Positions 1-64,000 of a stretch of DNA of 64,000 bases are shown in pieces (the first letter of the stretch is position 1; each line of letters starts with the position of its first letter). The stretch is from assembly GCF_902833145.1 (NCBI RefSeq), contig NZ_CADFEN010000012.1, forward strand, positions 207,147 through 271,146, written 5' to 3'. This stretch comes from Burkholderia sp. BCC0506. Lineage in GTDB: Bacteria; Pseudomonadota; Gammaproteobacteria; Burkholderiales; Burkholderiaceae. The position numbers and the translations under genes were made by a program. Under the pieces are notes generated by a model, which did not search any database, was not told the origin of the DNA, and saw only the letters and a list, made by a program, of their open reading frames with translations.

Positions 1-505
1 ATACGCGGCGGACAAGGCCGACATCTTCGTGACGGCGACCGGCAACTACCACGTGATCAACCACGATCACATGAAGGCGATGCGCCACAACGCGATCGTC
101 TGCAACATCGGCCACTTCGATTCGGAAATCGACGTCGCGTCGACGCGCCAGTACCAGTGGGAAAACATCAAGCCGCAGGTCGACCACATCATCTTCCCGG
201 ACGGCAAGCGCATCATCCTGCTGGCCGAAGGCCGCCTCGTGAACCTCGGCTGCGCGACCGGCCACCCGTCGTTCGTGATGTCGAACTCGTTCGCGAACCA
301 GACGCTCGCGCAGATCGAACTCTTCACGCGCGGCGACCAGTACGAGAACAAGGTGTACGTGCTGCCGAAGCATCTCGATGAAAAGGTCGCGCGCCTGCAC
401 CTCGCGCGCATCGGCGCGAACCTGTCGGTGCTGTCGGACGAGCAGGCCGCGTACATCGGCGTGCAGAAGGACGGCCCGTTCAAGCCGAACCACTACCGCT
501 ACTGA
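1..505 (+). CDS. ahcY: Adenosylhomocysteinase, C-terminal part (gene cut by window start)
   Basis: This is the last 167 codons of S-adenosyl-L-homocysteine hydrolase, read in the frame starting at base 2. The enzyme splits S-adenosylhomocysteine into adenosine and homocysteine in the cytosolic methyl cycle. The visible part has the end of the NAD-binding fold ([18 protein letters not shown]), the family signature [18 protein letters not shown], and the invariant C-terminus KPNHYRY that closes the NAD site of the neighbouring subunit. The start lies upstream of the window; the full protein is usually about 470 residues. The same-strand genes that follow end in metF, which fits a methionine/SAM recycling cluster. 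The upstream control region is not in the window. Confidence 0.97.
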
Positions 506-601
506 TGCGCTGCCGCCGCCGCGCCGTGCGTGCCCGTTGCGGGCGCACGGCGCGGCGGCGCTCACCGAGCGTACCGATCGACAACCGAACCGGAGCCCTC
601 C

Positions 602-955
602 ATGAGCGTCATCCTCACCTGGGTCATCAACGCGCTCGCGCTGCTGATCATCACGTACCTCGTGCCGTCGATCCACATCAAGAGCTTCGGCACCGCGCTG
701 ATCATCGCGGTCGTGCTCGGGCTGATCAACACGGTGATCCGGCCGGTGCTGATCCTGCTGACGCTGCCCGTCACGATCGTCACGCTCGGAGTGTTCATCC
801 TCGTCGTGAACGCGCTGTGCTTCTGGTTCGCGTCGTCGCTGCTGAAGGGCTTCGAGGTGTCGGGGTTCTGGTCCGCGTTCTTCGGTTCGATCCTGTACAG
901 CATCGTGTCGTGGCTGCTGTCCGCCCTGATCTTCGGCCAGCGCGACATCGGCTGA
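602..955 (+). CDS. Small four-helix membrane protein (phage holin family, PF04020-like)
   Basis: A 117-residue, almost entirely hydrophobic protein with about four transmembrane helices (roughly residues 3-20, 28-48, 50-74 and 88-110). It resembles the widespread bacterial membrane proteins labelled phage holin family; despite the name these are chromosomal and not lytic. ATG at 602 was chosen over the longer in-frame extension because the hydrophobic segment begins there. It sits between ahcY and metF on the same strand with a 34-bp gap to metF, so the three are probably co-transcribed. No function can be assigned from the sequence. Confidence 0.85.
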   Translation: MSVILTWVINALALLIITYLVPSIHIKSFGTALIIAVVLGLINTVIRPVLILLTLPVTIVTLGVFILVVNALCFWFASSLLKGFEVSGFWSAFFGSILYSIVSWLLSALIFGQRDIG

Positions 956-989
956 AGGCGGGCGGGCGCAGGCCCAACCCCATCGAATC

Positions 990-1820
990 ATGAAACCGAT
1001 CGAACTCTCGTTTGAATTCTTCCCGCCGAAGACGGCGGACGGCGTCGAGAAGCTGCGCGCGACGCGCGCGCAGTTGCTGCCGCTGAAGCCGAAATTCGTC
1101 TCCGTGACGTTCGGCGCCGGCGGATCGACGCAGCAGGGTACGCTCGATACCGTGCTCGACATGCAGAAGGACGGCCTCGAGGCCGCACCGCACCTGTCGT
1201 GCATCGGTTCGTCGCGCGACAGCCTGCGCGCGATCCTCGACCAGTACCGCTCGCACGGCATCCGGCACATCGTCGCGCTGCGCGGCGACCTGCCGTCGGG
1301 GATGGGCGAGGTCGGCGAGCTGCGCTATGCGTCCGAACTCGTCAGCTTCATCCGCGCCGAGCACGGCGACTGGTTCCACATCGAAGTCGCCGGCTACCCG
1401 GAGTACCACCCGCAGTCGCGCTCGCCGAAGGCCGATCTCGAGAATTTCGCGCGCAAGGTGAAAGCCGGCGCGAATTCCGCGATCACGCAGTACTTCTTCA
1501 ACGCGGATGCGTATTTCCGCTTCGTCGACGATGCGCGCAAGCTGGGGGTCGAGGTGCCGATCGTGCCGGGCATCATGCCGATCACGAACTTCTCGCAACT
1601 GATGCGCTTCTCCGAGATGTGCGGCGCCGAAGTGCCGCGCTGGGTCGCGCGCCGGCTCGAGAGCTTCGGCGACGATCGCGAGTCGATCCGCGCGTTCGGC
1701 GCGGACGTCGTCACGAGCCTGTGCCAGCGCCTGATCGACGCGGGCGTGCCGGGGCTGCACTTCTACACGCTGAACGCGGCGACCGCCACGCGGACGATCT
1801 GCGAACGGCTCGCGGTGTAA
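990..1820 (+). CDS. metF: 5,10-methylenetetrahydrofolate reductase
   Basis: A 276-residue FAD enzyme that reduces methylenetetrahydrofolate to 5-methyltetrahydrofolate with NAD(P)H, supplying methyl groups for methionine synthesis in the cytosol. The length is typical of bacterial MetF, a single TIM barrel. Visible signatures are FEFFPPKT near the N-terminus (Glu9 matches the catalytic Glu of E. coli MetF), the FGAGGST loop (residues 41-47), and ALRGD at 96-100 with the conserved Asp. It follows ahcY and the small membrane protein, so homocysteine production and its remethylation are encoded together. A strong terminator follows. Confidence 0.96.
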   Translation: MKPIELSFEFFPPKTADGVEKLRATRAQLLPLKPKFVSVTFGAGGSTQQGTLDTVLDMQKDGLEAAPHLSCIGSSRDSLRAILDQYRSHGIRHIVALRGDLPSGMGEVGELRYASELVSFIRAEHGDWFHIEVAGYPEYHPQSRSPKADLENFARKVKAGANSAITQYFFNADAYFRFVDDARKLGVEVPIVPGIMPITNFSQLMRFSEMCGAEVPRWVARRLESFGDDRESIRAFGADVVTSLCQRLIDAGVPGLHFYTLNAATATRTICERLAV

Positions 1821-1848
1821 GCGCCGTCGCGCGGTTGCATGCGGAACA

Positions 1849-1881
1849 GCCCCGCCGGTTTTGTGCCGGCGGGGCTTTTTT
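1849..1881 (+). terminator. Rho-independent terminator after metF
   Basis: A perfect 10-bp stem (GCCCCGCCGG at 1849-1858, CCGGCGGGGC at 1866-1875) with a 7-nt loop, followed by TTTTTT. It ends the ahcY-metF unit before the convergent amidase gene. Confidence 0.9.
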
Positions 1882-1914
1882 CATCGTGGCGCGGGGCGGA
1901 AACGACGGTGCGCG

Positions 1915-3393
1915 TCAGCGCTGCGCCTGCATCAGCGGCGGGCGGCGGTCGAACCACGGGCGCGCCTGCTCGAGCTGGCGCGCGAGCTTCAGCAGCAGCG
2001 CATCGTCGGCGTGGCGCGCGGCGAATTGCACGCCGATCGGCAGCCCGCGCGCGTTCCAGTACAGCGGCACCGACATCGCCGGCTGGCCCGTCAGGTTGAA
2101 CAGCTCGGTGCAGCCGGCCCATGCGAACGCCTTCTCCGACGATCTCGCGAGCATTTCCTTCAGCAGCGGCTTCACCGGCAGCGCGGCGACGAGCTTCATC
2201 TGCGCGGATTCGAACGGCGTCGGCTGCAATTCGCCGATCTTCACCGGCGGGCCCGCAAGCGATGCGCACAGGATCGCGTCGTAACGCGACACGAGGCCGG
2301 CGACCTGCACGGTGAGCTGGCGCTGCCATTCGAGCACGTCGGACAGGCGCGTGCGCGCGAGGCGGCGGCCGACCACGGCCATCGCCCACGTCGCGGCCTC
2401 GAATTCGCCGCGCCGCGGCGTGCGGCCCGTGAGCGCGCGCGCGCCGAGCACCATGTCCTCGGCGATCGTCGCCCACAGCGTCAGGAAGGTTTCGGCCGCG
2501 CGCGCGTAGTCGATTGGCAGCGTCGCCGGTTCGACGTGGTGGCCGAGCGATTCGAGCAGCGCGGCCGCGTCGTCGAGCGCTGCGCGCGTGTCGTCGTCGA
2601 GCGCCGGCGCGAGCATCGGGTCGACGACGAGGCCGATCCGCAGCGGGCCGGGCGGCGTGTCGAGCGCGCCGAGGAAGGTGCCGGGCGCGCCGGGCGGCAG
2701 CGTCTGGCCGGTCGTCACGTCGAGCAGCAGCGCACTGTCGCGCACGCTGCGCGACACCGCATGCTGGACGACGAGTTCGCCGTTCGACGGCAGGTCGACG
2801 AGTACCGGGTTGCGGCTCGGCTTCAGGCCGAACAGCCCGCAGCACGACGCCGGAATGCGGATCGAGCCGCCGCCGTCGGACGCATGCGCGAGCGGCACGA
2901 TGCCGGCCGCGACGGCCGCCGCCGCGCCGCCGCTCGAGCCGCCCGGCGTGTGATCGAGGTTCCACGGGTTGCGGCACGCGCCGAACAGTTCCGGTTCCGT
3001 GTACGGCATCTGGCCGATCTCGGACGTGTTGGTCTTGCCGAATACGTTCAGGCCCGCCGCGCGGCTGCGCGCGATCACCGGCGAATCGTCGGCCGGCACG
3101 AAGTAACGATAGTGCCGGCTGCCCATCGACAGCGGCAGCCCGGCGACCGCCGCGCCGAGATCCTTGACGAGATACGGTACGCCCGCGAACGGCGTATCGG
3201 CGCCCGGTTCGGGCGCGGCCGCCGCACGCGCGCGCGCGGCTTCGTAGTCCTGCAGCACGATCGCATTGACCGCGCCGTTGACCGCTTCGGCCTGGCCGAT
3301 CGCGGCGTCGAGCAGTTCGCGCGGGCTGGCCTGGCGCGCGCGCACGAGCGCGGCGAGGCCGATGGCGTCATGCGCGAGATAGTCCGAGTGCAT
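1915..3393 (-). CDS. Amidase (amidase signature family)
   Basis: A 492-residue amidase that hydrolyses a carboxamide to acid and ammonia. The Ser-cisSer-Lys triad can be placed: Lys77 in PYLVKDLG, cis-Ser153 in the GGSSGG motif, and nucleophile Ser177 in DGGGSIRIP, at the spacing known for the family. The ATG at 3393 (MHSDYLAHD) was chosen rather than an upstream start because the usual N-terminal helix begins there. It converges with metF. The natural substrate cannot be read from the sequence; members range from acetamide to aryl and aminoacyl amides. Confidence 0.92.
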
Positions 3394-3474
3394 CGCGGTC
3401 ACCCCCGTTGTGACTCGTGGCGATGGTGCGAGCATAACGCGGGCCCGGCGCGCGAGGCCCGCGGTCGGGCGTTT

Positions 3475-4167
3475 TTAGAGGTGCTCGGCGAGGAAGGTCA
3501 GCGTGCGGCCATGCGCGAGCGCGGCCGCACGCTGGTTGTACGACGCGCGGTCCGGGCAGTTGAAGCCGTGCTCGGCGCCCGGGTACACGTGGAACGACGC
3601 GTGCCCGTGGCCGGCGAACGCGGCCTTCACCTGATCGACGGCGCTGAGCGGAATCGCGTGGTCGTTTTCCGCGTAGTGGAACAGGATCGGCGCCTTGACC
3701 TGGCCGGCGAGGTCGAGCGCGTTCTGGATGCCGCCGCCGTAATAGGACACCGCCGCGTCGAGCTTGCCGGTTGCCGCCGCGCGGTACGCGAGCTGGCCGC
3801 CGAAGCAGTAGCCGATCGCGGCGAGCTTGCCGTCCACTTCGGGGCGCGCGCGCAACGCATCGGCCGCCGCGCCGATGTCCGCGACCGCGAGGCCCACGTC
3901 GGTCTTCTTCATCAGCTCGATGCCCTTGTCGCGATCCGCGCCGTCGTAGGTCAGCTCGACGCGCGGCTGCGTGCGCCAGAACACGTCGGGCGCGAGCGCG
4001 ACGAAGCCGTCGGCCGCGTACTGGTCGGCGACCGCACGGATGTGCGAATTCACGCCGAAGATCTCCTGGATGATGATGACGGCAGGGCCCTTGCCGCGCT
4101 TGGGCAGGGCAAGATAGCCGCCGAAGCTGTCGTTACCGGTCGGGATGTCGATCCATTGGGCAGTCAC
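3475..4167 (-). CDS. Dienelactone hydrolase family protein
   Basis: A 230-residue alpha/beta hydrolase close to carboxymethylenebutenolidase (dienelactone hydrolase), the ring-cleavage pathway enzyme that opens dienelactone to maleylacetate. The triad is Cys121 (GYCFGG), Asp169 (AENDHAIP) and His200 (GAEHGF), and the conserved Glu36 (QEIFG) that activates the Cys is present. The length matches the family. It lies 80 bp upstream of the amidase on the same strand. No chlorocatechol genes are nearby, so its true ester or lactone substrate is unknown. Confidence 0.93.
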   Translation of the reverse strand: MTAQWIDIPTGNDSFGGYLALPKRGKGPAVIIIQEIFGVNSHIRAVADQYAADGFVALAPDVFWRTQPRVELTYDGADRDKGIELMKKTDVGLAVADIGAAADALRARPEVDGKLAAIGYCFGGQLAYRAAATGKLDAAVSYYGGGIQNALDLAGQVKAPILFHYAENDHAIPLSAVDQVKAAFAGHGHASFHVYPGAEHGFNCPDRASYNQRAAALAHGRTLTFLAEHL

Positions 4168-4391
4168 GTTCTGAACTCCTGGCGTGCGGAGCGCGCGACG
4201 CGCGCCGCGGGGTGAAAAGAAGGCGGCCTAGTGTGCCACCAATCGTGCGGTGCTGCAGCGCACGCGGGCGCTTCTCGCACAGCGATCGTTTCGATCTCGA
4301 TTATTCATTTTTCGTCGCCGCGCGGCTTCGATAGAGTCGATGTACCGGCCTTTACAAAGCGCTTTCGCGCATCGTCATCGAAGGATTCGCC

Positions 4392-5474
4392 ATGTCTGCC
4401 CGCTCGTTTTCCACGCCCTTTTCCGAACGCTTCGGCCTGCGTCTGCCGCTCGTGCAGGCGCCGATGGTCGGCGCGACCACGACCGCGATGGTCGCCGCCG
4501 CCTCGAATGCCGGCGCGCTCGGCAGCCTCGGCGCCGGCGCGCTCGCGCCCGAGCGTATCGAGGCCGAAGTCGCCGCGATCCGCGCGGCGACCGATCGCCC
4601 GTTCGCGATCAACCTGTTCGTGTTGCCCGACGACGCCGCGCCGGACGCGGCGACGGTCGCGCGCGCACTCGCGGCGATCGACCCGCTGAACGCCGCGCTC
4701 GGCCTGCCGCCGGGCACGGCGCCCGCGCGCTACGCGCCCGACTTCCGCGCGCAGCTCGATGCGCTCGTCGCGCTGCGCGTGCCGGTCGCGAGCTTCACGT
4801 TCGGCGCGCTCGACGCGGCCGACGTCGCACGCCTGCATGCCGCCGGCACTTATGTGATCGGCACCGCGACGCACGTGGCCGAAGGGCTCGCGTGGCAGGC
4901 GGCCGGCGCCGATGCGATCTCCGCGCAGGGCGCCGAGGCGGGCGGCCATCGCGGCACCTTCATCGGTTCCGCCGACGACGCGCTGATCGGCACGCTCGCG
5001 CTCGTCCCGCAGCTCGTCGACGCGACGCGCCTGCCCGTGCTGGCCGCGGGCGGCATCATGGACGGCCGCGGCATCGCGGCGGCGCTCGCGCTCGGCGCGC
5101 AGGGCGCGCAGCTCGGCACCGCGTTCCTCACGTGCGCGGAAAGCGCGATCGCGCCGGACTGGAAGGCGCGCCTGCTCGCGAGCGCCGACACGTCGACGCA
5201 GGTCACGCGCGCGATCACCGGCCGTCATGCCCGCGGGCTGCGCAACACGCTGATGGCGCGGCTCGGCGAGCACGTGGCCGACGTCCCACCGTATCCGGTG
5301 CAGAACGCGCTGACCCAGCCGTTGCGCCAGGCCGCCGCCCGCGCGAACGACGGCGACTACCTGTCGCTGTGGGCCGGGCAGGGCGCACCGCTCGCGCGGC
5401 GGCGCGGCGATACGCTGACGACGGCGCAACTGGTCGCCGCGCTCGATGCGGAATGGCGTGCGTCGGCCGCCTGA
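4392..5474 (+). CDS. Nitronate monooxygenase (2-nitropropane dioxygenase family)
   Basis: A 360-residue FMN-dependent TIM-barrel enzyme that oxidises alkyl nitronates, including the toxin propionate-3-nitronate, to carbonyl products. Visible features are the N-terminal VQAPMVG strand, AQGAEAGGHRG (residues 178-188) with the catalytic His186 that defines class I enzymes, and the phosphate-binding AAGGIMDGRG further on. It is divergent from the dienelactone hydrolase with 224 bp between them, and a hairpin follows its stop codon. FMN binding and fold are certain; the physiological substrate is inferred from the family. Confidence 0.92.
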   Translation: MSARSFSTPFSERFGLRLPLVQAPMVGATTTAMVAAASNAGALGSLGAGALAPERIEAEVAAIRAATDRPFAINLFVLPDDAAPDAATVARALAAIDPLNAALGLPPGTAPARYAPDFRAQLDALVALRVPVASFTFGALDAADVARLHAAGTYVIGTATHVAEGLAWQAAGADAISAQGAEAGGHRGTFIGSADDALIGTLALVPQLVDATRLPVLAAGGIMDGRGIAAALALGAQGAQLGTAFLTCAESAIAPDWKARLLASADTSTQVTRAITGRHARGLRNTLMARLGEHVADVPPYPVQNALTQPLRQAAARANDGDYLSLWAGQGAPLARRRGDTLTTAQLVAALDAEWRASAA

Positions 5475-5889
5475 ACCGTCCGTATGGAAGGCGAAACGCG
5501 CGTGTCGTCACGCGCGTTTCATTCAATGATCCCGGGCACAAAATACCGAATCGAAATGCCCCGGGATTGCGTTGAAACGACCTTTCGAAAGGTCGCCTGA
5601 ATTAGCGGAAACCCTTATCCGGCGGGGCTTGCCGCGATATTCGAGTCATCTTTCCAAAGCGCGCATATCGGTAGTGTTACCACTACCCCAAAAAAGTCCC
5701 ACAAATTAATTTGATCGCCTACACTTGCGCGCAAGTACGAGCGGGCGGCTGCTAAAAGCGGCGGTTTTCACGTGCTTGAGGCCAAGTGCATGAAGGATGC
5801 AACCGGCGAATCGTCCAGTGATTGCAAACACAGGGATGGCAGCGGGGCACCGGGCGATGGCGTTTATTGGGACCGAACTGGAGACTTAC
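5475..5889. promoter_or_regulatory. Upstream region of the amino acid binding protein gene, with three palindromes
   Basis: A 415-bp gap that is AT-rich for this genome in its centre. Besides the hairpin after the preceding gene it has an 18-bp perfect palindrome (CGACCTTTCGAAAGGTCG, 5578-5595), an inverted repeat GGTAGTG-N4-CACTACC (5670-5687) and a 14-bp palindrome ACTTGCGCGCAAGT (5723-5736). TACACT at 5720-5725 is a candidate -10 box overlapping the last palindrome; I see no good -35. No coding sequence is convincing here. I infer operator sites controlling the downstream binding protein. Confidence 0.5.
5493..5524 (+). terminator. Hairpin after the nitronate monooxygenase gene
   Basis: A perfect 12-bp stem (GAAACGCGCGTG at 5493-5504 and its complement at 5509-5520) closed by TCGT. 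The downstream tract (ATTCAAT) is poor in T, so termination strength is uncertain. Confidence 0.6.
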
Positions 5890-7032
5890 ATGAATATCAA
5901 GATGCAAAAGCTGTTGCCGATCACCGCAGCGGCGATGCTGTGTGCCGCAGCTGCAAGCAACGCGTCCGCCGATCAAGTCGTCAAGATCGGCCACGTCGCG
6001 CCGTTGACGGGCGGCATTGCACACCTGGGCAAGGACAACGAAAACGGCGCGCGTCTCGCCGTCGAGGAAATCAACGCGAAGGGTCTCACGATCGGCGGCC
6101 AGAAGATCACGCTGCAACTCGACCCGCAGGATGACGCCGCCGACCCGCGGCAGGCGACGCAGGTTGCGCAGAAGCTCGTCGACGACAAGGTCGTCGCGGT
6201 GGTCGGCCACCTGAATTCGGGCACGTCGATCCCGGCCTCGAAGATCTACAGCGATGCGGGCATCGTGCAGATCTCGCCGTCGGCGACCAACCCGGCGTAC
6301 ACGCAGCAAGGCTTCAAGACCACGTACCGCGTGGTCGCGACCGATGCGCAGCAGGGCCCGGCACTGGCGAACTACGCGCACTCGAAGGGCATCAAGAGCG
6401 TGGCGGTGGTCGACGATTCGACCGCGTACGGCCAGGGTCTCGCGAACGAGTTCGAGAAGAAGGCGAAGGCGCTCGGCCTGAAGGTGATGTCGCATGACGC
6501 GACCAACGACAAGGCGGTCGACTTCCGCGCGATTCTGACCAAGATCAAGGGCGAGAACCCGGACGCGATCATGTACGGCGGCATGGACGCCACCGGCGGC
6601 CCGTTCGCGAAACAGGCGAAGCAGCTCGGCCTGCGCGCGAAGATCTTCGCGGGCGACGGCGTGTGCACGGAAAAGCTGGCCGACCTGGCCGGCGACGCGA
6701 CCGACAACGTCGTGTGCTCGGAAGCCGGTGCGTCGCTCGAGAAGATGCCGGGCGGTGCCGCGTTCAAGGCGAAGTACGAGAAGCGCTTCGGCCAGCCGAT
6801 CCAGATCTACGCACCGTTCACGTATGACGCCGTGTACATCATCGCCGACGCGATGAAGCGCGCGGACTCGACGGACCCGGCGAAGATCCTCGCGGCGATG
6901 CCGGCGACGAAGTACACGGGCGTGATCGGCACGACGACCTTCGATTCGAAGGGCGACCTGCAGCACGGCGTGATCTCGCTGTACAACTACAAGAGCGGCA
7001 AGAAGTCGCTGCTCGACGAAGTGAAGATGTAA
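5890..7032 (+). CDS. Branched-chain amino acid ABC transporter, substrate-binding protein
   Basis: A 380-residue periplasmic type I binding protein of the LivJ/LivK family, which captures leucine, isoleucine, valine or related amino acids and delivers them to an ABC permease. A signal peptide covers about residues 1-26 (KLLPITAAAMLCAAAASNASA, then DQVVKIGHVAPLTGG). The HVAPLTGGIAHLGKDNENGA segment and the VVGHLNSGTSIPAS loop are typical of ligand contacts. ATG at 5890 was chosen because it begins the signal peptide. No liv permease or ATPase genes are adjacent, so it is an orphan component that must use a transporter encoded elsewhere. Confidence 0.93.
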   Translation: MNIKMQKLLPITAAAMLCAAAASNASADQVVKIGHVAPLTGGIAHLGKDNENGARLAVEEINAKGLTIGGQKITLQLDPQDDAADPRQATQVAQKLVDDKVVAVVGHLNSGTSIPASKIYSDAGIVQISPSATNPAYTQQGFKTTYRVVATDAQQGPALANYAHSKGIKSVAVVDDSTAYGQGLANEFEKKAKALGLKVMSHDATNDKAVDFRAILTKIKGENPDAIMYGGMDATGGPFAKQAKQLGLRAKIFAGDGVCTEKLADLAGDATDNVVCSEAGASLEKMPGGAAFKAKYEKRFGQPIQIYAPFTYDAVYIIADAMKRADSTDPAKILAAMPATKYTGVIGTTTFDSKGDLQHGVISLYNYKSGKKSLLDEVKM

Positions 7033-7059
7033 CGCGACCAGCGGTCAACAGCAGGGGTG

Positions 7060-7097
7060 AAAGCGCGCATGCGGCCACGCATGCGCGCTTTCTTTTT
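7060..7097. terminator. Bidirectional terminator between convergent genes
   Basis: A perfect 14-bp stem (AAAGCGCGCATGCG at 7060-7073, complement at 7078-7091) with a GCCA loop, then TCTTTTT. It serves the binding protein gene and could also act for the convergent MFS gene. Confidence 0.85.
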
Positions 7098-7121
7098 GGG
7101 CCGGCGTGCGCCGCCGCGCCG

Positions 7122-8339
7122 TCAGATCTTCAGGTGCGCGAGCACCTTCGGCGCGACGAGCGCGACGAGCGCCGCGCACAGCGCGACGACCGACAGGCCG
7201 ATCGTCAGGTTCACGGCCTGCGCGACCGCGCCGATCACGACCGGACCGAACAGCAGCCCGAAATACGCGAGCCCGGCCACGTGCGCGAGCCCTTCGGCTG
7301 CGTGAATGCCTTTCACGCGCGCGGCGGCGGCGAACAGCACGGGCATCATGTTGGCCAGCCCGAGGCCCATCAGCGTGAAGCCGGTCAGCACCGCGGCCGG
7401 ATACGGCAGCAGCAGCGCGCCGATCATCCCCGCGCAGGCGAGCGACGCGCTCGCGAACACGAGCTGCGGCGCGCCGAAGCGGGCGCGCACGGCGTCGCCC
7501 GCGAAGCGCGCGACGGCCATCCCGCCGGAGAACGCCGCGTACGCGGCGCTCGCGAGCGCCGGGCTCGCCGCGACCACGTCGCGCATGTAGACCGTCGCCC
7601 AGTCGTACATCGCGCCTTCGGCGATCAGCGCGATCAGCGCGATGCCGCCGAGCATCCACAACGCCGGCGAGCGCCAGCGGTTGCCGCCGCCGTGCGCCTG
7701 TTCGTGGTGCGGCACGTGCGGCAGCACGGCCGGGCTCGCGGCCACGAGCACCGCGGCGCTCGCCGCCGCCGCGAGCGCGAGATGCGCGGCCGGCGCCATG
7801 CCGGCCGACAGCAGCGCGCCGCCGGCCGCCGCGCCGGCCATCCCGCCGATGCTGAACATGCCGTGCAGCGACGACATGATCGGTTTGCCGAGCGCGATTT
7901 CGACCGCGCTGGCCTCGGCATTCATCGCGACGTCGAGCGTCGCCATCGAGAAGCCGAACAGCGCGAGCACCGCGATCAGCATCCAGTAGTCGGGCACGAC
8001 GAGAATCAGCGCCGCGCACGCGGCCATCACGAGCCCGCCGGCGAGGCACGCGGTGCGCGAGCCGACGCGCGCGATCCAGCGCGCGATGGTCAGCATCGCG
8101 GCGATCGACCCGCCGGCGACCGCGAACAGCGCGATCGACAGCAGCCCGGGGCTCAGCGCGAACTTGTCGCGCACGGTCGGTACGTGCACGCCCCACGACG
8201 CGTACATCATGCCGGCGACGAAAAACAGCGCCATCGACGCCGCGCGCGCCCGCTGGCGGGCCGGCAGCGACAGCACGCGGTGCGCATCGGGCGGCGCGGC
8301 GAACGGGGACGACGATTTGGCGGAGGAGGATTCGGACAC
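7122..8339 (-). CDS. MFS transporter (YbjJ-like)
   Basis: A 405-residue major facilitator protein with about twelve hydrophobic helices. It begins VSESSSAKSSS and enters helix 1 at MALFFVAGMMYASWGVHVP; the wording of that region resembles the E. coli YbjJ subgroup of uncharacterised transporters. I chose the GTG at 8339 because it gives the usual length and a short cytosolic tail, but no good ribosome site precedes it, so a start nearer helix 1 is possible. It is divergent from the FMN-binding protein gene. The substrate is unknown. Confidence 0.85.
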   Translation of the reverse strand: MSESSSAKSSSPFAAPPDAHRVLSLPARQRARAASMALFFVAGMMYASWGVHVPTVRDKFALSPGLLSIALFAVAGGSIAAMLTIARWIARVGSRTACLAGGLVMAACAALILVVPDYWMLIAVLALFGFSMATLDVAMNAEASAVEIALGKPIMSSLHGMFSIGGMAGAAAGGALLSAGMAPAAHLALAAAASAAVLVAASPAVLPHVPHHEQAHGGGNRWRSPALWMLGGIALIALIAEGAMYDWATVYMRDVVAASPALASAAYAAFSGGMAVARFAGDAVRARFGAPQLVFASASLACAGMIGALLLPYPAAVLTGFTLMGLGLANMMPVLFAAAARVKGIHAAEGLAHVAGLAYFGLLFGPVVIGAVAQAVNLTIGLSVVALCAALVALVAPKVLAHLKI

Positions 8340-8581
8340 GGGAAGGCTCGTCAGGAAAATGCGCGGGCGCACGCGGCGCCCGTCGGATTTGTCCGATTCT
8401 ATCGAAGCGCTTACGATCGTGCCGGACGCTGGCCGTTCGCTCGATGCTCGGGTCCTCGGGCCATCCCGCGGCGGCGCCCCGCCGCCGCATTGGCCGTTCG
8501 ACCGATGCGCGGCGCGCGGCGCCGGCAGGTAACATCGAAACGCATGCCCGGCACGCCGCCTTTCGACCGCAGGAGTCCCGC

Positions 8582-9241
8582 TTGAACATCGATCCCGCCT
8601 TCGCCCTGCATCTGCTGCACCGCTGCCCGGTCGGCACGCTCGCCACCCATGCGCGCGAGCCGCACGGCTTTCCGTATCCGACGGTCGTGCCGTTTGCGCC
8701 CGATGCGAGCCATCGGCCCGTGATCCTCGTGAGCGGCCTGGCCGAGCACACGCGCAATCTCGCCGCCGATCCGCGTGCGGGTTTCCTCGTCGTCGATGCC
8801 CGCGACGGCGAGGTCCTGAACGCCGAGCGCGCGACGCTGCTGGGCCGGTTCGTGCCGCTCGGCGACGATCCGCACGTCGCCGCGCGTTACCTGCGCTACG
8901 AACCGGACGCCGCGCGCTATCTCGCGCTCGGCGATTTCTCGTTCTGGGCGCTCGAGATCGAGCGGTTGCGCTACATCGGCGGGTTCGGGCGAATGGGGTG
9001 GGTCGACGGCACGCATCTCGATACGCTGCCGCCGCTCGCATTCGACGACGAACGGGCGCTGTGGCACGCATACGACGCGGGCGACGCACGCCGCGACGGG
9101 CTCGACCTGCTTGGCGTCGATCGCCATGGCGCGGACTGGCGATGTGACGGTCGCCGCGTGCGCACGCCGTTCGACGCGCCGTCGGCCGATATCGACGCGC
9201 TGCGCGAGCGGCTGATCGCCTGCGCGAACGATGTGACGTGA
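8582..9241 (+). CDS. Pyridoxamine 5'-phosphate oxidase-like FMN/haem-binding protein (HugZ-like)
   Basis: A 219-residue protein with an N-terminal split-barrel FMN-binding domain (about residues 8-150: CPVGTLATH, PYPTVVPFAPD, ADPRAGFLVV, YLALGDFSFWAL) and a C-terminal domain resembling DUF2470 (about 160-215: DLLGVDRHGADWRCDG). This two-domain plan is that of HugZ-type haem-utilisation proteins and related FMN proteins. TTG at 8582 is chosen because AGGAG lies 6 nt upstream; the longer open frame has no such site. The haem role is only an analogy, since no haem genes are adjacent. Confidence 0.8.
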   Translation: MNIDPAFALHLLHRCPVGTLATHAREPHGFPYPTVVPFAPDASHRPVILVSGLAEHTRNLAADPRAGFLVVDARDGEVLNAERATLLGRFVPLGDDPHVAARYLRYEPDAARYLALGDFSFWALEIERLRYIGGFGRMGWVDGTHLDTLPPLAFDDERALWHAYDAGDARRDGLDLLGVDRHGADWRCDGRRVRTPFDAPSADIDALRERLIACANDVT

Positions 9242-9596
9242 CGTCGCGGGTCAGTGATTTGTCCGCTTAGCAAACGGCGTCATGTGGTTTTTGCAAAACT
9301 GTCGTCCGATGAAAGCTTTGATTTTCCGAATGCAGGGTAATTGCGTATGTTGATAGACCGAATAGCCAATCGCTAATGTCCTAATCTCTATGCAGGAGCG
9401 TGAAAATTTGAGAAAAGGCCGCGGCCGGTCAAAATGACATGTGTGAATTACAATCGGTCTCGGGATTTTCATGAATCTCGCTTCTATCAAATCTTTTTTG
9501 TGCTAATCTCTGCCTTCGAAAATCCGAGGCACATATATTTCATGAATGGTGAGCTGGCTGCAGACCGGCGCCATTGGTCAGATAGAAAGGGAAACT
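9242..9596. promoter_or_regulatory. AT-rich upstream region of the H-NS-like gene
   Basis: A 355-bp gap, clearly more AT-rich than its neighbours. TTGATA (9350-9355) and TAATGT (9374-9379), 18 bp apart, are a candidate promoter that would give a leader of about 210 nt. A TATATT box also occurs at 9534-9539 but lacks a clear -35. AT-rich tracts of this kind are what H-NS proteins bind, so autoregulation is a reasonable inference. No open frame here looks coding. Confidence 0.45.
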
Positions 9597-9890
9597 ATGT
9601 CTTCTTACAAGGACCTGCTGGCCCAGCGGGAGAAGCTGGAGAAGCAAATCGAAGAAGCGAAGTCGCGTGAATACGCTGAAGTACTGAATGACGTGAAGCA
9701 GAAAATTGCCGACTACGGCTTTTCGCTCGCCGAACTCGGTCTCAGCCGCGCGAAGGCCGGCAAGGTAGGCCGTCCGCGCGCAGGCGTGGCGGCGAAATAC
9801 CGCGATCCGGAAACGGGCGCGACGTGGTCGGGTCGCGGCAAGCCGCCGCGCTGGATCGCCGGCAAGAACCGCGACCAGTTTGCGATTTAA
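9597..9890 (+). CDS. H-NS family nucleoid-associated DNA-binding protein
   Basis: A 97-residue small H-NS-like protein. Residues 1-48 form a charged helical oligomerisation region (LLAQREKLEKQIEEAKSREY). The C-terminal DNA-binding domain has YRDPETGATWSGRGKPPRWI (about 68-87), where GRGKPPRW is the minor-groove AT-hook-like loop. ATG at 9597 was preferred over the in-frame upstream GTG because it follows an AGAAAGGGA ribosome site and begins the conserved MSSYKDLL. The family silences AT-rich DNA. It is monocistronic, with a terminator directly downstream. Confidence 0.93.
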   Translation: MSSYKDLLAQREKLEKQIEEAKSREYAEVLNDVKQKIADYGFSLAELGLSRAKAGKVGRPRAGVAAKYRDPETGATWSGRGKPPRWIAGKNRDQFAI

Positions 9891-9921
9891 ACGTCCGTTT
9901 AGATTGCCCGCTCTTCAAAAG

Positions 9922-9954
9922 AGCCGCGTGTCCGTCGAGGAGCGCGGCTTTTTT
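9922..9954 (+). terminator. Terminator after the H-NS-like gene
   Basis: A stem AGCCGCG (9922-9928) with CGCGGCT (9943-9949), a 14-nt loop and TTTTTT. Confidence 0.8.
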
Positions 9955-10133
9955 GTTTTCCGGACACCGGCGGGCCTCTCTGCGTCGTCATGAAAATGTA
10001 AGAGTGCCACGTGAATGAAAATGCGACACGTTCGCATAAGCGATTGATTTAAATAAGAAATTTGTGGGTATCGGAAGGGCGTGCGACGCGTCTTTGATAG
10101 AATTGCGTACCGCACACCGATATCTCATATTTC

Positions 10134-11291
10134 ATGTCCACGTTTTCCGGCGACGCGCAGAGCCCAGATAAGCACGCCGTTGCGCGCAAGAGCACGCTCG
10201 TCAGTATTGTCCTGAATGTCGTGCTTGCGACATTTCAGATCGTCGTCGGCGTGATTGCGCATTCGCAGGCATTGATTGCCGACGGCGTGCATTCGATTTC
10301 CGATTTGATCTCGGATTTTGTCGTGCTGGTTGCGAATCGGCATAGCGGCGCATCGCCGGATGCGGACCACAATTACGGCCATAGCCGCTACGAGACGGTC
10401 GCGTCGCTGTTTCTCGGCGCGATCCTGATTGCGGTCGGCATCGGCATGCTCTGGCGCGCCGGCGACCGCCTCGTTAATCTCGACAACATTCCGGCCGTGC
10501 ATTTTTCCGCGCTGATCGTGGCGCTGACGGTGCTCGTGTCGAAGGAAGCGCTGTTTCGCTACATGCTGCGCGAAGCGCGGCGCGTGCGCTCGGCGATGCT
10601 CGTCGCCAACGCGTGGCATGCGCGTTCGGATGCCGCGTCGTCGCTCGTCGTCGCGCTCGGCATCGTCGGCAGCCTGGCCGGCGTGCGGTTGCTCGACCCG
10701 ATCGCGGCGGCGATCGTCGGCTTCATGGTCGCGCGCATGGGCTGGACGTTCGGCTATGACGCGTTGCAGGACCTCTCCGATCGCGCGCTCGATACGGCCG
10801 ACACGGCCGAGATCCGCGCGCTGCTCGCCGCGACGCCCGGCGTGCGCGACGTGCACGACCTGCGCACGCGCAAGATGGGCGATGCCGCGCTCGTCGATGC
10901 GCACATCCTCGTCGATCCGAAGATCTCCGTCTCCGAAGGCCACTACATCGCCGAGACCGCGCGTGCGCGCGTGCTGTCCGACCCGCGCGTGCTCGACGCG
11001 CTGATCCACGTCGACCCGGAGAACGACGCGGCGCGCCGTCCGGCGCTCGCGCTGCCGCCGCGCGGCGAGCTCGCGGCCCGGCTCGAGGCCGCGCTCGCGC
11101 AGCGCGGGCTGCACGCGGCGGCAATCAACCTGCACTACCTGAGTACGGGGCTCGAGGTCGACGTGACGCTCGACAGCGATCCGCGCGACACCGATGCGGC
11201 GCTGGCCGACCGGCTCGACATCGATACGCTGAAGCGCGAGTTCGGCGCGCGCCGGATCGGCTTCACGCGCACGTTGCCCGCGCGGACGTGA
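10134..11291 (+). CDS. Cation diffusion facilitator (CDF) metal transporter
   Basis: A 385-residue inner-membrane antiporter that exports divalent metals (Zn, Fe, Mn, Co or Cd) against protons. Six transmembrane helices occupy about residues 22-190. Metal-site residues are visible in helix 2 (Asp50 and Asp57 in ADGVHSISD) and helix 5 (His162 and Asp166 in HARSD). The cytosolic C-terminal domain is longer than usual (about 200 residues) and seems to contain a second ferredoxin-like segment near the end. Metal specificity cannot be fixed, although an Asp/His helix-5 pair is common in zinc and iron members. Confidence 0.93.
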   Translation: MSTFSGDAQSPDKHAVARKSTLVSIVLNVVLATFQIVVGVIAHSQALIADGVHSISDLISDFVVLVANRHSGASPDADHNYGHSRYETVASLFLGAILIAVGIGMLWRAGDRLVNLDNIPAVHFSALIVALTVLVSKEALFRYMLREARRVRSAMLVANAWHARSDAASSLVVALGIVGSLAGVRLLDPIAAAIVGFMVARMGWTFGYDALQDLSDRALDTADTAEIRALLAATPGVRDVHDLRTRKMGDAALVDAHILVDPKISVSEGHYIAETARARVLSDPRVLDALIHVDPENDAARRPALALPPRGELAARLEAALAQRGLHAAAINLHYLSTGLEVDVTLDSDPRDTDAALADRLDIDTLKREFGARRIGFTRTLPART

Positions 11292-11342
11292 CGGGCAGCC
11301 CGCAACCGTCAAGGCGGCGCGCCGCTCGGGCCGGCCCGCGCG

Positions 11343-11813
11343 TTACAGCGGCAGTTGCGTGTCGAACTTGATTTCGCGCAGCACCACGCTCGTGCGCACC
11401 TGCGACACGGCCGGGATCTTGAAGATGCGTTCGTGCAGGAATACGTCGTAGGCCTTGATGTCCGGCGCGACGATCTTGAGGATGTAATCGGCTTCGCCGG
11501 TGGTGCTGTAGCACTCGGTGACTTCCGGGCAGGTGGCGATCTCGCGCTCGAACTGCTCGACGCCGCCTTCGTTGTGGCGCGTCAGGTGCACGTGCGCGAG
11601 CGCGCACACGTGCAGGCCGAGCTTCTCGCGATCGAGCAGCGCCGTGTAGCGCTGGATCACGCCCGACTGTTCCATGTCCTTGATGCGGCGCCAGCACGGT
11701 GTGCTCGACAGCCCGACCTGGTCGGAGATTTCCTGGACGGAACGGCGCGCGTCGAGCTGCAACAGGCGAAGGATTTTTTGCGAAAAGGAATCGAGCGTCA
11801 CCTGCGCCTCCAT
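11343..11813 (-). CDS. Lrp/AsnC family transcriptional regulator
   Basis: A 156-residue regulator with an N-terminal helix-turn-helix (about residues 10-55: LDARRSVQEISDQVGLSSTPCWRRIKDME) and a C-terminal RAM ligand-binding domain (about 70-145: CALAHVHLTRH, FEREIATCPEVTECYSTTGEADYILKIVA). Proteins of this type sense amino acids and act as dimers to octamers. It converges with the CDF gene, and the exonuclease gene lies upstream on the same strand. Its targets are not evident here. Confidence 0.93.
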   Translation of the reverse strand: MEAQVTLDSFSQKILRLLQLDARRSVQEISDQVGLSSTPCWRRIKDMEQSGVIQRYTALLDREKLGLHVCALAHVHLTRHNEGGVEQFEREIATCPEVTECYSTTGEADYILKIVAPDIKAYDVFLHERIFKIPAVSQVRTSVVLREIKFDTQLPL

Positions 11814-11892
11814 GCGGCAGCTACAACACGCTGAATGTTAGAGGGCCGGGAAAGGAAAGGCAATCTGGCGACGCGCTGTTGAGCGAGATTCG

Positions 11893-12552
11893 CTAATTTG
11901 CTCGCGGATCCGTGGGGTTTTGTCCCGCCCCCGCGCTGTCCGACCGATCGGTGTCCGACACGGCCAGGCCCGCGAGCGCGGCCTGCTGCCGGCGCAGGTC
12001 GGCGAGCATGTTGCAGAACAGCGCGCCTTGCTCGATCGCGTCGTCGAGCGCGACGTGCGTGTGCGGATGGTCGTCGAACCAGTGCTTCGGAAAGCGCGGC
12101 TTGATCGCCTTGCGATAGGGCAGGCCCGTCATCGCGAACGCGAGCGTCTTGATGTCGAGCGCCGACCACGAGAACGGGCAGCGCCCCGCGAAGCGCATCA
12201 TGTACCAGAACATGAACGTGAAATCGAAGCCGGCCGGCATCGCGACGAACACCGGCTTGCCGGGCAGCGCCTCGACCCATTCGACGTACGCGACCAGCGC
12301 CGCCTCGGGCGTCTGCAGATCGCGCCGGCATGCGGCCCAGGCCTCCGGCTCCGTCTTCCACCACGCTTCCTGCACCGGGTGCGCGTGCGCGCCGGGCAGG
12401 GTCTCGAGGTTCGCCGAGAACGTCGCGATCAGCTGCTTGTCCTCGGTATAGGCGGCCGATGCGAAGCTCAGCATCGAGTGCGGGCCGGGAATCGGGCCGT
12501 CCGCCTCGACGTCGGTGCTGACGTAAATTTCGGGGATGGCGGTCTGGTTCAT
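11893..12552 (-). CDS. 3'-5' exonuclease/exoribonuclease domain protein (DEDD superfamily)
   Basis: A 219-residue protein with RNase H-fold exonuclease hallmarks: Exo[10 protein letters not shown] (acidic residues at 14 and 16), an internal [17 protein letters not shown] segment with the second acidic position, and a late block [16 protein letters not shown] that supplies His and Asp of a DEDDh-type site. Nucleic-acid substrate is not known. The start ATG overlaps the stop codon of the upstream metallo-hydrolase gene (ATGA, 12549-12552), so the two are translationally coupled. Confidence 0.78.
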
Positions 12553-13193
12553 CCGAATACCTTGTCGGACACGAACGGGTTCGTGCGGCGCTCGTCGCCG
12601 AACGTCGACACCGGGCCGTGACCGGGCACGAACGTGACGTCGTCGCCGAGCGGCCACAGCTTTTCCTTGATCGAACGCACGAGATCCTCGTGATTGCCGC
12701 GCGGGAAATCGGTCCGGCCGATCGAGCCCGCGAACAGCACGTCGCCGACGATCGCGACGCGATGCGCGCGACTGAAGAACACGACGTGGCCAGGCGTGTG
12801 GCCCGGGCAGTGATAGACCTCGAGCGTCTCGTCGCCGAACCGCACGGTGTCGCCGTCGTTCAGCCACCGGTCGGGCTCGAAGGCGTCGGCGGCCGGAAAG
12901 CCGAAGCGTTCGCTCTGCATCGGCAGCTTCTCGATCCAGAAGCGTTCTTCTTCCTGCGGCCCCTCGATCGGCACGCCGTAGCGCGTCGCGAGCGTCTTCG
13001 CGCCCGCGCAGTGATCGATGTGTCCGTGCGTGAGCAGCACCTTCTCGACCTGCACGTTCTGCCGCGCGACTTCCTGTTCGATCCGGTCGAGGTCGCCGCC
13101 CGGATCGACGACGGCGGCGCGGCCCGTCTTCTCGCAGACGAGCAGCGAGCAGTTCTGCTGGAACGGCGTGACCGGAATGAGCGTGACTTTCAT
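12549..13193 (-). CDS. MBL-fold metallo-hydrolase (YcbL/glyoxalase II-like)
   Basis: A 214-residue metallo-beta-lactamase-fold hydrolase. The dinuclear metal motif is THGHIDH (His56, His58, Asp60, His61). Further ligands are in [23 protein letters not shown] and the C-terminal [13 protein letters not shown]. The size and short C-terminus match the glyoxalase II-like YcbL group, which hydrolyses thioesters such as S-lactoylglutathione. It is the first gene of a coupled pair with the exonuclease; its upstream region is the long gap at 13.2-13.8 kb. Confidence 0.92.
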
Positions 13194-13848
13194 GGGGGCA
13201 CCGGCGGCTAAAAGGAGCGATTGTACCGGTCGTGCGTGCGGCCTGCCGGCCGTGCGATGCGTGCCGCGGCGTGCGGATCAGGGCATTCCCTGAGCATGCC
13301 GATTGTTACAGCCATAGCGAGAATCAATGGTCCGCCGCGGGCGCTTTTCGAGACAAGGTTTTGATTTATGTATAATGCGCCCCATTGCACGTGAATTTCA
13401 CGCAATTCGCTGGTGTTTCGGCCCCGTTAAACGAGGCGTCCGATTCACCGTCAAGCATCGGCCGCCGGGGAGTCCGGCGGTGTATCCAGCACCGAACATT
13501 CGGTGCTCACGTCTTGTCCGGCCGGGTGCTGCGCGCCCGCCTGCGGCCCTGCTGCCGCGCCGCCGGATGAGGCCTGTGCCGCCGTTCCTGTGCGTTGGTC
13601 GTATCGACGCGCGCGAACGTGGAGCCATGTTCGATGGCGGCATGTGGGGTCTGGTCAGGCTGTTGGGGACAGGTTGCGCCAGACGTGAAAGCTAATCAGG
13701 ACGGTTGCGGCCTAGACGAACGCCGCGCCCATGCTAGCCGCCTGCTCGTATCCGAGCGGGGCGTGCACGCATTTGCCGTCCGGGCCGCATGTCTGCGTTG
13801 TGAAGCAGCGTTGTATCGATGCGGCCCGAACCAGAAGGCGACACGTCG
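13194..13848. promoter_or_regulatory. Long non-coding region upstream of rlpA with a TATAAT box
   Basis: 655 bp without a convincing gene. A perfect TATAAT lies at 13371-13376 on the + strand, but the matching -35 is weak. If used, it would give a leader of more than 450 nt before rlpA. Downstream are a CCGCCGG/CCGGCGG hairpin (about 13462-13480) and an 8-bp stem AGCACCGA/TCGGTGCT (13488-13507), neither followed by a T tract. I could not match the region to RNase P RNA, 6S RNA or tmRNA. It may hold the rlpA promoter and a structured leader or small RNA. Confidence 0.45.
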
Positions 13849-14460
13849 ATGAATTTACGTTTTCCGAGCCGATTCGGAACCATTGCATTGTTTTTCGCGC
13901 TGACGGGCTGTGCGGTGCCATCCAGCCAGACCACCGGCAGCGTGAGCCAGAAGAAGGCGGTCGACAAGACCGTCGCCGCCGCGAAGGCGGACGACGACAA
14001 GCAGCCCCTCAATTTCGATTCCGCGCTGGCATCGATGCCGGCGGCCGACAGCAAGGACGCGAAGAAGTCGTCGCTGGCGGACGCCGAGCCGATCGACGGC
14101 AAGGATGTGTCCGAATTCCGCCAGACGGGCCGCGCATCGTGGTACGGGCGGGATTTCCACGGCCGCCGCACCGCGAACGGCGAGCGTTTCAACATGAACG
14201 CGTTCACCGCCGCGCACCGTACGCTGCCGCTGTCGTCGTACATCAAGGTGACGAACGCATCGACCGGCAAGTGGGTCGTCGTGAAGGTCAACGATCGCGG
14301 GCCGTTCAAGCGCGGCCGCGTGCTCGACCTGTCGTACGCCGCGGCCAAGGTGATCGGCCTCGTGCACGCCGGCACGGGCCGCGTGAAGATCGAAGGGCTG
14401 TCCCCGCAGGAAGCGCGCGAGGCGCGCGACGAAATGTTCGCGTCGATCTCGGCGAAGTAA
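13849..14460 (+). CDS. rlpA: RlpA-like septal ring lytic transglycosylase family lipoprotein
   Basis: A 203-residue outer-membrane lipoprotein. The signal peptide ends in the lipobox LTGC (Cys21), followed by a lysine- and alanine-rich linker and a double-psi beta-barrel domain (about 97-200: GRASWYGRDFHGRRTANGERF, LPLSSYIKVTN, VVKVNDRGPFKRGRVLDLSYAAA). The NDRGPF block carries the catalytic Asp used by RlpA enzymes on denuded glycan strands at the septum. There is no SPOR domain, so it is a short form. ATG at 13849 starts the signal peptide. A terminator follows directly. Confidence 0.9.
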   Translation: MNLRFPSRFGTIALFFALTGCAVPSSQTTGSVSQKKAVDKTVAAAKADDDKQPLNFDSALASMPAADSKDAKKSSLADAEPIDGKDVSEFRQTGRASWYGRDFHGRRTANGERFNMNAFTAAHRTLPLSSYIKVTNASTGKWVVVKVNDRGPFKRGRVLDLSYAAAKVIGLVHAGTGRVKIEGLSPQEAREARDEMFASISAK

Positions 14461-14485
14461 CGCGGCGGATCGTCCGCTCATGCAC

Positions 14486-14513
14486 AAAGGGCTGCCTTCC
14501 GGCAGCCCTTTGT
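14486..14513. terminator. Terminator between rlpA and rsmI
   Basis: A perfect 11-bp stem (AAAGGGCTGCC at 14486-14496, complement at 14501-14511) with a TTCC loop. It is symmetric, so it can serve both convergent genes, though the T tracts are short. Confidence 0.75.
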
Positions 14514-14538
14514 CGTTTCCGCGCGGCGGCGGCGCGCG

Positions 14539-15426
14539 TCAGCCGTCCGAGCCTTCCTTCAGCACGAGCGCACGCGCATACAGCGTGTTGCGCGATGCGC
14601 CCGTCAGCGCGGCCGCGACCTTGGCCGCGCTCTTCACCGGCACCTCTTCCAGCAGCAGCCTGAGCAGTGCGTCGTGCGCGGTGTCGTCGGCCTCGCCGCT
14701 CGCTGCCGGCGCGCCTTCGACGACCAGCACGAACTCGCCGCGCTGCCGGTTCGCGTCGCCCGCGAGCCAGCTCTGTCCTTCGGCCAGGGTGCCCTGGAAC
14801 AACTGCTCGTGTAGCTTGGTGAGCTCGCGCGCGATCAGCAGCCGGCGCGCGGGGCCGAATGCCTCGGCGAGCGCGGCGACGGTGTCGGCGATCCGGTGCG
14901 GCGCTTCGTAGACCACCAGCGCATACGGGTGCGACACCAGCGCCTGCAGCGCGGTCGCGCGCTGTTTCGCCTTCGGCGGCAGGAAGCCCGCGAACGTGAA
15001 CGCGCCGGCCCAGTCGCCGGCCACGCTCAGCGCGGTCACGGCCGCGCTCGCGCCGGGCAGCGGGACCACCGCGAAGCCGGCCGCGCGCACCGCGTCGACG
15101 AGCCGCGCGCCGGGGTCCGAGATGCCGGGCGTGCCGGCGTCCGACACGTAGGCCACGCGTTCGCCGCCGCGCAGCAGTTCGATCACGCGCTGCGCGGCTT
15201 CGCGTTCGTTGTGCTCGTGCACGGCGACGAGCGGCTTCGAGATCCCGTAGCGGGCGAGCAGCTGGCCCGTGTTGCGCGTGTCTTCGGCCGCGATGCGGTC
15301 GGCGAGGCCGAGCACGTGCAGCGCGCGCAGCGTGATGTCGGCCGTATTGCCGATCGGCGTGGCGACCACGTAGAGCGCGGCGTCCGGGTAGTGCTGCGTA
15401 TGCGCGAGTTCGAGGAGGGCAGTCAT
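14539..15426 (-). CDS. rsmI: 16S rRNA (cytidine(1402)-2'-O)-methyltransferase
   Basis: A 295-residue SAM-dependent methyltransferase that 2'-O-methylates C1402 in the 16S rRNA decoding centre. Family blocks are [19 protein letters not shown] near residue 18, [41 protein letters not shown], and [11 protein letters not shown] at 15426 fits the conserved N-terminus; the longer open frame upstream is only a lack of stop codons. It is divergent from yraN with almost no spacer. Confidence 0.95.
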
Positions 15427-15475
15427 GGCAGGCAATGCACGCAATCGCGGCACGAGCGGAGGAACAAGGACGGCA

Positions 15476-15904
15476 TTGTGCCACGCGGCGCCGGCCCGGC
15501 CGGCCGGCGCGCGCGGCCGGCCGCAGTCGGGCGACAACTTTTCCGGCGCGGCGCGATCCAAACCGGTCGGCGCGGCGTTCGAGCAGCGCGCGCGGCAGTT
15601 TCTCGAGCGCCATGGCCTCGGGTTCGTCGCCGCGAACGTGACGATGCGCGGCGGCGAGCTCGATCTCGTGATGCGCGAGCCCGACGGCATGCTCGTGTTC
15701 GTCGAGGTGCGCGCGCGGCGCAATACCCGGCATGGCGGTGCGGCCGCGAGCGTCGGCTGGCGCAAGCGGCGGCGTCTGGTCGCGGCCGCGTTGCAGTTCT
15801 GGTCGCGGCATGGCGCCGGCGCCGCGTGCCGTTTCGACGTCGTCGCGTTCGAGGCTGGCCGGCTTGCGTGGCTGCGCGACGCATTTCGTACCGACGATGC
15901 GTAG
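15476..15904 (+). CDS. yraN: YraN family endonuclease-like protein (UPF0102)
   Basis: A 142-residue protein with the Holliday-junction-resolvase-like fold of UPF0102: [24 protein letters not shown], then [23 protein letters not shown], which carries the E-D-EVR nuclease pattern. I place the start at TTG 15476 because AAGGA lies 5 nt upstream and the protein then has the usual family length. The in-frame ATG at 15425 overlaps the rsmI start codon and would add 17 residues without its own leader. It heads a yraN-diaA-BON lipoprotein-cytochrome c cluster like E. coli yraN-diaA-yraP. Confidence 0.8.
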
Positions 15905-16030
15905 TCGTGAGCTGTGACCAGATGTAAAGAGTTCTTGCCGGACCCCTGGAGAGGGTGCCGGAGTACGGTAAACTCGCCGCACCCACGATGTCGCGCGAGC
16001 GGTGCCACGCGCCCAGTTCACCAGGAATCG

Positions 16031-16615
16031 ATGTCAGTCGAACGTATTCAGCAACAATTCCGCGACAGTGCCGCGCTTCACGCCGAAGCCGCCGACGCGC
16101 TGTCGCTGCCGATCGCAGCCGCGGTCGATGCGATGTTCGCCGCACTGGCGAACGGCAACAAGATCGTCGCGTGCGGCGACGGCCCGTCGGCCGCCGCCGC
16201 GCAATACCTCGCCGCGTCGCTCGTCGGCGGTTTCGAGCGCGAGCGTCCGGGCTTGCCCGCGATCGCGCTGGCCACCGACGCGTCGCAGGCCGGCCTCGCG
16301 GGCGCCGCGGCCCCCGAGCAGTTGTTCGCGCAGCAGGTGCGCGTGCTGGGCCAGACGGGCGACATCCTGCTGGTGCTCGACGCGGGTGGCGCATCGCCGC
16401 GCGTGCTCGCGGCGATCGACGAGGCGCACGAGCGCGAGATGACCGTCGTCGCATTGACGGGCGGCAACGACCACACGGTCGCGGCCGCGCTGTCCGACAC
16501 CGATATTCCGATCAGCGTGCCCGCCGTTCGCGCGGCGCGCATCCATGAAGTCCATCTGCTGACCATCCACTGCCTGTGCGACGGCATCGACGCGATGCTG
16601 CTGGGTGAGGATTGA
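16031..16615 (+). CDS. diaA: SIS-domain protein, DnaA initiator-associating protein DiaA/GmhA-like
   Basis: A 194-residue SIS-domain protein. The N-terminal helices carry FRDSAALHAEAADAL; the sugar-phosphate/SIS core is KIVACGDGPSAAAAQYLAASLV and DILLVLDAGGASPRVLAAIDEAHERE. The HEVHLLTIHCLCDGIDAMLL C-terminus is typical of DiaA/GmhA. DiaA tetramers bind several DnaA molecules to time replication initiation. The expected sugar-binding Ser of isomerases is partly replaced (DGPSA rather than GNGGSA), which favours the DiaA role. Gene order next to yraN and a BON lipoprotein supports this too. Confidence 0.88.
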   Translation: MSVERIQQQFRDSAALHAEAADALSLPIAAAVDAMFAALANGNKIVACGDGPSAAAAQYLAASLVGGFERERPGLPAIALATDASQAGLAGAAAPEQLFAQQVRVLGQTGDILLVLDAGGASPRVLAAIDEAHEREMTVVALTGGNDHTVAAALSDTDIPISVPAVRAARIHEVHLLTIHCLCDGIDAMLLGED

Positions 16616-16632
16616 ACGAAGGAGAGCCGTCG

Positions 16633-17433
16633 ATGAATCAAAGCCGCGTCAAACAGACGCTCGTCAGAACCACGTTGCTCGCCGCGCTGACGGCGGGCCT
16701 CGCCGTGTCGCTGCAGGGCTGCGTGCTCGGGGTCGTGGGCGCAGCGGCCGGCGGCGGCGCGCTGATCGCGACCGATCGCCGCACGCTCGGCGCGCAGACG
16801 GAGGATCGCGAGATCCAGGTCAAGTCGCTCTCGCAGATCAACAACGGGCTGCCGGACCAGTCGCACGTAAACGTGACGGTGTTCAACCGCCGCGTGCTGC
16901 TGACGGGCGAAGTGCCGAACGACGCGTCGAAGCAGCGCGCCGAGGAGATCGTGCGCGGCATCAACAACGTGAACGGCATCGTCAACGAGCTGTCGGTCGA
17001 GCCGGCGTCGTCGCTGTCGTCGCGCGCGAACGACTCGTATCTCGAAGGGCGCGTGAAGTCGGAGCTGATCGCGACGAAGGGCATCTCGGCGAACTACTAC
17101 AAGGTCGTCGCCGAGCGCGGCAATCTTTACCTGATGGGGCTCGTGACGGTGGACGAAGGCAATCGCGGCGCGGAGGCCGCGAGCCAGGTGCCGGGCGTCG
17201 AAAAGGTCGTGAAGGTGTTCCAGTACGTGAAGCCGCAGGACGCGCAGGCGCTGCAGGACGCGTCGCCCGCGAGCGGCGCCTCCGGCGCGCAGGCGGCTGC
17301 CGCACCGGCGGACAGCGCGACGGTCGGCGCGGTGCCTGACGCGTCGGTGCAGTCCACGCCGCTGCAGCCGCCCGCGCCGATCTCGAATTCGTCGAGCGTG
17401 CATCCGGGCAATCCGAAGGCGAAGGCGCAATGA
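16633..17433 (+). CDS. BON-domain outer-membrane lipoprotein (DolP/YraP-like)
   Basis: A 266-residue lipoprotein with a signal peptide ending at LQGC (Cys30). Two BON domains follow (about 60-125, with VNVTVFNRRVLLTGEVPN, and 135-200, with YYKVVAERGNLYLMGLVT). This two-BON plan and the position after diaA match DolP (YraP), which maintains outer-membrane integrity at division sites by binding anionic lipids. A low-complexity tail of about 65 Ala/Pro/Ser-rich residues after the second BON domain is longer than in E. coli. Start chosen at the Met beginning the signal peptide, after a GGAGAG site. Confidence 0.9.
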   Translation: MNQSRVKQTLVRTTLLAALTAGLAVSLQGCVLGVVGAAAGGGALIATDRRTLGAQTEDREIQVKSLSQINNGLPDQSHVNVTVFNRRVLLTGEVPNDASKQRAEEIVRGINNVNGIVNELSVEPASSLSSRANDSYLEGRVKSELIATKGISANYYKVVAERGNLYLMGLVTVDEGNRGAEAASQVPGVEKVVKVFQYVKPQDAQALQDASPASGASGAQAAAAPADSATVGAVPDASVQSTPLQPPAPISNSSSVHPGNPKAKAQ

Positions 17434-17792
17434 CGGGCAGGCAGATGACGCAGATGAAACGATGGATGGTGCAGGGCGCCGCCGCCATGGCGCTCGTGGC
17501 CGGCACGCTGGGCACCGCGCACGCGGACGTCGGCGACGGCCTGAAGGTCGCGCGCAGCAACGCGTGCATGGGCTGCCACGCGGCCGACCGCAAGCTCGTC
17601 GGGCCGTCGTTCAAGGATATCGCCGCGCGTTACAAGGCCGATCCGCAGGCCGTCGCGAAATTGTCGAAGAAGGTGAAGGACGGCGGCTCGGGCGTGTGGG
17701 GCGCGATTCCGATGCCCGCGCATCCGCGCATGAGCGACGGCGACGTCCGCTCGGTGGTCGAATGGGTGCTGGCCGGCGCGCCGTCGAAGTAA
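17430..17792 (+). CDS. Class I cytochrome c (c551/c552-like)
   Basis: A 120-residue periplasmic c-type cytochrome. A signal peptide (about residues 10-32, ending AHA) precedes one haem-binding CMGCH motif (Cys46, Cys49, His50), and Met95 in GAIPMPAHPR is the likely sixth ligand. Proteins like this carry electrons to terminal oxidases. The ATG overlaps the stop of the BON lipoprotein gene (ATGA at 17430-17433), so the two are coupled. A second Met at 17454 could be the real start of the signal peptide. Its partners are unknown. Confidence 0.9.
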   Translation: MTGRQMTQMKRWMVQGAAAMALVAGTLGTAHADVGDGLKVARSNACMGCHAADRKLVGPSFKDIAARYKADPQAVAKLSKKVKDGGSGVWGAIPMPAHPRMSDGDVRSVVEWVLAGAPSK

Positions 17793-17816
17793 CGCGTCGG
17801 GGTGACGCAACCCCTA

Positions 17817-17846
17817 TTGCCAAGCGCGGAAATGCGTGTGTATGAT
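17817..17846 (+). promoter_or_regulatory. Sigma-70 promoter of tRNA-Ala
   Basis: TTGCCA (17817-17822), an 18-bp spacer and TATGAT (17841-17846). Predicted transcription start about 5 nt before the mature tRNA. Confidence 0.75.
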
Positions 17847-17857
17847 GGTCGACTGTT

Positions 17858-17933
<76 letters not shown>

Positions 17934-17963
17934 ATAGAATTCCGGCATCCCGATGCCCTTCAG

Positions 17964-17998
17964 AAAACCCCGTCGAGCGTGGCTCCACGGGGTTTTTT
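17964..17998 (+). terminator. Terminator after tRNA-Ala
   Basis: A 10-bp stem (AAAACCCCGT at 17964-17973, ACGGGGTTTT at 17987-17996) with a 13-nt loop and a TTTTTT run. Confidence 0.88.
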
Positions 17999-18128
17999 GC
18001 ATTTCGAGGCGTGATCCATCCGCCTTTCCACCTCGCCCCGATCATTTCCCCTTGCGCCTGCTCGTCTACGCGGCCGACGGCACGCTCTCACCCTCCAGAG
18101 AGCCTTCGGGTCAATCTCAAAATACAAA

Positions 18129-18146
18129 CGTATACATTTGCATACG
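18129..18146. promoter_or_regulatory. Inverted repeat upstream of the RHH/PspA/flotillin operon
   Basis: CGTATAC-ATTT-GCATACG: 7-bp arms with one mismatch around a 4-bp spacer. It overlaps a possible -10 box (TATACA, 18131-18136). Its place 45 bp before the first gene, whose product begins with a ribbon-helix-helix-like segment, suggests an operator for autoregulation. This is inference. Confidence 0.45.
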
Positions 18147-18190
18147 GACGGACTATGCTTGAGTCAATCGACTCGAAGAGGCTGGATGTC

Positions 18191-18685
18191 ATGCAAACCG
18201 TATCGGTAAGAATCCCGGAGGACGATCTCGCGTGGCTGGTCGAGCTGCAACTGCCGGACGCCACGAGTCCGAGCGACAAGATTCGTGCACTGATCGCGGA
18301 CGCGCGCCGCCGGATCAAGGGCGCGCACGACTTCGCTAGGTGCGCGGCGCTGTTCAGGGAGCAGGTACGGCCTGTCCTCGACGCGCTGGAAGCGTATGAG
18401 CACGAGACGCATCGCCATTCGGAACTCGTCGCGCTGCTTGCCGCGCAATTGCCCGACTTGATGGCGAGTCTCGTGACGGCGGCGCTCCCGGGCCAGGCGA
18501 TTGCGGACGCCGCGAGCGAACTCGAAGCGCGCTTGACCGCAAAAAGCATGCGGATGTTGCTCGGTCTGTTACGCCTCGCCGTCACCGGCAATCCCCCCAC
18601 GTATCATCGTGCCGTGCTCGATCCGTACGTGCGGGAAATCAAAGAGCTGGCGAACCTCGTTCAGCCGGCACAGGCGGCGAGCTGA
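18191..18685 (+). CDS. Hypothetical protein with ribbon-helix-helix-like N-terminus
   Basis: A 164-residue protein of unknown function. Its N-terminus (MQTVSVRIPEDDLAWLVELQ, then SPSDKIRALIADARRRI) has the strand-helix-helix pattern of ribbon-helix-helix DNA-binding proteins. The rest (about 50-160) is helical, with hydrophobic stretches such as LVALLAAQLPDLMASLVTAALPG and MRMLLGLLRLAV that look amphipathic rather than membrane-spanning. ATG at 18191 was preferred because GAGG lies about 9 nt upstream; ATG 18155 lacks a site. It opens a four-gene operon with PspA-like, YqiJ-like and flotillin genes, so I infer a regulator or adaptor of that membrane-stress module. Confidence 0.75.
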   Translation: MQTVSVRIPEDDLAWLVELQLPDATSPSDKIRALIADARRRIKGAHDFARCAALFREQVRPVLDALEAYEHETHRHSELVALLAAQLPDLMASLVTAALPGQAIADAASELEARLTAKSMRMLLGLLRLAVTGNPPTYHRAVLDPYVREIKELANLVQPAQAAS

Positions 18686-18718
18686 GCCGCCTGCTCTCAC
18701 CACAAGGAGCGACAAGTC

Positions 18719-19423
18719 GTGACGACAGAACATTTCGGTATCCGGGTAAAAAGGCTGTTGACCGCCAACGTCCATGCGCTGATCGGTTCTCTGGAAACCC
18801 GCATGCCCCAGGTGATTCTGGAGCAGTATCTGCGCGAGTTCGACGACGTGATCGGACAGGCGCGCGTGGGGCTCGGGCGGCACGAAGCCGCGCGCTACCA
18901 GGCAGCCAAGGCGATCGCCCGCATCAACAATGAAATCGAACGGCTGAACGACCTGCTGGGCACCGCGCTCGCGAGGAGCGATGACGCGGCGGTGCGTGCG
19001 GGCGCGGCGCGCCAGATCGAACTGGAAGATCAACTTGGCGTGCTCCAGCAGTCGCTTCACGAGGCGAGCGAGCGCGCGCAGGTCGCCGAGTCCGAACTGC
19101 TCGGCCTACGTGCCAAGCGGGGCGAGATGGAGGCGGGGCTTCGCGAGCTGATCGCGGCACGCGCGGCCGGCATCGGTACTCCCACTGGCGAGCGACAGCC
19201 GGACAACGGGGTGACGAGCGATCCGCGAGCAGAGCAACTCGAGCAGGGCTTCAATCGGACAATCGCCGGCGCGACCGGCGTGGCCGGGCTGGGGACCGCT
19301 GCATCGTCCGCCGATCCGTCGCTGCTGCATCGCCTCGAGGTCCTGCACAAGGAGCAGCGCATTGAAGAGCGTATCGCCCGCTTGAAGTCTCGCCCGGGCG
19401 GAATGACGGACGACGTGTCCTGA
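18719..19423 (+). CDS. PspA/IM30 family membrane-stress protein
   Basis: A 234-residue, nearly all-helical protein of the PspA/IM30 (Vipp1) superfamily, peripheral membrane proteins that polymerise on stressed membranes. The N-terminal amphipathic part is FGIRVKRLLTANVHALIGSLETRMPQ; the coiled-coil hairpin runs about residues 30-150 (EQYLREFDDVIGQARVGLGRHEA, AKAIARINNEIERLNDLL, QIELEDQLGVLQQSLHEASERAQVAESEL). A flexible region and a short helix ending RIEERIARLKSR close the protein. It starts with GTG 18719, about 10 nt after AAGGAG. The context next to flotillin resembles PspA-like YjfJ-type modules rather than the pspABC operon. Confidence 0.87.
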   Translation: MTTEHFGIRVKRLLTANVHALIGSLETRMPQVILEQYLREFDDVIGQARVGLGRHEAARYQAAKAIARINNEIERLNDLLGTALARSDDAAVRAGAARQIELEDQLGVLQQSLHEASERAQVAESELLGLRAKRGEMEAGLRELIAARAAGIGTPTGERQPDNGVTSDPRAEQLEQGFNRTIAGATGVAGLGTAASSADPSLLHRLEVLHKEQRIEERIARLKSRPGGMTDDVS

Positions 19424-19456
19424 TCGGCCGTCCGTGGACCTGAGAGCAAAACGACA

Positions 19457-20116
19457 ATGACATCTTCACTGCTGCTGCCGGGCAATGCGCCGTTCATCGT
19501 CGCAATCGGCCTGATGGGCGCCATCGGTATCCTGGAATGCCTCGCGATGCTGTTGGGGCTGAGTCTCACCGAGCATGCGGGCAGCCTGCTCGTGCTGCAT
19601 TTCGGTCTCGACCACGTGGATGGCGGCGCGGACGCCGGCATCGTCGGCCAGTTTCTCGGCTGGCTGCACGTCGGCCGCGTTCCGCTGCTGATTGTGATGA
19701 TCCTCTTTCTCCTTGGATTTTCGGTCGCTGGATTCGCATTGCAAGCCGCGTTGCACGCGATGGTGGGCTTCATGATGCCGGCTGCGCTCGCCGCGGGATT
19801 GGCAGCGCTGGCGGCGCTGCCGTTCGTGCGGCACACCGGCAAGCTGGTCGCGCACATCCTTCCGCAGAGCGAAACCACCGCGCTGTCCGAAATCGAATTC
19901 GTCGGCCGCACCGCACGAATCGTGACGGGCGAAGCATCGGCGGGCAATCCCGCCGAAGCGCGGCTCGTCGACGAACACGGCCAGGCGCATTACGTCCGGG
20001 TCGAGCCCGACGACGCCGGGCAGTCGTTCCCGAAAGGCACGACGGTACTGCTCGTGTCGCGCATTTCGGGTTCGCACTATCACGCCATCGAAAACCCGCT
20101 GCCCGAACTGCTCTGA
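19457..20116 (+). CDS. yqiJ: YqiJ-like inner-membrane protein with OB-fold domain
   Basis: A 219-residue protein with about four transmembrane helices (roughly 10-38, 68-90, 95-125) and a cytosolic C-terminal beta-rich domain (about 140-215: LSEIEFVGRTARIVTGEASAGNP, AEARLVDEHGQAHYVRVEP, FPKGTTVLLVSRI). The layout is that of E. coli YqiJ, which pairs with the flotillin YqiK, and is analogous to NfeD proteins, whose OB domain partners flotillins or stomatins. It sits directly before the flotillin gene, which supports the pairing. Confidence 0.85.
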   Translation: MTSSLLLPGNAPFIVAIGLMGAIGILECLAMLLGLSLTEHAGSLLVLHFGLDHVDGGADAGIVGQFLGWLHVGRVPLLIVMILFLLGFSVAGFALQAALHAMVGFMMPAALAAGLAALAALPFVRHTGKLVAHILPQSETTALSEIEFVGRTARIVTGEASAGNPAEARLVDEHGQAHYVRVEPDDAGQSFPKGTTVLLVSRISGSHYHAIENPLPELL

Positions 20117-20208
20117 ATTCCTCTTCGCCAACGGGCCGTCGCCATTCCGGACGTCGCGAGGGCGCATGTTGCTGTCACCATTCGTAATACAGGAGTCGAA
20201 TAAACATC

Positions 20209-21930
20209 ATGATGAATGCACTCTCATACTGGGGCGCTGTCGCATTGGCAGTGGTGGTGGGCCTTTGCGTGATCGGCCTGATCTTCGCGCGCCTTTACGT
20301 GCGCGCGTCCGCCGAGCGGGCTTTTGTCCGTACCGGCCTCGGCGGACAGAAGGTGATCATGAGCGGCGGCGCGGTGGTGCTGCCGGTCTTTCACGAGGTG
20401 ATCCCGATCAACATGAATACGCTGAAGCTCGAAGTGAGCAGGGCGACACGTGACAGCCTCATCACGAAGGATCGGATGCGTGTCGACGTGGTCGTTGCGT
20501 TCTTCGTGCGGGTCAAGCCGACCGAGGAAGGCGTGTCGACCGCGGCGCAGACGCTCGGCCAGCGCACGCTCGCACCGGAAAATCTGCGCGCGCTCGTCGA
20601 CGACAAGTTCGTCGATGCGCTGCGTTCGACCGCAGCGCAGATGACGATGCAGGACCTGCAGGACGCTCGCGAGAAGTTCGTGCAGGGCGTGCAGAACACC
20701 GTCGCGGAAGATCTGACGAAGAACGGTCTCGAACTGGAAAGCGTGTCGTTGACCAACTTCAACCAGACGTCCAAGGAGTACTTCGATCCGAACAACGCGT
20801 TCGATGCCGAGGGCCTCACGAAGCTTACGCAGGAAACCGAGCGCCGCCGCAAGGAGCGCAACGAAGTCGAGCAGGACACCGAAGTGGCCGTGCGCGAAAA
20901 AAATCGAGACGCGCTGTCCCGTAAGCTCGAAATCGACCAGCAAGAGGCGTTCATGAAGCTGGAGCAGGAGCAGCAGGTCAAGACGCGTACGGCCGAGCAG
21001 AACGCGCGCATCGCCGCATTCGAGGCCGAGCGTCACCAAGAGGCCGAGCAAAGCCGGATCGTCGCCGAGCGGCAGATACAGGAATCGGAAATCCAGCGGG
21101 AGCAGGCACTGCGCACGCGTAAGGTCGAGGCGGAGCGCGATGTGCGCGTGAAGGAAATCGAGCAGGCGCGGGTCACGCAGATGGCCGCTATCGAGCAGGC
21201 GAAAGTGACGGAGATCGCGCAGCAGGAGAAGGCCATCGTGATCGCCGAGAAATCCGAGGCGCAATCGCAGGCGCAGGCGCGAGCGAGCGCATCGCTCGCG
21301 GACGCCGTACGGGCGGAACAACTGGTCGAAACCACGCGACGCACCGCCGAGGCCGATCGAGCGAAGCAAGTCGCGCTGATCGAGGCCGCGCAGGAGGCCG
21401 AGACGCAGGCCGTTCACATCACGACGCAAGCGCGGGCCGAGCGCGACGCCGCGGAGATGCAGGCCGCCGCAATGGTCGAACTGGCTGAGGCAGCCCGCAA
21501 GAAAGGACTCGCGGAGGCGGAGGCGCAGCGCGCGCTCAACGACGCGATCAACGCGCTGTCCTCGGACCAGACCAGCCTCAAGTTCAAGCTGGCGTTGCTG
21601 CAGGCGCTGCCGGCCGTGATCCAGCAGACCGTCGAGCCGATGAAGTCGATCGACGGCATCAAGATCATTCAGGTCGACGGGCTGAATCGTGCCGGGAGCG
21701 CCGATGGCACGGCCACCGCTGTGACGAGCGGCAATCTGGCTGAACAGGCCATGTCGGCCGCGCTCTCCTATCGCGCGCACGCGCCCCTGATCGATTCGCT
21801 GCTCGGCGAGATCGGCCTGTCTGGCGGATCGCTGCAAGGATTGGTGCCGGATATCCGGCCAGATGCGCCGCCGGTAGCGAGCGTCGTCCAGATGGCAGTG
21901 CCGCCCGAATCCGGCAACGGCGTGGCGTAA
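20209..21930 (+). CDS. yqiK: Flotillin family protein (YqiK-like)
   Basis: A 573-residue flotillin. One N-terminal transmembrane helix (about 7-30) is followed by the SPFH/PHB domain (about 30-200: AFVRTGLGGQKVIMSGGAVVLPVFHEVIPINMNTLKL, RDSLITKDRMRVDVVVAFFVRV). A long charged coiled coil follows (about 210-440), rich in Glu-Ala repeats such as EQARVTQMAAIEQAKVTEIAQQE, then a Gly/Pro-richer tail. Flotillins scaffold ordered membrane microdomains. An AGGAG lies about 13 nt before ATG 20209; the next codon is also ATG. It ends the RHH-PspA-YqiJ-YqiK operon and converges with gudD. Confidence 0.93.
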   Translation: MMNALSYWGAVALAVVVGLCVIGLIFARLYVRASAERAFVRTGLGGQKVIMSGGAVVLPVFHEVIPINMNTLKLEVSRATRDSLITKDRMRVDVVVAFFVRVKPTEEGVSTAAQTLGQRTLAPENLRALVDDKFVDALRSTAAQMTMQDLQDAREKFVQGVQNTVAEDLTKNGLELESVSLTNFNQTSKEYFDPNNAFDAEGLTKLTQETERRRKERNEVEQDTEVAVREKNRDALSRKLEIDQQEAFMKLEQEQQVKTRTAEQNARIAAFEAERHQEAEQSRIVAERQIQESEIQREQALRTRKVEAERDVRVKEIEQARVTQMAAIEQAKVTEIAQQEKAIVIAEKSEAQSQAQARASASLADAVRAEQLVETTRRTAEADRAKQVALIEAAQEAETQAVHITTQARAERDAAEMQAAAMVELAEAARKKGLAEAEAQRALNDAINALSSDQTSLKFKLALLQALPAVIQQTVEPMKSIDGIKIIQVDGLNRAGSADGTATAVTSGNLAEQAMSAALSYRAHAPLIDSLLGEIGLSGGSLQGLVPDIRPDAPPVASVVQMAVPPESGNGVA

Positions 21931-21974
21931 CCCACGATGCGGATGCTGCCGGGGTAGCCGGGTTGAGTGGCCTG

Positions 21975-21995
21975 GCCGTGCGGTTAGCGCACGGC
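21975..21995. terminator. Hairpin between flotillin and gudD
   Basis: An 8-bp stem GCCGTGCG (21975-21982)/CGCACGGC (21988-21995) in the gap between convergent genes. It has no T tract, so it may not terminate on its own. Confidence 0.35.
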
Positions 21996-22009
21996 GGCGG
22001 GCGGCCCCG

Positions 22010-23407
22010 TCACCCCCGCCCGAAACTCGGCCGCTTCGGATCGTACGTCCACCCCGGCACCAGATATCGCATCGCCACCGCATCGTCGCGCGCCGTACCG
22101 CCCACCGCGTTGTACAACGCATGCGCGGCCTCGACCTGCGCCCTATCCAGTTCGATCCCAAGCCCCGGCCGTTCCGGCACGGCCACCTTGCCGCCGACGA
22201 TCGCGAGCGGTTCGCGCGTGAGTCGCGCATCGCCTTCCTGCCAGATCCAGTGCGTGTCGATCGCGGTGATCGTGCCGGGCGCGGCCGCCGCCGCATGCGT
22301 GAACATCGCGAGCGACACGTCGAAGTGGTTGTTCGAGTGAGAGCCCCACGTGAGTCCCCAGTCGCGGCACAGCTGCGCGAGCCGCACCGAGCCCTGCATC
22401 GTCCAGAAATGAGGATCGGCGAGCGGGATGTCGACCGCCTGCAGCCGCACCGCATGATCCATCTGCCGCCAGTCGGTCGCGATCATGTTGGTCGCGGTCG
22501 GGATCCCGGTCGCGCGGCGGAATTCGGCCATCACCTCGCGGCCCGAATAGCCGCCTTCCGGCCCGCACGGATCTTCCGCATACGCGAGCAGGTGGCCTTG
22601 CCCGCGGCACAGCGCGACGGCCTCGTCGAGCGACCACGCGCCGTTCGGGTCGAGCGTCGTGCGCGCGTCGGGAAAGCGCCCCTTGATCGCCGCGATCGCT
22701 TCCATCTCGTCCGCGCCGGCCATCACGCCGCCCTTGAGCTTGAAATCGGCGAAGCCGTAGCGCTCGACCGCGGCTTCGGCCTGCCGCGCGATCGCGGCCG
22801 GCGTCAGCGCCGCTTCGTTGCGCAGCCGGAACCACGCGTCGGACGCCTGCGCTTCGTCGCGGTATGGCAGATCGGTGCGGCGCCGGTCGCCGATATAGAA
22901 CAGATACGCGAGCATCGGCACCGCGTCGCGCTGCTGGCCTTCGCCGAGCAGGGCCGCGACCGGCACGTCGAGGTGCTGGCCGAGCAGGTCGAGCAGCGCG
23001 GCTTCGATCGCGGTGATCACGTTGTCGAGCCGCAGGTTGATCTCGTGCGGCTGGCGCAGCACCGCCGCCTCGCCGGCCGACGTCACTTCGTGGCGGATCG
23101 TGCGGCCGGCACCGGCGCCCGCGCCGGACAACGCCGCGCGCACCGCGTTGAGCGTCGCCTGGTAGCGCCCGATCGGCTGGCCGACCACGCGATCCGTCAT
23201 CCGTTCGAGCGCGTGGCGGATGCCTTCGCCGCCCGGCACTTCGCCGACGCCCGTATGCCCGCTGCTGTCGTCGAGGATCACGAGATTGCGCGTGAAGTAC
23301 GGCGCGTGCGCGCCGCACAGGTTGAGCAGCATGCTGTCGCGGCCCGCGACGGGAATCACCTGCATGCGCGTGACGCGCGGCGTGCCGGCACGGCTGGGTT
23401 CGGACAT
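22010..23407 (-). CDS. gudD: Glucarate dehydratase
   Basis: A 465-residue enolase-superfamily enzyme that dehydrates D-glucarate (and L-idarate) to 5-keto-4-deoxy-D-glucarate for the aldarate pathway. Near-identical blocks to E. coli GudD are visible: [52 protein letters not shown] (catalytic Lys pair), [41 protein letters not shown], and [17 protein letters not shown] with the catalytic His. Acidic metal ligands lie in the three strands typical of the family. It is 62 bp downstream of gudP on the same strand, forming a gudPD operon. Confidence 0.96.
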
Positions 23408-23469
23408 CGGTTCGCTCCTGGTTCCGGTGGCGTGCGGGCCGCCCGTGGCGTCGGCGCGGCCCGCGCCGT

Positions 23470-24810
23470 TCATTGAAGCTCGACGCGGCGGATCTCGCCG
23501 ACGACGAACAGGTAGCAGATCACGGCGACGAGCGCGTGCGCGACGACATAGACGAGCGCGCCGTTGAACGAGCCGCTGCGATCGACGATATAGCCGATCG
23601 CGATCGGCGTCGTGATGCTGGAAAGGTTGCCGCACGTGTTGAGCAGCGCGCCGCTCAGGCCGGAGATCTGGCGCGGCGCGGTGTCGGCGTTGACGGCCCA
23701 GCCGAGCGCGCCGAGCCCCTTGCCGAAGAACGACAGCGCCATGAACAGCACGACGAGCACGTGTGAATCGGTGTAGTTGCAGACGATCATCGACATCGAC
23801 AGCAGCATGCCGATCACGATCGGCACCTTGCGCGCGACCGACAGCGACCGGCCCTGTCTGAGCAGCGCATCGGACACGACGCCGCCGAGAATCCCGCCGA
23901 GAAAGCCGCACACCGCCGGGATCGACGCGACGAGCCCCGCGTTGAGGATCGACATCCCGCGCGCCTGTACGAGATAGACGGGAAACCACGTGATGAAGAA
24001 GTAGGTGAGCGCGTTGATGCAGTACTGCGCGACGTACACGCCGACCAGCATCCGGTTTCGCAGCAGCGCCTTCACGTGGCGCATCGACGGGCCGCCCTGG
24101 CGCCCGCCCGCCGCCTGGTCGATGTTGACGAGCGCGCCGCCTTCGGCGAGGTAGTCGAGTTCGGCGCGGTTGATGGTCGGGTGGTCCTTCGGGTCGTACA
24201 TCGTGCGGTTCCACACCAGCACGAACGCGAAGCCGAGCACACCCATCACCGCGAACACCGACTGCCAGCCGAACGCGTGCACGAGCCAGCCCATCAGCGG
24301 CGCGAACACGACGGTCGCCGCGTACTGCGCGGCGTTGAAGATCGCCGACGCGGTGCCGCGTTCGGGCGCCGGGAACCACGCGGACACGATCCGGCTGTTG
24401 GCCGGGAACGACGGCGCCTCGGCCGCGCCGACCAGGAAGCGCAGCCCGAACAGCAGCGCGAACGCGGCCGCGCCGCCGAAGAAGCCGATCCCGCCTTGCA
24501 GCAGCGTGAACAGCGACCAGAAGAAGATGCTGCATGCATAGACGATGCGCGATCCGTAGCGGTCGAGCAGCCAGCCGCCCGGCAGTTGCGCGATCACGTA
24601 CGACCAGCCGAACGCGGAAAAGATGAAGCCCATCTGCACGTGGCTCAGGTGCAGCGCGCGGGCGAGGCTGGGCCCCGCGATCGCGATCGCCGCGCGATCT
24701 GCGTAGTTGATCGTCGTGACCGCGAACAGCACGGCCAGCACCAGCCAGCGCACGCGGGTGCGCCGGGCCGTTGCCGACGCGGACGCCGGCAGCGCGTGAA
24801 GCGGATTCAT
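23470..24810 (-). CDS. gudP: MFS aldarate (glucarate/galactarate) transporter, GudP-like
   Basis: A 446-residue major facilitator of the anion:cation symporter family with twelve helices. It begins after a 20-residue tail at [29 protein letters not shown], the family's helix-1 signature, and contains [10 protein letters not shown] between helices 2 and 3. Pairing with gudD identifies D-glucarate/galactarate as the likely substrate. The ribosome site GGAGGAGACA lies just before ATG 24810 (24815-24824) and is exactly complementary to the small RNA at 38.78 kb, so post-transcriptional repression is predicted. Confidence 0.9.
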
Positions 24811-24982
24811 GACGTGTCTCCTCCGAAGGGCGGAAGGTGCCGTCGGGCGGCAGGCGCGTCGGTGCGCGCGTGATGTATTGGGATGCCGCCGGCGCGAGGC
24901 CGGGCACCGGACGCCGTGCAGACGGTGCGTCCGGGCCATTCTGTCACGTCGACATTTGCGCTTTCATGCCAATTGCTGACTT

Positions 24983-25007
24983 GATCGATTCAGCATTTGA
25001 ATCGATC
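24983..25007. promoter_or_regulatory. Perfect inverted repeat, candidate operator of gudPD
   Basis: GATCGATTCA-GCATT-TGAATCGATC: perfect 10-bp arms around 5 bp, between the end of the LysR gene and gudP, 170-200 bp upstream of the gudP start. No T tract follows on either strand, so it reads as an operator rather than a terminator. Confidence 0.55.
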
Positions 25008-25023
25008 GGGACGAGGTGCGCGG

Positions 25024-25947
25024 TCACACGCGCGCGTCGTCCGCGCCGCTGCCGTGGTGTCGTGCCACATGCTGCGCGAGAAACTCGACGGCGGCGCGCA
25101 CGCCGGGCAACTGGCCGCGCCGATGCGGCATCAGCAGCGTCGTCGTGACGGTGCCGGCGTGCCAGCCGGGCAGCACGCGCACGAGCGCACCGGACGCGAG
25201 CGCGGCGCCGGCGATCCAGTCGGGCAGGCACGCGAGGCCGAGGCCGGCCGTCGCCGCGTGGAGCAGCAGCGTCGATTCGTCGGCCTGCAGGCGCAGGCGC
25301 GGCGTCACGTCGACGGCGTCGCTGCCGCGCTGCAGCCGCCACGGCTGCGGGCCCGGGTGGAGCCCGTCGTGCTGCGCGAGTTCCGTCGGCGTGTCGGGCG
25401 TGCCGGCCCGCGCGAGATAGGCCGGCGCGGCCACGACGACCATCGGCGACGCCGCGAGCGGCCGTTGTACGAGCGCGGAATCGGGCAGCGGCGCGAAGTG
25501 GCTGCGCACCGCGATGTCGAAGCCTTCCTGCGCGATGTCGACGAGCCGGTCGCTCGCATGAACCTGCAGCAGCAGCTTCGGGTGCGCGATCGCGAGCGCC
25601 GGCAGGCACGGCGCGAGGATGTGCTGCGCGACCGGTACCGAGCTCGTGATCCGCACGACGCCGGCCGGCTCGGCGGCCTGCCGCAGCACCGCGTCGCGCG
25701 CGCTGTCGGCCTCGATCACGGCGGCGCGCGCATGCTCGAAGAATTCGGCGCCGACCGGCGTGAGCCGGAAGCTGCGCGACGTGCGGTGCACGAGCCGCGC
25801 GCCGAGCGTGCGCTCGAGCTCGGCCACGCGCTTGCTGACGGTCGATTTCGGCAGGTCGAGGCGGCGCGCGGCCGCCGACATGCTGCCGGCATCCACCGCC
25901 TGCACGAACAGGTAGAGATCGTTCAGATTCACTGTCAGCGTCCACAT
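25024..25947 (-). CDS. LysR family transcriptional regulator
   Basis: A 307-residue LysR regulator. The N-terminal winged helix-turn-helix (about residues 8-65: DLYLFVQAVDAGSMSAAARRLDLPKSTVSKRVAELERTLG) is followed by the periplasmic-binding-like effector domain (about 95-295). The CLPDWIAGAALASGALVRVLPGW segment places it in the large CrgA-like subgroup. ATG 25947 begins MWTLTVNLNDLYLF, the normal length. It is divergent from the GST gene, 91 bp apart, and co-directional with gudPD downstream, so either could be its target. Divergence favours the GST gene. Confidence 0.92.
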   Translation of the reverse strand: MWTLTVNLNDLYLFVQAVDAGSMSAAARRLDLPKSTVSKRVAELERTLGARLVHRTSRSFRLTPVGAEFFEHARAAVIEADSARDAVLRQAAEPAGVVRITSSVPVAQHILAPCLPALAIAHPKLLLQVHASDRLVDIAQEGFDIAVRSHFAPLPDSALVQRPLAASPMVVVAAPAYLARAGTPDTPTELAQHDGLHPGPQPWRLQRGSDAVDVTPRLRLQADESTLLLHAATAGLGLACLPDWIAGAALASGALVRVLPGWHAGTVTTTLLMPHRRGQLPGVRAAVEFLAQHVARHHGSGADDARV

Positions 25948-26038
25948 GGAGAAACGACGGGTTTCGATTTTAGCGGCTACTGCGCCATCGTTCGCCATGG
26001 GAGCATGACCGCTCGTTCAACTTCCGCGGAATTCACCG

Positions 26039-26770
26039 ATGTCCCCGATCCTTCTCTACGGTATTCCCGCCGGCTGCTCGTTCGGCTCGATCGTCGCGCT
26101 CGAATGGACCGGCCGCCCGTACCGGTTGTCGCGCATCACGATGCCGGGCGCCGTGACGAGCGATGCGTTCCTCGCGCTGAACCCCGTCGCCGAGACGCCG
26201 GCGTTCGTCACCGCGACCGGCGACGTGCTGACCGAAAGCATCGCGATCCTCGGCCATATCGGCGCGCAGGCGCTCGACAGCGGCCTCGCGTTCCGCCAGG
26301 GCAGCACGGATTTCGACCGGCTGAACCGGATGCTGGCGTGGCTGAACACGACGTTCTTCAACGCGTTCGGCGCGCTCTGGTACGTGTACGAACACGACAC
26401 CGAAGGCGCCGAGAAAGCGGTGCTGCAGGCGTACGGTCGCGGCAAGGTGCTGAAGGCGCATCGGCAGCTCGAAACGCTGCTCGAGCGCGGCGAAGGCCCG
26501 TGGCTCTTGGGCGCGCGGCGCACGCTGGCCGACGCGTACTTCACGGGAATCGCACGCTGGGCCGACTATCACGCGGTGTTCGAGCGCGACGCGTTCCCGC
26601 GCGTCGCCGCGCTGCGCGCGCGGCTCGCCGACGATGCCGGCGTGCAGTTCGCGCACGCGATCGAGGAGAACCTGCCGCTGCCGGCGTCGTCGGCATTCGA
26701 AGGGCATGTGTCGCTCGACGACGCGCTGGCGAGCGCGCGCGGCATCGCGGCGCCGGCGCGCGCGGTCTGA
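26039..26770 (+). CDS. Glutathione S-transferase family protein
   Basis: A 243-residue cytosolic GST-like protein. The thioredoxin-fold N-terminal domain (about 3-80) shows ILLYGIPAGCSFGSIVALEWTGRPY, NPVAETPAFV and the SNAIL-like LTESIAIL that contacts glutathione. The helical C-terminal domain (about 95-215) has GARRTLADAYFTGIARW. There is a Cys at the position of the catalytic residue in some subclasses (AGCSFGS). The substrate is unknown. It is probably controlled by the divergent LysR gene. Confidence 0.9.
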   Translation: MSPILLYGIPAGCSFGSIVALEWTGRPYRLSRITMPGAVTSDAFLALNPVAETPAFVTATGDVLTESIAILGHIGAQALDSGLAFRQGSTDFDRLNRMLAWLNTTFFNAFGALWYVYEHDTEGAEKAVLQAYGRGKVLKAHRQLETLLERGEGPWLLGARRTLADAYFTGIARWADYHAVFERDAFPRVAALRARLADDAGVQFAHAIEENLPLPASSAFEGHVSLDDALASARGIAAPARAV

Positions 26771-26813
26771 TCGGCCATGCCGGTCGCCTGTCAGGAAGAT
26801 CCACGCTCGATAT

Positions 26814-26858
26814 TTATACCCGGATAATATTGACATTCAATTAATACCCGGATAAAAA
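26814..26858 (+). promoter_or_regulatory. Promoter with tandem ATACCCGGATAA operators
   Basis: Two copies of ATACCCGGATAA (26816-26827 and 26844-26855), 28 bp apart, flank TTGACA (26830-26835). A weak -10 (TAAAAA, 26853-26858, 17-bp spacer) overlaps the second copy. Each copy is a near-palindrome with outer TTAT/TAAT and ATAA around CCCGG. Likely a repressor site for the DUF2239/carotenoid oxygenase pair; the regulator is not in the window. Confidence 0.6.
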
Positions 26859-26894
26859 TAGCGTCGTTCCGATTCCAGCCTGCGGGCGACCACG

Positions 26895-27533
26895 ATGACT
26901 TCTTCCACGCTTCTCCCTTCGTACACGGCCTTCGACGGCCACCGGCGGCTCGCGTCGGGCCCGCTCGCGACGGTTGCGCTCGCGGTCCGGCAGGCGGCCG
27001 GCGATGCGATGCCCGGTTCGATCCTGATCTTCGACGACGCGACGGGCCGCTCGATCGACCTCGACCTGCGCGGCACGGCGGACGACATTCGCGCGCGCTA
27101 TGCGCGGCCGTCGGCCGACGCGTCCGGTAGCGCCGGCGAGCCGGCAGGCGAGGGCGCGGGCGCGGGAGAACCGCGCGGCCGCGGCCGGCCGAAGCTCGGC
27201 GTGGTGTCGCGCGAGGTCACGCTGCTGCCGCGTCACTGGGAATGGCTCGGCGCGCAGCCGGGCGGCGCGTCGGTGGCGCTGCGCAAGCTCGTCGAGGACG
27301 CGCGGCGCACGCATGCGGCGGCCGACCGGCACCGCGACGCGCAGGCCCGCGCGTACCACTTCATGTCGGCGATGGCGGGCGATCTGCCCGGTTTCGAGGA
27401 AGCCGCGCGGGCGCTGTATGCGAACGATCCGGCGCGGCTGGCCGAGCTGATCGCCGGTTGGCCCGACGACGTGCGCGACCATGCGCTCGCCCTGGCGCGC
27501 GGCGAGCTGCCGCCGGCCGCCGCGGACTGCTGA
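26895..27533 (+). CDS. DUF2239 family protein
   Basis: A 212-residue protein of unknown function matching the DUF2239 pattern: N-terminal SYTAFDGHRRLASGPLATVALAVRQA, ILIFDDATGRSIDLDLRGTADDI, an Ala/Gly/Pro-rich linker, GRGRPKLGVVSREVTLLPRHWEWL, and a helical C-terminus with RAYHFMSAMAGDLPGFEEAARALY. The GRPKLGVVSREVTLLPRHW block is reminiscent of small DNA-binding regulators, but I see no clear helix-turn-helix. It lies 15 bp before the carotenoid oxygenase gene and shares its promoter. Confidence 0.83.
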   Translation: MTSSTLLPSYTAFDGHRRLASGPLATVALAVRQAAGDAMPGSILIFDDATGRSIDLDLRGTADDIRARYARPSADASGSAGEPAGEGAGAGEPRGRGRPKLGVVSREVTLLPRHWEWLGAQPGGASVALRKLVEDARRTHAAADRHRDAQARAYHFMSAMAGDLPGFEEAARALYANDPARLAELIAGWPDDVRDHALALARGELPPAAADC

Positions 27534-27548
27534 CGGAGCGCCGACGCG

Positions 27549-28880
27549 ATGACCGTATTCGACCTGAACCGCGGCGCGCTCGCGCCGGTCGCCGACGAAG
27601 TCGACCTCGTCGAGCTGCGCGTGACGGGCGCCATTCCGCGCGAACTCGACGGCACGTTGCTGCGCAACGGCCCGAACCCGCCGGGCGGCCGCTTCGCTGG
27701 CAACGACATGCTGTCGTGGTGGCCGGAGGCCGCGATGCTGCATGCGATCGCGTTCGCCGACGGCCGCGCGGCCGGCTACCGGAACCGCTGGGCGCGCACG
27801 CAGCGCTGGGCCGCCGTGCACGCGCCGGGGCAGGCGCCCCATCTGCCCGACACCAATCCGAACGTGAACGTGTTGCAGCATGCGGGCGAATTGCTCGCGC
27901 TGGCCGAGGGCGGCACGCCGCTCGCGATCACCGCCGCGCTCGACACGCTCGGCTTGCCGGCGCGCCACGCGGGCTTCGACGGCGGGATGACCGCGCATCC
28001 GAAGGTCGATCCGGTGACCGGCGAGCTGATCCTGTTCCGTGCGGACTGGCGCGCGCCGTGGCTGCGCTACGGCGTGATCGACGCGACGGGTGTGAAGCGT
28101 GTCGACGTCGAGATCGAGCTGAGCGCGCCGTCGATGATGCACGACTTGGCGATCACCGAAACCCGCAGCCTGCTGCTCGACCTGAACGTCGGCTACGACT
28201 TCTCGCTGCTGAAGCAGGGCCACCGGATGCCGCTGCGCTGGCACGACGAGCGGCCGGCGCGCCTCGGCGTGATCCCGCGCCACGGCGGAGACGTACGCTG
28301 GTTCGGCATCGAGCCGTGTTTCATCCAGCACGTCGTGAACGCGTACGACTGCGACGCGTCGTGCATCGTGCTCGACGCCGTGCGCTATCCGTCGTTCCTG
28401 CGGCTCGATGCGCGCACGGGCCGCTTCGCCGACAACCCGGTCGGCGAGCTGTGGCGCTACGTGATCGATACCGCGAACGGATTGATCGACGAAGGGCCGC
28501 TCGCCGACGGCGGCCTCGAGTTGCCGCGCATCAACGAAAGCCGCACCGGGCGCCGGTACCGCTATCTGTATGCGGTCGAGCAGCCGAACAACGCGGAAAT
28601 GCGCGGCGTGATGCGCTTCGATCACGCGCGCGGCACGACGATGCATTACGCGGTGCCGGCCGGCGACCAGAACGGCGAGCCGGTGTTCGTGCCACGCCCG
28701 GGCGGCACCGACGAGGACGACGGCTGGCTGCTGGTGATGGTCTACCGCGCGGCGACGGATACGAGCGACGTCGTGATCCTCGATGCGCGCGCGATCGACG
28801 CCGAGCCGGTGGCGACCGTCCACCTGCCGCGCCGCGTGCCGGCCGGGTTCCACGGCGCGTGGGTGCCGCGCGAGCGTTGA
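27549..28880 (+). CDS. Carotenoid oxygenase (apocarotenoid/stilbene cleavage dioxygenase) family protein
   Basis: A 443-residue seven-bladed propeller non-haem iron dioxygenase. The four Fe(II) histidines can be placed: His150 (MTAHPKVD), His198 (MMHDLAIT), His261 (FIQHVVNAYD) and His435 (GFHGAW), along with the N-terminal GTLLRNGPNPPGGRF motif. The family splits C=C bonds in carotenoids, retinoids, lignostilbenes or resveratrol. No carotenoid biosynthesis genes are in the window, so a plant-derived phenylpropanoid or stilbene substrate is at least as likely. It is coupled with the DUF2239 gene. Confidence 0.93.
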   Translation: MTVFDLNRGALAPVADEVDLVELRVTGAIPRELDGTLLRNGPNPPGGRFAGNDMLSWWPEAAMLHAIAFADGRAAGYRNRWARTQRWAAVHAPGQAPHLPDTNPNVNVLQHAGELLALAEGGTPLAITAALDTLGLPARHAGFDGGMTAHPKVDPVTGELILFRADWRAPWLRYGVIDATGVKRVDVEIELSAPSMMHDLAITETRSLLLDLNVGYDFSLLKQGHRMPLRWHDERPARLGVIPRHGGDVRWFGIEPCFIQHVVNAYDCDASCIVLDAVRYPSFLRLDARTGRFADNPVGELWRYVIDTANGLIDEGPLADGGLELPRINESRTGRRYRYLYAVEQPNNAEMRGVMRFDHARGTTMHYAVPAGDQNGEPVFVPRPGGTDEDDGWLLVMVYRAATDTSDVVILDARAIDAEPVATVHLPRRVPAGFHGAWVPRER

Positions 28881-28899
28881 ACGTGAGCGGCGGCGCGCG

Positions 28900-30066
28900 T
28901 CACTGCGCGCGCAGCGCGTCGACGATCTTCAGCCGCGCGGCGCGCATCGCGGGCAGGAAGCCGCCGACGAGCCCCATCACGAGCGAGAACAGCAGCGTCT
29001 TCACGACGATCGCGGGCGTCAGCACGAAGCGGAACGACAGGTCCGAGAAGGTCTGGAAGTTGGTCGTCGAAAACGACGCGAACTGCATCAGCGACGCGCA
29101 CGCGAGCCCCGCGACGCCGCCGACGAAGCCGAGCAGCAGCGCCTCGAGCAGGAACGCGGCGAGCACGCTGGTGCGCTTGAAGCCGAGCGCGCGCAGCGTA
29201 CCGATCTCGGCCACGCGGTTCGCGACCGACGCATACATCGTGATCATCGCGCCGATCATCGCGGCGATCGAGAAGATCGTCGACAGCGTGATGCCGAGGA
29301 TGTTGATGAACGTCGACAGCGCCTTCGACTGGTCGCCGTAGAAGGTCTGCTCGCGCTTCGCCTCGTCGGTCAGGCGCGGGTCGACGTCGATGTCGGCCTT
29401 GAAGCGCGCGAAGCCGTCGGCGCTCGGGATGCGCAGCACCATCGACGAATAGCTGGTGCGCCGGAACGACTGCATCAGCTGATCGACGTCGCCCCAGATC
29501 TCCGAGTCGAAGCCGCTGCCGCCCGCGTCGAAGATGCCGACGACGGTCCAGTCGCGCTGCGCGAAATGGAGGCGGTCGCCGAGCTGCGTGCCGCTGAAGC
29601 CTTTCGCGATCGCGCTGCCGACGACGATCTCCGACGAGCCCGGTGCGAACGGTCGGCCGGCCGCGAGCGTCACGTGCGGGCGCAGCGCGAGGCCGGCCGG
29701 CGACACGCCGCGGATCACGACGTTCGACGGCTTGCCGCTCGACGTCTTCACGAGCGAGATCAGCACGACGGCTTCCTTCGACACGAGCGGCCGGCCGTCG
29801 GGGCCGAGCGCGACGGCCGGGTGCATTTCGAGCGCGTTGGCCTGCTGATGATCGATCGAACTCTGGATCTCGGTCTCGGCGCCCTTGCGGATCACCACCG
29901 CGTTGTCGGGTTCGCCGGTCGACACGAGCGTTTTCGTGAGCCCCGCATCGAGCATCTGCACCGTCGCGAACACGAAGATCACGAGCGCCATGCCGCCCGC
30001 GGTCAACGCGGTGGTGAGGCGCCGGGTCCACAGGTTGCGCGCGATGTAGGTGAGGGGAATGGCCAT
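28900..30066 (-). CDS. ABC transporter permease, MacB/FtsX type (second permease)
   Basis: A 388-residue FtsX-family permease: helix 1 (about 20-42, TALTAGGMALVIFVFATVQML), a large periplasmic MacB-like domain (about 45-260) and three C-terminal helices (about 265-385), ending in the typical PAMRAARLKIVDALRA. Mechanotransmission-type permeases drive substrates or effectors at the periplasmic side. It is the last gene of an adaptor-ATPase-permease-permease set, 8 bp after the first permease gene. Substrate unknown. Confidence 0.9.
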   Translation of the reverse strand: MAIPLTYIARNLWTRRLTTALTAGGMALVIFVFATVQMLDAGLTKTLVSTGEPDNAVVIRKGAETEIQSSIDHQQANALEMHPAVALGPDGRPLVSKEAVVLISLVKTSSGKPSNVVIRGVSPAGLALRPHVTLAAGRPFAPGSSEIVVGSAIAKGFSGTQLGDRLHFAQRDWTVVGIFDAGGSGFDSEIWGDVDQLMQSFRRTSYSSMVLRIPSADGFARFKADIDVDPRLTDEAKREQTFYGDQSKALSTFINILGITLSTIFSIAAMIGAMITMYASVANRVAEIGTLRALGFKRTSVLAAFLLEALLLGFVGGVAGLACASLMQFASFSTTNFQTFSDLSFRFVLTPAIVVKTLLFSLVMGLVGGFLPAMRAARLKIVDALRAQ

Positions 30067-30074
30067 GCGCGTCG

Positions 30075-31229
30075 CTATCCGATCGCCCGCAGGCCTTCGA
30101 CGACGCGCACGCGCGCCGCCTGCCACGCCGGCACGAGCGCGGCCGCGAGGCCGACCGCGATCGAGCACGCGGCCTGCAGCGCGACCGTCTCGGTCGATAC
30201 CCTGAACACCGGGAAGATGCCGCCGGCCGCCTGCTTGAACAGGCTCGCGGCGGGCGGCGTCGCGAGCATCCCGAGCCCGCCGCCGGCCACCGAGATCAGC
30301 ACCGATTCGCCGAACACGATCAGCGCGAGGAACCCCGGGCCGAAACCGAGCGCCTTCAGCGTCGCGTATTCGGCCGTGCGCTCGCGCGCGCTCATCGCCA
30401 TCGCGTTGGCCATCACGGCCATGATGATCAGGATCACCACGTACGACACCAGCCGGATCGCGGCGATGATCTGGTTCGACATCGCGACGAAGCCGAGCTG
30501 GAACGCCTGCTCGGTCTCGGTCAGCGTTTCGGCGAGCGAGTTCCTGAACACGGCATCGACGTGGCGCGCGATCGACGCGCCGTCGTCGGGGTTCGCGACA
30601 CCGAGCACGAACACGCCGACCTGGTCGGCCTGCTTCGGCGTGCGCTTGCGCACCGTCTCGTTCAGGTAATCCCAGTGGAACACCAGCTGGCGCGTGATCG
30701 TCGAATCGTCGCGGCCGTCGAGAATGCCGCGCACGACGAAATCCCACGTGCCCGGATAGATCGTGCCCTTCAGCGGGATCACGTCGCCGACCTTGAAACC
30801 GAACTGCGTCGCGAGCTGGCGGCCGACGAGGCAGCCGCGGCGGTCGCGGTCGTAGTCGGCGCGCTGCTGCGCCGGCAGGATGAATTCCGGGTACAGGTCG
30901 AGGTAGTTCTCCGACACCGCGAAGCTCGCGAAGAAGTTCTTCGGGTCGCGATAGATGCCGCCGAACCAGTTCGAGCGGACCACGGCCGTCACGCCGTCGA
31001 CGCCGCGGATCCGGTTCTCGTAGCTCACCGGCAGCGGAAACACGAGCGAGATCGCGTTGCGCGTGACGAGCCGGCCGCTGGAGGCCGCCGCCGCGCCCGC
31101 GTACCACGCGTCGACCACCGTATGCAGCAGCCCGAACGCGAGCACCGCGATGGTCAGCCCGAGCACGGTCAGCAGCGTGCGCAGCCGGTGCCGCAGCGCG
31201 TTGCGCGCGATCAGCTTCAGCACGTACAT
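30075..31229 (-). CDS. ABC transporter permease, MacB/FtsX type (first permease)
   Basis: A 384-residue FtsX-type permease with the same plan as its neighbour: helix 1 (about 18-40, [21 protein letters not shown]), a periplasmic domain, and three C-terminal helices ending [35 protein letters not shown] and [19 protein letters not shown] are family blocks. Having two non-identical permeases next to one ATPase suggests a heterodimeric transporter. Confidence 0.9.
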
Positions 31230-31250
31230 GGCGCGCGCTCCCGTTGCCGG

Positions 31251-31949
31251 TCAGCCGGCGTGCCCATCGATCAGCTCCCCTTTTTCCAGATGGACGACCG
31301 AGCGCGCGGCGCCGGCCGCGTGCGCGTCGTGCGTCACCATGATGATCGTCTTGCCGAGCTCGGCGTTCATCCGCTGCAGCATCGCGAGCACGTCGGTGGC
31401 GGATGCGCGGTCGAGGTCGCCGGTCGGCTCGTCGGCGACGATCAGCACCGGATCGGTGATCAGCGCGCGCGCGATCGCGACGCGCTGCTGCTGGCCGCCC
31501 GACAGCTCGGACGGGTAATGGCTCGTGCGATCGCCGAGATTCACCATGTCGAGCACGAGCTCGACGCGCTCGTGCCGCTCGCGGCGCGACAGCTGCGTGA
31601 GCATCAGCGGCAGCTCGACGTTCTCGAACGCGGTGAGCACCGGCATCAGGTTGTAGAACTGGAAGATGAAGCCGACGTTCGCCGCGCGCCATTCGGCCAG
31701 CTGCGCCTCGGCGAGCTGCGAGATGTCGAGGCCGCCGACGCGCAGCTCGCCGCTGTCGGGCCGGTCGATGCCGGCCACGAGGTTCAGCAGCGTGCTCTTG
31801 CCGGAGCCCGACGGCCCCATCAGCGCGACGAAGTCGCCTTCGCCGATGTCGAGCGTGATGTCGGTCAGCACGGGCACGACCTGGTTGCCGCGCCGGTACG
31901 ACTTCGCGACGTGGCTGAGCTCGACGAGGGGCGGCGGGGCGTCGTTCAC
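31251..31949 (-). CDS. ABC transporter ATP-binding protein (LolD/MacB type)
   Basis: A 232-residue ATPase. Walker A is GPSGSGKST (about 45-53), the Q-loop [22 protein letters not shown] is typical of LolD/MacB, the signature is [15 protein letters not shown], Walker B is [13 protein letters not shown], and the H-loop is VTHD. GTG at 31949 starts 6 nt after the adaptor gene's stop codon. It energises the two permeases encoded immediately downstream. Confidence 0.95.
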
Positions 31950-31954
31950 GCGCG

Positions 31955-33160
31955 CTACTTCTTCGCGACGGTCACTTTCGCGCCGTCCTTCAGCTTCGCG
32001 CCCGGCGCGAGCACGACCGTGTCGCCGGGCTTCACGCCGCGCACCGCGACGAGCTCGCCGATCCGCGTGCCCTTCGTCACGGCCACCGCATGCACGGCGT
32101 CGTCCTTCACGACGAACACGACCGGCCGGCCGTCGCGTTCGACCACCGCGCTCGCCTGCACGGCCGTCACCGGCTGCCGGTCCTGCGGCGATGCGGGTTT
32201 CGACAGGAACGCGATCTTCGCGCTCATGTCGGGCAGCACGCGCTCGTCGCGATCGACGAAGCGCACCTTCACGAGCACGGTGGCCTTCGAGCGATCGACG
32301 GTCGGCACGATGCGCGATACGCGGCCCGCGAAGCGCATGTCGGGCAGCGCGTCGAGCTGGATCTCGCACGGCTGCTCGGCACGGATCTTCGCGATGTTCG
32401 ATTCGGCGACGTCGGCCTCGACCTCGAGCGTGTCCATGTCGGCGATCGTCACGACCGCACCCTTGCTGTCCGATGCGGACGAGAACGGCGTGATGTTGTC
32501 GCCGACGTTCGCGTGCTTCGCGAGCACGATGCCGTCGAACGGCGCGCGGATCACCGTCTGGTCGACCGCCACCTGCGCGGCCTGCGCGTTCGCTTCGGCC
32601 GACGCGATCGCGGCCTGGTCGCTGGCGAGCGTGGCGCGCGCCTTGTTCACGCGGGCCGTGTCGGTGTCGAGCTGTGCGGCCGGCACGGCGCCGCGCGGCG
32701 CGAGCGCGGCCGTGCGGCGCAGCGCGATTTCCGCGTCCTTCAGCTCGGCCTGGGCGACGCCGAGGTTCGCGCGGGAGACCTGCACCTGCGCGCGCGCCTG
32801 ACCGAGCGACGCCCGCACGTCGCTGCTTTCGAGCCGCGCGATGATCTCGTCCTGCTTCACGCGCGTGCCTTCGAGCACGCCGAGCCATTCGACGCGCCCC
32901 TGGCCCTTCGACGCGACCGCGGCCTTGCGCTGCGGCACGACGTAGCCGGTCGCATTGAGCTGCGTGTCGTTCTGGTACGGGTAGGCGGAGGTGACGGACG
33001 TGGTGTCGACGCTCGGCCGGCCGGTGAGCGCGAGGCCGGCGACGATCGCGACGACGACGAGCGCGGCGGCGACCGCATAGCGTGCCCACCGGCGCCGGCG
33101 CGGCACCGGTGCGATCGGACGCCGGTCGATTTTCAGTTTGTCCAGATTGTGATCGGGCAA
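31955..33160 (-). CDS. HlyD/RND-type periplasmic adaptor protein
   Basis: A 401-residue membrane-fusion protein. One N-terminal helix (about 25-45, YAVAAALVVVAIVAGLAL) is followed by a lipoyl half-motif (NATGYVVPQRKAAVASKGQGRVEWLGV), a coiled-coil hairpin (about 110-210), the second lipoyl half (VIRAPFDGIVLAKHANVGD) and beta-barrel domains. It links the inner-membrane ABC complex toward the outer membrane, as MacA does. I place the start at TTG 33160, 8 nt after GAGG; the open frame continues further without a better start. It opens the four-gene operon. Confidence 0.87.
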   Translation of the reverse strand: MPDHNLDKLKIDRRPIAPVPRRRRWARYAVAAALVVVAIVAGLALTGRPSVDTTSVTSAYPYQNDTQLNATGYVVPQRKAAVASKGQGRVEWLGVLEGTRVKQDEIIARLESSDVRASLGQARAQVQVSRANLGVAQAELKDAEIALRRTAALAPRGAVPAAQLDTDTARVNKARATLASDQAAIASAEANAQAAQVAVDQTVIRAPFDGIVLAKHANVGDNITPFSSASDSKGAVVTIADMDTLEVEADVAESNIAKIRAEQPCEIQLDALPDMRFAGRVSRIVPTVDRSKATVLVKVRFVDRDERVLPDMSAKIAFLSKPASPQDRQPVTAVQASAVVERDGRPVVFVVKDDAVHAVAVTKGTRIGELVAVRGVKPGDTVVLAPGAKLKDGAKVTVAKK

Positions 33161-33518
33161 TTTGAGCGCCTCGAGACGGCGGCGGTCGTGTGACGGCCGC
33201 GATCCGGTTTCCGGGGAAAGGGACGGATGGACGCCAGTATAAGCGTCGTCCCGACGGCGCGCGAGCCGGTTTGCGGCGCCGCGCGGCGACGGCCTGCGTC
33301 GCCTGCCGGCGCGGTCTGACGCGCCCGCCCCCGGGGAAACCCGAGGCCGTAGGCAACGTGTCAACTGGCCGCGAACGCGGTGCGTTATGGAACCAGTGCG
33401 TCAGGTTTTGTCGCGGCGGAACGGCGAAAGCCGGCCTCGCGGCCTGGGGCTCCGGTGCGAATGCCTCGCATCTTTGATTACCGGTACGTTTGATTTTTTC
33501 TCCGCTAAAGGAAGAACA
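33161..33518. other. Divergent intergenic region, 358 bp
   Basis: Lies between the divergent adaptor gene and a small secreted-protein gene and must hold both promoters. Apart from an AAAGGAAG ribosome site at its right end and a T-rich stretch just before it (about 33489-33500), I see no confident promoter, operator or coding sequence. Confidence 0.4.
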
Positions 33519-33752
33519 ATGAAGAAGACGCTCGCTTCGATCATCGCCGCGGCATTCGCGCTCGCATCGGTTTCGGCATTCGCACAGGCGTCCGCGCCGG
33601 CAGCCGACACGTCGGCCGCCGCGCCGGCACCGGCCAAGAAGGATCACAGCAAGCCGAAGCACCAGCTGAAGCACCACGGTTCGAAGAAGGGCCAGGCGAA
33701 GGCTGCTGCCGCATCGGCCGCCGGCACGAACGACGCAGGCACGCAGAACTAA
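33519..33752 (+). CDS. Small secreted Ala/Lys/His-rich protein
   Basis: A 77-residue protein with a clear signal peptide (MKKTLASIIAAAFALASVSAFAQA, cleavage near residue 22-24). The mature part is low-complexity: an Ala/Pro segment, then a basic KKDHSKPKHQLKHHGSKKGQ stretch, then Ala/Thr. The composition resembles acid-shock-type periplasmic basic peptides and could bind metal or anionic polymers, but this is not shown. It has a good ribosome site (AAAGGAAG) and its own terminator, so it looks like a real monocistronic gene. Confidence 0.8.
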   Translation: MKKTLASIIAAAFALASVSAFAQASAPAADTSAAAPAPAKKDHSKPKHQLKHHGSKKGQAKAAAASAAGTNDAGTQN

Positions 33753-33796
33753 GCGGTTCGCCGCCACGGCCGGCATTGCCGGTCATCGGTCGGCCC

Positions 33797-33833
33797 ACCC
33801 CGCATGCTCCGGCATGCGGGGTTTTGTTTTTTT
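33797..33833. terminator. Bidirectional terminator after the small secreted protein
   Basis: A perfect 11-bp stem (ACCCCGCATGC at 33797-33807, complement at 33812-33822) with a 4-nt loop, followed by TTTGTTTTTTT. Confidence 0.88.
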
Positions 33834-34603
33834 CAGGCGCCGGGTTCGCCCGGTTCGTCGCGCCGCGCGCGCGGCGGCGCGCGCATCGCGTCGACCACAG
33901 CGCGCATGCGCCGCCAGTGAGAGCCCTCCCAGAACACGCGCCGGCACACGTCGCACGCCGCGAAGCGCCGGTGCCGCTGCCGGACGCCGGCCGGTACGCG
34001 CGGCGCGGCGGCTGCCGCATCGAGCGGATGCAGCGGCGCGTTGCAGCGCAGGCACAGCCGGAACGGCCGCATGTGCGGCGCGAGATCGAGCCGCTCGAAC
34101 AGTTCGCGCAACTGGTCGGCCGGCTGCAGCGCATGGAGGTAGCAGCCGCGCGCGACCGCACGCCGCTTGAGCAGCTCGCGGTCGCGGGTCAGCACGATCC
34201 GGTTCTCCCGCTCGGCCAGCGCCGCGAGTTCGTCGTCGCGGTAGTGGTTGTCGTAGCAGGTGTCGAAGCCGGCGAGGCGCAGCAGTTGCGCGAGGCCGCC
34301 CAGGTGCGCGTCGGCGACGAAGCGCCACGGTGCCGGCGGCCGGCCGGTGGCGCCGTTGACCGCCGGCCGTGCGCGCTCGGGAAAGACTTCGACGCGGTCG
34401 CCGTCGTCGAGCGGCCGGTCGGGCGCGGCCGGCGCGCCGTTCACGTACAGCCGGCCGATTTCGGTGTGCGGGACGCCGAGCGCCTCGATCGCATGCTTGA
34501 GCGTCGCGTCGCGGGCGCACGCGTGCGCGAACGCCCGGTCGCGCTGCGTGCGCGCGAGAAAGGCGTTCAGTTCGCCGTGAAAGCGGAAGGTCGCGGTCGC
34601 CAT
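33833..34603 (-). CDS. Ubiquitin-like/Mut7-C RNase fusion protein
   Basis: A 256-residue two-domain protein. Residues about 1-85 form a ubiquitin/MoaD-like beta-grasp domain (ATFRFHGELNAFLA, RLYVNGAPAAPDRPLDDGDRVEVFP). Residues about 95-250 form a Mut7-C domain, a PIN-type RNase fold (RFVADAHLGGLAQLLRLAGFDTCY, RIVLTRDRELLKR) ending in a zinc ribbon (CLRCNAPL, CDVCRRVFWEGSHWRRM). The fusion is known as Mut7-C ubiquitin/RNase; a role in RNA decay or toxin-like cleavage is predicted for the family but unproven. Confidence 0.88.
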   Translation of the reverse strand: MATATFRFHGELNAFLARTQRDRAFAHACARDATLKHAIEALGVPHTEIGRLYVNGAPAAPDRPLDDGDRVEVFPERARPAVNGATGRPPAPWRFVADAHLGGLAQLLRLAGFDTCYDNHYRDDELAALAERENRIVLTRDRELLKRRAVARGCYLHALQPADQLRELFERLDLAPHMRPFRLCLRCNAPLHPLDAAAAAPRVPAGVRQRHRRFAACDVCRRVFWEGSHWRRMRAVVDAMRAPPRARRDEPGEPGA

Positions 34604-34699
34604 CCGTGCAGTATCGCACCGCGCCCGGGCGGCGGCAGGCGCTGCAGAGCGCCGGCATCTGTGTTTAACTCGCGGCTTCACGGAGCGAAGGAGCGGGAA

Positions 34700-35569
34700 A
34701 TGGATCTCGGGTTTATCGGGCTGGGCGAAATGGGGCAGGCGATCGCGACGAACCTGCTGAAGGCGGGCCACACGGTGCGGGTCTGGAACCGGTCGCGCGA
34801 GCGGGCCGAACCGCTCGCGGCCTTCGGCGCGCAGGTCGTCGACACGCCGGCCGACGCGTTTCGCGGCGACGTCGTGTTCTCGATGCTCGGCGACGATGCC
34901 GCCGCGCGCGCGGTGTTCGACGATGCGCTGCTGGCCCAGGCGCCGCGCGGGCTGATCCACGTGAACATGGCGACGGTGTCGGTCGCGCTCGCCGAATCGC
35001 TCGCGCACGCGCATGCGTCGCGCGGCATCGACTACGTCGCCGCGCCGGTGATGGGGCGGCCGGACGTCGCGGCCGCCGCGCGCCTGACGATCATGGCGGG
35101 CGGCCCGGCCGAGGCGATCGACCGCGTGCAGCCGCTGTTCGACGCGATCGGCCAGAAGACCTGGCGGTTCGGCTCGCTGCCGCAGCACGCGAACGTCGCG
35201 AAGATCGCCGCGAACTTCACGCTCGCGTCGGCGATCGAGACGCTCGGCGAAGCGTCCGCGCTGCTCGGCGCGCACGGCGTCGCGATGCGCGATTTCCTCG
35301 ACGTGATCACGAGCAGCGTGTTTCCGGGGCCCGTCTACGAAGGCTACGGCGCGATGATCGCCGAGCGCCGCTACGAGCCCGCGCGCTTCAAGGCGCGGCT
35401 CGGGCTGAAGGACGTCCGGCTCGCGCTGGAGGCCGGCGACGCGACGTCGGTGCCGCTGCCGGTGGCGAGCGTCGTGCGCGACAGCCTGCTCGACGCGCTC
35501 GCGCACGGCGGCGGCGACCAGGATTTCGCGGTGCTCGGCGAGGCCGCGCTGCGCCGCGCCGGCCGCTGA
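34700..35569 (+). CDS. 3-hydroxyisobutyrate dehydrogenase-related NAD(P)-dependent oxidoreductase
   Basis: A 289-residue beta-hydroxyacid dehydrogenase: N-terminal Rossmann motif GLGEMG (7-12), the substrate block VAAPVMGRPDVA, and the catalytic Lys168 in NVAKIAANF. The length is typical. The family reduces or oxidises small beta-hydroxy acids such as tartronate semialdehyde, succinic semialdehyde or 3-hydroxyisobutyrate; VAAPVMGRPD differs from the classic DAPVSGG and is more like the imine-reductase/GLYR-like branch. Start chosen at ATG 34700 after GAAGGAG. Confidence 0.9.
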   Translation: MDLGFIGLGEMGQAIATNLLKAGHTVRVWNRSRERAEPLAAFGAQVVDTPADAFRGDVVFSMLGDDAAARAVFDDALLAQAPRGLIHVNMATVSVALAESLAHAHASRGIDYVAAPVMGRPDVAAAARLTIMAGGPAEAIDRVQPLFDAIGQKTWRFGSLPQHANVAKIAANFTLASAIETLGEASALLGAHGVAMRDFLDVITSSVFPGPVYEGYGAMIAERRYEPARFKARLGLKDVRLALEAGDATSVPLPVASVVRDSLLDALAHGGGDQDFAVLGEAALRRAGR

Positions 35570-35650
35570 CACGCGACAGAAGCGCCGTGCGCACGGCATA
35601 ATCGGCAGTTCGTTTTCCCTTCATTCCTTACATATCGGGCAGAGGCAGTC

Positions 35651-36286
35651 ATGAACTTGCATACGTGGTGGCTTTTCGTGGCGACGGTGTTCGTCGTGTC
35701 GGCGATTCCGGGCCCGAACATGCTGCTCGTGATGACGCACGGCGCACGGCATGGGCTGCGGCGCTCGTCCGCGACGATGGCCGGCTGCCTGAGCGCGCTG
35801 GTGCTGATGCTCGCGGTCTCCGCGGCAGGGCTCGGCGCGGTGCTCGAGGCATGGCCGGCGATGTTCAACGCGTTGCGTTTCGCGGGTGCGGCCTACCTGA
35901 TCTATCTCGGCGTGAAGGCGTGGCGCGCACGCGTGGACGACGCGCCGGCCGCCGACGTGGATGCCGTGACGCACGGGGCAGCGGCGTCGCGCATGGTGCT
36001 GTTCCGCAATGGCTTCCTGGTCGCCGGCAGCAACCCGAAGGCGATCCTGTTCGCGGCCGCGCTGCTGCCGCAGTTCATCAACGCGGCCGAGCCGACGCTG
36101 CCGCAGTTCGGCATTCTCGTCGTCACGTTCGCGGCAATCGAGGTGAGCTGGTATCTCGTCTACGCGTCGTTCGGCACGCGCATCGGCGCCACGCTGAAGA
36201 GCCAGAGCGTCGCGAAGGTGTTCAACCGGCTGACGGGCGGGCTGTTCGTCGGCTTCGGCGCGATGATGGCGCTGGTTCGTCACTGA
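35651..36286 (+). CDS. LysE/RhtB family amino acid exporter
   Basis: A 211-residue inner-membrane exporter with about six helices. The N-terminal ATVFVVSAIPGPNMLLVMTHGARHGLRRS is the family signature, and NPKAILFAAALLPQFI is the conserved middle block. Such proteins export lysine, threonine, homoserine lactone or similar compounds. It stands alone; the substrate is unknown. A terminator follows. Confidence 0.93.
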   Translation: MNLHTWWLFVATVFVVSAIPGPNMLLVMTHGARHGLRRSSATMAGCLSALVLMLAVSAAGLGAVLEAWPAMFNALRFAGAAYLIYLGVKAWRARVDDAPAADVDAVTHGAAASRMVLFRNGFLVAGSNPKAILFAAALLPQFINAAEPTLPQFGILVVTFAAIEVSWYLVYASFGTRIGATLKSQSVAKVFNRLTGGLFVGFGAMMALVRH

Positions 36287-36307
36287 TTCCCGGCCGGCGC
36301 CGGCGTA

Positions 36308-36350
36308 CCGAACGCCCCGTCCCTCGCGAGAGGGCGGGGCGTTCGGTTTT
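36308..36350 (+). terminator. Terminator after the LysE-type gene
   Basis: A long stem (CCGAACGCCCCG from 36308, with CGGGGCGTTCGG ending at 36346; one bulged base) with a GCGA-type loop and a short T run. Confidence 0.78.
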
Positions 36351-36360
36351 CTGACGGCGC

Positions 36361-36393
36361 TTCACCGCTGCCCGTTCACCGCTGCCCGTTCAC
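36361..36393. repeat. 14-bp tandem duplication at the stop of an MFS gene
   Basis: TTCACCGCTGCCCG occurs twice in tandem (36361-36374, 36375-36388), followed by a partial TTCAC. The MFS stop codon (TCA on this strand, 36390-36392) lies in the partial third unit, so each unit carries a potential stop. Confidence 0.8.
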
Positions 36394-37673
36394 GCATGCG
36401 GCCGGTCCAGCGCCGCCGCGCCGGCTTCGCGTCCGGCCGCCAGCCCGAACGCGGCCGCCGCGCCGGCGAACGCGAACCCGACACCGCACACCGCGCTCCA
36501 GCCGCCCCATGCCCATGCGCTGCCTGCGAGCGCCGCACCCAGCGCGCCGCCGACGAAGAACAGCCCGACGAACAGCCCGTTCAGGCGTCCGCGCGCGGCC
36601 GGATTCAGCAGGTTGATCGCGCGGCGGCCGATCGTCTGGTCGACGATCACGCCTGCGTCGAGCAGCGCCGCGCCGCCGGCCAGCAGCGCGAGCGCGACGC
36701 CGCGATGCGCATGCGTATCGAAGCCGAACCAGCCGGCGCCGGCGACGCCGAGCACGACGAGCGCCGCGAGCATCGTGCCGTGCGCGAGCCGCTGCGCGGT
36801 CGGGCCGTGGCCGCGGTCGCCCGCGCGGCCGGCGAGCGGCGTGACGATCGCGCCGCTCGCGCCGGCGAATGCGAACAGCGCGATCCCGTGCAGGTCGAGC
36901 GCGAACGGCGGCTGTGCGAGCCGCAGCCCGACGGCGGTCCAGAACGCGCTGAACGCCGCCATCGCGAGCGCGGCCGACAGCGCATGCCGGCGCAGCACCG
37001 GCTCGTCGGCGAGCAGGCGTCCCATCGACGCGAGCAACGCGCGATAGCCGGCCGTGATCGACGGCGTGCGCGCCGGCAGGCGCAGCGCGAGCACGACGGC
37101 GATCGCCGCGTTCGCGAGCGCGGCAAGCAGATAGAACGCGCGCCAGCCGGCCGAGCCCGCGATCAGGCTCGCGAGCGGCCGCGACAGCAGGATCCCGAGC
37201 ATCAGCCCGCTCATCACGTTGCCGACCGCGCGGCCGCGCTCGGCTTCGGGCGCCATCGACGCGGCCATCGGCACGAGCATCTGGATCACGCTCGACGCGG
37301 CGCCGGCCGTGAGCGTCGCGAGCAGGAACACGACGCCCGATTGCGTGAAGGCGGGCGGCGCGAGCGCCGCCGCGCAGACGGCGAGCGTCGCGACGATCAG
37401 GCGGCGGTTCTCGAGCAGGTCGACGAGCGGCACGAGCAACGCGAGTCCGGCCGCGTAGCCGAGCTGGGGCAGCATCGCGACGAGGCCGGCGAGGCCGGGC
37501 GGCAGGTGCAGATCCGCGCTGATCGGGCCGGTCAGCGGTTGCGCGGCGAACAGGTCCATCACGATCACGCCGACCGTCGCGGCGAAGAACAGCGTCATGC
37601 CGGTGCTCAGCACGGGCGGCGCGGCGACGGACGGGGAAACGGGGGCGGAGCAACGGTTGGCAGGGCAGTTCAT
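36390..37673 (-). CDS. MFS transporter, drug/arabinose efflux type
   Basis: A 427-residue twelve-helix major facilitator. After a 25-residue tail it begins TGMTLFFAATVGVIVMDLFAAQPLTGPISADL, followed by PQLGYAAGLALLVPLVDLLENRRLI, the pattern of the YdeA/AraJ-like efflux group. It is divergent from the LysR gene at 37.77 kb, a common pairing of an exporter with its regulator. The substrate is unknown. The 3' end is marked by a 14-bp tandem repeat. Confidence 0.9.
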   Translation of the reverse strand: MNCPANRCSAPVSPSVAAPPVLSTGMTLFFAATVGVIVMDLFAAQPLTGPISADLHLPPGLAGLVAMLPQLGYAAGLALLVPLVDLLENRRLIVATLAVCAAALAPPAFTQSGVVFLLATLTAGAASSVIQMLVPMAASMAPEAERGRAVGNVMSGLMLGILLSRPLASLIAGSAGWRAFYLLAALANAAIAVVLALRLPARTPSITAGYRALLASMGRLLADEPVLRRHALSAALAMAAFSAFWTAVGLRLAQPPFALDLHGIALFAFAGASGAIVTPLAGRAGDRGHGPTAQRLAHGTMLAALVVLGVAGAGWFGFDTHAHRGVALALLAGGAALLDAGVIVDQTIGRRAINLLNPAARGRLNGLFVGLFFVGGALGAALAGSAWAWGGWSAVCGVGFAFAGAAAAFGLAAGREAGAAALDRPHA

Positions 37674-37769
37674 TGCAAACCAAGGGGGAAGTCGAAGGAA
37701 CTCCCATCCTAGGCGCCCGATGTTTATGCGACAATTGAAATATGTCTAACATGATTATGCGAGTTTGTT

Positions 37770-38699
37770 TTGAATACGCGTGATCTCCAGGCGTTCGTCG
37801 CGGTCGTCGACAGCGGATCGATGGTCGCCGCGGCCGCGAAGCTCCACCTGACGCAGCCGGGCCTGACGCGGCGTGTGCAGAACCTCGAAACGCTGCTCGG
37901 CGTGCCGCTGCTCGAACGTCAGAGCAAGCCGCTGAAGCCGACCGCGGCGGGGCGCGACGTCTATGCGCTCGCGCGCAACGTGCTCGGCGCGGTCGACGAA
38001 CTGATGGCGGCCGGCGCGCCGGACAGCGAGCCGTCCGGCGAGTTGCGCATCGGCGTGCCGCCGTTCCTGTCCGAGCTCGCGCTGGAGCGGCCGATCGACC
38101 GGCTGCGCGACGCGTTTCCGCGCCTCACGCTGCGCGTGACGGCCGGCTGGTCCCCCGCGCTGGTGCAGGGTATCGAGCGCGGTGCGCTCGACGTCGCGAC
38201 CGTGATGGTGCCGGCGAGCGCGGCGCTGCCCGACGCGTTGACGGCGACGCTGCTCGCCACGCAGCCGACGGTGCTCGTCGCCGCGCGCGATTTCCCGCTG
38301 CCGGACGGCCCGCTGTCGCTCGATACGCTGTCGGGTTTTCCGTGGGTGCTGAGCCAGGACGGCTGCGGGATGCGTTCGGCGCTGAGCCGCGCGCTCGGCG
38401 CGGCCGGGCTGCCGTTCGACGTCGCGGTCGAGGCCTTCGGCTCGGAGCTGCAGTTGTCGCTCGTCGCGCGCGGCGCCGGGATCGGGATCGCCGCGCCGAA
38501 CGCGCTCGCGCGCAGCGCGCATCGCGATGCGCTGAGGGTGGTGGAGACGGCGGGGCTGGAAACGCGGATCAACGTGTGGATCGTGCACGGCACGTTGCCG
38601 GGCCGGCTGATGCGGCCGGTCGCGCTGCTGCGCGACGCGCTGGGCGAGGTGCTCGAACGCGAGAATGGAAAGGGGTCAGGCGCCGTGACGCCGAACTAG
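37770..38699 (+). CDS. LysR family transcriptional regulator
   Basis: A 309-residue LysR protein: helix-turn-helix (about 3-60: DLQAFVAVVDSGSMVAAAAKLHLTQPGLTRRVQNLETLLG) and effector domain (about 90-295). It starts with TTG 37770, which encodes the conserved MNTRDLQAF. The 96-bp gap to the divergent MFS gene probably holds a shared operator; I infer that it controls that exporter. No intrinsic terminator of its own is visible before the small RNA promoter. Confidence 0.92.
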   Translation: MNTRDLQAFVAVVDSGSMVAAAAKLHLTQPGLTRRVQNLETLLGVPLLERQSKPLKPTAAGRDVYALARNVLGAVDELMAAGAPDSEPSGELRIGVPPFLSELALERPIDRLRDAFPRLTLRVTAGWSPALVQGIERGALDVATVMVPASAALPDALTATLLATQPTVLVAARDFPLPDGPLSLDTLSGFPWVLSQDGCGMRSALSRALGAAGLPFDVAVEAFGSELQLSLVARGAGIGIAAPNALARSAHRDALRVVETAGLETRINVWIVHGTLPGRLMRPVALLRDALGEVLERENGKGSGAVTPN

Positions 38700-38742
38700 A
38701 GGCGGCGTTCGAGGGAAAATCCTTATTTTCTCTACGGAAATG

Positions 38743-38771
38743 TTGCATTGCGGAAACCGATTCGCTATAGT
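38743..38771 (+). promoter_or_regulatory. Sigma-70 promoter of the small RNA
   Basis: TTGCAT (38743-38748), a 17-bp spacer and TATAGT (38766-38771). This is one of the best promoter matches in the window and stands alone between convergent genes, immediately before the small RNA. Confidence 0.82.
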
Positions 38772-38775
38772 GACA

Positions 38776-38837
38776 CCTGTCTCCTCCATGTCTCCTCTGA
38801 TATGGATTCAGCCCGCCGCTTAGGCGGGCTTTTTTTT
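38776..38837 (+). ncRNA. Small RNA with tandem anti-Shine-Dalgarno motifs (NcS27-like)
   Basis: A predicted RNA of about 60 nt. Its 5' half is unstructured and CU-rich, with two copies of TGTCTCCTC (38778-38786 and 38789-38797); the 3' half is a Rho-independent terminator. Promoter, length and terminator fit an Hfq-type trans-acting RNA that blocks ribosome binding sites. Perfect complements occur before the indolepyruvate oxidoreductase (12 nt) and gudP (10 nt) starts, with 8 nt before hppD and the first twin lipoprotein gene. A CU-rich short RNA of this sort, NcS27, has been described in B. cenocepacia; orthology is from memory and unverified. The exact 5' end is uncertain by a few nt. Confidence 0.75.
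38810..38837 (+). terminator. Terminator of the small RNA
   Basis: An 8-bp stem AGCCCGCC (38810-38817)/GGCGGGCT (38823-38830) with a 5-nt loop and a run of eight T. Confidence 0.92.
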
Positions 38838-38883
38838 GCCTGCGATTGTGTCGCGGCGCGCCATCCGCCGGCTGCCGCCGCGC

Positions 38884-39717
38884 TCAGAACTTGTACGTCA
38901 TCCCGACGTAGCTGATGATCGGGTCTGCCTTCAGGTCCGATTTCGACTCGGCGAGCACCGAGCCGTCGGCTGCCTTGATCGTCACCGTCGACGTCGTCTT
39001 CAGCGGGATGTAGGTGACCGACGCCACCAGCCCGAAGTGTTCCGTCATGTTGTACTGCAGGCCCGCGTTGAACACCGGCTGCCAGGACGACGACGCCTTC
39101 GCCTCCACCGAGGTCGTGCCCGGCTTGCCCGCGCCCGCGGCGAGGATCGCGCCGAGGTTGTCCTGCGTCTGCTTGATGAAGTTCGTGTTGAGCTGCAGGT
39201 CGCTGAACCAGTTGTACGACACGCCGAGGCCGAGGAACGGCCGGAACTTCGCGTTTGCCTGCCCGAAGTAGTACTGAAAGATCATCGCCGGGCTCCACTG
39301 CCGCACGCTTTTCACGATCGGGTTGACCGACGCCAGCCCGATGTTCTGCGTGCCGAGCGCGCCGGCCGGGCCGGGCGGCTTGATCGTGCCCCGGCCCGAC
39401 ACCTTGAACACCGGCGGCACGCCGGCCACCGACGTCACCGCGATGTGGTCGGTCAGGAAGTGGCTGACCGTCAGGCCGACCGTGTCGGCGCCGCTCGTAT
39501 GCAGCCCGGTGCCCGGCGACGTGAACGACGGCGGCAGCCGCAGCGGCGTGTTGATCGGCGTCGGCGCGACGTTGGTCGTCATCGGCGTGCTGCTTTGCTG
39601 CGGCATGATGTGGAACCAGCCCAGCGTGACGACGTTGCTGCCGGCGCTCTGCGCGTGCGCCGCCAGCGGCGCCACGGCGGCGGCTGCCGCCGCGCAGAGA
39701 AGGGTTTTCTTCATCAC
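38884..39717 (-). CDS. OmpW family outer-membrane protein
   Basis: A 277-residue outer-membrane beta-barrel. A signal peptide (LCAAAAAAVAPLAAHAQS) is followed by amphipathic strands typical of the eight-stranded OmpW fold, including DTVGLTVSHFLTDHIAVTSVAGVPP, FRPFLGLGVSYNWFSD and the C-terminal KADPIISYVGMTYKF ending in Phe. The extended N-terminal half is longer than in classic OmpW (about 210 residues). GTG 39717 has GGAGG 8 nt upstream; the next codon, ATG 39714, is the alternative. It is 15 bp after the second lipoprotein gene, so the three are an operon. Confidence 0.85.
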   Translation of the reverse strand: MMKKTLLCAAAAAAVAPLAAHAQSAGSNVVTLGWFHIMPQQSSTPMTTNVAPTPINTPLRLPPSFTSPGTGLHTSGADTVGLTVSHFLTDHIAVTSVAGVPPVFKVSGRGTIKPPGPAGALGTQNIGLASVNPIVKSVRQWSPAMIFQYYFGQANAKFRPFLGLGVSYNWFSDLQLNTNFIKQTQDNLGAILAAGAGKPGTTSVEAKASSSWQPVFNAGLQYNMTEHFGLVASVTYIPLKTTSTVTIKAADGSVLAESKSDLKADPIISYVGMTYKF

Positions 39718-39732
39718 GGCTTGTCCCTCCGC

Positions 39733-40974
39733 TTACTGGACGAATGCGCCGATCGTGAAATACGGCGTCGATCCCGCGTTGTCGAGGAAACCGAACACGC
39801 CACCCGTGAAGATGAACTTGCCGGTCGGCGACGTGCTGCCCGAACCCGTGTGGATCGTCGTGACCGTGCCCGGCACCTTCTGCGTGTAGTCGAGATCGAG
39901 CGCGGTCGCGAGCGACGCCTGCGACGGCTGGAACGGATCGAGCAGCGTGGCCTGCTTGTCGATCAGCGCGGTGGTCCGGTAATCGAACTGGCTGTCGACG
40001 CCGATGTACTCGCCGTTTTGCGAGCCGGCCGCGATGGCCGTCTGCGGCGCGAGGATCGAGATGCTCGATTCGTCGTCGGCGGTCAGACCCGGCACGCCGT
40101 TGCTGTCGGGCGTCGGGTTCGGGTTCGCGACACCCGTGCGCACGAGGATCGGCACGAGCTGGTTGCGCAGCTTGCCGACGATCATGAAGCCCTTGCCCTG
40201 CGGCGTGGCCGACAGCGTCGGCTTCAGCTGGCTCGCGTAGTTGTTCGACTGGAACGCGCCGCTGCCGTCGGCCGACTGCACGAAGTTCGTGCCCTGCTGC
40301 ACGCACGCGCCGCCCGCGAACTGGCCGGTCGTGTCGCATTTGGTCCACGTGCCGTCCGCGTTGATCGTCACCTTCGCGTCGATCGACGCCGGCGCGAATT
40401 TCTGCGACGGCACTTCGCCGAAGCCGATGTGGCTGTACGTGCCCGCAACCTTCGTGATGTCGGTTTCGATCGACGAGAAGCCGATGAACGGGTAGTACGG
40501 GAATTTCGTGTCGGGCACCGCGGCCTGGCCGAGCACGCCGTCGAACTGGATCTCCTTGCCGGGAATCGTGCCGCCCGCGACGCCGAAGCCGACGAAGATG
40601 CGCGCCGGACGCGACGCGTCGAGGCTCGCGCCGTTCAGGCGGAACGCGCACTGGTTCAGCTTGTTGGTCGGCAGCAGCGTTTCCTGCGTGAGCGTGCCGC
40701 TGTCGACGGTGCCCGCGCGGGTCGGCGTGACGGTGCCGGTCTTTTGCGGCACCGCCGATTCGACATAGGTGACCTGCCAGGTCATCTTGGTCGTGTCGAG
40801 CTGGACCTTCGCGAGTTCGCCGCTGCCCGCGCCGCCCGTAAACACGGTGTTGTAGTCGAGCGTGGCGGGGCAAAGCCGGTCTTCGACGAGCGGGGGCGGA
40901 TTGTCGCTGCCGCCGCCGCATGCGGAAAGAAGGGGGGCGGCAAGGGCCGCCGCCAGAATGAGGTTGCGCTTCAT
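39733..40974 (-). CDS. DUF2957-type lipoprotein (second paralogue)
   Basis: A 413-residue secreted lipoprotein: signal peptide with lipobox SACG (Cys at about 19) and a GGGS linker. The beta-rich mature part shares blocks with the neighbour's product: LCPATLDYN, TGGAGSGELAKVQLDTTKMTWQVTYVES, PQKTGTVTPTRAGT, CAFRLNGA, FVGFGVAGGTIPGKEIQFDG and a C-terminal STPYFTIGAFVQ. I match it to DUF2957 from memory; no function is known. Secretion next to OmpW implies an outer-membrane assembly. Confidence 0.8.
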   Translation of the reverse strand: MKRNLILAAALAAPLLSACGGGSDNPPPLVEDRLCPATLDYNTVFTGGAGSGELAKVQLDTTKMTWQVTYVESAVPQKTGTVTPTRAGTVDSGTLTQETLLPTNKLNQCAFRLNGASLDASRPARIFVGFGVAGGTIPGKEIQFDGVLGQAAVPDTKFPYYPFIGFSSIETDITKVAGTYSHIGFGEVPSQKFAPASIDAKVTINADGTWTKCDTTGQFAGGACVQQGTNFVQSADGSGAFQSNNYASQLKPTLSATPQGKGFMIVGKLRNQLVPILVRTGVANPNPTPDSNGVPGLTADDESSISILAPQTAIAAGSQNGEYIGVDSQFDYRTTALIDKQATLLDPFQPSQASLATALDLDYTQKVPGTVTTIHTGSGSTSPTGKFIFTGGVFGFLDNAGSTPYFTIGAFVQ

Positions 40975-41121
40975 GTTGCTCCTCCAGATTTGTCTTGTGC
41001 GGCGGCCAGCTCCCTGTCGGCCGCTTCTGTTTGGTCGTGCTCGTCCTGCTTGCGCCGTGCCGAGCGCCTTCGTGCCATCCCTGCGTCACGCGGCGGCGGG
41101 CCGGCCGCCGCCGCGTCCCCG

Positions 41122-42552
41122 TTACTTGCTGATCTGCGCGCCCACGCCGAAGTACGGTGTCGACGACGTCGTCGAATTCGCCGACGTCGACGTGACGCCG
41201 CCGTTCACCGTGCCTTGGATCAGCGCCGCGTACAGCCCGCCCGTCGCGATCACCACGCCCGATGCGGACGGGTAGCTCGCGCCGCTCGGCGGGGTGGTCG
41301 TCGTGTTCAGCAGGCCCGGCGTCGTCTGCCCGTAGTCGAGCGTGAAGCCGTCTTCCTCGGCCTGCGTGGACGGGTTGATGAACGACGCGTTGCTGCCGCG
41401 GATCAGCGCGGCCGTGTACTTGAAGTTCGAGTCCGCGCCCGCGTAGCCGCCGTCGATCGCGCCCGACGTGATCGCCGTCGCCGCGCCGAGCACCGCGATG
41501 CCCGATTCGTCGTCGACCTTTGCATCGGTGTGCAACGGCGCCGTGCCGAGGTTCACATAGCCCGTGCGCACGATCACCGGCACCGTCGCGCCGTTGAGCT
41601 GGCCGATCACCATGTGCGCGGTGGCCGACTTGCCGGTCGCGCCGATCAGCGGCAGCTTCGTTTGCGGCAGGATCTGCGGGGCCTGCGTGCTGTCGAGGTA
41701 GCCGCCGGCCGCTGCATTCACCGTCCACGGATTGCCGGTCGTCTGGCAACTGCCGGAGGACGACGTGCACGCGCCGTTCGCATCGAACGTCTCGCTGGAG
41801 TTGATGCCCTTCGTCGCGTAGTTGCCCGACGGCACGAGGTGATAGATCAGCGCGTTGTACGTGCCCGGCAGCTTCGTCAGGTCGGTCGTCGTGTTCGCGA
41901 AGCCGAGGAACGGATAGAAGTCGAAGTGGCGATTGGGCACCTGGCCGACGTTCTGGAATACCGGGAGGCCGACCACGCTGATCGTCAGCCCGTCGTACTG
42001 AACCGTCGCGCCGGGAATGCCGCCGCCCGCCACGCCCATGCCGACCAGCAGCATCGGCGGGTTCGCCTGGTTGAAGTCGGCGGCCGTCGAATAGGTCGAG
42101 CCGTCCGGTGCGGTGCCCGTGCCCGGCGTGAGGACGAACGCGCAGCGCGTCTGCTCGGCGGTCGGCAGCGTGCCGGTCGGCGGGTGGACGACCTTGCCGG
42201 TGATCGTCGTGCCGGCGCGGCTCGGCGTGACGGTGCCCGTCTTCAGCGGAATCGGCGATTCGAGCCACTTGAGCGTGTACGTCATCGCGACCGCGTCGAT
42301 GTTGACGCTGACGATCTCGCCGCTACCCGCGCCGCCGAGGTACGTGCTCTTCACGATGTCCGCGGTGGCCGGGCACAGTGCGCCGTTGATGGGCTGCGAA
42401 GGCGGCGGCCCTTGCGTGCCGCAGCTCGAGCCGGAACATTGGGGCGCATTGATCGGCGCGAGCGCGCCGCCGGAGTCCCCCCCACCACATGCAACCAGGA
42501 AAGGGGCAATGGCAAAGGCCGTTGCCACCCCCTTCGATAAGGCGTGCGACAT
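41122..42552 (-). CDS. DUF2957-type lipoprotein (first paralogue)
   Basis: A 476-residue lipoprotein (signal peptide ending VACG, then GGGDSGG) with a Cys-containing linker (PQCSGSSCG). The same conserved blocks as the downstream paralogue appear in order: LCPATADI, LGGAGSGEIVSVNIDAVAMTYTLKWLES, PLKTGTVTPSRAGT, CAFVLTPGTG, LVGMGVAGGGIPGATVQYDG, ending TPYFGVGAQISK. The genes arose by tandem duplication and diverged. Its ribosome site GGAGACAG lies 6-12 nt before the start and is complementary to 8 nt of the small RNA at 38.78 kb. Confidence 0.8.
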   Translation of the reverse strand: MSHALSKGVATAFAIAPFLVACGGGDSGGALAPINAPQCSGSSCGTQGPPPSQPINGALCPATADIVKSTYLGGAGSGEIVSVNIDAVAMTYTLKWLESPIPLKTGTVTPSRAGTTITGKVVHPPTGTLPTAEQTRCAFVLTPGTGTAPDGSTYSTAADFNQANPPMLLVGMGVAGGGIPGATVQYDGLTISVVGLPVFQNVGQVPNRHFDFYPFLGFANTTTDLTKLPGTYNALIYHLVPSGNYATKGINSSETFDANGACTSSSGSCQTTGNPWTVNAAAGGYLDSTQAPQILPQTKLPLIGATGKSATAHMVIGQLNGATVPVIVRTGYVNLGTAPLHTDAKVDDESGIAVLGAATAITSGAIDGGYAGADSNFKYTAALIRGSNASFINPSTQAEEDGFTLDYGQTTPGLLNTTTTPPSGASYPSASGVVIATGGLYAALIQGTVNGGVTSTSANSTTSSTPYFGVGAQISK

Positions 42553-42987
42553 GCCGCTGTCTCCAATCGTTTAATTGTGCGAGCTAATGTCGCCGCCTTG
42601 ATTTTTGCTGTCAATTGATGAACCCGTCTAAAAAAGACGATTGAAACGGGATCGGCGAATTGCTCCCTTGCGGGATAAGGCGGTTGGTAAGAATTTAAAC
42701 GAACGGCAGGCCGCCGAAAGCTGCCGCAGTGGGGGATGCGCGACGCCTGGCACGCTCTCGCAGTGCCTTGCCGCGTATAACGGCAGCGTTTTAAATCGAC
42801 GGTATCCGGTTTATCCCTATTCGGGATTGACTGGATAAAGAGCGGGCTGGGTTAATTCACTGGTAATCGCGCAACGGAAAGCTTGTAAATATTTGTAAAT
42901 GCGCGGCCCGGTGTTTTTATATATTGCCTGATACGGGTAAATAAAAAGCCGGCCAGCGGCCGGCTTTGCATGGCATGCGATGCTGAA
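42553..42987. other. AT-rich intergenic region between the lipoprotein operon and argC
   Basis: 435 bp between the 3' end of argC and the lipoprotein gene, both on the minus strand. On the minus strand TTGACA occurs about 80 bp before the lipoprotein start (complement of TGTCAA near 42609), a candidate -35, but no clear -10 follows at the right distance. The argC terminator is at the right end. No convincing coding sequence. Confidence 0.5.
42940..42967 (-). terminator. Terminator after argC
   Basis: On the minus strand a perfect 10-bp stem (42958-42967 with 42945-42954; AAAGCCGGCC/GGCCGGCTTT) around a 3-nt loop, then TTTATTT. Confidence 0.85.
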
Positions 42988-43938
42988 TCAGCGTTTGAGG
43001 CCGGCATCCTCGGCCGCGCCGATGTTGAGGTTCATGCACTGGATCGCGGCGCCCGACGCGCCCTTGCCGAGGTTGTCGAGGCGCGCGACCGTGACGAAGC
43101 GCTCCGCGTTGCCGAACACGAACAGGTCGACGCGGTTCGTGTCGTTGTTCGCCTGCACGTCGAAGAAGCCGCCGTCGAGGTTCGCGTCCGCGTCGAACGG
43201 TGCGACGCGCACGAACGCTTCGTCCGCGTAGTACTCGGCGAACACGCGCTGCACGTCCTGCGGCGTCGCGCGCTTTGCGAGCTGCTCGGGCGTGAAGTAG
43301 GTCGTCACCGCGAGACCCTTCAGGAACGGGCCGACGATCGGCGTGAAGATCGGTGCGTGAGCGAGGCCCGTGTGCGCGGCCATTTCCGGCAGGTGCTTGT
43401 GCGCGAGGCCGAGCGCGTACGGGCGCGGGCTCGCGAGCTTGCCGCCCGGCGCGGCGGATTCGTATTCGGCGATCATCGACTTGCCGCCGCCGCTGTAGCC
43501 GGTGATCGAGTAGCTATGCGCGGCGAACGTCGGCGCGACGATGCCGGCGTCGACGAGCGGGCGCATCGCGAGCACGAACGCCGATGCGTGACAGCCCGGC
43601 ACCGCGATGCGCTTCGACGTGCGAATCTTCTCGCGCTGCGCGCGGGTCAGCTCGGGCAGGCCGTAGGCCCAGTCGGCATGCGTGCGGAACGCGGTGCTCG
43701 CGTCGATCAGCGTGGTGTTCGGGTTCTCGACGAGCGAGGCGGACTCGCGCGACGCGACGTCCGGCAGGCACAGGAACGTGACGTCCGACGCGTTGATCAG
43801 GCGGCGGCGCTCGTCGACGTCCTTGCGCTTCGCTTCCTCGATACGCAGGATCTCGATGTCGCTGCGTGCCGACAGGTATTCGAAGATCTTGAGGCCGGTC
43901 GTGCCTTCCTGGCCGTCGACAAAAACTTTGGTGCTCAT
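42988..43938 (-). CDS. argC: N-acetyl-gamma-glutamyl-phosphate reductase, type 2
   Basis: A 316-residue enzyme that reduces N-acetylglutamyl phosphate to the semialdehyde with NADPH in arginine biosynthesis. It starts [17 protein letters not shown] (cofactor-binding loop GQEGTTG), and the catalytic Cys116 lies in [18 protein letters not shown]. The length and the DGQEGTTG motif are those of the short type 2 ArgC rather than the 340-residue form. It stands alone with its own terminator. Confidence 0.95.
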
Positions 43939-44023
43939 TTCGCTCTCACTGGATGAAACGGGGGCCCGCGCCCTGAAACCGCCATTTTAAGACGTCATCC
44001 GGCGGCCCTGCATCGCGCGGGGC

Positions 44024-44050
44024 GAAAAAAAGACGGCCGGCGGGCCGTCT
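44024..44050 (-). terminator. Terminator after the flavodoxin gene
   Basis: On the minus strand an 8-bp stem (44043-44050 with 44031-44038; AGACGGCC/GGCCGTCT) followed by a run of seven T. Confidence 0.83.
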
Positions 44051-44127
44051 TGTGTCCCTCTGACGCAGCCGGCGTGCCGGTGCCGCGCGAATGGCGGCAC
44101 GCGCGCGGCGCCGGCCGCCGGGTGCGT

Positions 44128-44700
44128 TCAGCGGCCGCCGGCGACCCAGCGCGCCGTCGCTTCGGCGATGCGTTTGCCGAACGCCTTCGCGGTGTCGAGG
44201 TCACCGGGCAGCGGGCCTTCGTCGGGCGTCGCGTCCGCCGGCGACTGTGCGAGCAGGCCCGTGAAGCCGCCGACGTAGTTGATGTCGTTGCGCGTGGCCG
44301 CCTTCGAGTTGGCCGGCATCATGCCCGTGCCGACCCACACCATCCCATGTTGCATCGCCAGCGTGACGAAATACTGAATCGTCGAGAACTTGTCGCCGTT
44401 CATCGTCGCGGAGTTCGTGAAGCCCGCGGCGATCTTGTCCTTCCATTTCTGCGTAAACCACGGTTTCGACGTGGCATCGGCGAACTGCTTGAACTGCGCG
44501 GACGGGCCGCCCATGTAGGTCGGCGCGCCGAAGACGATCGCGTCCGCCGCGTCGAGCGCGGCCCAGCCCGCGTCGTCGAGCTCGCCGACGGCGATGAGGC
44601 GTGCGGCGGCGCCGGCATCCTGCGCACCCGCGTGCACGGCCTCGGCCAGTTTCTGCGTGTGACCGTAGCCGCTGTGATAGACGATGACGATGTTCGACAT
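44128..44700 (-). CDS. Flavodoxin family protein / NAD(P)H:quinone oxidoreductase (WrbA-like)
   Basis: A 190-residue flavodoxin-fold protein. The FMN phosphate loop is YHSGYGHTQKLAEAV (about 8-22); further flavin contacts are FGAPTYMGGPSAQFKQF and TNSATMNGDKFSTIQYF, and the GMVWVGTGMMP block is typical of the WrbA group, which reduces quinones by two electrons. It is slightly shorter than E. coli WrbA (198). It stands between argC and a PEBP gene on the same strand, with no functional link visible. Confidence 0.88.
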   Translation of the reverse strand: MSNIVIVYHSGYGHTQKLAEAVHAGAQDAGAAARLIAVGELDDAGWAALDAADAIVFGAPTYMGGPSAQFKQFADATSKPWFTQKWKDKIAAGFTNSATMNGDKFSTIQYFVTLAMQHGMVWVGTGMMPANSKAATRNDINYVGGFTGLLAQSPADATPDEGPLPGDLDTAKAFGKRIAEATARWVAGGR

Positions 44701-44915
44701 GAGGCGTTCTCCGGAAAGGGACGGGAACGGCGGACCGCAGGCTCGCCGCGTCACGCGCCGCATTCGGGCGGCGCGACGGATGCGCGGCGGGACGCCGCGA
44801 CCGGTGCAGCCGAGTCTAGCAGGCCGAAATGACGGGAAAAACGCGCGCACGCAGCGCACGGAAATTCGCGGGCGCGCGCAATCGCGGCCCGCAACGGCCG
44901 GCGGCGCGCGGGCGC

Positions 44916-45512
44916 TTACTGCCCGTAAGTGACCGTGAGTCGCGCGGTGCCGATCGCGAGCGTGCCGATCTCGTGCTCGAACATCGGCGCGGGGCGGCCC
45001 TGCGAGATGCGCAGGTCGGTGCCTTTCAGCGCGTAGACGGTGATCACGTAGCGATGCGGTTTGCCGGGCGGCGGGCACGGGCCGCCGTAACCGTCGATCC
45101 CGTAGTCGTTGCGCGCCTCGCTCGCGCCGATGCGGCGCAGGAAGCCGGATGCGCTCGCGTCGGCCGGCAGGCTCGTGACGGCGGCCGGGATACCCGCGAC
45201 GGCCCAGTGCCACCAGCCATGCCCGGGCGCGTCGGGATCGAACATCGTGACCGCGTAGCCGCGCGTGCCGGGCGGCGGATTGCGCCACGCGAGTTGCGGC
45301 GAGCGGTTCGCGCCCTTGCAGTCGCCGCGGTCGAACACGTTCGCGGGCCGCACGCGGGCGTCGGGCGTCAGGTCGTCGCTCGTCACGGTGAACGGGCCTT
45401 CCGCATGCGCGGGCAGCGCCGCGAAAACGGCGGCGTACAGGAGCGTGGAGAAGACGAACGGAGAAGGGCGACCCGATGGCGCAGGCGGAGTGATCCGGCG
45501 ATCCACACGCAT
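44916..45512 (-). CDS. Periplasmic YbhB/YbcL-type phosphatidylethanolamine-binding protein (PEBP)
   Basis: A 198-residue PEBP-fold protein. A signal peptide (about 20-38, FSTLLYAAVFAALPAHA) is followed by the ligand-site motifs NRSPQLAWRNPPPGTRGYAVTMFDPDAPGHGWWHW and YGGPCPPPGKPHRYVITVYAL. Members are called Raf kinase inhibitor-like, but bacterial roles are poorly known. Ends in ARLTVTYGQ. Confidence 0.9.
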   Translation of the reverse strand: MRVDRRITPPAPSGRPSPFVFSTLLYAAVFAALPAHAEGPFTVTSDDLTPDARVRPANVFDRGDCKGANRSPQLAWRNPPPGTRGYAVTMFDPDAPGHGWWHWAVAGIPAAVTSLPADASASGFLRRIGASEARNDYGIDGYGGPCPPPGKPHRYVITVYALKGTDLRISQGRPAPMFEHEIGTLAIGTARLTVTYGQ

Positions 45513-45683
45513 ATGGCGCTTCTCCCGTCACGTGGGCCGGGCCGAGGCGCCCGGCATTGTTGGCGTTGTGTGTTGCCCGCGCCGCGGAGGGCGGCGATGG
45601 ATCAAGTCTAGCATTAGGGTTCGATGAGCGACGCACGCCGGCGCGCGCGATGGCGATCGGTCAGGGGCGCCCGACGACGGACG

Positions 45684-45713
45684 AAAAAAAACCGCCTGCG
45701 ATGAAGCAGGCGG
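45684..45713 (-). terminator. Terminator after pyrE
   Basis: On the minus strand an 8-bp stem (45706-45713 with 45692-45699; CCGCCTGC/GCAGGCGG) around a 6-nt loop, then a run of eight T. Confidence 0.88.
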
Positions 45714-45753
45714 CTCGTTCAGCCAGCGTGCCGGCACGTGCGCCGGCGTGGCG

Positions 45754-46440
45754 TCATTCCTTCGGGGCCGTCGCGCCGCCGTGCGCCGCCGACCATTCGG
45801 CCGGTGCGTGCAGGAATTTCTCGACTTCGTCGAGCGTCTTCGTCTCGAAGTAGCCCGAGGCCTTCGCGACGCGCAGCACGTCCCACCACGTGGCGAGCGC
45901 GTGCAGGTCGACGTCGATGTCCTTCAGGACCGACACGCTTTCCTTGAAGATGTTGTAGTGGAACAGCACGAAGCAGTGGTTCACCGTCGCGCCCGCGGTG
46001 CGCAGCGCGTTGACGAAGTTGATCTTGCTGCGGCTGTCGGTGGTCAGGTCTTCCACCAGCAGCACGCGCGAGCCTTCCTCGAGATGGCCTTCGATCTGCG
46101 CGTTGCGGCCGAAACCCTTCGGCTTTTTGCGCACGTACTGCATCGGCACCATCATCCGGTCGGCGATCCAGGCCGCGAACGGGATGCCGGCCGTCTCGCC
46201 GCCCGCCACCGCGTCGATCTGCTCGAAGCCGATGTCGCGCGTGATCGTCGTTTCCGCCATCTCCATCAGCGCACGGCGCACGCGCGGATACGAGATCAGC
46301 TTGCGGCAGTCGATGTAGACGGGGCTTGCCCAGCCGGACGTGAAGATGAACGGTTTTTCGGCATTGAAGTGCACCGCCTGCACTTCGAGCAGGATTTTGG
46401 CGGTCGTATCCGAGATCGACTGACGATCGTAGCCTGTCAT
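45754..46440 (-). CDS. pyrE: Orotate phosphoribosyltransferase
   Basis: A 228-residue enzyme that joins orotate and PRPP to give orotidine 5'-phosphate in pyrimidine synthesis. Visible are [22 protein letters not shown], the dimer loop [16 protein letters not shown] with catalytic Lys residues, and the PRPP-binding block [14 protein letters not shown] (127-140). ATG 46440 is chosen since AAGGA lies 6 nt upstream; an ATG two codons earlier almost overlaps that site. It has its own terminator and is divergent from maeB. Confidence 0.94.
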
Positions 46441-46898
46441 GGGCATTCCTTGGGTGATGAGCGAGGGGCGGGCGCGGGCCCGGTGGCGCAGCAAGGGGAA
46501 CCTGCCCGAAGGGCCGGGGTGCGATCGGCGGGCCGATCGCATCGCTGCGCGCGTAGCCGGCTATTTTACCCGATCCAGGCCGGTTTTCGGCGGAATTCGC
46601 GGGTTCGCCGCACGGCTCGCCACCGGCGAAACAAACGGGGACGGACGGTTCCGGCGCTGATGCCGGAGATGCGGCGTCGCAGCAACGGACGTCATTTAGG
46701 GGGTGTACACTAGGCGACCCTAAGAAATCGTTCAGTACTTTGTACTTTCCTCTTGCCATCCGCCAAGGTTCGATGGCGTGCCGATCCGGCGCGTCGCGGG
46801 CCGTCTCGCAGTCGACCATCCCCTCGATTCAAGCAGACGCGGCCGAAGGTGCTGTGTACTGAGTCGTCAATATTTCGCATGTCTCTCGCAGGTCAATC
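46441..46898. other. Divergent control region between pyrE and maeB
   Basis: 458 bp that must contain both promoters. The segment around 46700-46760 is AT-richer and holds a small inverted repeat AGTAC-TTT-GTACT (46734-46746) about 150 bp before maeB. I see no confident sigma-70 pair and no coding sequence. Confidence 0.4.
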
Positions 46899-49169
46899 AT
46901 GGACGAACAACTGAAGCAGGCCGCTCTCGCTTACCACCTGAACCCGAAACCCGGCAAGATTTCGGTCACCCCGACCAAGCCGCTGTCGAACCAGCTCGAT
47001 CTGTCGCTCGCGTATTCGCCGGGCGTCGCCGCCGCGTGCGAGGCGATCCACGCCGATCCGCTCGACGCGCAGAAGTACACGTCGCGCGGCAACCTCGTCG
47101 GCGTCATCACGAACGGCACGGCCGTGCTCGGCCTCGGCAACATCGGGCCGCTCGCCGCGAAGCCGGTGATGGAAGGCAAGGGCTGCCTCTTCAAGAAATT
47201 CGCGGGCATCGACGTGTTCGACATCGAACTGTCGGAGTCCGACCCCGACAAGCTCGTCGAGGCAATCGCGATGCTCGAGCCGACGCTCGGCGGCATCAAC
47301 CTCGAGGACATCAAGGCGCCGGAGTGCTTCTACATCGAGCAGAAGCTGCGCGAGCGCATGAAGATCCCGGTCTTCCACGACGACCAGCACGGCACCGCGA
47401 TCATCGCGTCGGCCGCGATCCTGAACGGCCTGAAGGTCGTGGGCAAGAAACTCGCGGACGTGAAGCTCGTCTGTTCGGGCGCCGGCGCGGCGGCCATCGC
47501 GTGCCTGGACCTGCTGGTGAACCTCGGCCTCACGAAGTCGAACATCCTCGTCACCGATTCGAAGGGCGTGATCTACGAAGGGCGCGGCAACCTCGATCCG
47601 TCGAAGCAGCGCTATGCGGCGAACACCGACGCGCGCACGCTCGCCGACGCGATTGTCGGCGCGGACGTGTTCCTCGGCTGCTCGAGCGCGGGCGTGCTGA
47701 AGCAGGACATGGTCAAGACGATGGGCGACAAGCCGCTGATCCTGGCGCTCGCGAACCCGGAACCGGAAATCCGCCCGGAAGACGCGAAGGCCGTGCGCCC
47801 GGACGCGATCGTCGCGACCGGCCGCTCGGACTACCCGAACCAGGTCAACAACGTGCTGTGCTTCCCGTTCATCTTCCGCGGCGCGCTCGACGTCGGCGCG
47901 ACGACGATCACGGAAGAAATGAAGCTCGCGTGCGTGCGCGCGATCGCCGAGCTGGCCCAGGAAACCGACCAGAGCGAGGAAGTCGCGAAGGCGTATGAAG
48001 GCCATTCGCTCGAATTCGGGCCGGACTACCTGATTCCGAAGCCGTTCGATCCGCGCCTGATCATCAAGATCGCGCCGGCCGTCGCGCAAGCCGCGATGGA
48101 TTCGGGCGTCGCCACGCGCCCGATCCAGGACATGGACGCGTACCGCGAGCAGCTCGGCACGACCGTCTACCGCACCGGCATGGTGATGCGTCCGGTGTTC
48201 GCGACCGCGAAGCAGAAGGAAGCCCGCATCGTGTTCGCCGAGGGCGAGGACGAGCGCGTGCTGCGCGCCGCGCAGTTCGTGCTGCTGGAGAAGATCGCGA
48301 AGCCGATCATCATCGGCCGTCCGTCGGTCGTCGACATGCGCCTCGCGAAGATCGGCTCGAAGCTGAAGGCCGGCACCGATTTCGAGATCGTCGATCCGGA
48401 AGACGATGCGCGCTACCACCGCTACTGGCAGGCGTATCAGGAGATCGGTGCGCGCGACGGCGTCACGCCGGAAGTCGCGAAGGCCGCGATGCGCAAGTTC
48501 AACACGCTGATCGGCGCGATGCTCGTGCACCTGGGCGACGCGGACGGGATGATCTGCGGGATGATCGACACGTTCCACAGCCACCTGAAGTTCATCGAGC
48601 AGGTGCTGGGCCGCGCGAAGGGCGCCGAGCACTTCGCCGCGATGAACCTGCTGATGCTGCCGGGCCGCAACCTGTTCGTGTGCGACACGTACGTGAACGA
48701 GCTGCCGAGCGCCGACCAGCTCGCCGACATGACGATCCAGGCCGCGGCCGAGATCGAGCGCTTCGGCATCGTGCCGAAGGCCGCGCTGCTGTCGAATTCG
48801 AACTTCGGCAGCGCGCCGTCGGCGTCGTCGCGCCGGATGGCCGAAGCCCGCAAGCTGATCGTCGAACGTGCGCCGAACCTCGAAGTCGACGGCGAAATGC
48901 ACGGCGACGCCGCGCTGTCGGAATTGATCCGCAAGCAGGCGTTCCCGGGCACGACGCTGTCGGGCGAAGCGAACCTGCTGATCATGCCGAACGTCGAAGC
49001 GGCGAACATCGCGTACAACCTGCTGAAGATGGTCGGCGGCGAAGGCGTGACGGTCGGCCCGTTCCTGCTCGGCGCGGCCAAGCCGGTCCACATCCTGACG
49101 CCGGCCGCGACCGTGCGCCGGATCATCAACATGACGGCCGTTGCCGCCGCGAACGTGAACACGAAGTAA
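46899..49169 (+). CDS. maeB: NADP-dependent malic enzyme, MaeB type with phosphotransacetylase-like domain
   Basis: A 756-residue bifunctional-looking enzyme that decarboxylates malate to pyruvate with NADP. The malic domain (about 15-160) has [16 protein letters not shown] and FEAL-type [33 protein letters not shown] marks the metal and active site; [13 protein letters not shown] is the NADP Rossmann motif. A C-terminal phosphate acetyltransferase-like domain (about 430-750; [39 protein letters not shown]) allows allosteric control by acetyl-CoA in related enzymes. Monocistronic, with a strong terminator. Confidence 0.95.
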
Positions 49170-49210
49170 GTTCACGCCCGCGTGGGCCGCGCGGTGGGCG
49201 CGGCGCAATG

Positions 49211-49248
49211 AAAAACGCCACGGAACCTGCGTTCCGTGGCGTTTTTTT
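49211..49248. terminator. Bidirectional terminator between maeB and the indolepyruvate oxidoreductase gene
   Basis: A perfect 16-bp stem (AAAAACGCCACGGAAC at 49211-49226, complement at 49231-49246) with loop CTGC and T tracts on both sides. Confidence 0.93.
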
Positions 49249-49295
49249 CGTATCGACCGCAATCGACGGCGAGCGCGAACGCCCGCCGCGCGCCG

Positions 49296-52200
49296 TTACG
49301 CGACCTGCTGATGCGACTGGCCGCCTGCCGGCGAGCGCCACTTCGCGAGCAGCGTGTCCCACTTCTGGCGTACCGCGCGCAGGTTGTTTTCCTTCACGTG
49401 GCCGTAGCCGCGAATGCCGTCCGGCAGCGCCGCGAGTTCCAGCGCGAGCGGGCGGTTGGCCGCGTTCAGCCTGGTCAGCACCTCGTCGATCAGCGCTTCG
49501 TACTCGCCGATCAGCGCGCGCTCGGTGCGCCGCTCCGTCGTGCGGCCGAACGGATCGAGCGCCGTGCCGCGCAGGAACTTCGCCTTGGCGAGCAGCCGGA
49601 ATGCCGACATCATCCACGGGCCGTACGTCTTTTTCACGAGATGGCCGTGGGCGTCCGTCTTCGCGAACAGCGGCGGCGCGAGGTGGAATGTCAGCTTCCA
49701 GTCGCCTTCGAACTGTACGGTGAGGCGCGCGAGGAACGCGGGGTCGGACTGCAGCCGCGCGACCTCGTATTCGTCCTTGTACGCCATCAGCTTGAACAGG
49801 TTGCGCGCGACCGCTTCGGTCAGCGGTTCCTGCGCCGCGTCGCCGTCCGCGAGCGCACGTTCGGCGGCGCGCACCTTGTCGACGAAGGCCGCATAGCGCG
49901 ACGCGTACGCGGCGTTCTGGTACGCGGTGAGAAACTCGACGCGCTTCGCGATCAGCGCGTCGACCGCCTTCTTCGTGTGCAGCGAGATCACCGTCGCGCC
50001 TTGCGCGGGGCGCGCGTCGCCGGCCGCGGCCTGCTTCACGCTGGCCAGGTCGTACGCGGCACGGCGGCCCCAGTCGAAGGCCGCGCGGTTCTTCTCGACC
50101 GACACCGCATTCAGCTCGATCGCGCGTTCGAGCGACGCGAGCGTCAGCGGCAGCCAGCCCTTTTGCCACGCGTAGCCGAGCACGAACGGGTTCGTGTAGA
50201 TCGCGTCGCCCAGCAGCGCGACCGCGAAGCGGTTCGCGTCGATGAAGTCGACCGCAACACCCGCCGCCGCGCGGATGTCGTTCTCGGCCGACAGGCCCGG
50301 GAACGCCCAGTTCGGGTTCTTGATGAACTCGGCGGTCGGCGTCTGCGCGCTGTTGACGACCACGCGCGTCGCATCGTGCCGCATCCGCGACGTGCACTCG
50401 TCGCCGGCCGTGACGATCGCGTCGCAGCCGATCACGAGATCGGCTTCGCCCATCGCGATCCGCGTCGCATGGATGTCGGTCGGCGCGTGCGAGATCTGCA
50501 CGTGGCTCATCACGGCGCCGCCTTTCTGCGCGAGGCCCGTGACGTCGAGCACGGTCACGCCCTTGTTCTCCAGGTGCGCGGCCATCCCGAGCAGCGCGCC
50601 GATCGTGACGACGCCCGTGCCGCCGACGCCCGTGACGAGCACGCCGTACGCGCGGTCGATCGTCGGCAGCGTCGGTTCGGGGATCGGCGGCAACGCGCTG
50701 CCGTCGACCGACACCGCCTTCGGCTTCTTCAACTGGCCGCCCTCGACCGTGACGAAGCTCGGGCAGAAGCCCTTCACGCACGAAAAGTCCTTGTTGCAGC
50801 TCGACTGGTTGATCTGGCGTTTCGTGCCGAATTCGGTTTCCAGCGGCTCGACCGACAGGCAGTTCGACTGCACCGAGCAGTCGCCGCAGCCTTCGCATAC
50901 CGCTTCGTTGATCACGACGCGCTTGGCCGGGTCCGGATACGTGCCGCGTTTGCGGCGGCGCCGCTTCTCGGTCGCGCAGGTCTGGTCGTAGATCAGGATC
51001 GTCGTGCCTTCGATCTCGCGCAGCTCGCGCTGCACGTCGTCGAGCTGGTCGCGGTGATGGATCGTCACGCCGGGCGCGAGCAGCGCCTTCTGGCTGTCGT
51101 ACTTCTCCGGCTCGTCGGTGACGATCACGATCTTCTTCGCGCCTTCGGACGCGAGCTGGTGCGTGATCTGCGGCACCGTCAGCACGCCGTCGACCGGCTG
51201 GCCGCCCGTCATCGCCACCGCGTCGTTGTAGAGGATCTTGTAGGTGATGTTCGCCTTCGACGAGATCGCCGCGCGCACCGCCAGCAGGCCCGAATGGAAA
51301 TAGGTGCCGTCGCCGAGGTTCGCGAACACGTGCTTCTCGTCCGTGAACGGCGCCTGGCCGATCCACGGCACGCCTTCTCCGCCCATCTGGCTGAAGGTGC
51401 TCGTGTTGCGGTCCATCCACACGGTCATGTAGTGGCAGCCGATCCCGGCGATCGCGCGCGAGCCTTCCGGCACGTTGGTCGACGTGTTGTGCGGGCAGCC
51501 CGAGCAGAACCACGGCTTGCGCTCGGTCTGCACGTGCGGCTTCGCGAGCGCCATTTCCTTCGCGTTGATCACCGCGAGCCGCGCGGCGATGCGCGCGCGC
51601 ACGTCGGACGGCAATTCGAACTTCTCGAGCCGCGTCGCGATCGCCTTCGCGATGATCGCCGGCGACAGCTCGTAGTGCGCGGGCAGCAGCCAGTTGCCCA
51701 TCGGCACCGACCATTCGCCGCCGGCGCCGTCCTTCTCGTCGAACTTGCCGAACACGCGCGGGCGTTGCGCATCGGGCCAGTTGTACAGCTCTTCCTTGAT
51801 CGCGTATTCGAGGATCTGGCGCTTTTCCTCGACCACCAGGATTTCGTCGAGGCCGCGCGCGAATGCCTGCGCGCCCTGCGCTTCGAGCGGCCACACGCAG
51901 CCGACCTTGTAGAGCCGGATACCGATCCGCGCGCAGGTTTCGTCGTCGAGGCCGAGGTCGATCAGCGCCTGGCGCACGTCGAGGTACGCCTTGCCGCCCG
52001 TCATGATCCCGAAGCGCGCATGCGGCGAATCGATCTCGATCCGGTCGAGCTTGTTCGCGCGCACGTACGCGAGCGCCGCGTACCACTTGTAGTCGAGCAG
52101 CCGCGCTTCCTGCACGAGCGGCGGATCGGGCCAGCGGATGTTCAGCCCGCCTTCGGGCAGGATGAAGTCGGTCGGCAGCACGATCTCGGTGCGATGCGGG

Positions 52201-52886
52201 TCGATGTCGACCGACGCCGACGATTCGACGACGTCCGTCACGCACTTGAGTGCGACCCACAGGCCCGAGTAGCGGCTCATCGCCCAGCCGTGCAGGCCGA
52301 AATCGAGATATTCCTGCACGTTGGACGGGAACAGCACCGGCAGCCCGCAGGCCTTGAAGATGTGTTCGGACTGGTGCGCGAGCGTCGACGATTTGGCCGC
52401 GTGGTCGTCGCCGGCGAGCACCAGCACGCCGCCGTGCTGCGACGAGCCGGCCGAGTTCGCGTGCTTGAAGACGTCGCCGGTGCGATCGACGCCCGGGCCT
52501 TTGCCGTACCACATGCCGAACACGCCGTCGTATTTCGCGCCCGGGTACAGGTTCACCTGCTGCGAGCCCCACACGGCGGTGGCGGCGAGGTCTTCGTTGA
52601 GGCCGGGCTGGAAGACGATCTGGTGGGCGGCCAGGTGCTGCTTGGCTTTCCAGAGCGACAGATCGAGGCCGCCGAGCGGCGAGCCGCGGTAGCCGGAGAT
52701 GAAGCCGGCCGTATTGAGACCGGCGGCGCGGTCGCGTTCCTGCTGGAGCATCGGCAGGCGCACGAGGGCCTGGATGCCGCTCATGTACGCGCGGCCGCGT
52801 TCCAGCGTGTATTTGTCGTCAAGCGTGACGGACTTCAGCGCGGCTTCTAGCGACGCGCGTTGGTCTGCGTCTAGCGGGGCATTCAT
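49296..52886 (-). CDS. Indolepyruvate ferredoxin oxidoreductase, fused alpha/beta (iorAB type)
   Basis: A 1196-residue thiamine-diphosphate/iron-sulfur enzyme that oxidatively decarboxylates aryl pyruvates (indolepyruvate, phenylpyruvate) to aryl-acetyl-CoA. The N-terminal alpha part has FISGYRGSPLGGLD; TPP binding is in the middle (CPHNTSTNVPEGSRAIAGIGCHY, FANLGDGTYFHSG). A cysteine cluster at about 655-705 (CEGCGDC, then CNKDFSC and CVKGFC-type residues) holds the Fe-S centre, and the gamma domain follows (VTGVGGTGVVTIGALLG). A fused single chain is usual in proteobacteria. The product phenylacetyl-CoA is the paa epoxidase substrate. Its ribosome site GGAGGAGACA (52891-52900) matches the small RNA over 12 nt. 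Confidence 0.94.
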   Translation of the reverse strand: MNAPLDADQRASLEAALKSVTLDDKYTLERGRAYMSGIQALVRLPMLQQERDRAAGLNTAGFISGYRGSPLGGLDLSLWKAKQHLAAHQIVFQPGLNEDLAATAVWGSQQVNLYPGAKYDGVFGMWYGKGPGVDRTGDVFKHANSAGSSQHGGVLVLAGDDHAAKSSTLAHQSEHIFKACGLPVLFPSNVQEYLDFGLHGWAMSRYSGLWVALKCVTDVVESSASVDIDPHRTEIVLPTDFILPEGGLNIRWPDPPLVQEARLLDYKWYAALAYVRANKLDRIEIDSPHARFGIMTGGKAYLDVRQALIDLGLDDETCARIGIRLYKVGCVWPLEAQGAQAFARGLDEILVVEEKRQILEYAIKEELYNWPDAQRPRVFGKFDEKDGAGGEWSVPMGNWLLPAHYELSPAIIAKAIATRLEKFELPSDVRARIAARLAVINAKEMALAKPHVQTERKPWFCSGCPHNTSTNVPEGSRAIAGIGCHYMTVWMDRNTSTFSQMGGEGVPWIGQAPFTDEKHVFANLGDGTYFHSGLLAVRAAISSKANITYKILYNDAVAMTGGQPVDGVLTVPQITHQLASEGAKKIVIVTDEPEKYDSQKALLAPGVTIHHRDQLDDVQRELREIEGTTILIYDQTCATEKRRRRKRGTYPDPAKRVVINEAVCEGCGDCSVQSNCLSVEPLETEFGTKRQINQSSCNKDFSCVKGFCPSFVTVEGGQLKKPKAVSVDGSALPPIPEPTLPTIDRAYGVLVTGVGGTGVVTIGALLGMAAHLENKGVTVLDVTGLAQKGGAVMSHVQISHAPTDIHATRIAMGEADLVIGCDAIVTAGDECTSRMRHDATRVVVNSAQTPTAEFIKNPNWAFPGLSAENDIRAAAGVAVDFIDANRFAVALLGDAIYTNPFVLGYAWQKGWLPLTLASLERAIELNAVSVEKNRAAFDWGRRAAYDLASVKQAAAGDARPAQGATVISLHTKKAVDALIAKRVEFLTAYQNAAYASRYAAFVDKVRAAERALADGDAAQEPLTEAVARNLFKLMAYKDEYEVARLQSDPAFLARLTVQFEGDWKLTFHLAPPLFAKTDAHGHLVKKTYGPWMMSAFRLLAKAKFLRGTALDPFGRTTERRTERALIGEYEALIDEVLTRLNAANRPLALELAALPDGIRGYGHVKENNLRAVRQKWDTLLAKWRSPAGGQSHQQVA

Positions 52887-53215
52887 TGACTGTCTCCTCC
52901 ACCCGGTCTGGGATCACCAAAACTTCGGTTGCATCGGCATCTTTTGGACGCGTCTGCAGTGGCCGGCATGTTCGCCGGTTTTAAGGGATGGTAGCACTGG
53001 GGCAAACCCGCCGCCCATCGGTTGCAACGCGGTGGATGCGCGGCGGCGCGCCGAGAAATCGGGCCCGATCGTGCGTTACATCATGTAAAAGCATGTAAAG
53101 CCGCGTTGATCTGCCGGCAAATGCCGTTAATCTTGTCGGCCTGCCGGAGGTGCCCGGCCGCGTCGGGTCGTTTCGACGCAATCGGGGAGGCGCCGGCAGT
53201 TTTACAGGAGGTGCA
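52887..53215. promoter_or_regulatory. Divergent control region with the palindrome TTACATCATGTAA
   Basis: 329 bp between the divergent indolepyruvate oxidoreductase gene and a small secreted-protein gene. TTACATCATGTAA (53076-53088) is a perfect palindrome around a central C, and a further GCATGTAAA follows at once (53092-53100), giving three TGTAA-type half sites. This looks like an operator for a dimeric regulator. At the left end is the ribosome site that can pair with the small RNA; at the right end, ACAGGAGGTG before 53216. Confidence 0.55.
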
Positions 53216-53410
53216 ATGAACACACGTCATATCCAGAGTTTCCTGATCGTGTCCGCCGCGTTTTTCGCGATGACCGGCCCGGTGCATGCGCGCGGCGCGA
53301 GCGCGCTGGCGGCAGCCGGCGCGCAGATGCGTCAGATCGTGCCGGCCCAAGGCGCCGCGGCAGAGCCGTCGGCTGATCGTGCCGCCGAGTCGAAGGCGAA
53401 CGTGCGTTGA
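53216..53410 (+). CDS. Small secreted protein of unknown function
   Basis: A 64-residue protein. Residues about 1-26 are a signal peptide (HIQSFLIVSAAFFAMTGPVHA), and the mature peptide is about 38 residues, Ala-rich with one Met/Arg/Gln segment (GAQMRQIVPAQGAAAEPS). A strong ribosome site (ACAGGAGG) and a terminator directly behind support it as a real gene. No family is recognised. Confidence 0.7.
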   Translation: MNTRHIQSFLIVSAAFFAMTGPVHARGASALAAAGAQMRQIVPAQGAAAEPSADRAAESKANVR

Positions 53411-53446
53411 TGCGATCGCGCGGCCCGCGGGCCGCGCCGGCATGCG

Positions 53447-53482
53447 AAAAGGGCGGGAATCCTCGGATTCCCGCCCTTTTTC
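53447..53482. terminator. Bidirectional terminator between the small secreted protein and hppD
   Basis: A perfect 16-bp stem (AAAAGGGCGGGAATCC at 53447-53462, complement at 53465-53480) with a 2-nt apical gap (the real loop is larger), followed by TTTTTCTT. Confidence 0.9.
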
Positions 53483-53545
53483 TTGGTGCGGCCGGATCGC
53501 GCGGGCGGCCCCGTTGCGACGGTCCGCCGCCGCGCGATCGAAGCG

Positions 53546-54643
53546 TCAGGCCTTGTCCTGCACGACGCCGCGGCGGATCTGGTCGAGCTCGATCGATTCG
53601 AACAGCGCCTTGAAGTTGCCTTCGCCGAAGCCCTGATTGCCCTTGCGCTGGATGATCTCGAAGAAGATCGGCCCGATCTGGTTCTCGGTGAAGATCTGCA
53701 GCAGCAGGTCGTCGCGCGCGCCGTCGATCAGGATCTTGCGCTTCTTCAGCTCGTCCAGCGGCTCGCCGTGGTTCGGCACGCGGCGGTCGACCAGCTCGTA
53801 ATACGTGTCGATCGTGTCGAGCAGCTTCACTTCCTTGCTGCGCAGCCCGTCGACCGCCCGGTAGATGTCGCTCGCGCCGAGCGCGATGTGCTGGATGCCT
53901 TCGCCGTGATACGCGTCGAGGTATTCCTGGATCTGACCGGCCGTATCCGAGCCTTCCTCGTTGATCGGGATGCGGATCTTGCCGCACGGCGACGTCATCG
54001 CCTTCGACTTCACGCCCGTCACCTTGCCTTCGATGTCGAAGTAGCGCACTTCGCGGAAGTTGAACAGGCGCTCGTAGAACTCTGCCCATTCCTGCATGCG
54101 GCCGCGATGCACGTTGTGCGTCAGGTGGTCGATGTAGGTGAGGCCGTGGCCGACCGGGTTCGGGTTCGCGCCGGGAATCGGCTCGAAGTCGACGTCGTAG
54201 ATGCTGATGTCGCCGATCGCGCCCGGCTGCGCGCCGTTCTTGCCGCGCCAGCGGTCGACGAAGTAGATCAGCGAATCGCCGATTCCCTTGATCGCCGGGA
54301 TGTTCAGCTCCATCGGGCCCGTCTTGTTGTCGAAGCCCCATGCGCCGAGTTCGAGCGCGTGCTTGTACGCCTTGGCGGCGTCCTGCACGCGGAACGCGAT
54401 CGCGCAGATCGACGGGCCGTGCAGGCGCGCGAAGCGTTGCGCGAACGAATCGGGTTCCGCGTTGATGATGAAGTTGATGTCGCCCTGGCGATACACCGTC
54501 ACGTCCTTGTGGCGATGCCGCGCGATCGCGGTGAAACCCATCCGCTCGAACAGTTGTCCGAGCGCTTTCGGGTCCGGTGCCGTGTATTCGATGAATTCGA
54601 AGCCGTCGGTGCCGACGGGGTTGTCCCAGGTGGGAATCTGCAT
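53546..54643 (-). CDS. hppD: 4-hydroxyphenylpyruvate dioxygenase
   Basis: A 365-residue non-haem iron enzyme that turns 4-hydroxyphenylpyruvate into homogentisate in tyrosine degradation. The Fe(II) ligands His173 (IDHLTHNVHRG), His252 (IQHIALG) and Glu329 (FFEIIQRKG) are visible, and the C-terminal GFGEGNFKALFESIELDQIRRG gating helix is intact. The start MQIPTWDNPVGTDGFEFIE is the family N-terminus. The leader has AGGAGACA (54648-54655), complementary to the small RNA over 8 nt. It is divergent from an Lrp regulator, which probably senses an aromatic amino acid. Confidence 0.96.
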   Translation of the reverse strand: MQIPTWDNPVGTDGFEFIEYTAPDPKALGQLFERMGFTAIARHRHKDVTVYRQGDINFIINAEPDSFAQRFARLHGPSICAIAFRVQDAAKAYKHALELGAWGFDNKTGPMELNIPAIKGIGDSLIYFVDRWRGKNGAQPGAIGDISIYDVDFEPIPGANPNPVGHGLTYIDHLTHNVHRGRMQEWAEFYERLFNFREVRYFDIEGKVTGVKSKAMTSPCGKIRIPINEEGSDTAGQIQEYLDAYHGEGIQHIALGASDIYRAVDGLRSKEVKLLDTIDTYYELVDRRVPNHGEPLDELKKRKILIDGARDDLLLQIFTENQIGPIFFEIIQRKGNQGFGEGNFKALFESIELDQIRRGVVQDKA

Positions 54644-54855
54644 GTCGTGTCTCCTGTGCGGGGCAATCGGCCGGGCGGCGTGCGCGTGCCGGCGTGGTTC
54701 GGTGTCGACGGCCGCGCCCGCAATGAGCGTGCGCGGCGAGTCGGGACATGCCACAGAGTGTAGCGGGCGGCCGCGAGCGGAAACTTGCGAACTTAATCGC
54801 CCGCGCCTACGATGGCGCAATTTCCAGTCTTGAAATAACCAGCGGAGGGCAGAAG

Positions 54856-55380
54856 ATGGCGCAAGTCGAACTGGATGCCATCGACCGGCGGATTCTCGCG
54901 ATTCTTCAGGAGAACGGGCGCCTGTCGAACCAGGAGATCGCCGAGCGCGTGAACCTGTCGCCGAGCCCGTGCCTGCGAAGGATCCGGCGTCTCGAGGAAA
55001 TCGGCGTGATCACCGGCTACGTCGCGCTGCTGAATCCGCAGAAGCTCGGGCTCGACCTGCTCGCCTACGTGAGCGTGCGGCTCGAAAAGCGTGGCGGCCT
55101 GGCGCCGGTCCGGGTCGACGAGACGTCGGCGCGCGCGGGCGCGACCCACGCGGAGCTGTTTCGCGCGGCCGTGCAGACCTGGCCGGAAGTGGTCGCGTGC
55201 CATGCGATGACGGGCGACATGGATTACCTGCTGCGCGTGCAGGTCGAGGACATGGCGCATTTCTCCCGCTTCGTGCAGGAGCATCTGTTGCATCACCCTT
55301 CGGTGATCGACGTGAAAACGAGCTTTTCGCTCGACTGCTTCAAGGAAACGACGGCGTTGCCGATTCGTTCGGTGCGCTAG
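54856..55380 (+). CDS. Lrp/AsnC family regulator, divergent from hppD
   Basis: A 174-residue Lrp-type regulator: helix-turn-helix (about 6-60: LDAIDRRILAILQENGRLSNQEIAERVNLSPSPCLRRIRRLEE) and RAM domain (about 70-160: LAYVSVRLEKRG, AAVQTWPEVVACHAMTGDMDYLLRVQVED). About 15 extra residues (APVRVDETSARAGATHA) sit between the second strand and the helix of the RAM domain, making it longer than usual. Starts at ATG 54856 after GGAGGGC. Divergence from hppD with a 212-bp gap suggests it controls tyrosine catabolism. Confidence 0.93.
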   Translation: MAQVELDAIDRRILAILQENGRLSNQEIAERVNLSPSPCLRRIRRLEEIGVITGYVALLNPQKLGLDLLAYVSVRLEKRGGLAPVRVDETSARAGATHAELFRAAVQTWPEVVACHAMTGDMDYLLRVQVEDMAHFSRFVQEHLLHHPSVIDVKTSFSLDCFKETTALPIRSVR

Positions 55381-55450
55381 CCAGCGCGGCGGGGAAGGGA
55401 GGGGGCCGGGCCCGCCGCAGGCGCGGCCCGGCTGCCTGACGCCGTCGACG

Positions 55451-56098
55451 TCAGGCCGTCAGTGCGGCGGGCAGCAGCGATTCGATGAACTTCGACGTGC
55501 GGCGCGCCTGGCGTTTCATCGCATAGTCGAACACCGCGGCCTGTTCCTGCAGCATCTCGGCGATGATCGTCGAGTGGTCGGCCGGCGGCAGCGACAGGTA
55601 CGCATCGGCTTCGCCGTACGCGTACTCGATCCGCATCCCGGATTTCTTCGCGATGTGCATCATCGTCGCGTTACGCGACAGGCAGTGCATGTACAGCGTC
55701 GTCACGTGCGTGTTGCGGCTGCGGATCGCCGCGCGCTCGAACAGCTTCGAGCCGACGCCGCGGCCGCGCGCGCTTTCGAGCACCGACACGCCGAATTCGG
55801 CCGTGCGCTTGTCGCCCTCGGCCGGCAGGTAGGCCAGGTGGCCGACGCCGATCAGTTCGAGATCGTGGTCGAACACGCCGAATACGGTATCGCGACCGAA
55901 ATCGATCGTGCGGACGTAATTCTCGATCACGTGGTCGGGCACCATCTGGCCGAAGCGCAGCAGGCGGTCCTCTTCGTCGAGCGAGAGAAAGTGGGTGAGC
56001 ATTTGCTCACGGTCTTTGGAAGCCAGTTCCCTGACGAGAACCGGCGCAGTACCGACCTTGCCGACCGCATCGGCACGACCGTCGAATTGCGTGTTCAT
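55451..56098 (-). CDS. GNAT family N-acetyltransferase
   Basis: A 215-residue acetyltransferase of the GCN5 fold. Core features are VRELASKDREQMLTHFLSLDEEDRLLRFG, the acetyl-CoA loop in FGVSVLESARGRGVGSKLFERAA (R/Q-x-x-G-x-G/A pattern RGRGVG), and a C-terminal extension of about 60 residues. The initial DEEDRLLRFG block is common in betaproteobacterial GNATs of unknown substrate. ATG 56098 (MNTQFDG) was chosen over an upstream start at 56149. The substrate is unknown. Confidence 0.88.
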   Translation of the reverse strand: MNTQFDGRADAVGKVGTAPVLVRELASKDREQMLTHFLSLDEEDRLLRFGQMVPDHVIENYVRTIDFGRDTVFGVFDHDLELIGVGHLAYLPAEGDKRTAEFGVSVLESARGRGVGSKLFERAAIRSRNTHVTTLYMHCLSRNATMMHIAKKSGMRIEYAYGEADAYLSLPPADHSTIIAEMLQEQAAVFDYAMKRQARRTSKFIESLLPAALTA

Positions 56099-56331
56099 CG
56101 TGGGTTCCTCAGTGTGGGTGCACAATCGGGTTGTGCAATGCAACAGCATTTTACCCGAGCGGGGTTGGGGAAAACCCGTATTTAACCTTGTTTGTGCCGA
56201 GGAGGAATTCTAAATCCGCTTAGTTCATTCGCTATCTATTTGATTTTAAACAGATTTAAAATTCATCATATGAAATGAGCGACCGGCGGTCGCACTGTGC
56301 CCGTCGCGCAACGCATGCTGCTGCGCGGCAA

Positions 56332-56937
56332 TCAGGCTGCCGTCGACAACCCGCGCTCGATCAGGTCGATCACCTGTTCGGCGAAGTCGCGGTAGCCGAG
56401 GCGCCCGCCCGGCTTCAGCCACGTGAAGGTCCAGTTGATCATCCCGAACACCATCATCGTCACGGAAGTCTGGTTTTCCTTCGAGATCCGGTCCGGGTAG
56501 GCGCGCGCGAGCTGCCGCGTGAATGCCGCGACGATGTCGCGCTGGCGGTCGAGCACGATTTCGCGCTGCGCATCCTCGAGATATTTCACGTCGTTGAGCA
56601 GCGCGACGTGGCGGCTGTGCGACGTCTCGTATTCGGCGAGGAACGCGCGCACGAGTTCGGCGAACGCGTCGCGCTCGCTGAGACCGCGCCGCTGGCTCGC
56701 CCCCTCGACCTCGGCGATGATCAGCATCAGCCGTTTCGTGTAGCGGTCGAGCAGGTCGAACAGGATCGCTTCCTTGCTCTCGTAGTAGTGATAGAGCCGC
56801 GCCTTCGACGTGCCGCTCGCGGTTGCGAGATCGGACATCGACGTGCTCGGGTAGCTCGTCTGCGCGAATTTCTCGGCGGCCAGGTCGAGGATCTGCTCGC
56901 GCTGGGATTCGTGGTCGGGCGCTCGGGTTCGGGCCAT
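56332..56937 (-). CDS. paaR: TetR family regulator, probable repressor of the phenylacetate operon (PaaR)
   Basis: A 201-residue TetR regulator: N-terminal helix-turn-helix (about 12-58: REQILDLAAEKFAQTSYPSTSMSDLATASGTSKARLYHYYESKEAILFDLL) and an all-helical ligand domain. It lies 16 bp after a DUF1835 gene and one repeat element away from paaABCDE, whose promoter has the palindrome AACCGACCGGTCGGTT. A TetR gene at this place is known as PaaR in B. cenocepacia, where phenylacetyl-CoA relieves repression; assignment here is by context. It has no promoter of its own that I can see. Confidence 0.85.
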   Translation of the reverse strand: MARTRAPDHESQREQILDLAAEKFAQTSYPSTSMSDLATASGTSKARLYHYYESKEAILFDLLDRYTKRLMLIIAEVEGASQRRGLSERDAFAELVRAFLAEYETSHSRHVALLNDVKYLEDAQREIVLDRQRDIVAAFTRQLARAYPDRISKENQTSVTMMVFGMINWTFTWLKPGGRLGYRDFAEQVIDLIERGLSTAA

Positions 56938-56953
56938 GGTCGAATGCGGAAGA

Positions 56954-57775
56954 TTAGCGGTGCGCGGCGGCGCGGGCCGCGCGCACGTGCGTGGAAGAGA
57001 GGGCTGCGGGCGTGTTGTCCTGCAGCTCGAGCCGGCCGGCTGCCGCGAGTTCGCGGCAGCGCCACCAGGCGATCGAATCGCTGACGAACAGCCCGCCGCG
57101 GTCGGCGGCAGCCATGATGCTGCCGACGAGGCGCAGCGCGGGTTGCCAGTCGGTTTCCGCGTGCGCGACGATCAGCGCGTCGAGGTCCGCGTAGTGGCCG
57201 CTCTTGATCGTGTTGCTGACCCAGTAACGCAGTTCGGCGTTCAGGTGCTTCGCCTCCTGCCACTCGAGCGCGAGGCGGCCGATGCGCAGGACCGAGATCG
57301 GCGCGGCCATCGGCCGTTTGCGCGCCAGTTCCGCGGGCGAGAACATGCCGGTCGTGCAGGCCTGGTCGCGGCGCGACAGCGCTGCCCGCTGCGCGGCGTC
57401 GAGGTCGGCGGCCGACAGCCGCACCTCGTTCAGGCGCTGCGGCACGTTGCGCAGGTGATAGGCGACGCGGCGCAGCAGCAGCTTGTCGCCGACACTCGGT
57501 GCGTGCCACACGACGACCTGGCCGGCATCCATCGCGAGCTGGTCGAGGCGCGCGAATTCGCCTTCGATTTCTGCGTTCCAGTCGGGAATCCGGTCGCCGA
57601 GCACGTGCTGCCAGAAGGCGGCGCGTGTGTCGGGCGTCTCGTCGGCGCCCTTCAGCGGCCCGACGCCGAGATCGTCGAGCAAACCGACGACGCGCTCGTC
57701 GCGTCCGGCTTGCGCAAGCGCCTCGCGCAGCGACGCGGCGGCGGTGCCGCCCTGAATCACATGAATGGTACTCAT
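56954..57775 (-). CDS. DUF1835 domain-containing protein
   Basis: A 273-residue protein: N-terminal DUF1835 domain (about 1-120: TIHVIQGGTAAASLREAL, VGLLDDLGVGPLKG, DQLAMDAGQVVVWHAPSVGDKLLLRRVAYHL) and a C-terminal DUF3658-like region (about 140-265: LALEWQEAKHLNAELRYWVSNTIKSGHYADLDALI). Function is unknown; several members sit in operons with catabolic genes. It precedes paaR. Its ATG is only 15 bp after a terminator T run and has a weak ribosome site (ACAGG). Confidence 0.85.
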   Translation of the reverse strand: MSTIHVIQGGTAAASLREALAQAGRDERVVGLLDDLGVGPLKGADETPDTRAAFWQHVLGDRIPDWNAEIEGEFARLDQLAMDAGQVVVWHAPSVGDKLLLRRVAYHLRNVPQRLNEVRLSAADLDAAQRAALSRRDQACTTGMFSPAELARKRPMAAPISVLRIGRLALEWQEAKHLNAELRYWVSNTIKSGHYADLDALIVAHAETDWQPALRLVGSIMAAADRGGLFVSDSIAWWRCRELAAAGRLELQDNTPAALSSTHVRAARAAAHR

Positions 57776-57790
57776 CGGCCTGTCGTCAAC

Positions 57791-57842
57791 AAAAGAAAGC
57801 CGCCGGCCGGGCGGACGTTGCGATGTCCAGCCGGCCGGCGGC
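57791..57842 (-). terminator. Terminator of the paaABCDE operon
   Basis: On the minus strand a 12-bp perfect stem (57831-57842 with 57799-57810; GCCGCCGGCCGG/CCGGCCGGCGGC) with a 20-nt loop, then TTTCTTTT. It lies just beyond the repeat element, counting from paaE. Confidence 0.75.
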
Positions 57843-57844
57843 CG

Positions 57845-58133
57845 CTAGGGTCTGTTTACATATGGAACGCACCTGCGAATGCCCGAAATCGTTCGTAGGG
57901 CAAGGAGTGAGGAGCGCCGTTTGGCCGCGCCAAACAAGCGACGAGCGACGCCGCCCTACGGGCGATTTCGGGCATTCCCGTGACATGATTTTTTAATTTG
58001 GGGTTGCCACGAGAACGGCCGCTCGCCGCGTTGGGCTCCTTGCGAATACGTCCTGTATTCGCGGCGTCGCGCGCCTCGCGAGCGGCCGTTCTCGTGGCAA
58101 CGCATGCGCGTTCAATATGTAAACGGACCCTAG
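57845..58133. mobile_element. 289-bp MITE-like element with terminal inverted repeats and two large hairpins
   Basis: Non-coding element with ends CTAGGGTCTGTTTACATAT (left) and the inverted CTAGGGTCCGTTTACATAT (right); similarity continues for about 26 bp with two mismatches. Inside are a 25-bp hairpin (57877-57901 with 57953-57977) and a perfect 23-bp hairpin (58003-58025 with 58079-58101), each holding smaller hairpins. No transposase frame. CTAG at both ends may be part of the repeat or a duplicated target. Best read as a miniature inverted-repeat element mobilised by a transposase elsewhere. Confidence 0.75.
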
Positions 58134-58188
58134 TGTAAGCGAGATGTGTGACGGCGAGAAACCGTCCGGCGCCGCGACGCGATGCCGC

Positions 58189-59277
58189 TCAACGTTCGTC
58201 GAAGCTCACGACGACCTTGTCGCTGATCGGGTGGCACTGGCACGTGAGCACGAAACCGTCCTTCACTTCGTGCTCCTCGAGCGTGTAGTTCTTCTCCATC
58301 CGCACTTCGCCTTCGACCACCTTCGCGCGGCACGTGCAGCACACGCCGCCCTTGCACGCGTACGGCAGCGCGAGGCCCGCGCGCAGGCCCACGTCGAGCA
58401 GGCTGACGCCTTCGTACGGCAAACGCAGCTTGCGCTTCTTGCCGTCGAGCACGATCTCGAGGTCGGCGGCCGGCGTCTCGTCGGTGATTTCGACGACCGG
58501 GGCGCCGGCCTGCGGCAGCGGCGTGCCGAAGCGCTCGACGTGCACCTTCGCCTGCGGCACGCCGGCCGCCTTCAGCGCGGCTTCGGCCGCGTCCATCATC
58601 GGCGCCGGGCCGCAGATGAACGCCTCGTCGATCGCGTCGGCCGGCGTCAGCGTCGCGAGGAATTCCGCGCATTTCGCCTGGTCGAGCACGCCGTTGAACA
58701 GCTCGACGTCCTGCAGGTCGTCCGACAGCACGTGATAGAGGACGAAGCGGTTCATGTAACGGTTCTTCAGGTCCTCGAGCTCCTCCGCGAACATGATCGC
58801 GTCGACGCTGCGGTTGCCGTAGATCAGCGTGAACGTGCTGCGCGGCTCGAGTTCGAGCGTCGTCTTCACGATCGCGAGCACCGGCGTGATCCCCGAGCCG
58901 CCGGAAAACGCGACGTACTGCTTGCCGTGGTCGGCGTTCAGGTGCGTGAAGAAGCGGCCGTCCGGCGTCATCACGTCGATCGTGTGGCCGGGCTTCAGCG
59001 TGTCGAACGCGAAGTTCGAGAAGCGGCCGCCGCGCACGCGCTTGATGCCGATGCGCAGTTCGCCGTCGCGGTCGTAGTCCGTCGTGCCGACGCAGATCGA
59101 ATACGAGCGGCGCGTCTCCTCGCCGTCGATGTGGGTCTTCAGCGTGACGAACTGGCCCTGCGTGAAGCGGTATGCATCGCGCAGCTCGGGCGGCACGTCG
59201 AACGAGACGGTCACGGCGTCGGCGGTCTCGGGCCGCACGTCGCGGATACGCAGCGGGTGAAATTGCGGGGTCGCCAT
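58189..59277 (-). CDS. paaE: Phenylacetyl-CoA 1,2-epoxidase reductase subunit
   Basis: A 362-residue FAD/NADPH reductase with a ferredoxin domain that feeds electrons to the PaaABC oxygenase. The FAD domain (about 1-105) has RRSYSICVGTT; the NAD(P) domain (about 110-240) has VAFSGGSGITPVLAIV and FICGPAPMMDAAE; the C-terminal 2Fe-2S domain (about 275-360) has LPYACKGGVCCTCRAKV and a distant Cys in LTCQC. It is the last gene of paaABCDE and is followed by a repeat element rather than directly by the terminator. Confidence 0.95.
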   Translation of the reverse strand: MATPQFHPLRIRDVRPETADAVTVSFDVPPELRDAYRFTQGQFVTLKTHIDGEETRRSYSICVGTTDYDRDGELRIGIKRVRGGRFSNFAFDTLKPGHTIDVMTPDGRFFTHLNADHGKQYVAFSGGSGITPVLAIVKTTLELEPRSTFTLIYGNRSVDAIMFAEELEDLKNRYMNRFVLYHVLSDDLQDVELFNGVLDQAKCAEFLATLTPADAIDEAFICGPAPMMDAAEAALKAAGVPQAKVHVERFGTPLPQAGAPVVEITDETPAADLEIVLDGKKRKLRLPYEGVSLLDVGLRAGLALPYACKGGVCCTCRAKVVEGEVRMEKNYTLEEHEVKDGFVLTCQCHPISDKVVVSFDER

Positions 59278-59279
59278 AT

Positions 59280-59870
59280 TTAGTACGGTTTGAAGTAGTC
59301 GAAGGGTTCGCGGCAGTCGACGCAGCGATACAGCGCCTTGCAGGCCGTGGACGCGAATTGCGCGAGGCGTTCGGTCCGCGCGGAGCCGCAGCGCGGGCAG
59401 GCGGGCGCCGCGGCCGGCCGCGGCACGAAGCGCACGACGTTCTCCCGCGGCGCGGCGGTGCCGCACTGGCCGACGGGCGGCGCGATGCCGTACGCGCGCA
59501 GCTTCTCGCGCGCTTCCTGCGTGATCCAGTCGGTCGTCCACGCGGGGGCGAGCACCGTCTCGATCCGGTGCGGCGGCAGCTCGGCGGCCTGCAGTGCGGC
59601 GGCGATGTCCTCGGCGATCTGCGACATCGCCGGGCAGCCCGAGTAGGTCGGCGTGATCACGACTTCGAGCTGCCCGTCGTCCGTGCGGCGGACGTCGCGC
59701 AGGATGCCGAGCTCGCGGATCGACACGACCGGGATCTCGGGATCGGGCACGGCTTCCAGCACGTCCCACGCGCGGGCGAGCAGCGGATCGTCGCGGTGCG
59801 CGGCGTGAGCGGGGGCAGGGGCAGGGGCAGGGGCAGGGGCAGGGGCAGGGGCGGCGGTCTGGGCGGACAT
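59280..59870 (-). CDS. paaD: Phenylacetate-CoA oxygenase Fe-S maturation factor
   Basis: A 196-residue MIP18-family protein needed for assembly of the Paa epoxidase, probably of the PaaE Fe-S cluster. The MIP18 domain (about 30-110) has LEAVPDPEIPVVSIRELGIL and VVITPTYSGCPAM; the C-terminal zinc-finger-like part has CPRCG, then C and CVDC. The N-terminus carries an Ala-Pro repeat encoded by a hexanucleotide repeat (59812-59852), unusual for the family. It is 2 bp from paaE. Confidence 0.93.
   Translation of the reverse strand: MSAQTAAPAPAPAPAPAPAPAHAAHRDDPLLARAWDVLEAVPDPEIPVVSIRELGILRDVRRTDDGQLEVVITPTYSGCPAMSQIAEDIAAALQAAELPPHRIETVLAPAWTTDWITQEAREKLRAYGIAPPVGQCGTAAPRENVVRFVPRPAAAPACPRCGSARTERLAQFASTACKALYRCVDCREPFDYFKPY
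59812..59852. repeat. Hexanucleotide tandem repeat in paaD
   Basis: Six exact copies of GGGGCA plus a partial GGGGC on the + strand (59812-59852), encoding Ala-Pro pairs in PaaD. In-frame unit; copy number is likely to vary between strains. The G runs could form a quadruplex on the template strand. Confidence 0.9.
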
Positions 59871-59894
59871 CGTCGGGCTCCGTGGCGTGGGCGG

Positions 59895-60698
59895 TTACCA
59901 GCTCGCGCCGGGGTGCTGGCGCGCGAGGCTCTGCATTTCGGCGAGCAGGTAGCCCATGTGCTCCGAGTGCTCGCCCTGCTTGCCGGTCGTCACGTGCTTC
60001 ACCGGCGCCGGCAGCGTGAGCGTGGCCTCGGCGAGCGCATCGTCCACGTCCGCGCGCCACGCGGCCTCGATCGCGGCCGGTGCGGGGCCGATGCCCGATG
60101 CGACGATCGCGTCGTCGATCGCATCGGCGGCGAAGAATTCGCGCGTGTACGGCATCAGGTAGTCGAGTGCGGCCTGCGCGCGGCGGTGCGATTCGTCGGT
60201 GCCGTCGCCGAGGCGCACGAGCCATTCGCGTGCATGCTGGACGTGATAGCGGGTTTCCTTCACCGATTTCGCGGCGATCGCGGCCAGCTGCGTGTCGGTC
60301 GACGTTTCCAGCGCGCTCCACACGTGCAGCATCAGCGCCGCGTACAGGAAGTTGCGCACGATCGTCACCGCGTAGTCCTTGTCGGCGTGTGCGGTGCCGG
60401 CGAGCGGGCCGTAATGCGGCAGCTCGGCGAGCGTGAAGTTCGCGAACTCGCGCTCGGTGCGGAAGTAGGCGTAATCGTCCTCGGTCTTCGCCGCGCCGGT
60501 GAGCTGGCGCTCGAGGTCGGCGGCATGCGTGTACAGCATGCGCGCCTGGCCGATGAGGTCGAGGCTCATGTTGGTGAGCGCGATGTCTTCCTCGAGGATC
60601 GGGCCATGGCCGCACCATTCGGCGTTGCGCTGACCGAGGATCAGCGCGTTGTCCGCGAGGCGCAGCACGTAGGAGAGGTGTTCGGGCGTGATCGTCAT
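59895..60698 (-). CDS. paaC: Phenylacetyl-CoA 1,2-epoxidase structural subunit
   Basis: A 267-residue helical protein paired with PaaA in the epoxidase core. It starts YVLRLADNALILGQRNAEWCGHGPILEEDIAL and has IAAKSVKETRYHVQHAREWLVRLGDGT; the fold copies the diiron subunit but key iron ligands are degenerate, as in other PaaC proteins. It is needed for structure and CoA-ester binding. Lies 10 bp after paaB and 24 bp before paaD. Confidence 0.95.
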   Translation of the reverse strand: MTITPEHLSYVLRLADNALILGQRNAEWCGHGPILEEDIALTNMSLDLIGQARMLYTHAADLERQLTGAAKTEDDYAYFRTEREFANFTLAELPHYGPLAGTAHADKDYAVTIVRNFLYAALMLHVWSALETSTDTQLAAIAAKSVKETRYHVQHAREWLVRLGDGTDESHRRAQAALDYLMPYTREFFAADAIDDAIVASGIGPAPAAIEAAWRADVDDALAEATLTLPAPVKHVTTGKQGEHSEHMGYLLAEMQSLARQHPGASW

Positions 60699-60708
60699 GG
60701 CGCGGGCG

Positions 60709-60993
60709 TTACATGTGGTTGACTTCGTCGGGCAGCGTGTAGAACGTCGGGTGACGGTAGATCTTGTCGCCCGCCGGCTCGAACAGTTCGGCCTTTTCGC
60801 TCGGATCCGACGCCGTGATCGCCGACGACGGCACCACCCAGATGCTCACGCCTTCCTGGCGACGCGTGTAGACGTCGCGCGCCATGCGCAGCGCCATCGT
60901 CGCGTCGGCGGCATGCAGGCTGCCGCAATGCTTGTGGTCGAGGCCCTGCTTGCTGCGCACGAACACTTCCCAGATCGGCCATTCCTTGTTCAT
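60709..60993 (-). CDS. paaB: Phenylacetyl-CoA 1,2-epoxidase subunit B
   Basis: A 94-residue small subunit of the multicomponent epoxidase, of regulatory or bridging role between PaaAC heterodimers. It has WEVFVRSKQGLDHKHCGSLHAADATMALRMARDVYTRRQEGVSIWVVPSSAI, the full family signature. ATG 60993 is chosen because GGAG lies 6-7 nt upstream; a GTG one codon earlier is too close to it. Confidence 0.95.
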   Translation of the reverse strand: MNKEWPIWEVFVRSKQGLDHKHCGSLHAADATMALRMARDVYTRRQEGVSIWVVPSSAITASDPSEKAELFEPAGDKIYRHPTFYTLPDEVNHM

Positions 60994-61029
60994 CACTTTC
61001 TCCAGATTCCTGAATTCGAGGGGTGCCGC

Positions 61030-62028
61030 TCAGGCGGCGTGCTGTTCGGCGCGGGCGCGGCGCTTCGCTTCGTGCGCGAGCGCGGCTTCGCGCACCCATG
61101 CGCCATCCTCGTGCGCTTTCACGCGCGTCGCGAGGCGTTCCTTGTTGCACGGGCCGTCGCCGTTGACCACGCGCCAGAATTCGTCCCAGTCGATCGTGCC
61201 GTAGTCGTAGTGGCCGCGCGCCTCGTTCCATTTCAGGTCGGGGTCGGGCAGCGTCACGCCGAGCACCTTTGCCTGGTCGACCGTCGCGTCGACGAATTTC
61301 TGGCGCAGGTCGTCGTTCGAGATTCGCTTGATGCCCCATTTCGCGGACTGATTGCTGTGGACCGAATCGGCATCGCTCGGGCCGAACATCATCAGCACGG
61401 GCCACCACCAGCGGTCGACGGCCTGCTGGACCATTGCCCGCTGGGCGTCGCTGCCCTTCATCATCGACAGCAGCGCGTCGAACCCCTGGCGCTGGTGGAA
61501 CGACTCTTCCTTGCACACGCGGATCATCGCGCGCGCATACGGGCCGTACGTGCAGCGGCACAGCGGGATCTGGTTCATGATCGCGGCGCCGTCGACGAGC
61601 CAGCCGATCACGCCGACGTCGGCCCAGGTCGGCGTCGGGTAGTTGAAGATGCTCGAGTATTTCGCCTTGCCGGCGTGCAGCGCGTCGATCAGCGAATCGC
61701 GCGAGACGCCGAGCGTTTCGGCCGCGCTATAAAGATAGAGGCCGTGGCCGGCTTCGTCCTGCACCTTCGCGAGCAGGATCGCCTTGCGCTTCAGGCTCGG
61801 CGCGCGCGAGATCCAGTTGCCTTCCGGCAGCATGCCGACGACTTCCGAGTGCGCGTGCTGGGAGATCTGGCGGATCAGCGTCTTGCGATACGCGTCGGGC
61901 ATCCAGTCCTGCGGTTCGATCTTGCCGTCCGCGGCCATTACCGCATCGAACCGCGCCTGCTCGGGCGACTCGGCTGCGGCGTCGAGCGGCGCGACGTTGC
62001 CGGGGATGTCGAGGGATTGCGTGTACAT
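61030..62028 (-). CDS. paaA: Phenylacetyl-CoA 1,2-epoxidase catalytic subunit
   Basis: A 332-residue diiron oxygenase subunit that epoxidises the ring of phenylacetyl-CoA. Iron-ligand helices are visible in [22 protein letters not shown] and [18 protein letters not shown] (EAGH and ESFH), along with the conserved [21 protein letters not shown] and [14 protein letters not shown]. It heads the operon. The start has only a weak GAGAG site. Upstream is the PaaR-type palindrome. Confidence 0.96.
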
Positions 62029-62069
62029 GGCGAAGGCTCTCGTCCGGTTGAGTGTGTGATGTGTGCGAA

Positions 62070-62094
62070 GTATAAACCAACCGACCGGTCGGTT
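62070..62094 (-). promoter_or_regulatory. PaaR operator and promoter of paaABCDE
   Basis: A perfect 16-bp palindrome AACCGACCGGTCGGTT (62079-62094), immediately upstream of TATACT (62070-62075 on the minus strand), the probable -10. The -35 would lie inside the palindrome, so a bound repressor should block RNA polymerase. The sequence fits the palindrome reported for TetR-type PaaR in Betaproteobacteria. Confidence 0.85.
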
Positions 62095-62235
62095 AATAAA
62101 TTTCTTGCGGATTCGCCGGGAGATTCGGGTAAACGAGGGACGTCGGGGCGCGATCGGGTGGCACACGTGCGCTCCTGCATTTGGGTCTCGCGTCTTCTGC
62201 GGCACAATGCCCGCTTTCCGATGAGGATTTTGCCG

Positions 62236-63501
62236 ATGTCATTTCGAAGCAGTTTCGCCGCGGCAGTGCTGGGTGCGGTCGTCTTCGTGTCCCCGCTCGC
62301 GGCGTCGGCGGCGCCGGCCGGATGGGTCGCCGCGTGGGCGACCGCGCTGCAGCCGATTCCCGATCTCGCCGAACCGCCGCCGCTCTACCGCGCACCGGAC
62401 GTGGCCGGGCGGACCGTACGCCAGATCGTCTACCCGACCGTGTCGGGGCGGGCCGCGCGGATTCGCGTGAGCAACGCATACGGTCGCGCGCCGCTGGTCA
62501 TCGAGGCAGCGAGTCTCGCGCGTGCCGGTGAAGGGGCTGCGCTCGCCGGCGGCGCGGTGGTGCCGGTACGGTTCGGCGGCAAGGCGTCGGTGACGCTCGC
62601 ACCGGGCCACGAGCTCGAAAGCGATCCGGTGGCGATCGACGTGACGGCCGCGCAGCCCTATGCGATCAGTCTCCAGATGGGGGCGAACCAGCGGATGACG
62701 GTCTGGCATCGTGTATCGAACCAGTTCAACTACGTGTCCGCGCCGGGCGATCACGTGAGCGATCCGGGCGCCGCCGCGTTCCGCACCCGGTTTACTCAAT
62801 ATGCATGGGTGACCGAGCTGGCCGTCGAGGCCGGTTCCGCACACGCCAGCGTTGCGGCGATCGGCGATTCGATCACCGACGGGCTGCGCTCCAGCGTGAA
62901 TCGGAACCGCCGCTGGCCGGACGCGCTCGCGCGACGATTGGCGGCGTCGGGCGCGGATTCGATCGGCGTCGTGAATCTCGGCATCAGCGGGAACCGGCTG
63001 CTCAGCGATTCCGCGTGTTACGGCACATCGCTGGCGTCCCGGTTCGAACGTGACGCGCTGTCGCGCTCGGGCGTGAAGGCGGCGATCGTGCTGATCGGGA
63101 TCAACGACATCAATTTCGCGGCGATGCCGCCGCGCGCAGGGCTCGATTGCGATCACCCGCATACGCAGGTGACGGCCGTGTCGCTGATCGACGGCTATCG
63201 CCGGCTGATCGAGGCGGCCCACCGCCAGGGCGTGAAGGTGTTCGGCGCGACGCTCACGCCGGCGGCGTTGCCGGCCGGACGCGAGGCGATCCGGCTCGAG
63301 GTGAACCGGTGGATCCGGAGCGGCGGCGGGTTCGACGGCGTGGTCGACTTCGACGCGGTGCTGCGCGATCCGGCGCGCCCGAGCGTGCTGCAGCGCCGAT
63401 ACGATAGCGGCGACGGTATCCATCCGAGCGATTCCGGCTACACGGCGATGGCCGACGCGGTGCCGGCCGAGCAGCTGCGCGCGGCCGTGGGCGGCCAGTG
63501 A
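62236..63501 (+). CDS. Secreted SGNH/GDSL hydrolase
   Basis: A 421-residue exported esterase or lipase-like protein. A signal peptide (about 4-26, [23 protein letters not shown]) precedes a beta-rich N-terminal domain (about 30-190) and the SGNH domain (about 205-415): block [10 protein letters not shown] with the catalytic Ser, block [11 protein letters not shown], block III LIGINDI, and block [13 protein letters not shown] with Asp and His. Start at 62236, 9 nt after GAGG; ATG 62221 is an alternative. Substrate unknown; relatives act on acetylated sugars or lipids. Confidence 0.9.
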
Positions 63502-63574
63502 CGCGTTTCTATATATAGAAGGAAAGGTGGCCGACGGCCTGCGGGCCGGCAGTGCTCCAACGTTCGTCCAGCCC

Positions 63575-63611
63575 AAAGCCTCCGTGCGCGCGAGCGCACG
63601 GAGGCTTTTTC
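63575..63611 (+). terminator. Terminator after the GDSL hydrolase
   Basis: A perfect 14-bp stem (AAAGCCTCCGTGCG at 63575-63588, complement at 63595-63608) with a 6-nt loop and TTTTT. Confidence 0.9.
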
Positions 63612-63631
63612 AAACTTTCTTCACAAAGCGC

Positions 63632-63660
63632 TTGCGCGGACGGGGGCAGGTGCTTAGAAT
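63632..63660 (+). promoter_or_regulatory. rRNA operon promoter P1
   Basis: TTGCGC (63632-63637), 17-bp spacer, TAGAAT (63655-63660), with an A/T-rich stretch (CAAACTTTCTTCACAAAG) just upstream that could act as UP element. Confidence 0.7.
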
Positions 63661-63791
63661 CACGCCTCTTTCGCGCCAACGGAAACGCAGCGCGGGAGGA
63701 AGGGAAGCGGTGCTGTCGGGTTCAGATGTAGCGAGCCTTGGCGGCGCGGAAGTTGAGCCCCGCAGTCGCAACGAAGTCGTTCAGAAAGTTG

Positions 63792-63820
63792 TTGACGAGC
63801 TGCGAAACACGGTTCATAAT
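63792..63820 (+). promoter_or_regulatory. rRNA operon promoter P2
   Basis: TTGACG (63792-63797), 17-bp spacer, CATAAT (63815-63820). With P1 it forms the tandem pair usual for rrn operons. Confidence 0.78.
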
Positions 63821-63826
63821 CTCGTT

Positions 63827-64000
63827 TCTCTGCTGCTGAAAACGCAGCACTGCTGAGAAACACGGAGTTTCTCGCAGAATTGCTCTTTAAAAATTAACAG
63901 CCGATAAGTGTGGGCGCTTGATGACAGCGAGCTGATCCTCGGATCAGATAGCAAAAGTATCAAGAGTCTCACACTAAAGTAAGTCAGGTTTATGAAGTGA
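63827..64000 (+). other. Leader of a 16S rRNA transcript (continues beyond window)
   Basis: From the predicted P2 start to the window end: boxB, boxA, then A/T-rich leader with ACAGCCGATAAGTGTGGGCG and CTTGATGACAGCG typical of betaproteobacterial rrn leaders and the 5' strand of the RNase III stem. The mature 16S sequence is not yet reached. No protein gene is credible in 63502-64000. Confidence 0.85.
63855..63890 (+). promoter_or_regulatory. rrn antitermination site (boxB hairpin and boxA)
   Basis: A boxB-like hairpin GAGAAAC-ACGGA-GTTTCTC (63855-63873) followed by boxA TGCTCTTTAA (63881-63890), the binding sites for the Nus factors that protect rRNA transcripts from Rho. Confidence 0.88.

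What the first reader, a model, noticed from the sequence alone, without database searches (positions are those of the whole stretch)
38743..38838. Stand-alone small RNA gene with two tandem anti-Shine-Dalgarno motifs
A strong promoter (TTGCAT-17 bp-TATAGT), about 60 transcribed nt and a textbook terminator lie in a gap with no protein gene. The 5' half has TGTCTCCTC twice, 11 nt apart, so one RNA could bind two messages or use two registers. The motif is the complement of an extended ribosome binding site, so it should repress translation of many genes. A CU-rich RNA of this sort (NcS27) is known from B. cenocepacia; I cannot confirm orthology or whether the tandem motif has been studied.
Basis: partly seen in the sequence, partly recalled or inferred. 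Interest (0 to 1): 0.85.

Follow-up and report, generated by a model that had tools for sequence, protein, structure and literature searches.

The report
Known sRNA, likely storage-polymer controlled
This is a real but already described small RNA gene of Burkholderia that probably blocks the ribosome-binding sites of metabolic messages; what looks new is that many of its relatives across the Betaproteobacteria carry, on top of their promoters, the kind of DNA site recognised by the repressor that senses stored carbon polymer.

Summary
Window 38778-38837 is a 60-nt RNA gene: two copies of TGTCTCCTC 11 nt apart, a -35/-10 promoter and a terminator. It matches Rfam RF02278 (Betaproteobacteria toxic sRNA) full length, 75.3 bits. 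Synteny and length make it the ortholog of B. cenocepacia ncS03, not NcS27. Both CU-rich motifs are already in print (ncS03, S17), so the given finding is known. Two perfect 10-nt matches elsewhere in the window are the ribosome-binding sites of a galactonate transporter and an indolepyruvate oxidoreductase.

The new part is the promoter. The -35 of many RF02278 genes overlaps TGC-RNY-GCA, the PhaR/PhbF operator type. Among 105 Burkholderiales genomes (best copy each) it lies within 300 nt upstream in 59 of 76 with PhaR and 2 of 29 without; in the 76 held-out genomes 36 of 49 and 2 of 27. I infer that PhaR, which leaves DNA for PHB granules, represses these sRNAs; two papers left that regulator open. 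The window copy is one base off (GCG), so the inference is weaker there. Nothing was tested at the bench.

The parts
38778..38837 (+). RF02278 double-hairpin sRNA, ortholog of B. cenocepacia ncS03
   Evidence: Rfam 75.3 bits against cut-off 50; gene order LysR -> sRNA -> <- OmpW as in B. cenocepacia
38778..38786 (+). Site 1: 5' anti-Shine-Dalgarno TGTCTCCTC (first 7 nt single-stranded, last 2 in the stem)
   Evidence: sequence; fold
38789..38797 (+). Site 2: second TGTCTCCTC, 4 nt in the stem and 5 in the loop of hairpin 1
   Evidence: sequence; fold
38785..38806 (+). hairpin 1 (loop 38793-38798)
   Evidence: minimum free energy fold; Rfam consensus structure
38810..38837 (+). terminator hairpin and T-run
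38743..38748 (+). -35 element TTGCAT
   Evidence: TTGC at this place in 112 of 117 loci with the exact core
38766..38771 (+). -10 element TATAGT
   Evidence: TATAGT or TATACT in 101 of 117
38744..38752 (+). PhaR-type operator, here TGC-ATT-GCG, one base off TGC-RNY-GCA, overlapping the -35
   Evidence: at this place TGC..GCA 84, TGC..GCG 27 of 117 loci
24815..24824 (-). predicted target: Shine-Dalgarno GGAGGAGACA of a D-galactonate transporter family gene (start codon at 24810)
   Evidence: GAGGAGACA in 29 of 30 fetched genus loci; TIGR00893 454 bits against cut-off 395
52891..52900 (-). predicted target: Shine-Dalgarno GGAGGAGACA of an indolepyruvate ferredoxin oxidoreductase family gene (start codon at 52886)
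   Evidence: of 30 fetched genus loci the start was found in 27: GGAGACA in 18, GGAGACT in 9; NF009588 548 bits on a 300-residue piece, cut-off for the whole protein 952; no Pfam match on that piece

Best explanation
The locus makes a ~60-nt trans-acting sRNA of family RF02278 (ncS03). SHOWN here: family membership, predicted structure, conserved promoter and terminator, and perfect 10-nt complementarity of its 5' end to two ribosome-binding sites in the same window. SHOWN BY OTHERS for relatives: a transcript in B. cenocepacia, slower growth on overexpression of NcS27, Hfq dependence and translational repression of one target by B. pertussis S17. INFERRED: in this strain the 5' UGUCUCCUCC pairs with the Shine-Dalgarno of carbon and amino-acid uptake and catabolism messages and blocks ribosome entry, with the second motif in hairpin 1 as auxiliary or alternative contact. 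INFERRED and new: the family is repressed by PhaR, bound over the -35, and is released when PhaR is drawn onto PHB granules, so that carbon storage switches off further uptake and catabolism. My odds: identity 0.97, anti-Shine-Dalgarno repression 0.85, PhaR control of the family 0.7, PhaR control of this particular copy 0.5.
For: Identity: (65 of 65 genus genomes, 3-7 matches each). Targets; Sass 2017 lists galactonate transporters among predicted targets (passages). PhaR: operator TG[N]TGC[N]3GCAA footprinted for PhbF in Herbaspirillum (passages). TGC-RNY-GCA within 300 nt upstream: held-out genomes PhaR+ 36 of 49, PhaR- 2 of 27 (Fisher 2.7e-8); with the discovery set 59 of 76 and 2 of 29; family-by-status units 16 of 18 and 2 of 10, p 5e-4. 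Six control 9-mers 0-2 per group; held-out shuffles mean 2.8, maximum 11 of 49, against 36 observed. Positive control: 27 of 30 phasin upstream regions carry the same 9-mer, controls 0-2 of 30. Geometry: of 49 PhaR+ genomes with TTGC-RNY-GC, 33 have TANNNT 16-18 bp after a TTGC(NN) hexamer (27 of the 33 at 17, my count of the list); 4% at random places. Where TTGC stands 17 bp before a [TG]ANNNT, GCA fills the right half-site in 25 of 40 PhaR+ genomes and 2 of 23 PhaR- genomes. Precedent: PhaR (AniA) binds the promoter of the sRNA MmgR in S. meliloti (passages). Expression: ncS03 8.0-fold and ncS05 6.9-fold up in glucose medium; in this genome their likely counterparts are the two copies with the motif over the -35, the window copy one base off.
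Against: The window copy has GCG, not GCA, in the right half-site, and no strict site within 300 nt. 17 of 76 PhaR+ genomes lack the strict 9-mer; 9 of the 17 keep GC-RNY-GCA, but so do 3 of 29 PhaR- genomes, and that form was drawn after looking. Two of 29 PhaR- genomes have the 9-mer, and the looser TGC-N3-GCA occurs in 6 of 29 PhaR- (62 of 76 PhaR+). Genomes are not independent; no tree-based test was run. In this genome the NcS27-like and ncS62-like copies have the 9-mer only at -276 and -135, not over a promoter, which shows that stray matches occur, and NcS27 too is induced in glucose medium, 4.3-fold. Only 10 of 28 phaR genes have the 9-mer within 400 nt upstream (one short locus of 29 dropped). 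Scans of the own genome did not single out a regulon. In the R. eutropha work as quoted the PhaR site was described as unrelated to the TGC type. GGAGGAG is ribosome-site-like whatever follows (28 of 50 other GGAGGAG places in 119 related loci precede ATG or GTG), so 8 of 10 non-sRNA places with an ATG says little about specificity. Folds of the 76 held-out sRNAs vary: the first CTCCTC is at least 5/6 unpaired in 25 and the second CTCCT at least 3/5 unpaired in 41 of the 64 that have it.
Confidence: 0.7

Rival explanations
1. A known RF02278 sRNA whose promoter is regulated by another factor that reads TGC-RNY-GCA, or whose TTGC is only a -35 element; no link with PHB.
For: TTGC is placed as the start of a -35 in most cases, also in PhaR-less genomes (23 of 29 have TTGC 17 bp before [TG]ANNNT); the S17 preprint found its promoter active in vitro without BvgA (passages).
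Against: The right half GCA is not part of a -35 and follows phaR: 25 of 40 against 2 of 23 genomes with such a promoter; phasin promoters share the 9-mer; PhbF was footprinted on it.
Confidence: 0.25
2. Broad 'toxic' RNA that titrates Shine-Dalgarno sequences or ribosomes without chosen targets.
For: The motif is the complement of a general ribosome-binding site; the family is reported to inhibit growth in E. coli, and NcS27 overexpression attenuates growth of B. cenocepacia.
Against: The conserved 5' UGU extends the complementarity beyond the Shine-Dalgarno core; S17S overexpression did not impair exponential growth of E. coli; 92 genes rise without S17 (abstract).
Confidence: 0.12
3. Only the terminator of the upstream LysR gene, not an independent RNA gene.
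For: LysR ends 78 bp upstream on the same strand.
Against: Conserved -35/-10 and 5' region; ncS03 is listed as a separate RNA from dRNA-Seq in the same gene order; a LysR hit was found in 33 of 119 related loci (the loci are cut 8-kb pieces, so part of the misses is truncation).
Confidence: 0.02

Closest known systems
ncS03 (RIT100) of B. cenocepacia J2315
   Same: family RF02278, 58-59 nt, gene order -> -> <- between BCAL0197 and BCAL0198; in B. cenocepacia NCTC13227 (L076) the same RNA lies between LysR 97% and OmpW 95% identical
   Different: base changes in the promoter and terminator against L076; J2315 itself was not compared letter by letter
NcS27 (also RF02278)
   Same: same family, CU-rich sites, metabolic targets
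   Different: paralog; 92 nt with a leader that can be processed off; its likely counterpart here has CCCUCCUCC in place of the second UGUCUCCUC and no operator over its promoter
S17 of Bordetella pertussis
   Same: Site 1 and Site 2; published -35 TTGCAT with 17-bp spacer
   Different: 190-nt precursor cut by RNase E; repressor only postulated
NmsR sRNAs of Neisseria (RF02877 is NmsRb)
   Same: two CU-rich stretches against ribosome-binding sites of metabolic genes
   Different: tandem genes; the window RNA scores 21.9 bits against a cut-off of 52
MmgR of Sinorhizobium meliloti
   Same: sRNA whose promoter is bound by PhaR (AniA)
   Different: another class of bacteria; acts on phasin levels; relation of the RNAs was not tested here

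Membership tests
Rfam RF02278 Betaproteobacteria toxic sRNA | covariance model score above gathering cut-off, full length | tested here: met
   75.3 bits, cut-off 50, positions 1-64 of 64
Rfam RF02278 Betaproteobacteria toxic sRNA | two hairpins, second an intrinsic terminator | tested here: met
Rfam RF02278 Betaproteobacteria toxic sRNA | growth inhibition when expressed in E. coli | not testable with these tools
   reported for the family; Kimelman 2012 itself is not held
ncS03 ortholog | same gene order and neighbours as in B. cenocepacia | tested here: met
NcS27 ortholog | leader and processed form of NcS27 | tested here: not met
   the window copy has no leader; own-genome copy L003 fits NcS27 by length and layout instead
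PhaR regulon | TGC-N3-GCA operator at the promoter | tested here: inconclusive
   family level met in most PhaR+ genomes; window copy TGC-ATT-GCG, one base off
PhaR regulon | phaR encoded in the genome | tested here: met
   PF07879, one match, E 5.4e-31
PhaR regulon | binding by PhaR and derepression by PHB | not testable with these tools
   needs EMSA or footprint and a phaR deletion

The most novel reading that the evidence does not exclude
The RF02278 sRNAs of Betaproteobacteria are a conserved output of the PHB sensor PhaR: polymer granules titrate PhaR off an operator that overlaps the sRNA -35, and the released anti-Shine-Dalgarno RNA shuts carbon and amino-acid uptake and catabolism. 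PhaR would then be the unnamed repressor of the B. pertussis S17 promoter and the unnamed regulator of the Burkholderia double-hairpin RNAs, and the circuit would parallel PhaR-MmgR of rhizobia.
Probability: 0.65. Interest if true: 0.7.

Novelty: new member of a known kind. Interest (0 to 1): 0.5.

Why it matters
The sRNA alone is known. The operator link would give a regulator for an sRNA family found at E <= 0.001 in 188 of 300 Burkholderiales genomes, would fit its rise in glucose medium, and turns two questions left open in print (what regulates the accumulation of the double-hairpin RNAs; what represses the S17 promoter) into one simple test. None of the four held papers that name RF02278 was seen to make the link: PhaR, PHB, polyhydroxy and phasin have no hit in PMC5688073 and PMC11722255; PMC7011215 has no PhbF hit and its one PHB hit is a reference (PhaR was not searched there); of the two 'phar' hits of PMC4603805 the one seen is 'Pharmaceutical'. 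A wider search for PhaR, sRNA, polyhydroxybutyrate, Shine-Dalgarno and phasin (at least 4 of 5 terms) listed 19 papers, of which I opened passages of PMC8401924, PMC11332829 and PMC5760752 only; most subscription papers are not held, Sass 2019 on NcS27 among them.

Tried and rejected
Whole-genome motif scans in the own genome did not separate a regulon: TTGCRNYGCANCA 50 places against 46 for the reversed pattern; TGCRNYGCACMAW 34 against 14, three rows of which are at the phasin promoter and one at the ncS05-like sRNA. I looked at 30 of those 34: 27 lie in some stop-to-stop frame of over 150 codons, the phasin and sRNA sites included, so that check does not discriminate. A mobile origin of the sRNA was considered: no match in the phage collection; 34 plasmid records match (Paraburkholderia 16, Caballeronia 12, Burkholderia 5, Cupriavidus 1), none over 80% of the query, many of the 20 listed on replicons of megabase size. 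Anti-hemB (RF02837) is a sub-threshold match only, 28.2 against 49.5. Ribosome-site enrichment of GGAGGAGACA was not pursued because GGAGGAG alone is ribosome-site-like. My first motif form (TTGCRNYGCA or TGCRNYGCAA) gave held-out 26 of 49 and 2 of 27, p 5.4e-5 (five control patterns 0-1 of 76); I then moved to the 9-mer TGCRNYGCA, after seeing that result and the two sites at the own phasin promoter and because the published core is TGC-N3-GCA; the wider GCRNYGCAVMA (63 of 76, 1 of 29) is post hoc. The test uses 105 of the 114 over-cut-off genomes: the own genome and 8 whose places were not printed were left out. The phasin control used 30 loci out of 98 genomes with a match, three of them short, where the upstream place may be off.

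Full report
OBSERVATION. Rfam places 38778-38837 in RF02278, Betaproteobacteria toxic sRNA, 75.3 bits against a cut-off of 50, full length. The fold is far more stable than shuffles (z -6.3): the first seven bases are free, the second motif lies in the stem and loop of hairpin 1.

WHICH ONE IT IS. The own genome (7.29 Mb, 45 contigs) has six matches, four over cut-off. Lengths and layout fit the four J2315 copies of PMC4603805 and PMC5688073 (passages seen): 60 nt here against 58-59 for ncS03, 68 against 67 for ncS05 (L001), 62 plus a leader of about 30 against 92 for NcS27 (L003), 58 against 57 for ncS62 (L004). The neighbours LysR (+) and OmpW (-) give the published arrow order of ncS03, and both flank the same RNA in B. 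cenocepacia NCTC13227 at 97% and 95% identity. So the gene is the ncS03 ortholog; the assignments of L001, L003 and L004 rest on length and layout alone.

CONSERVATION. 65 of 65 genus genomes (own included) have 3 to 7 matches. In 117 of these with enough upstream DNA the -35 begins TTGC in 112, the -10 is TATAGT or TATACT in 101, and a T-run follows in 117. In the order, 188 of 300 genomes have a match at E <= 0.001 and 114 pass the cut-off; 0 of 14 control genomes do.

TARGETS. The two other TGTCTCCTC places in the window are both, on the opposite strand, the Shine-Dalgarno GGAGGAGACA of a gene: a D-galactonate transporter family MFS protein and an indolepyruvate ferredoxin oxidoreductase family protein. 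Predicted duplexes with Site 1 are -19.7 and -20.3 kcal/mol, with Site 2 -16.9 and -17.0 (site opening cost not counted). The transporter site is kept in 29 of 30 genus loci, but its surroundings are nearly as conserved; the oxidoreductase site reads GGAGACA in 18 and GGAGACT in 9 of 27. In the whole genome the 10-mer is found at 15 places: 5 in sRNA copies and 10 elsewhere, 8 of the 10 with ATG 0-8 nt downstream. As GGAGGAG is ribosome-site-like in itself (28 of 50 other places), this supports but does not prove targeting. Sass 2017 predicted galactonate transporters as targets, and NcS27 was reported to affect phenylalanine and tyrosine catabolism and carbohydrate transport (review PMC10987360, passages; Sass 2019 not held).

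WHAT IS IN PRINT ON THE TANDEM MOTIF. PMC5688073 (passages): both CU-rich regions of ncS03 take part in a predicted duplex with BCAL3043; overexpressed NcS27 slows growth. PMC11722255 (abstract, sections 12 and 13, passages): 70 of 92 genes raised without S17 match single-stranded regions called Site 1 or 2, one was repressed in a lacZ assay, and the RNA is Hfq-dependent.

STRUCTURE ACROSS THE FAMILY. All 76 held-out sRNAs keep the first CTCCTC; 64 keep a second CTCCT. In single minimum-energy folds the first is at least 5/6 unpaired in 25 of 76 and the second at least 3/5 unpaired in 41 of 64. In many members the last bases of the first motif pair in hairpin 1, as they do here.

THE PROMOTER. 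Comparing upstream regions showed a motif that runs beyond the -35: TTGC-RNY-GCA. It is the core of the PhbF (PhaR) operator TG[N]TGC[N]3GCAA footprinted in H. seropedicae (PMC3206438, passages). I then took one best sRNA copy from each of 105 Burkholderiales genomes (29 seen while the motif was noticed, 76 fetched afterwards) and asked for phaR (PF07879) in the same 300 genomes (203 have it). TGC-RNY-GCA lies within 300 nt upstream in 23 of 27 PhaR+ and 0 of 2 PhaR- of the first set, and 36 of 49 and 2 of 27 of the held-out set. One of the two PhaR- exceptions, G187, is 85% complete and belongs to a family whose other tested member has phaR; the other site is 237 nt upstream. Control 9-mers give 0-2 per group; shuffles give on average 1.0 of 27 and 2.8 of 49. 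By family and phaR status, 16 of 18 PhaR+ units and 2 of 10 PhaR- units have the motif in at least half of their genomes. Within family f4, 8 of 8 PhaR+ genomes have it and the one PhaR- genome does not. Of 49 PhaR+ genomes with TTGC-RNY-GC, 33 have it placed as a -35. Among genomes with TTGC 17 bp before [TG]ANNNT, the right half-site is GCA in 25 of 40 with phaR and 2 of 23 without: the -35 is often kept where phaR is missing, the operator's right half is not.

POSITIVE CONTROL. 27 of 30 phasin upstream regions carry the 9-mer; by my count from the listing 14 of 30 have two sites 54-59 bp apart. The own phasin has two, 59 bp apart. The ncS05-like copy L001 has TGC-GTC-GCA at -34 and a one-base-off TGC-AGT-GCG at -88, 54 bp apart. 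phaR itself has the 9-mer upstream in 10 of 28.

MECHANISM. PhaR is described as a repressor of phasin genes that leaves DNA for nascent granules (PMC11332829, passages). Laid over the -35 of an anti-Shine-Dalgarno sRNA it would couple storage to a stop on further uptake and catabolism. This agrees with induction in glucose medium, 8.0-fold for ncS03 and 6.9-fold for ncS05. It also offers a candidate for the repressor that the S17 authors postulate, their published -35 being TTGCAT at 17 bp; G301, an unnamed order member, shows TTGCATCGCACAAAA with TACTAT at 17 bp. In S. meliloti PhaR binds the promoter of the sRNA MmgR (PMC12542648, passages), so the kind of circuit is known in another class.

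LIMITS. No binding or expression data were available here. The window copy has GCG in the right half, as do 27 of 117 close relatives. 17 of 76 PhaR+ genomes lack the strict motif. Genomes share ancestry and no tree was used. The NcS27-like and ncS62-like copies of the same genome have the 9-mer only far from their promoters, at -276 and -135, and NcS27 is induced in glucose medium all the same.

Noticed in passing
own genome G000:C10:1-108 and C17:1-99 (L004, L005): Two contigs begin with the same 98-nt end of a transposase-like gene (ISL3 type by recall, not tested) joined directly to the T-run of the terminators of two different RF02278 copies; an insertion element seems to land in these terminators.
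   Followed up: partly
G000:C16:93536 (L167): A gene whose product looks OmpW-like by eye has GGAGGAGACA before its start; the gene convergent to the window sRNA is also an OmpW family gene.
   Followed up: no
window 39733-42552, minus strand: Two neighbouring lipoprotein-like genes next to OmpW; the first is DUF2957, the second looks similar by eye. Function unknown.
   Followed up: no
G000:C17:100-168 and C5:517904-517956 (L005, L006): Two sub-threshold RF02278 matches (42.5 and 32.6 bits), possibly decayed or divergent copies.
   Followed up: no
G071, G273, G303 (family f8): Some order members carry several RF02278 matches (G071 nine), each of these three with a listed pair 215-378 bases apart.
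   Followed up: no
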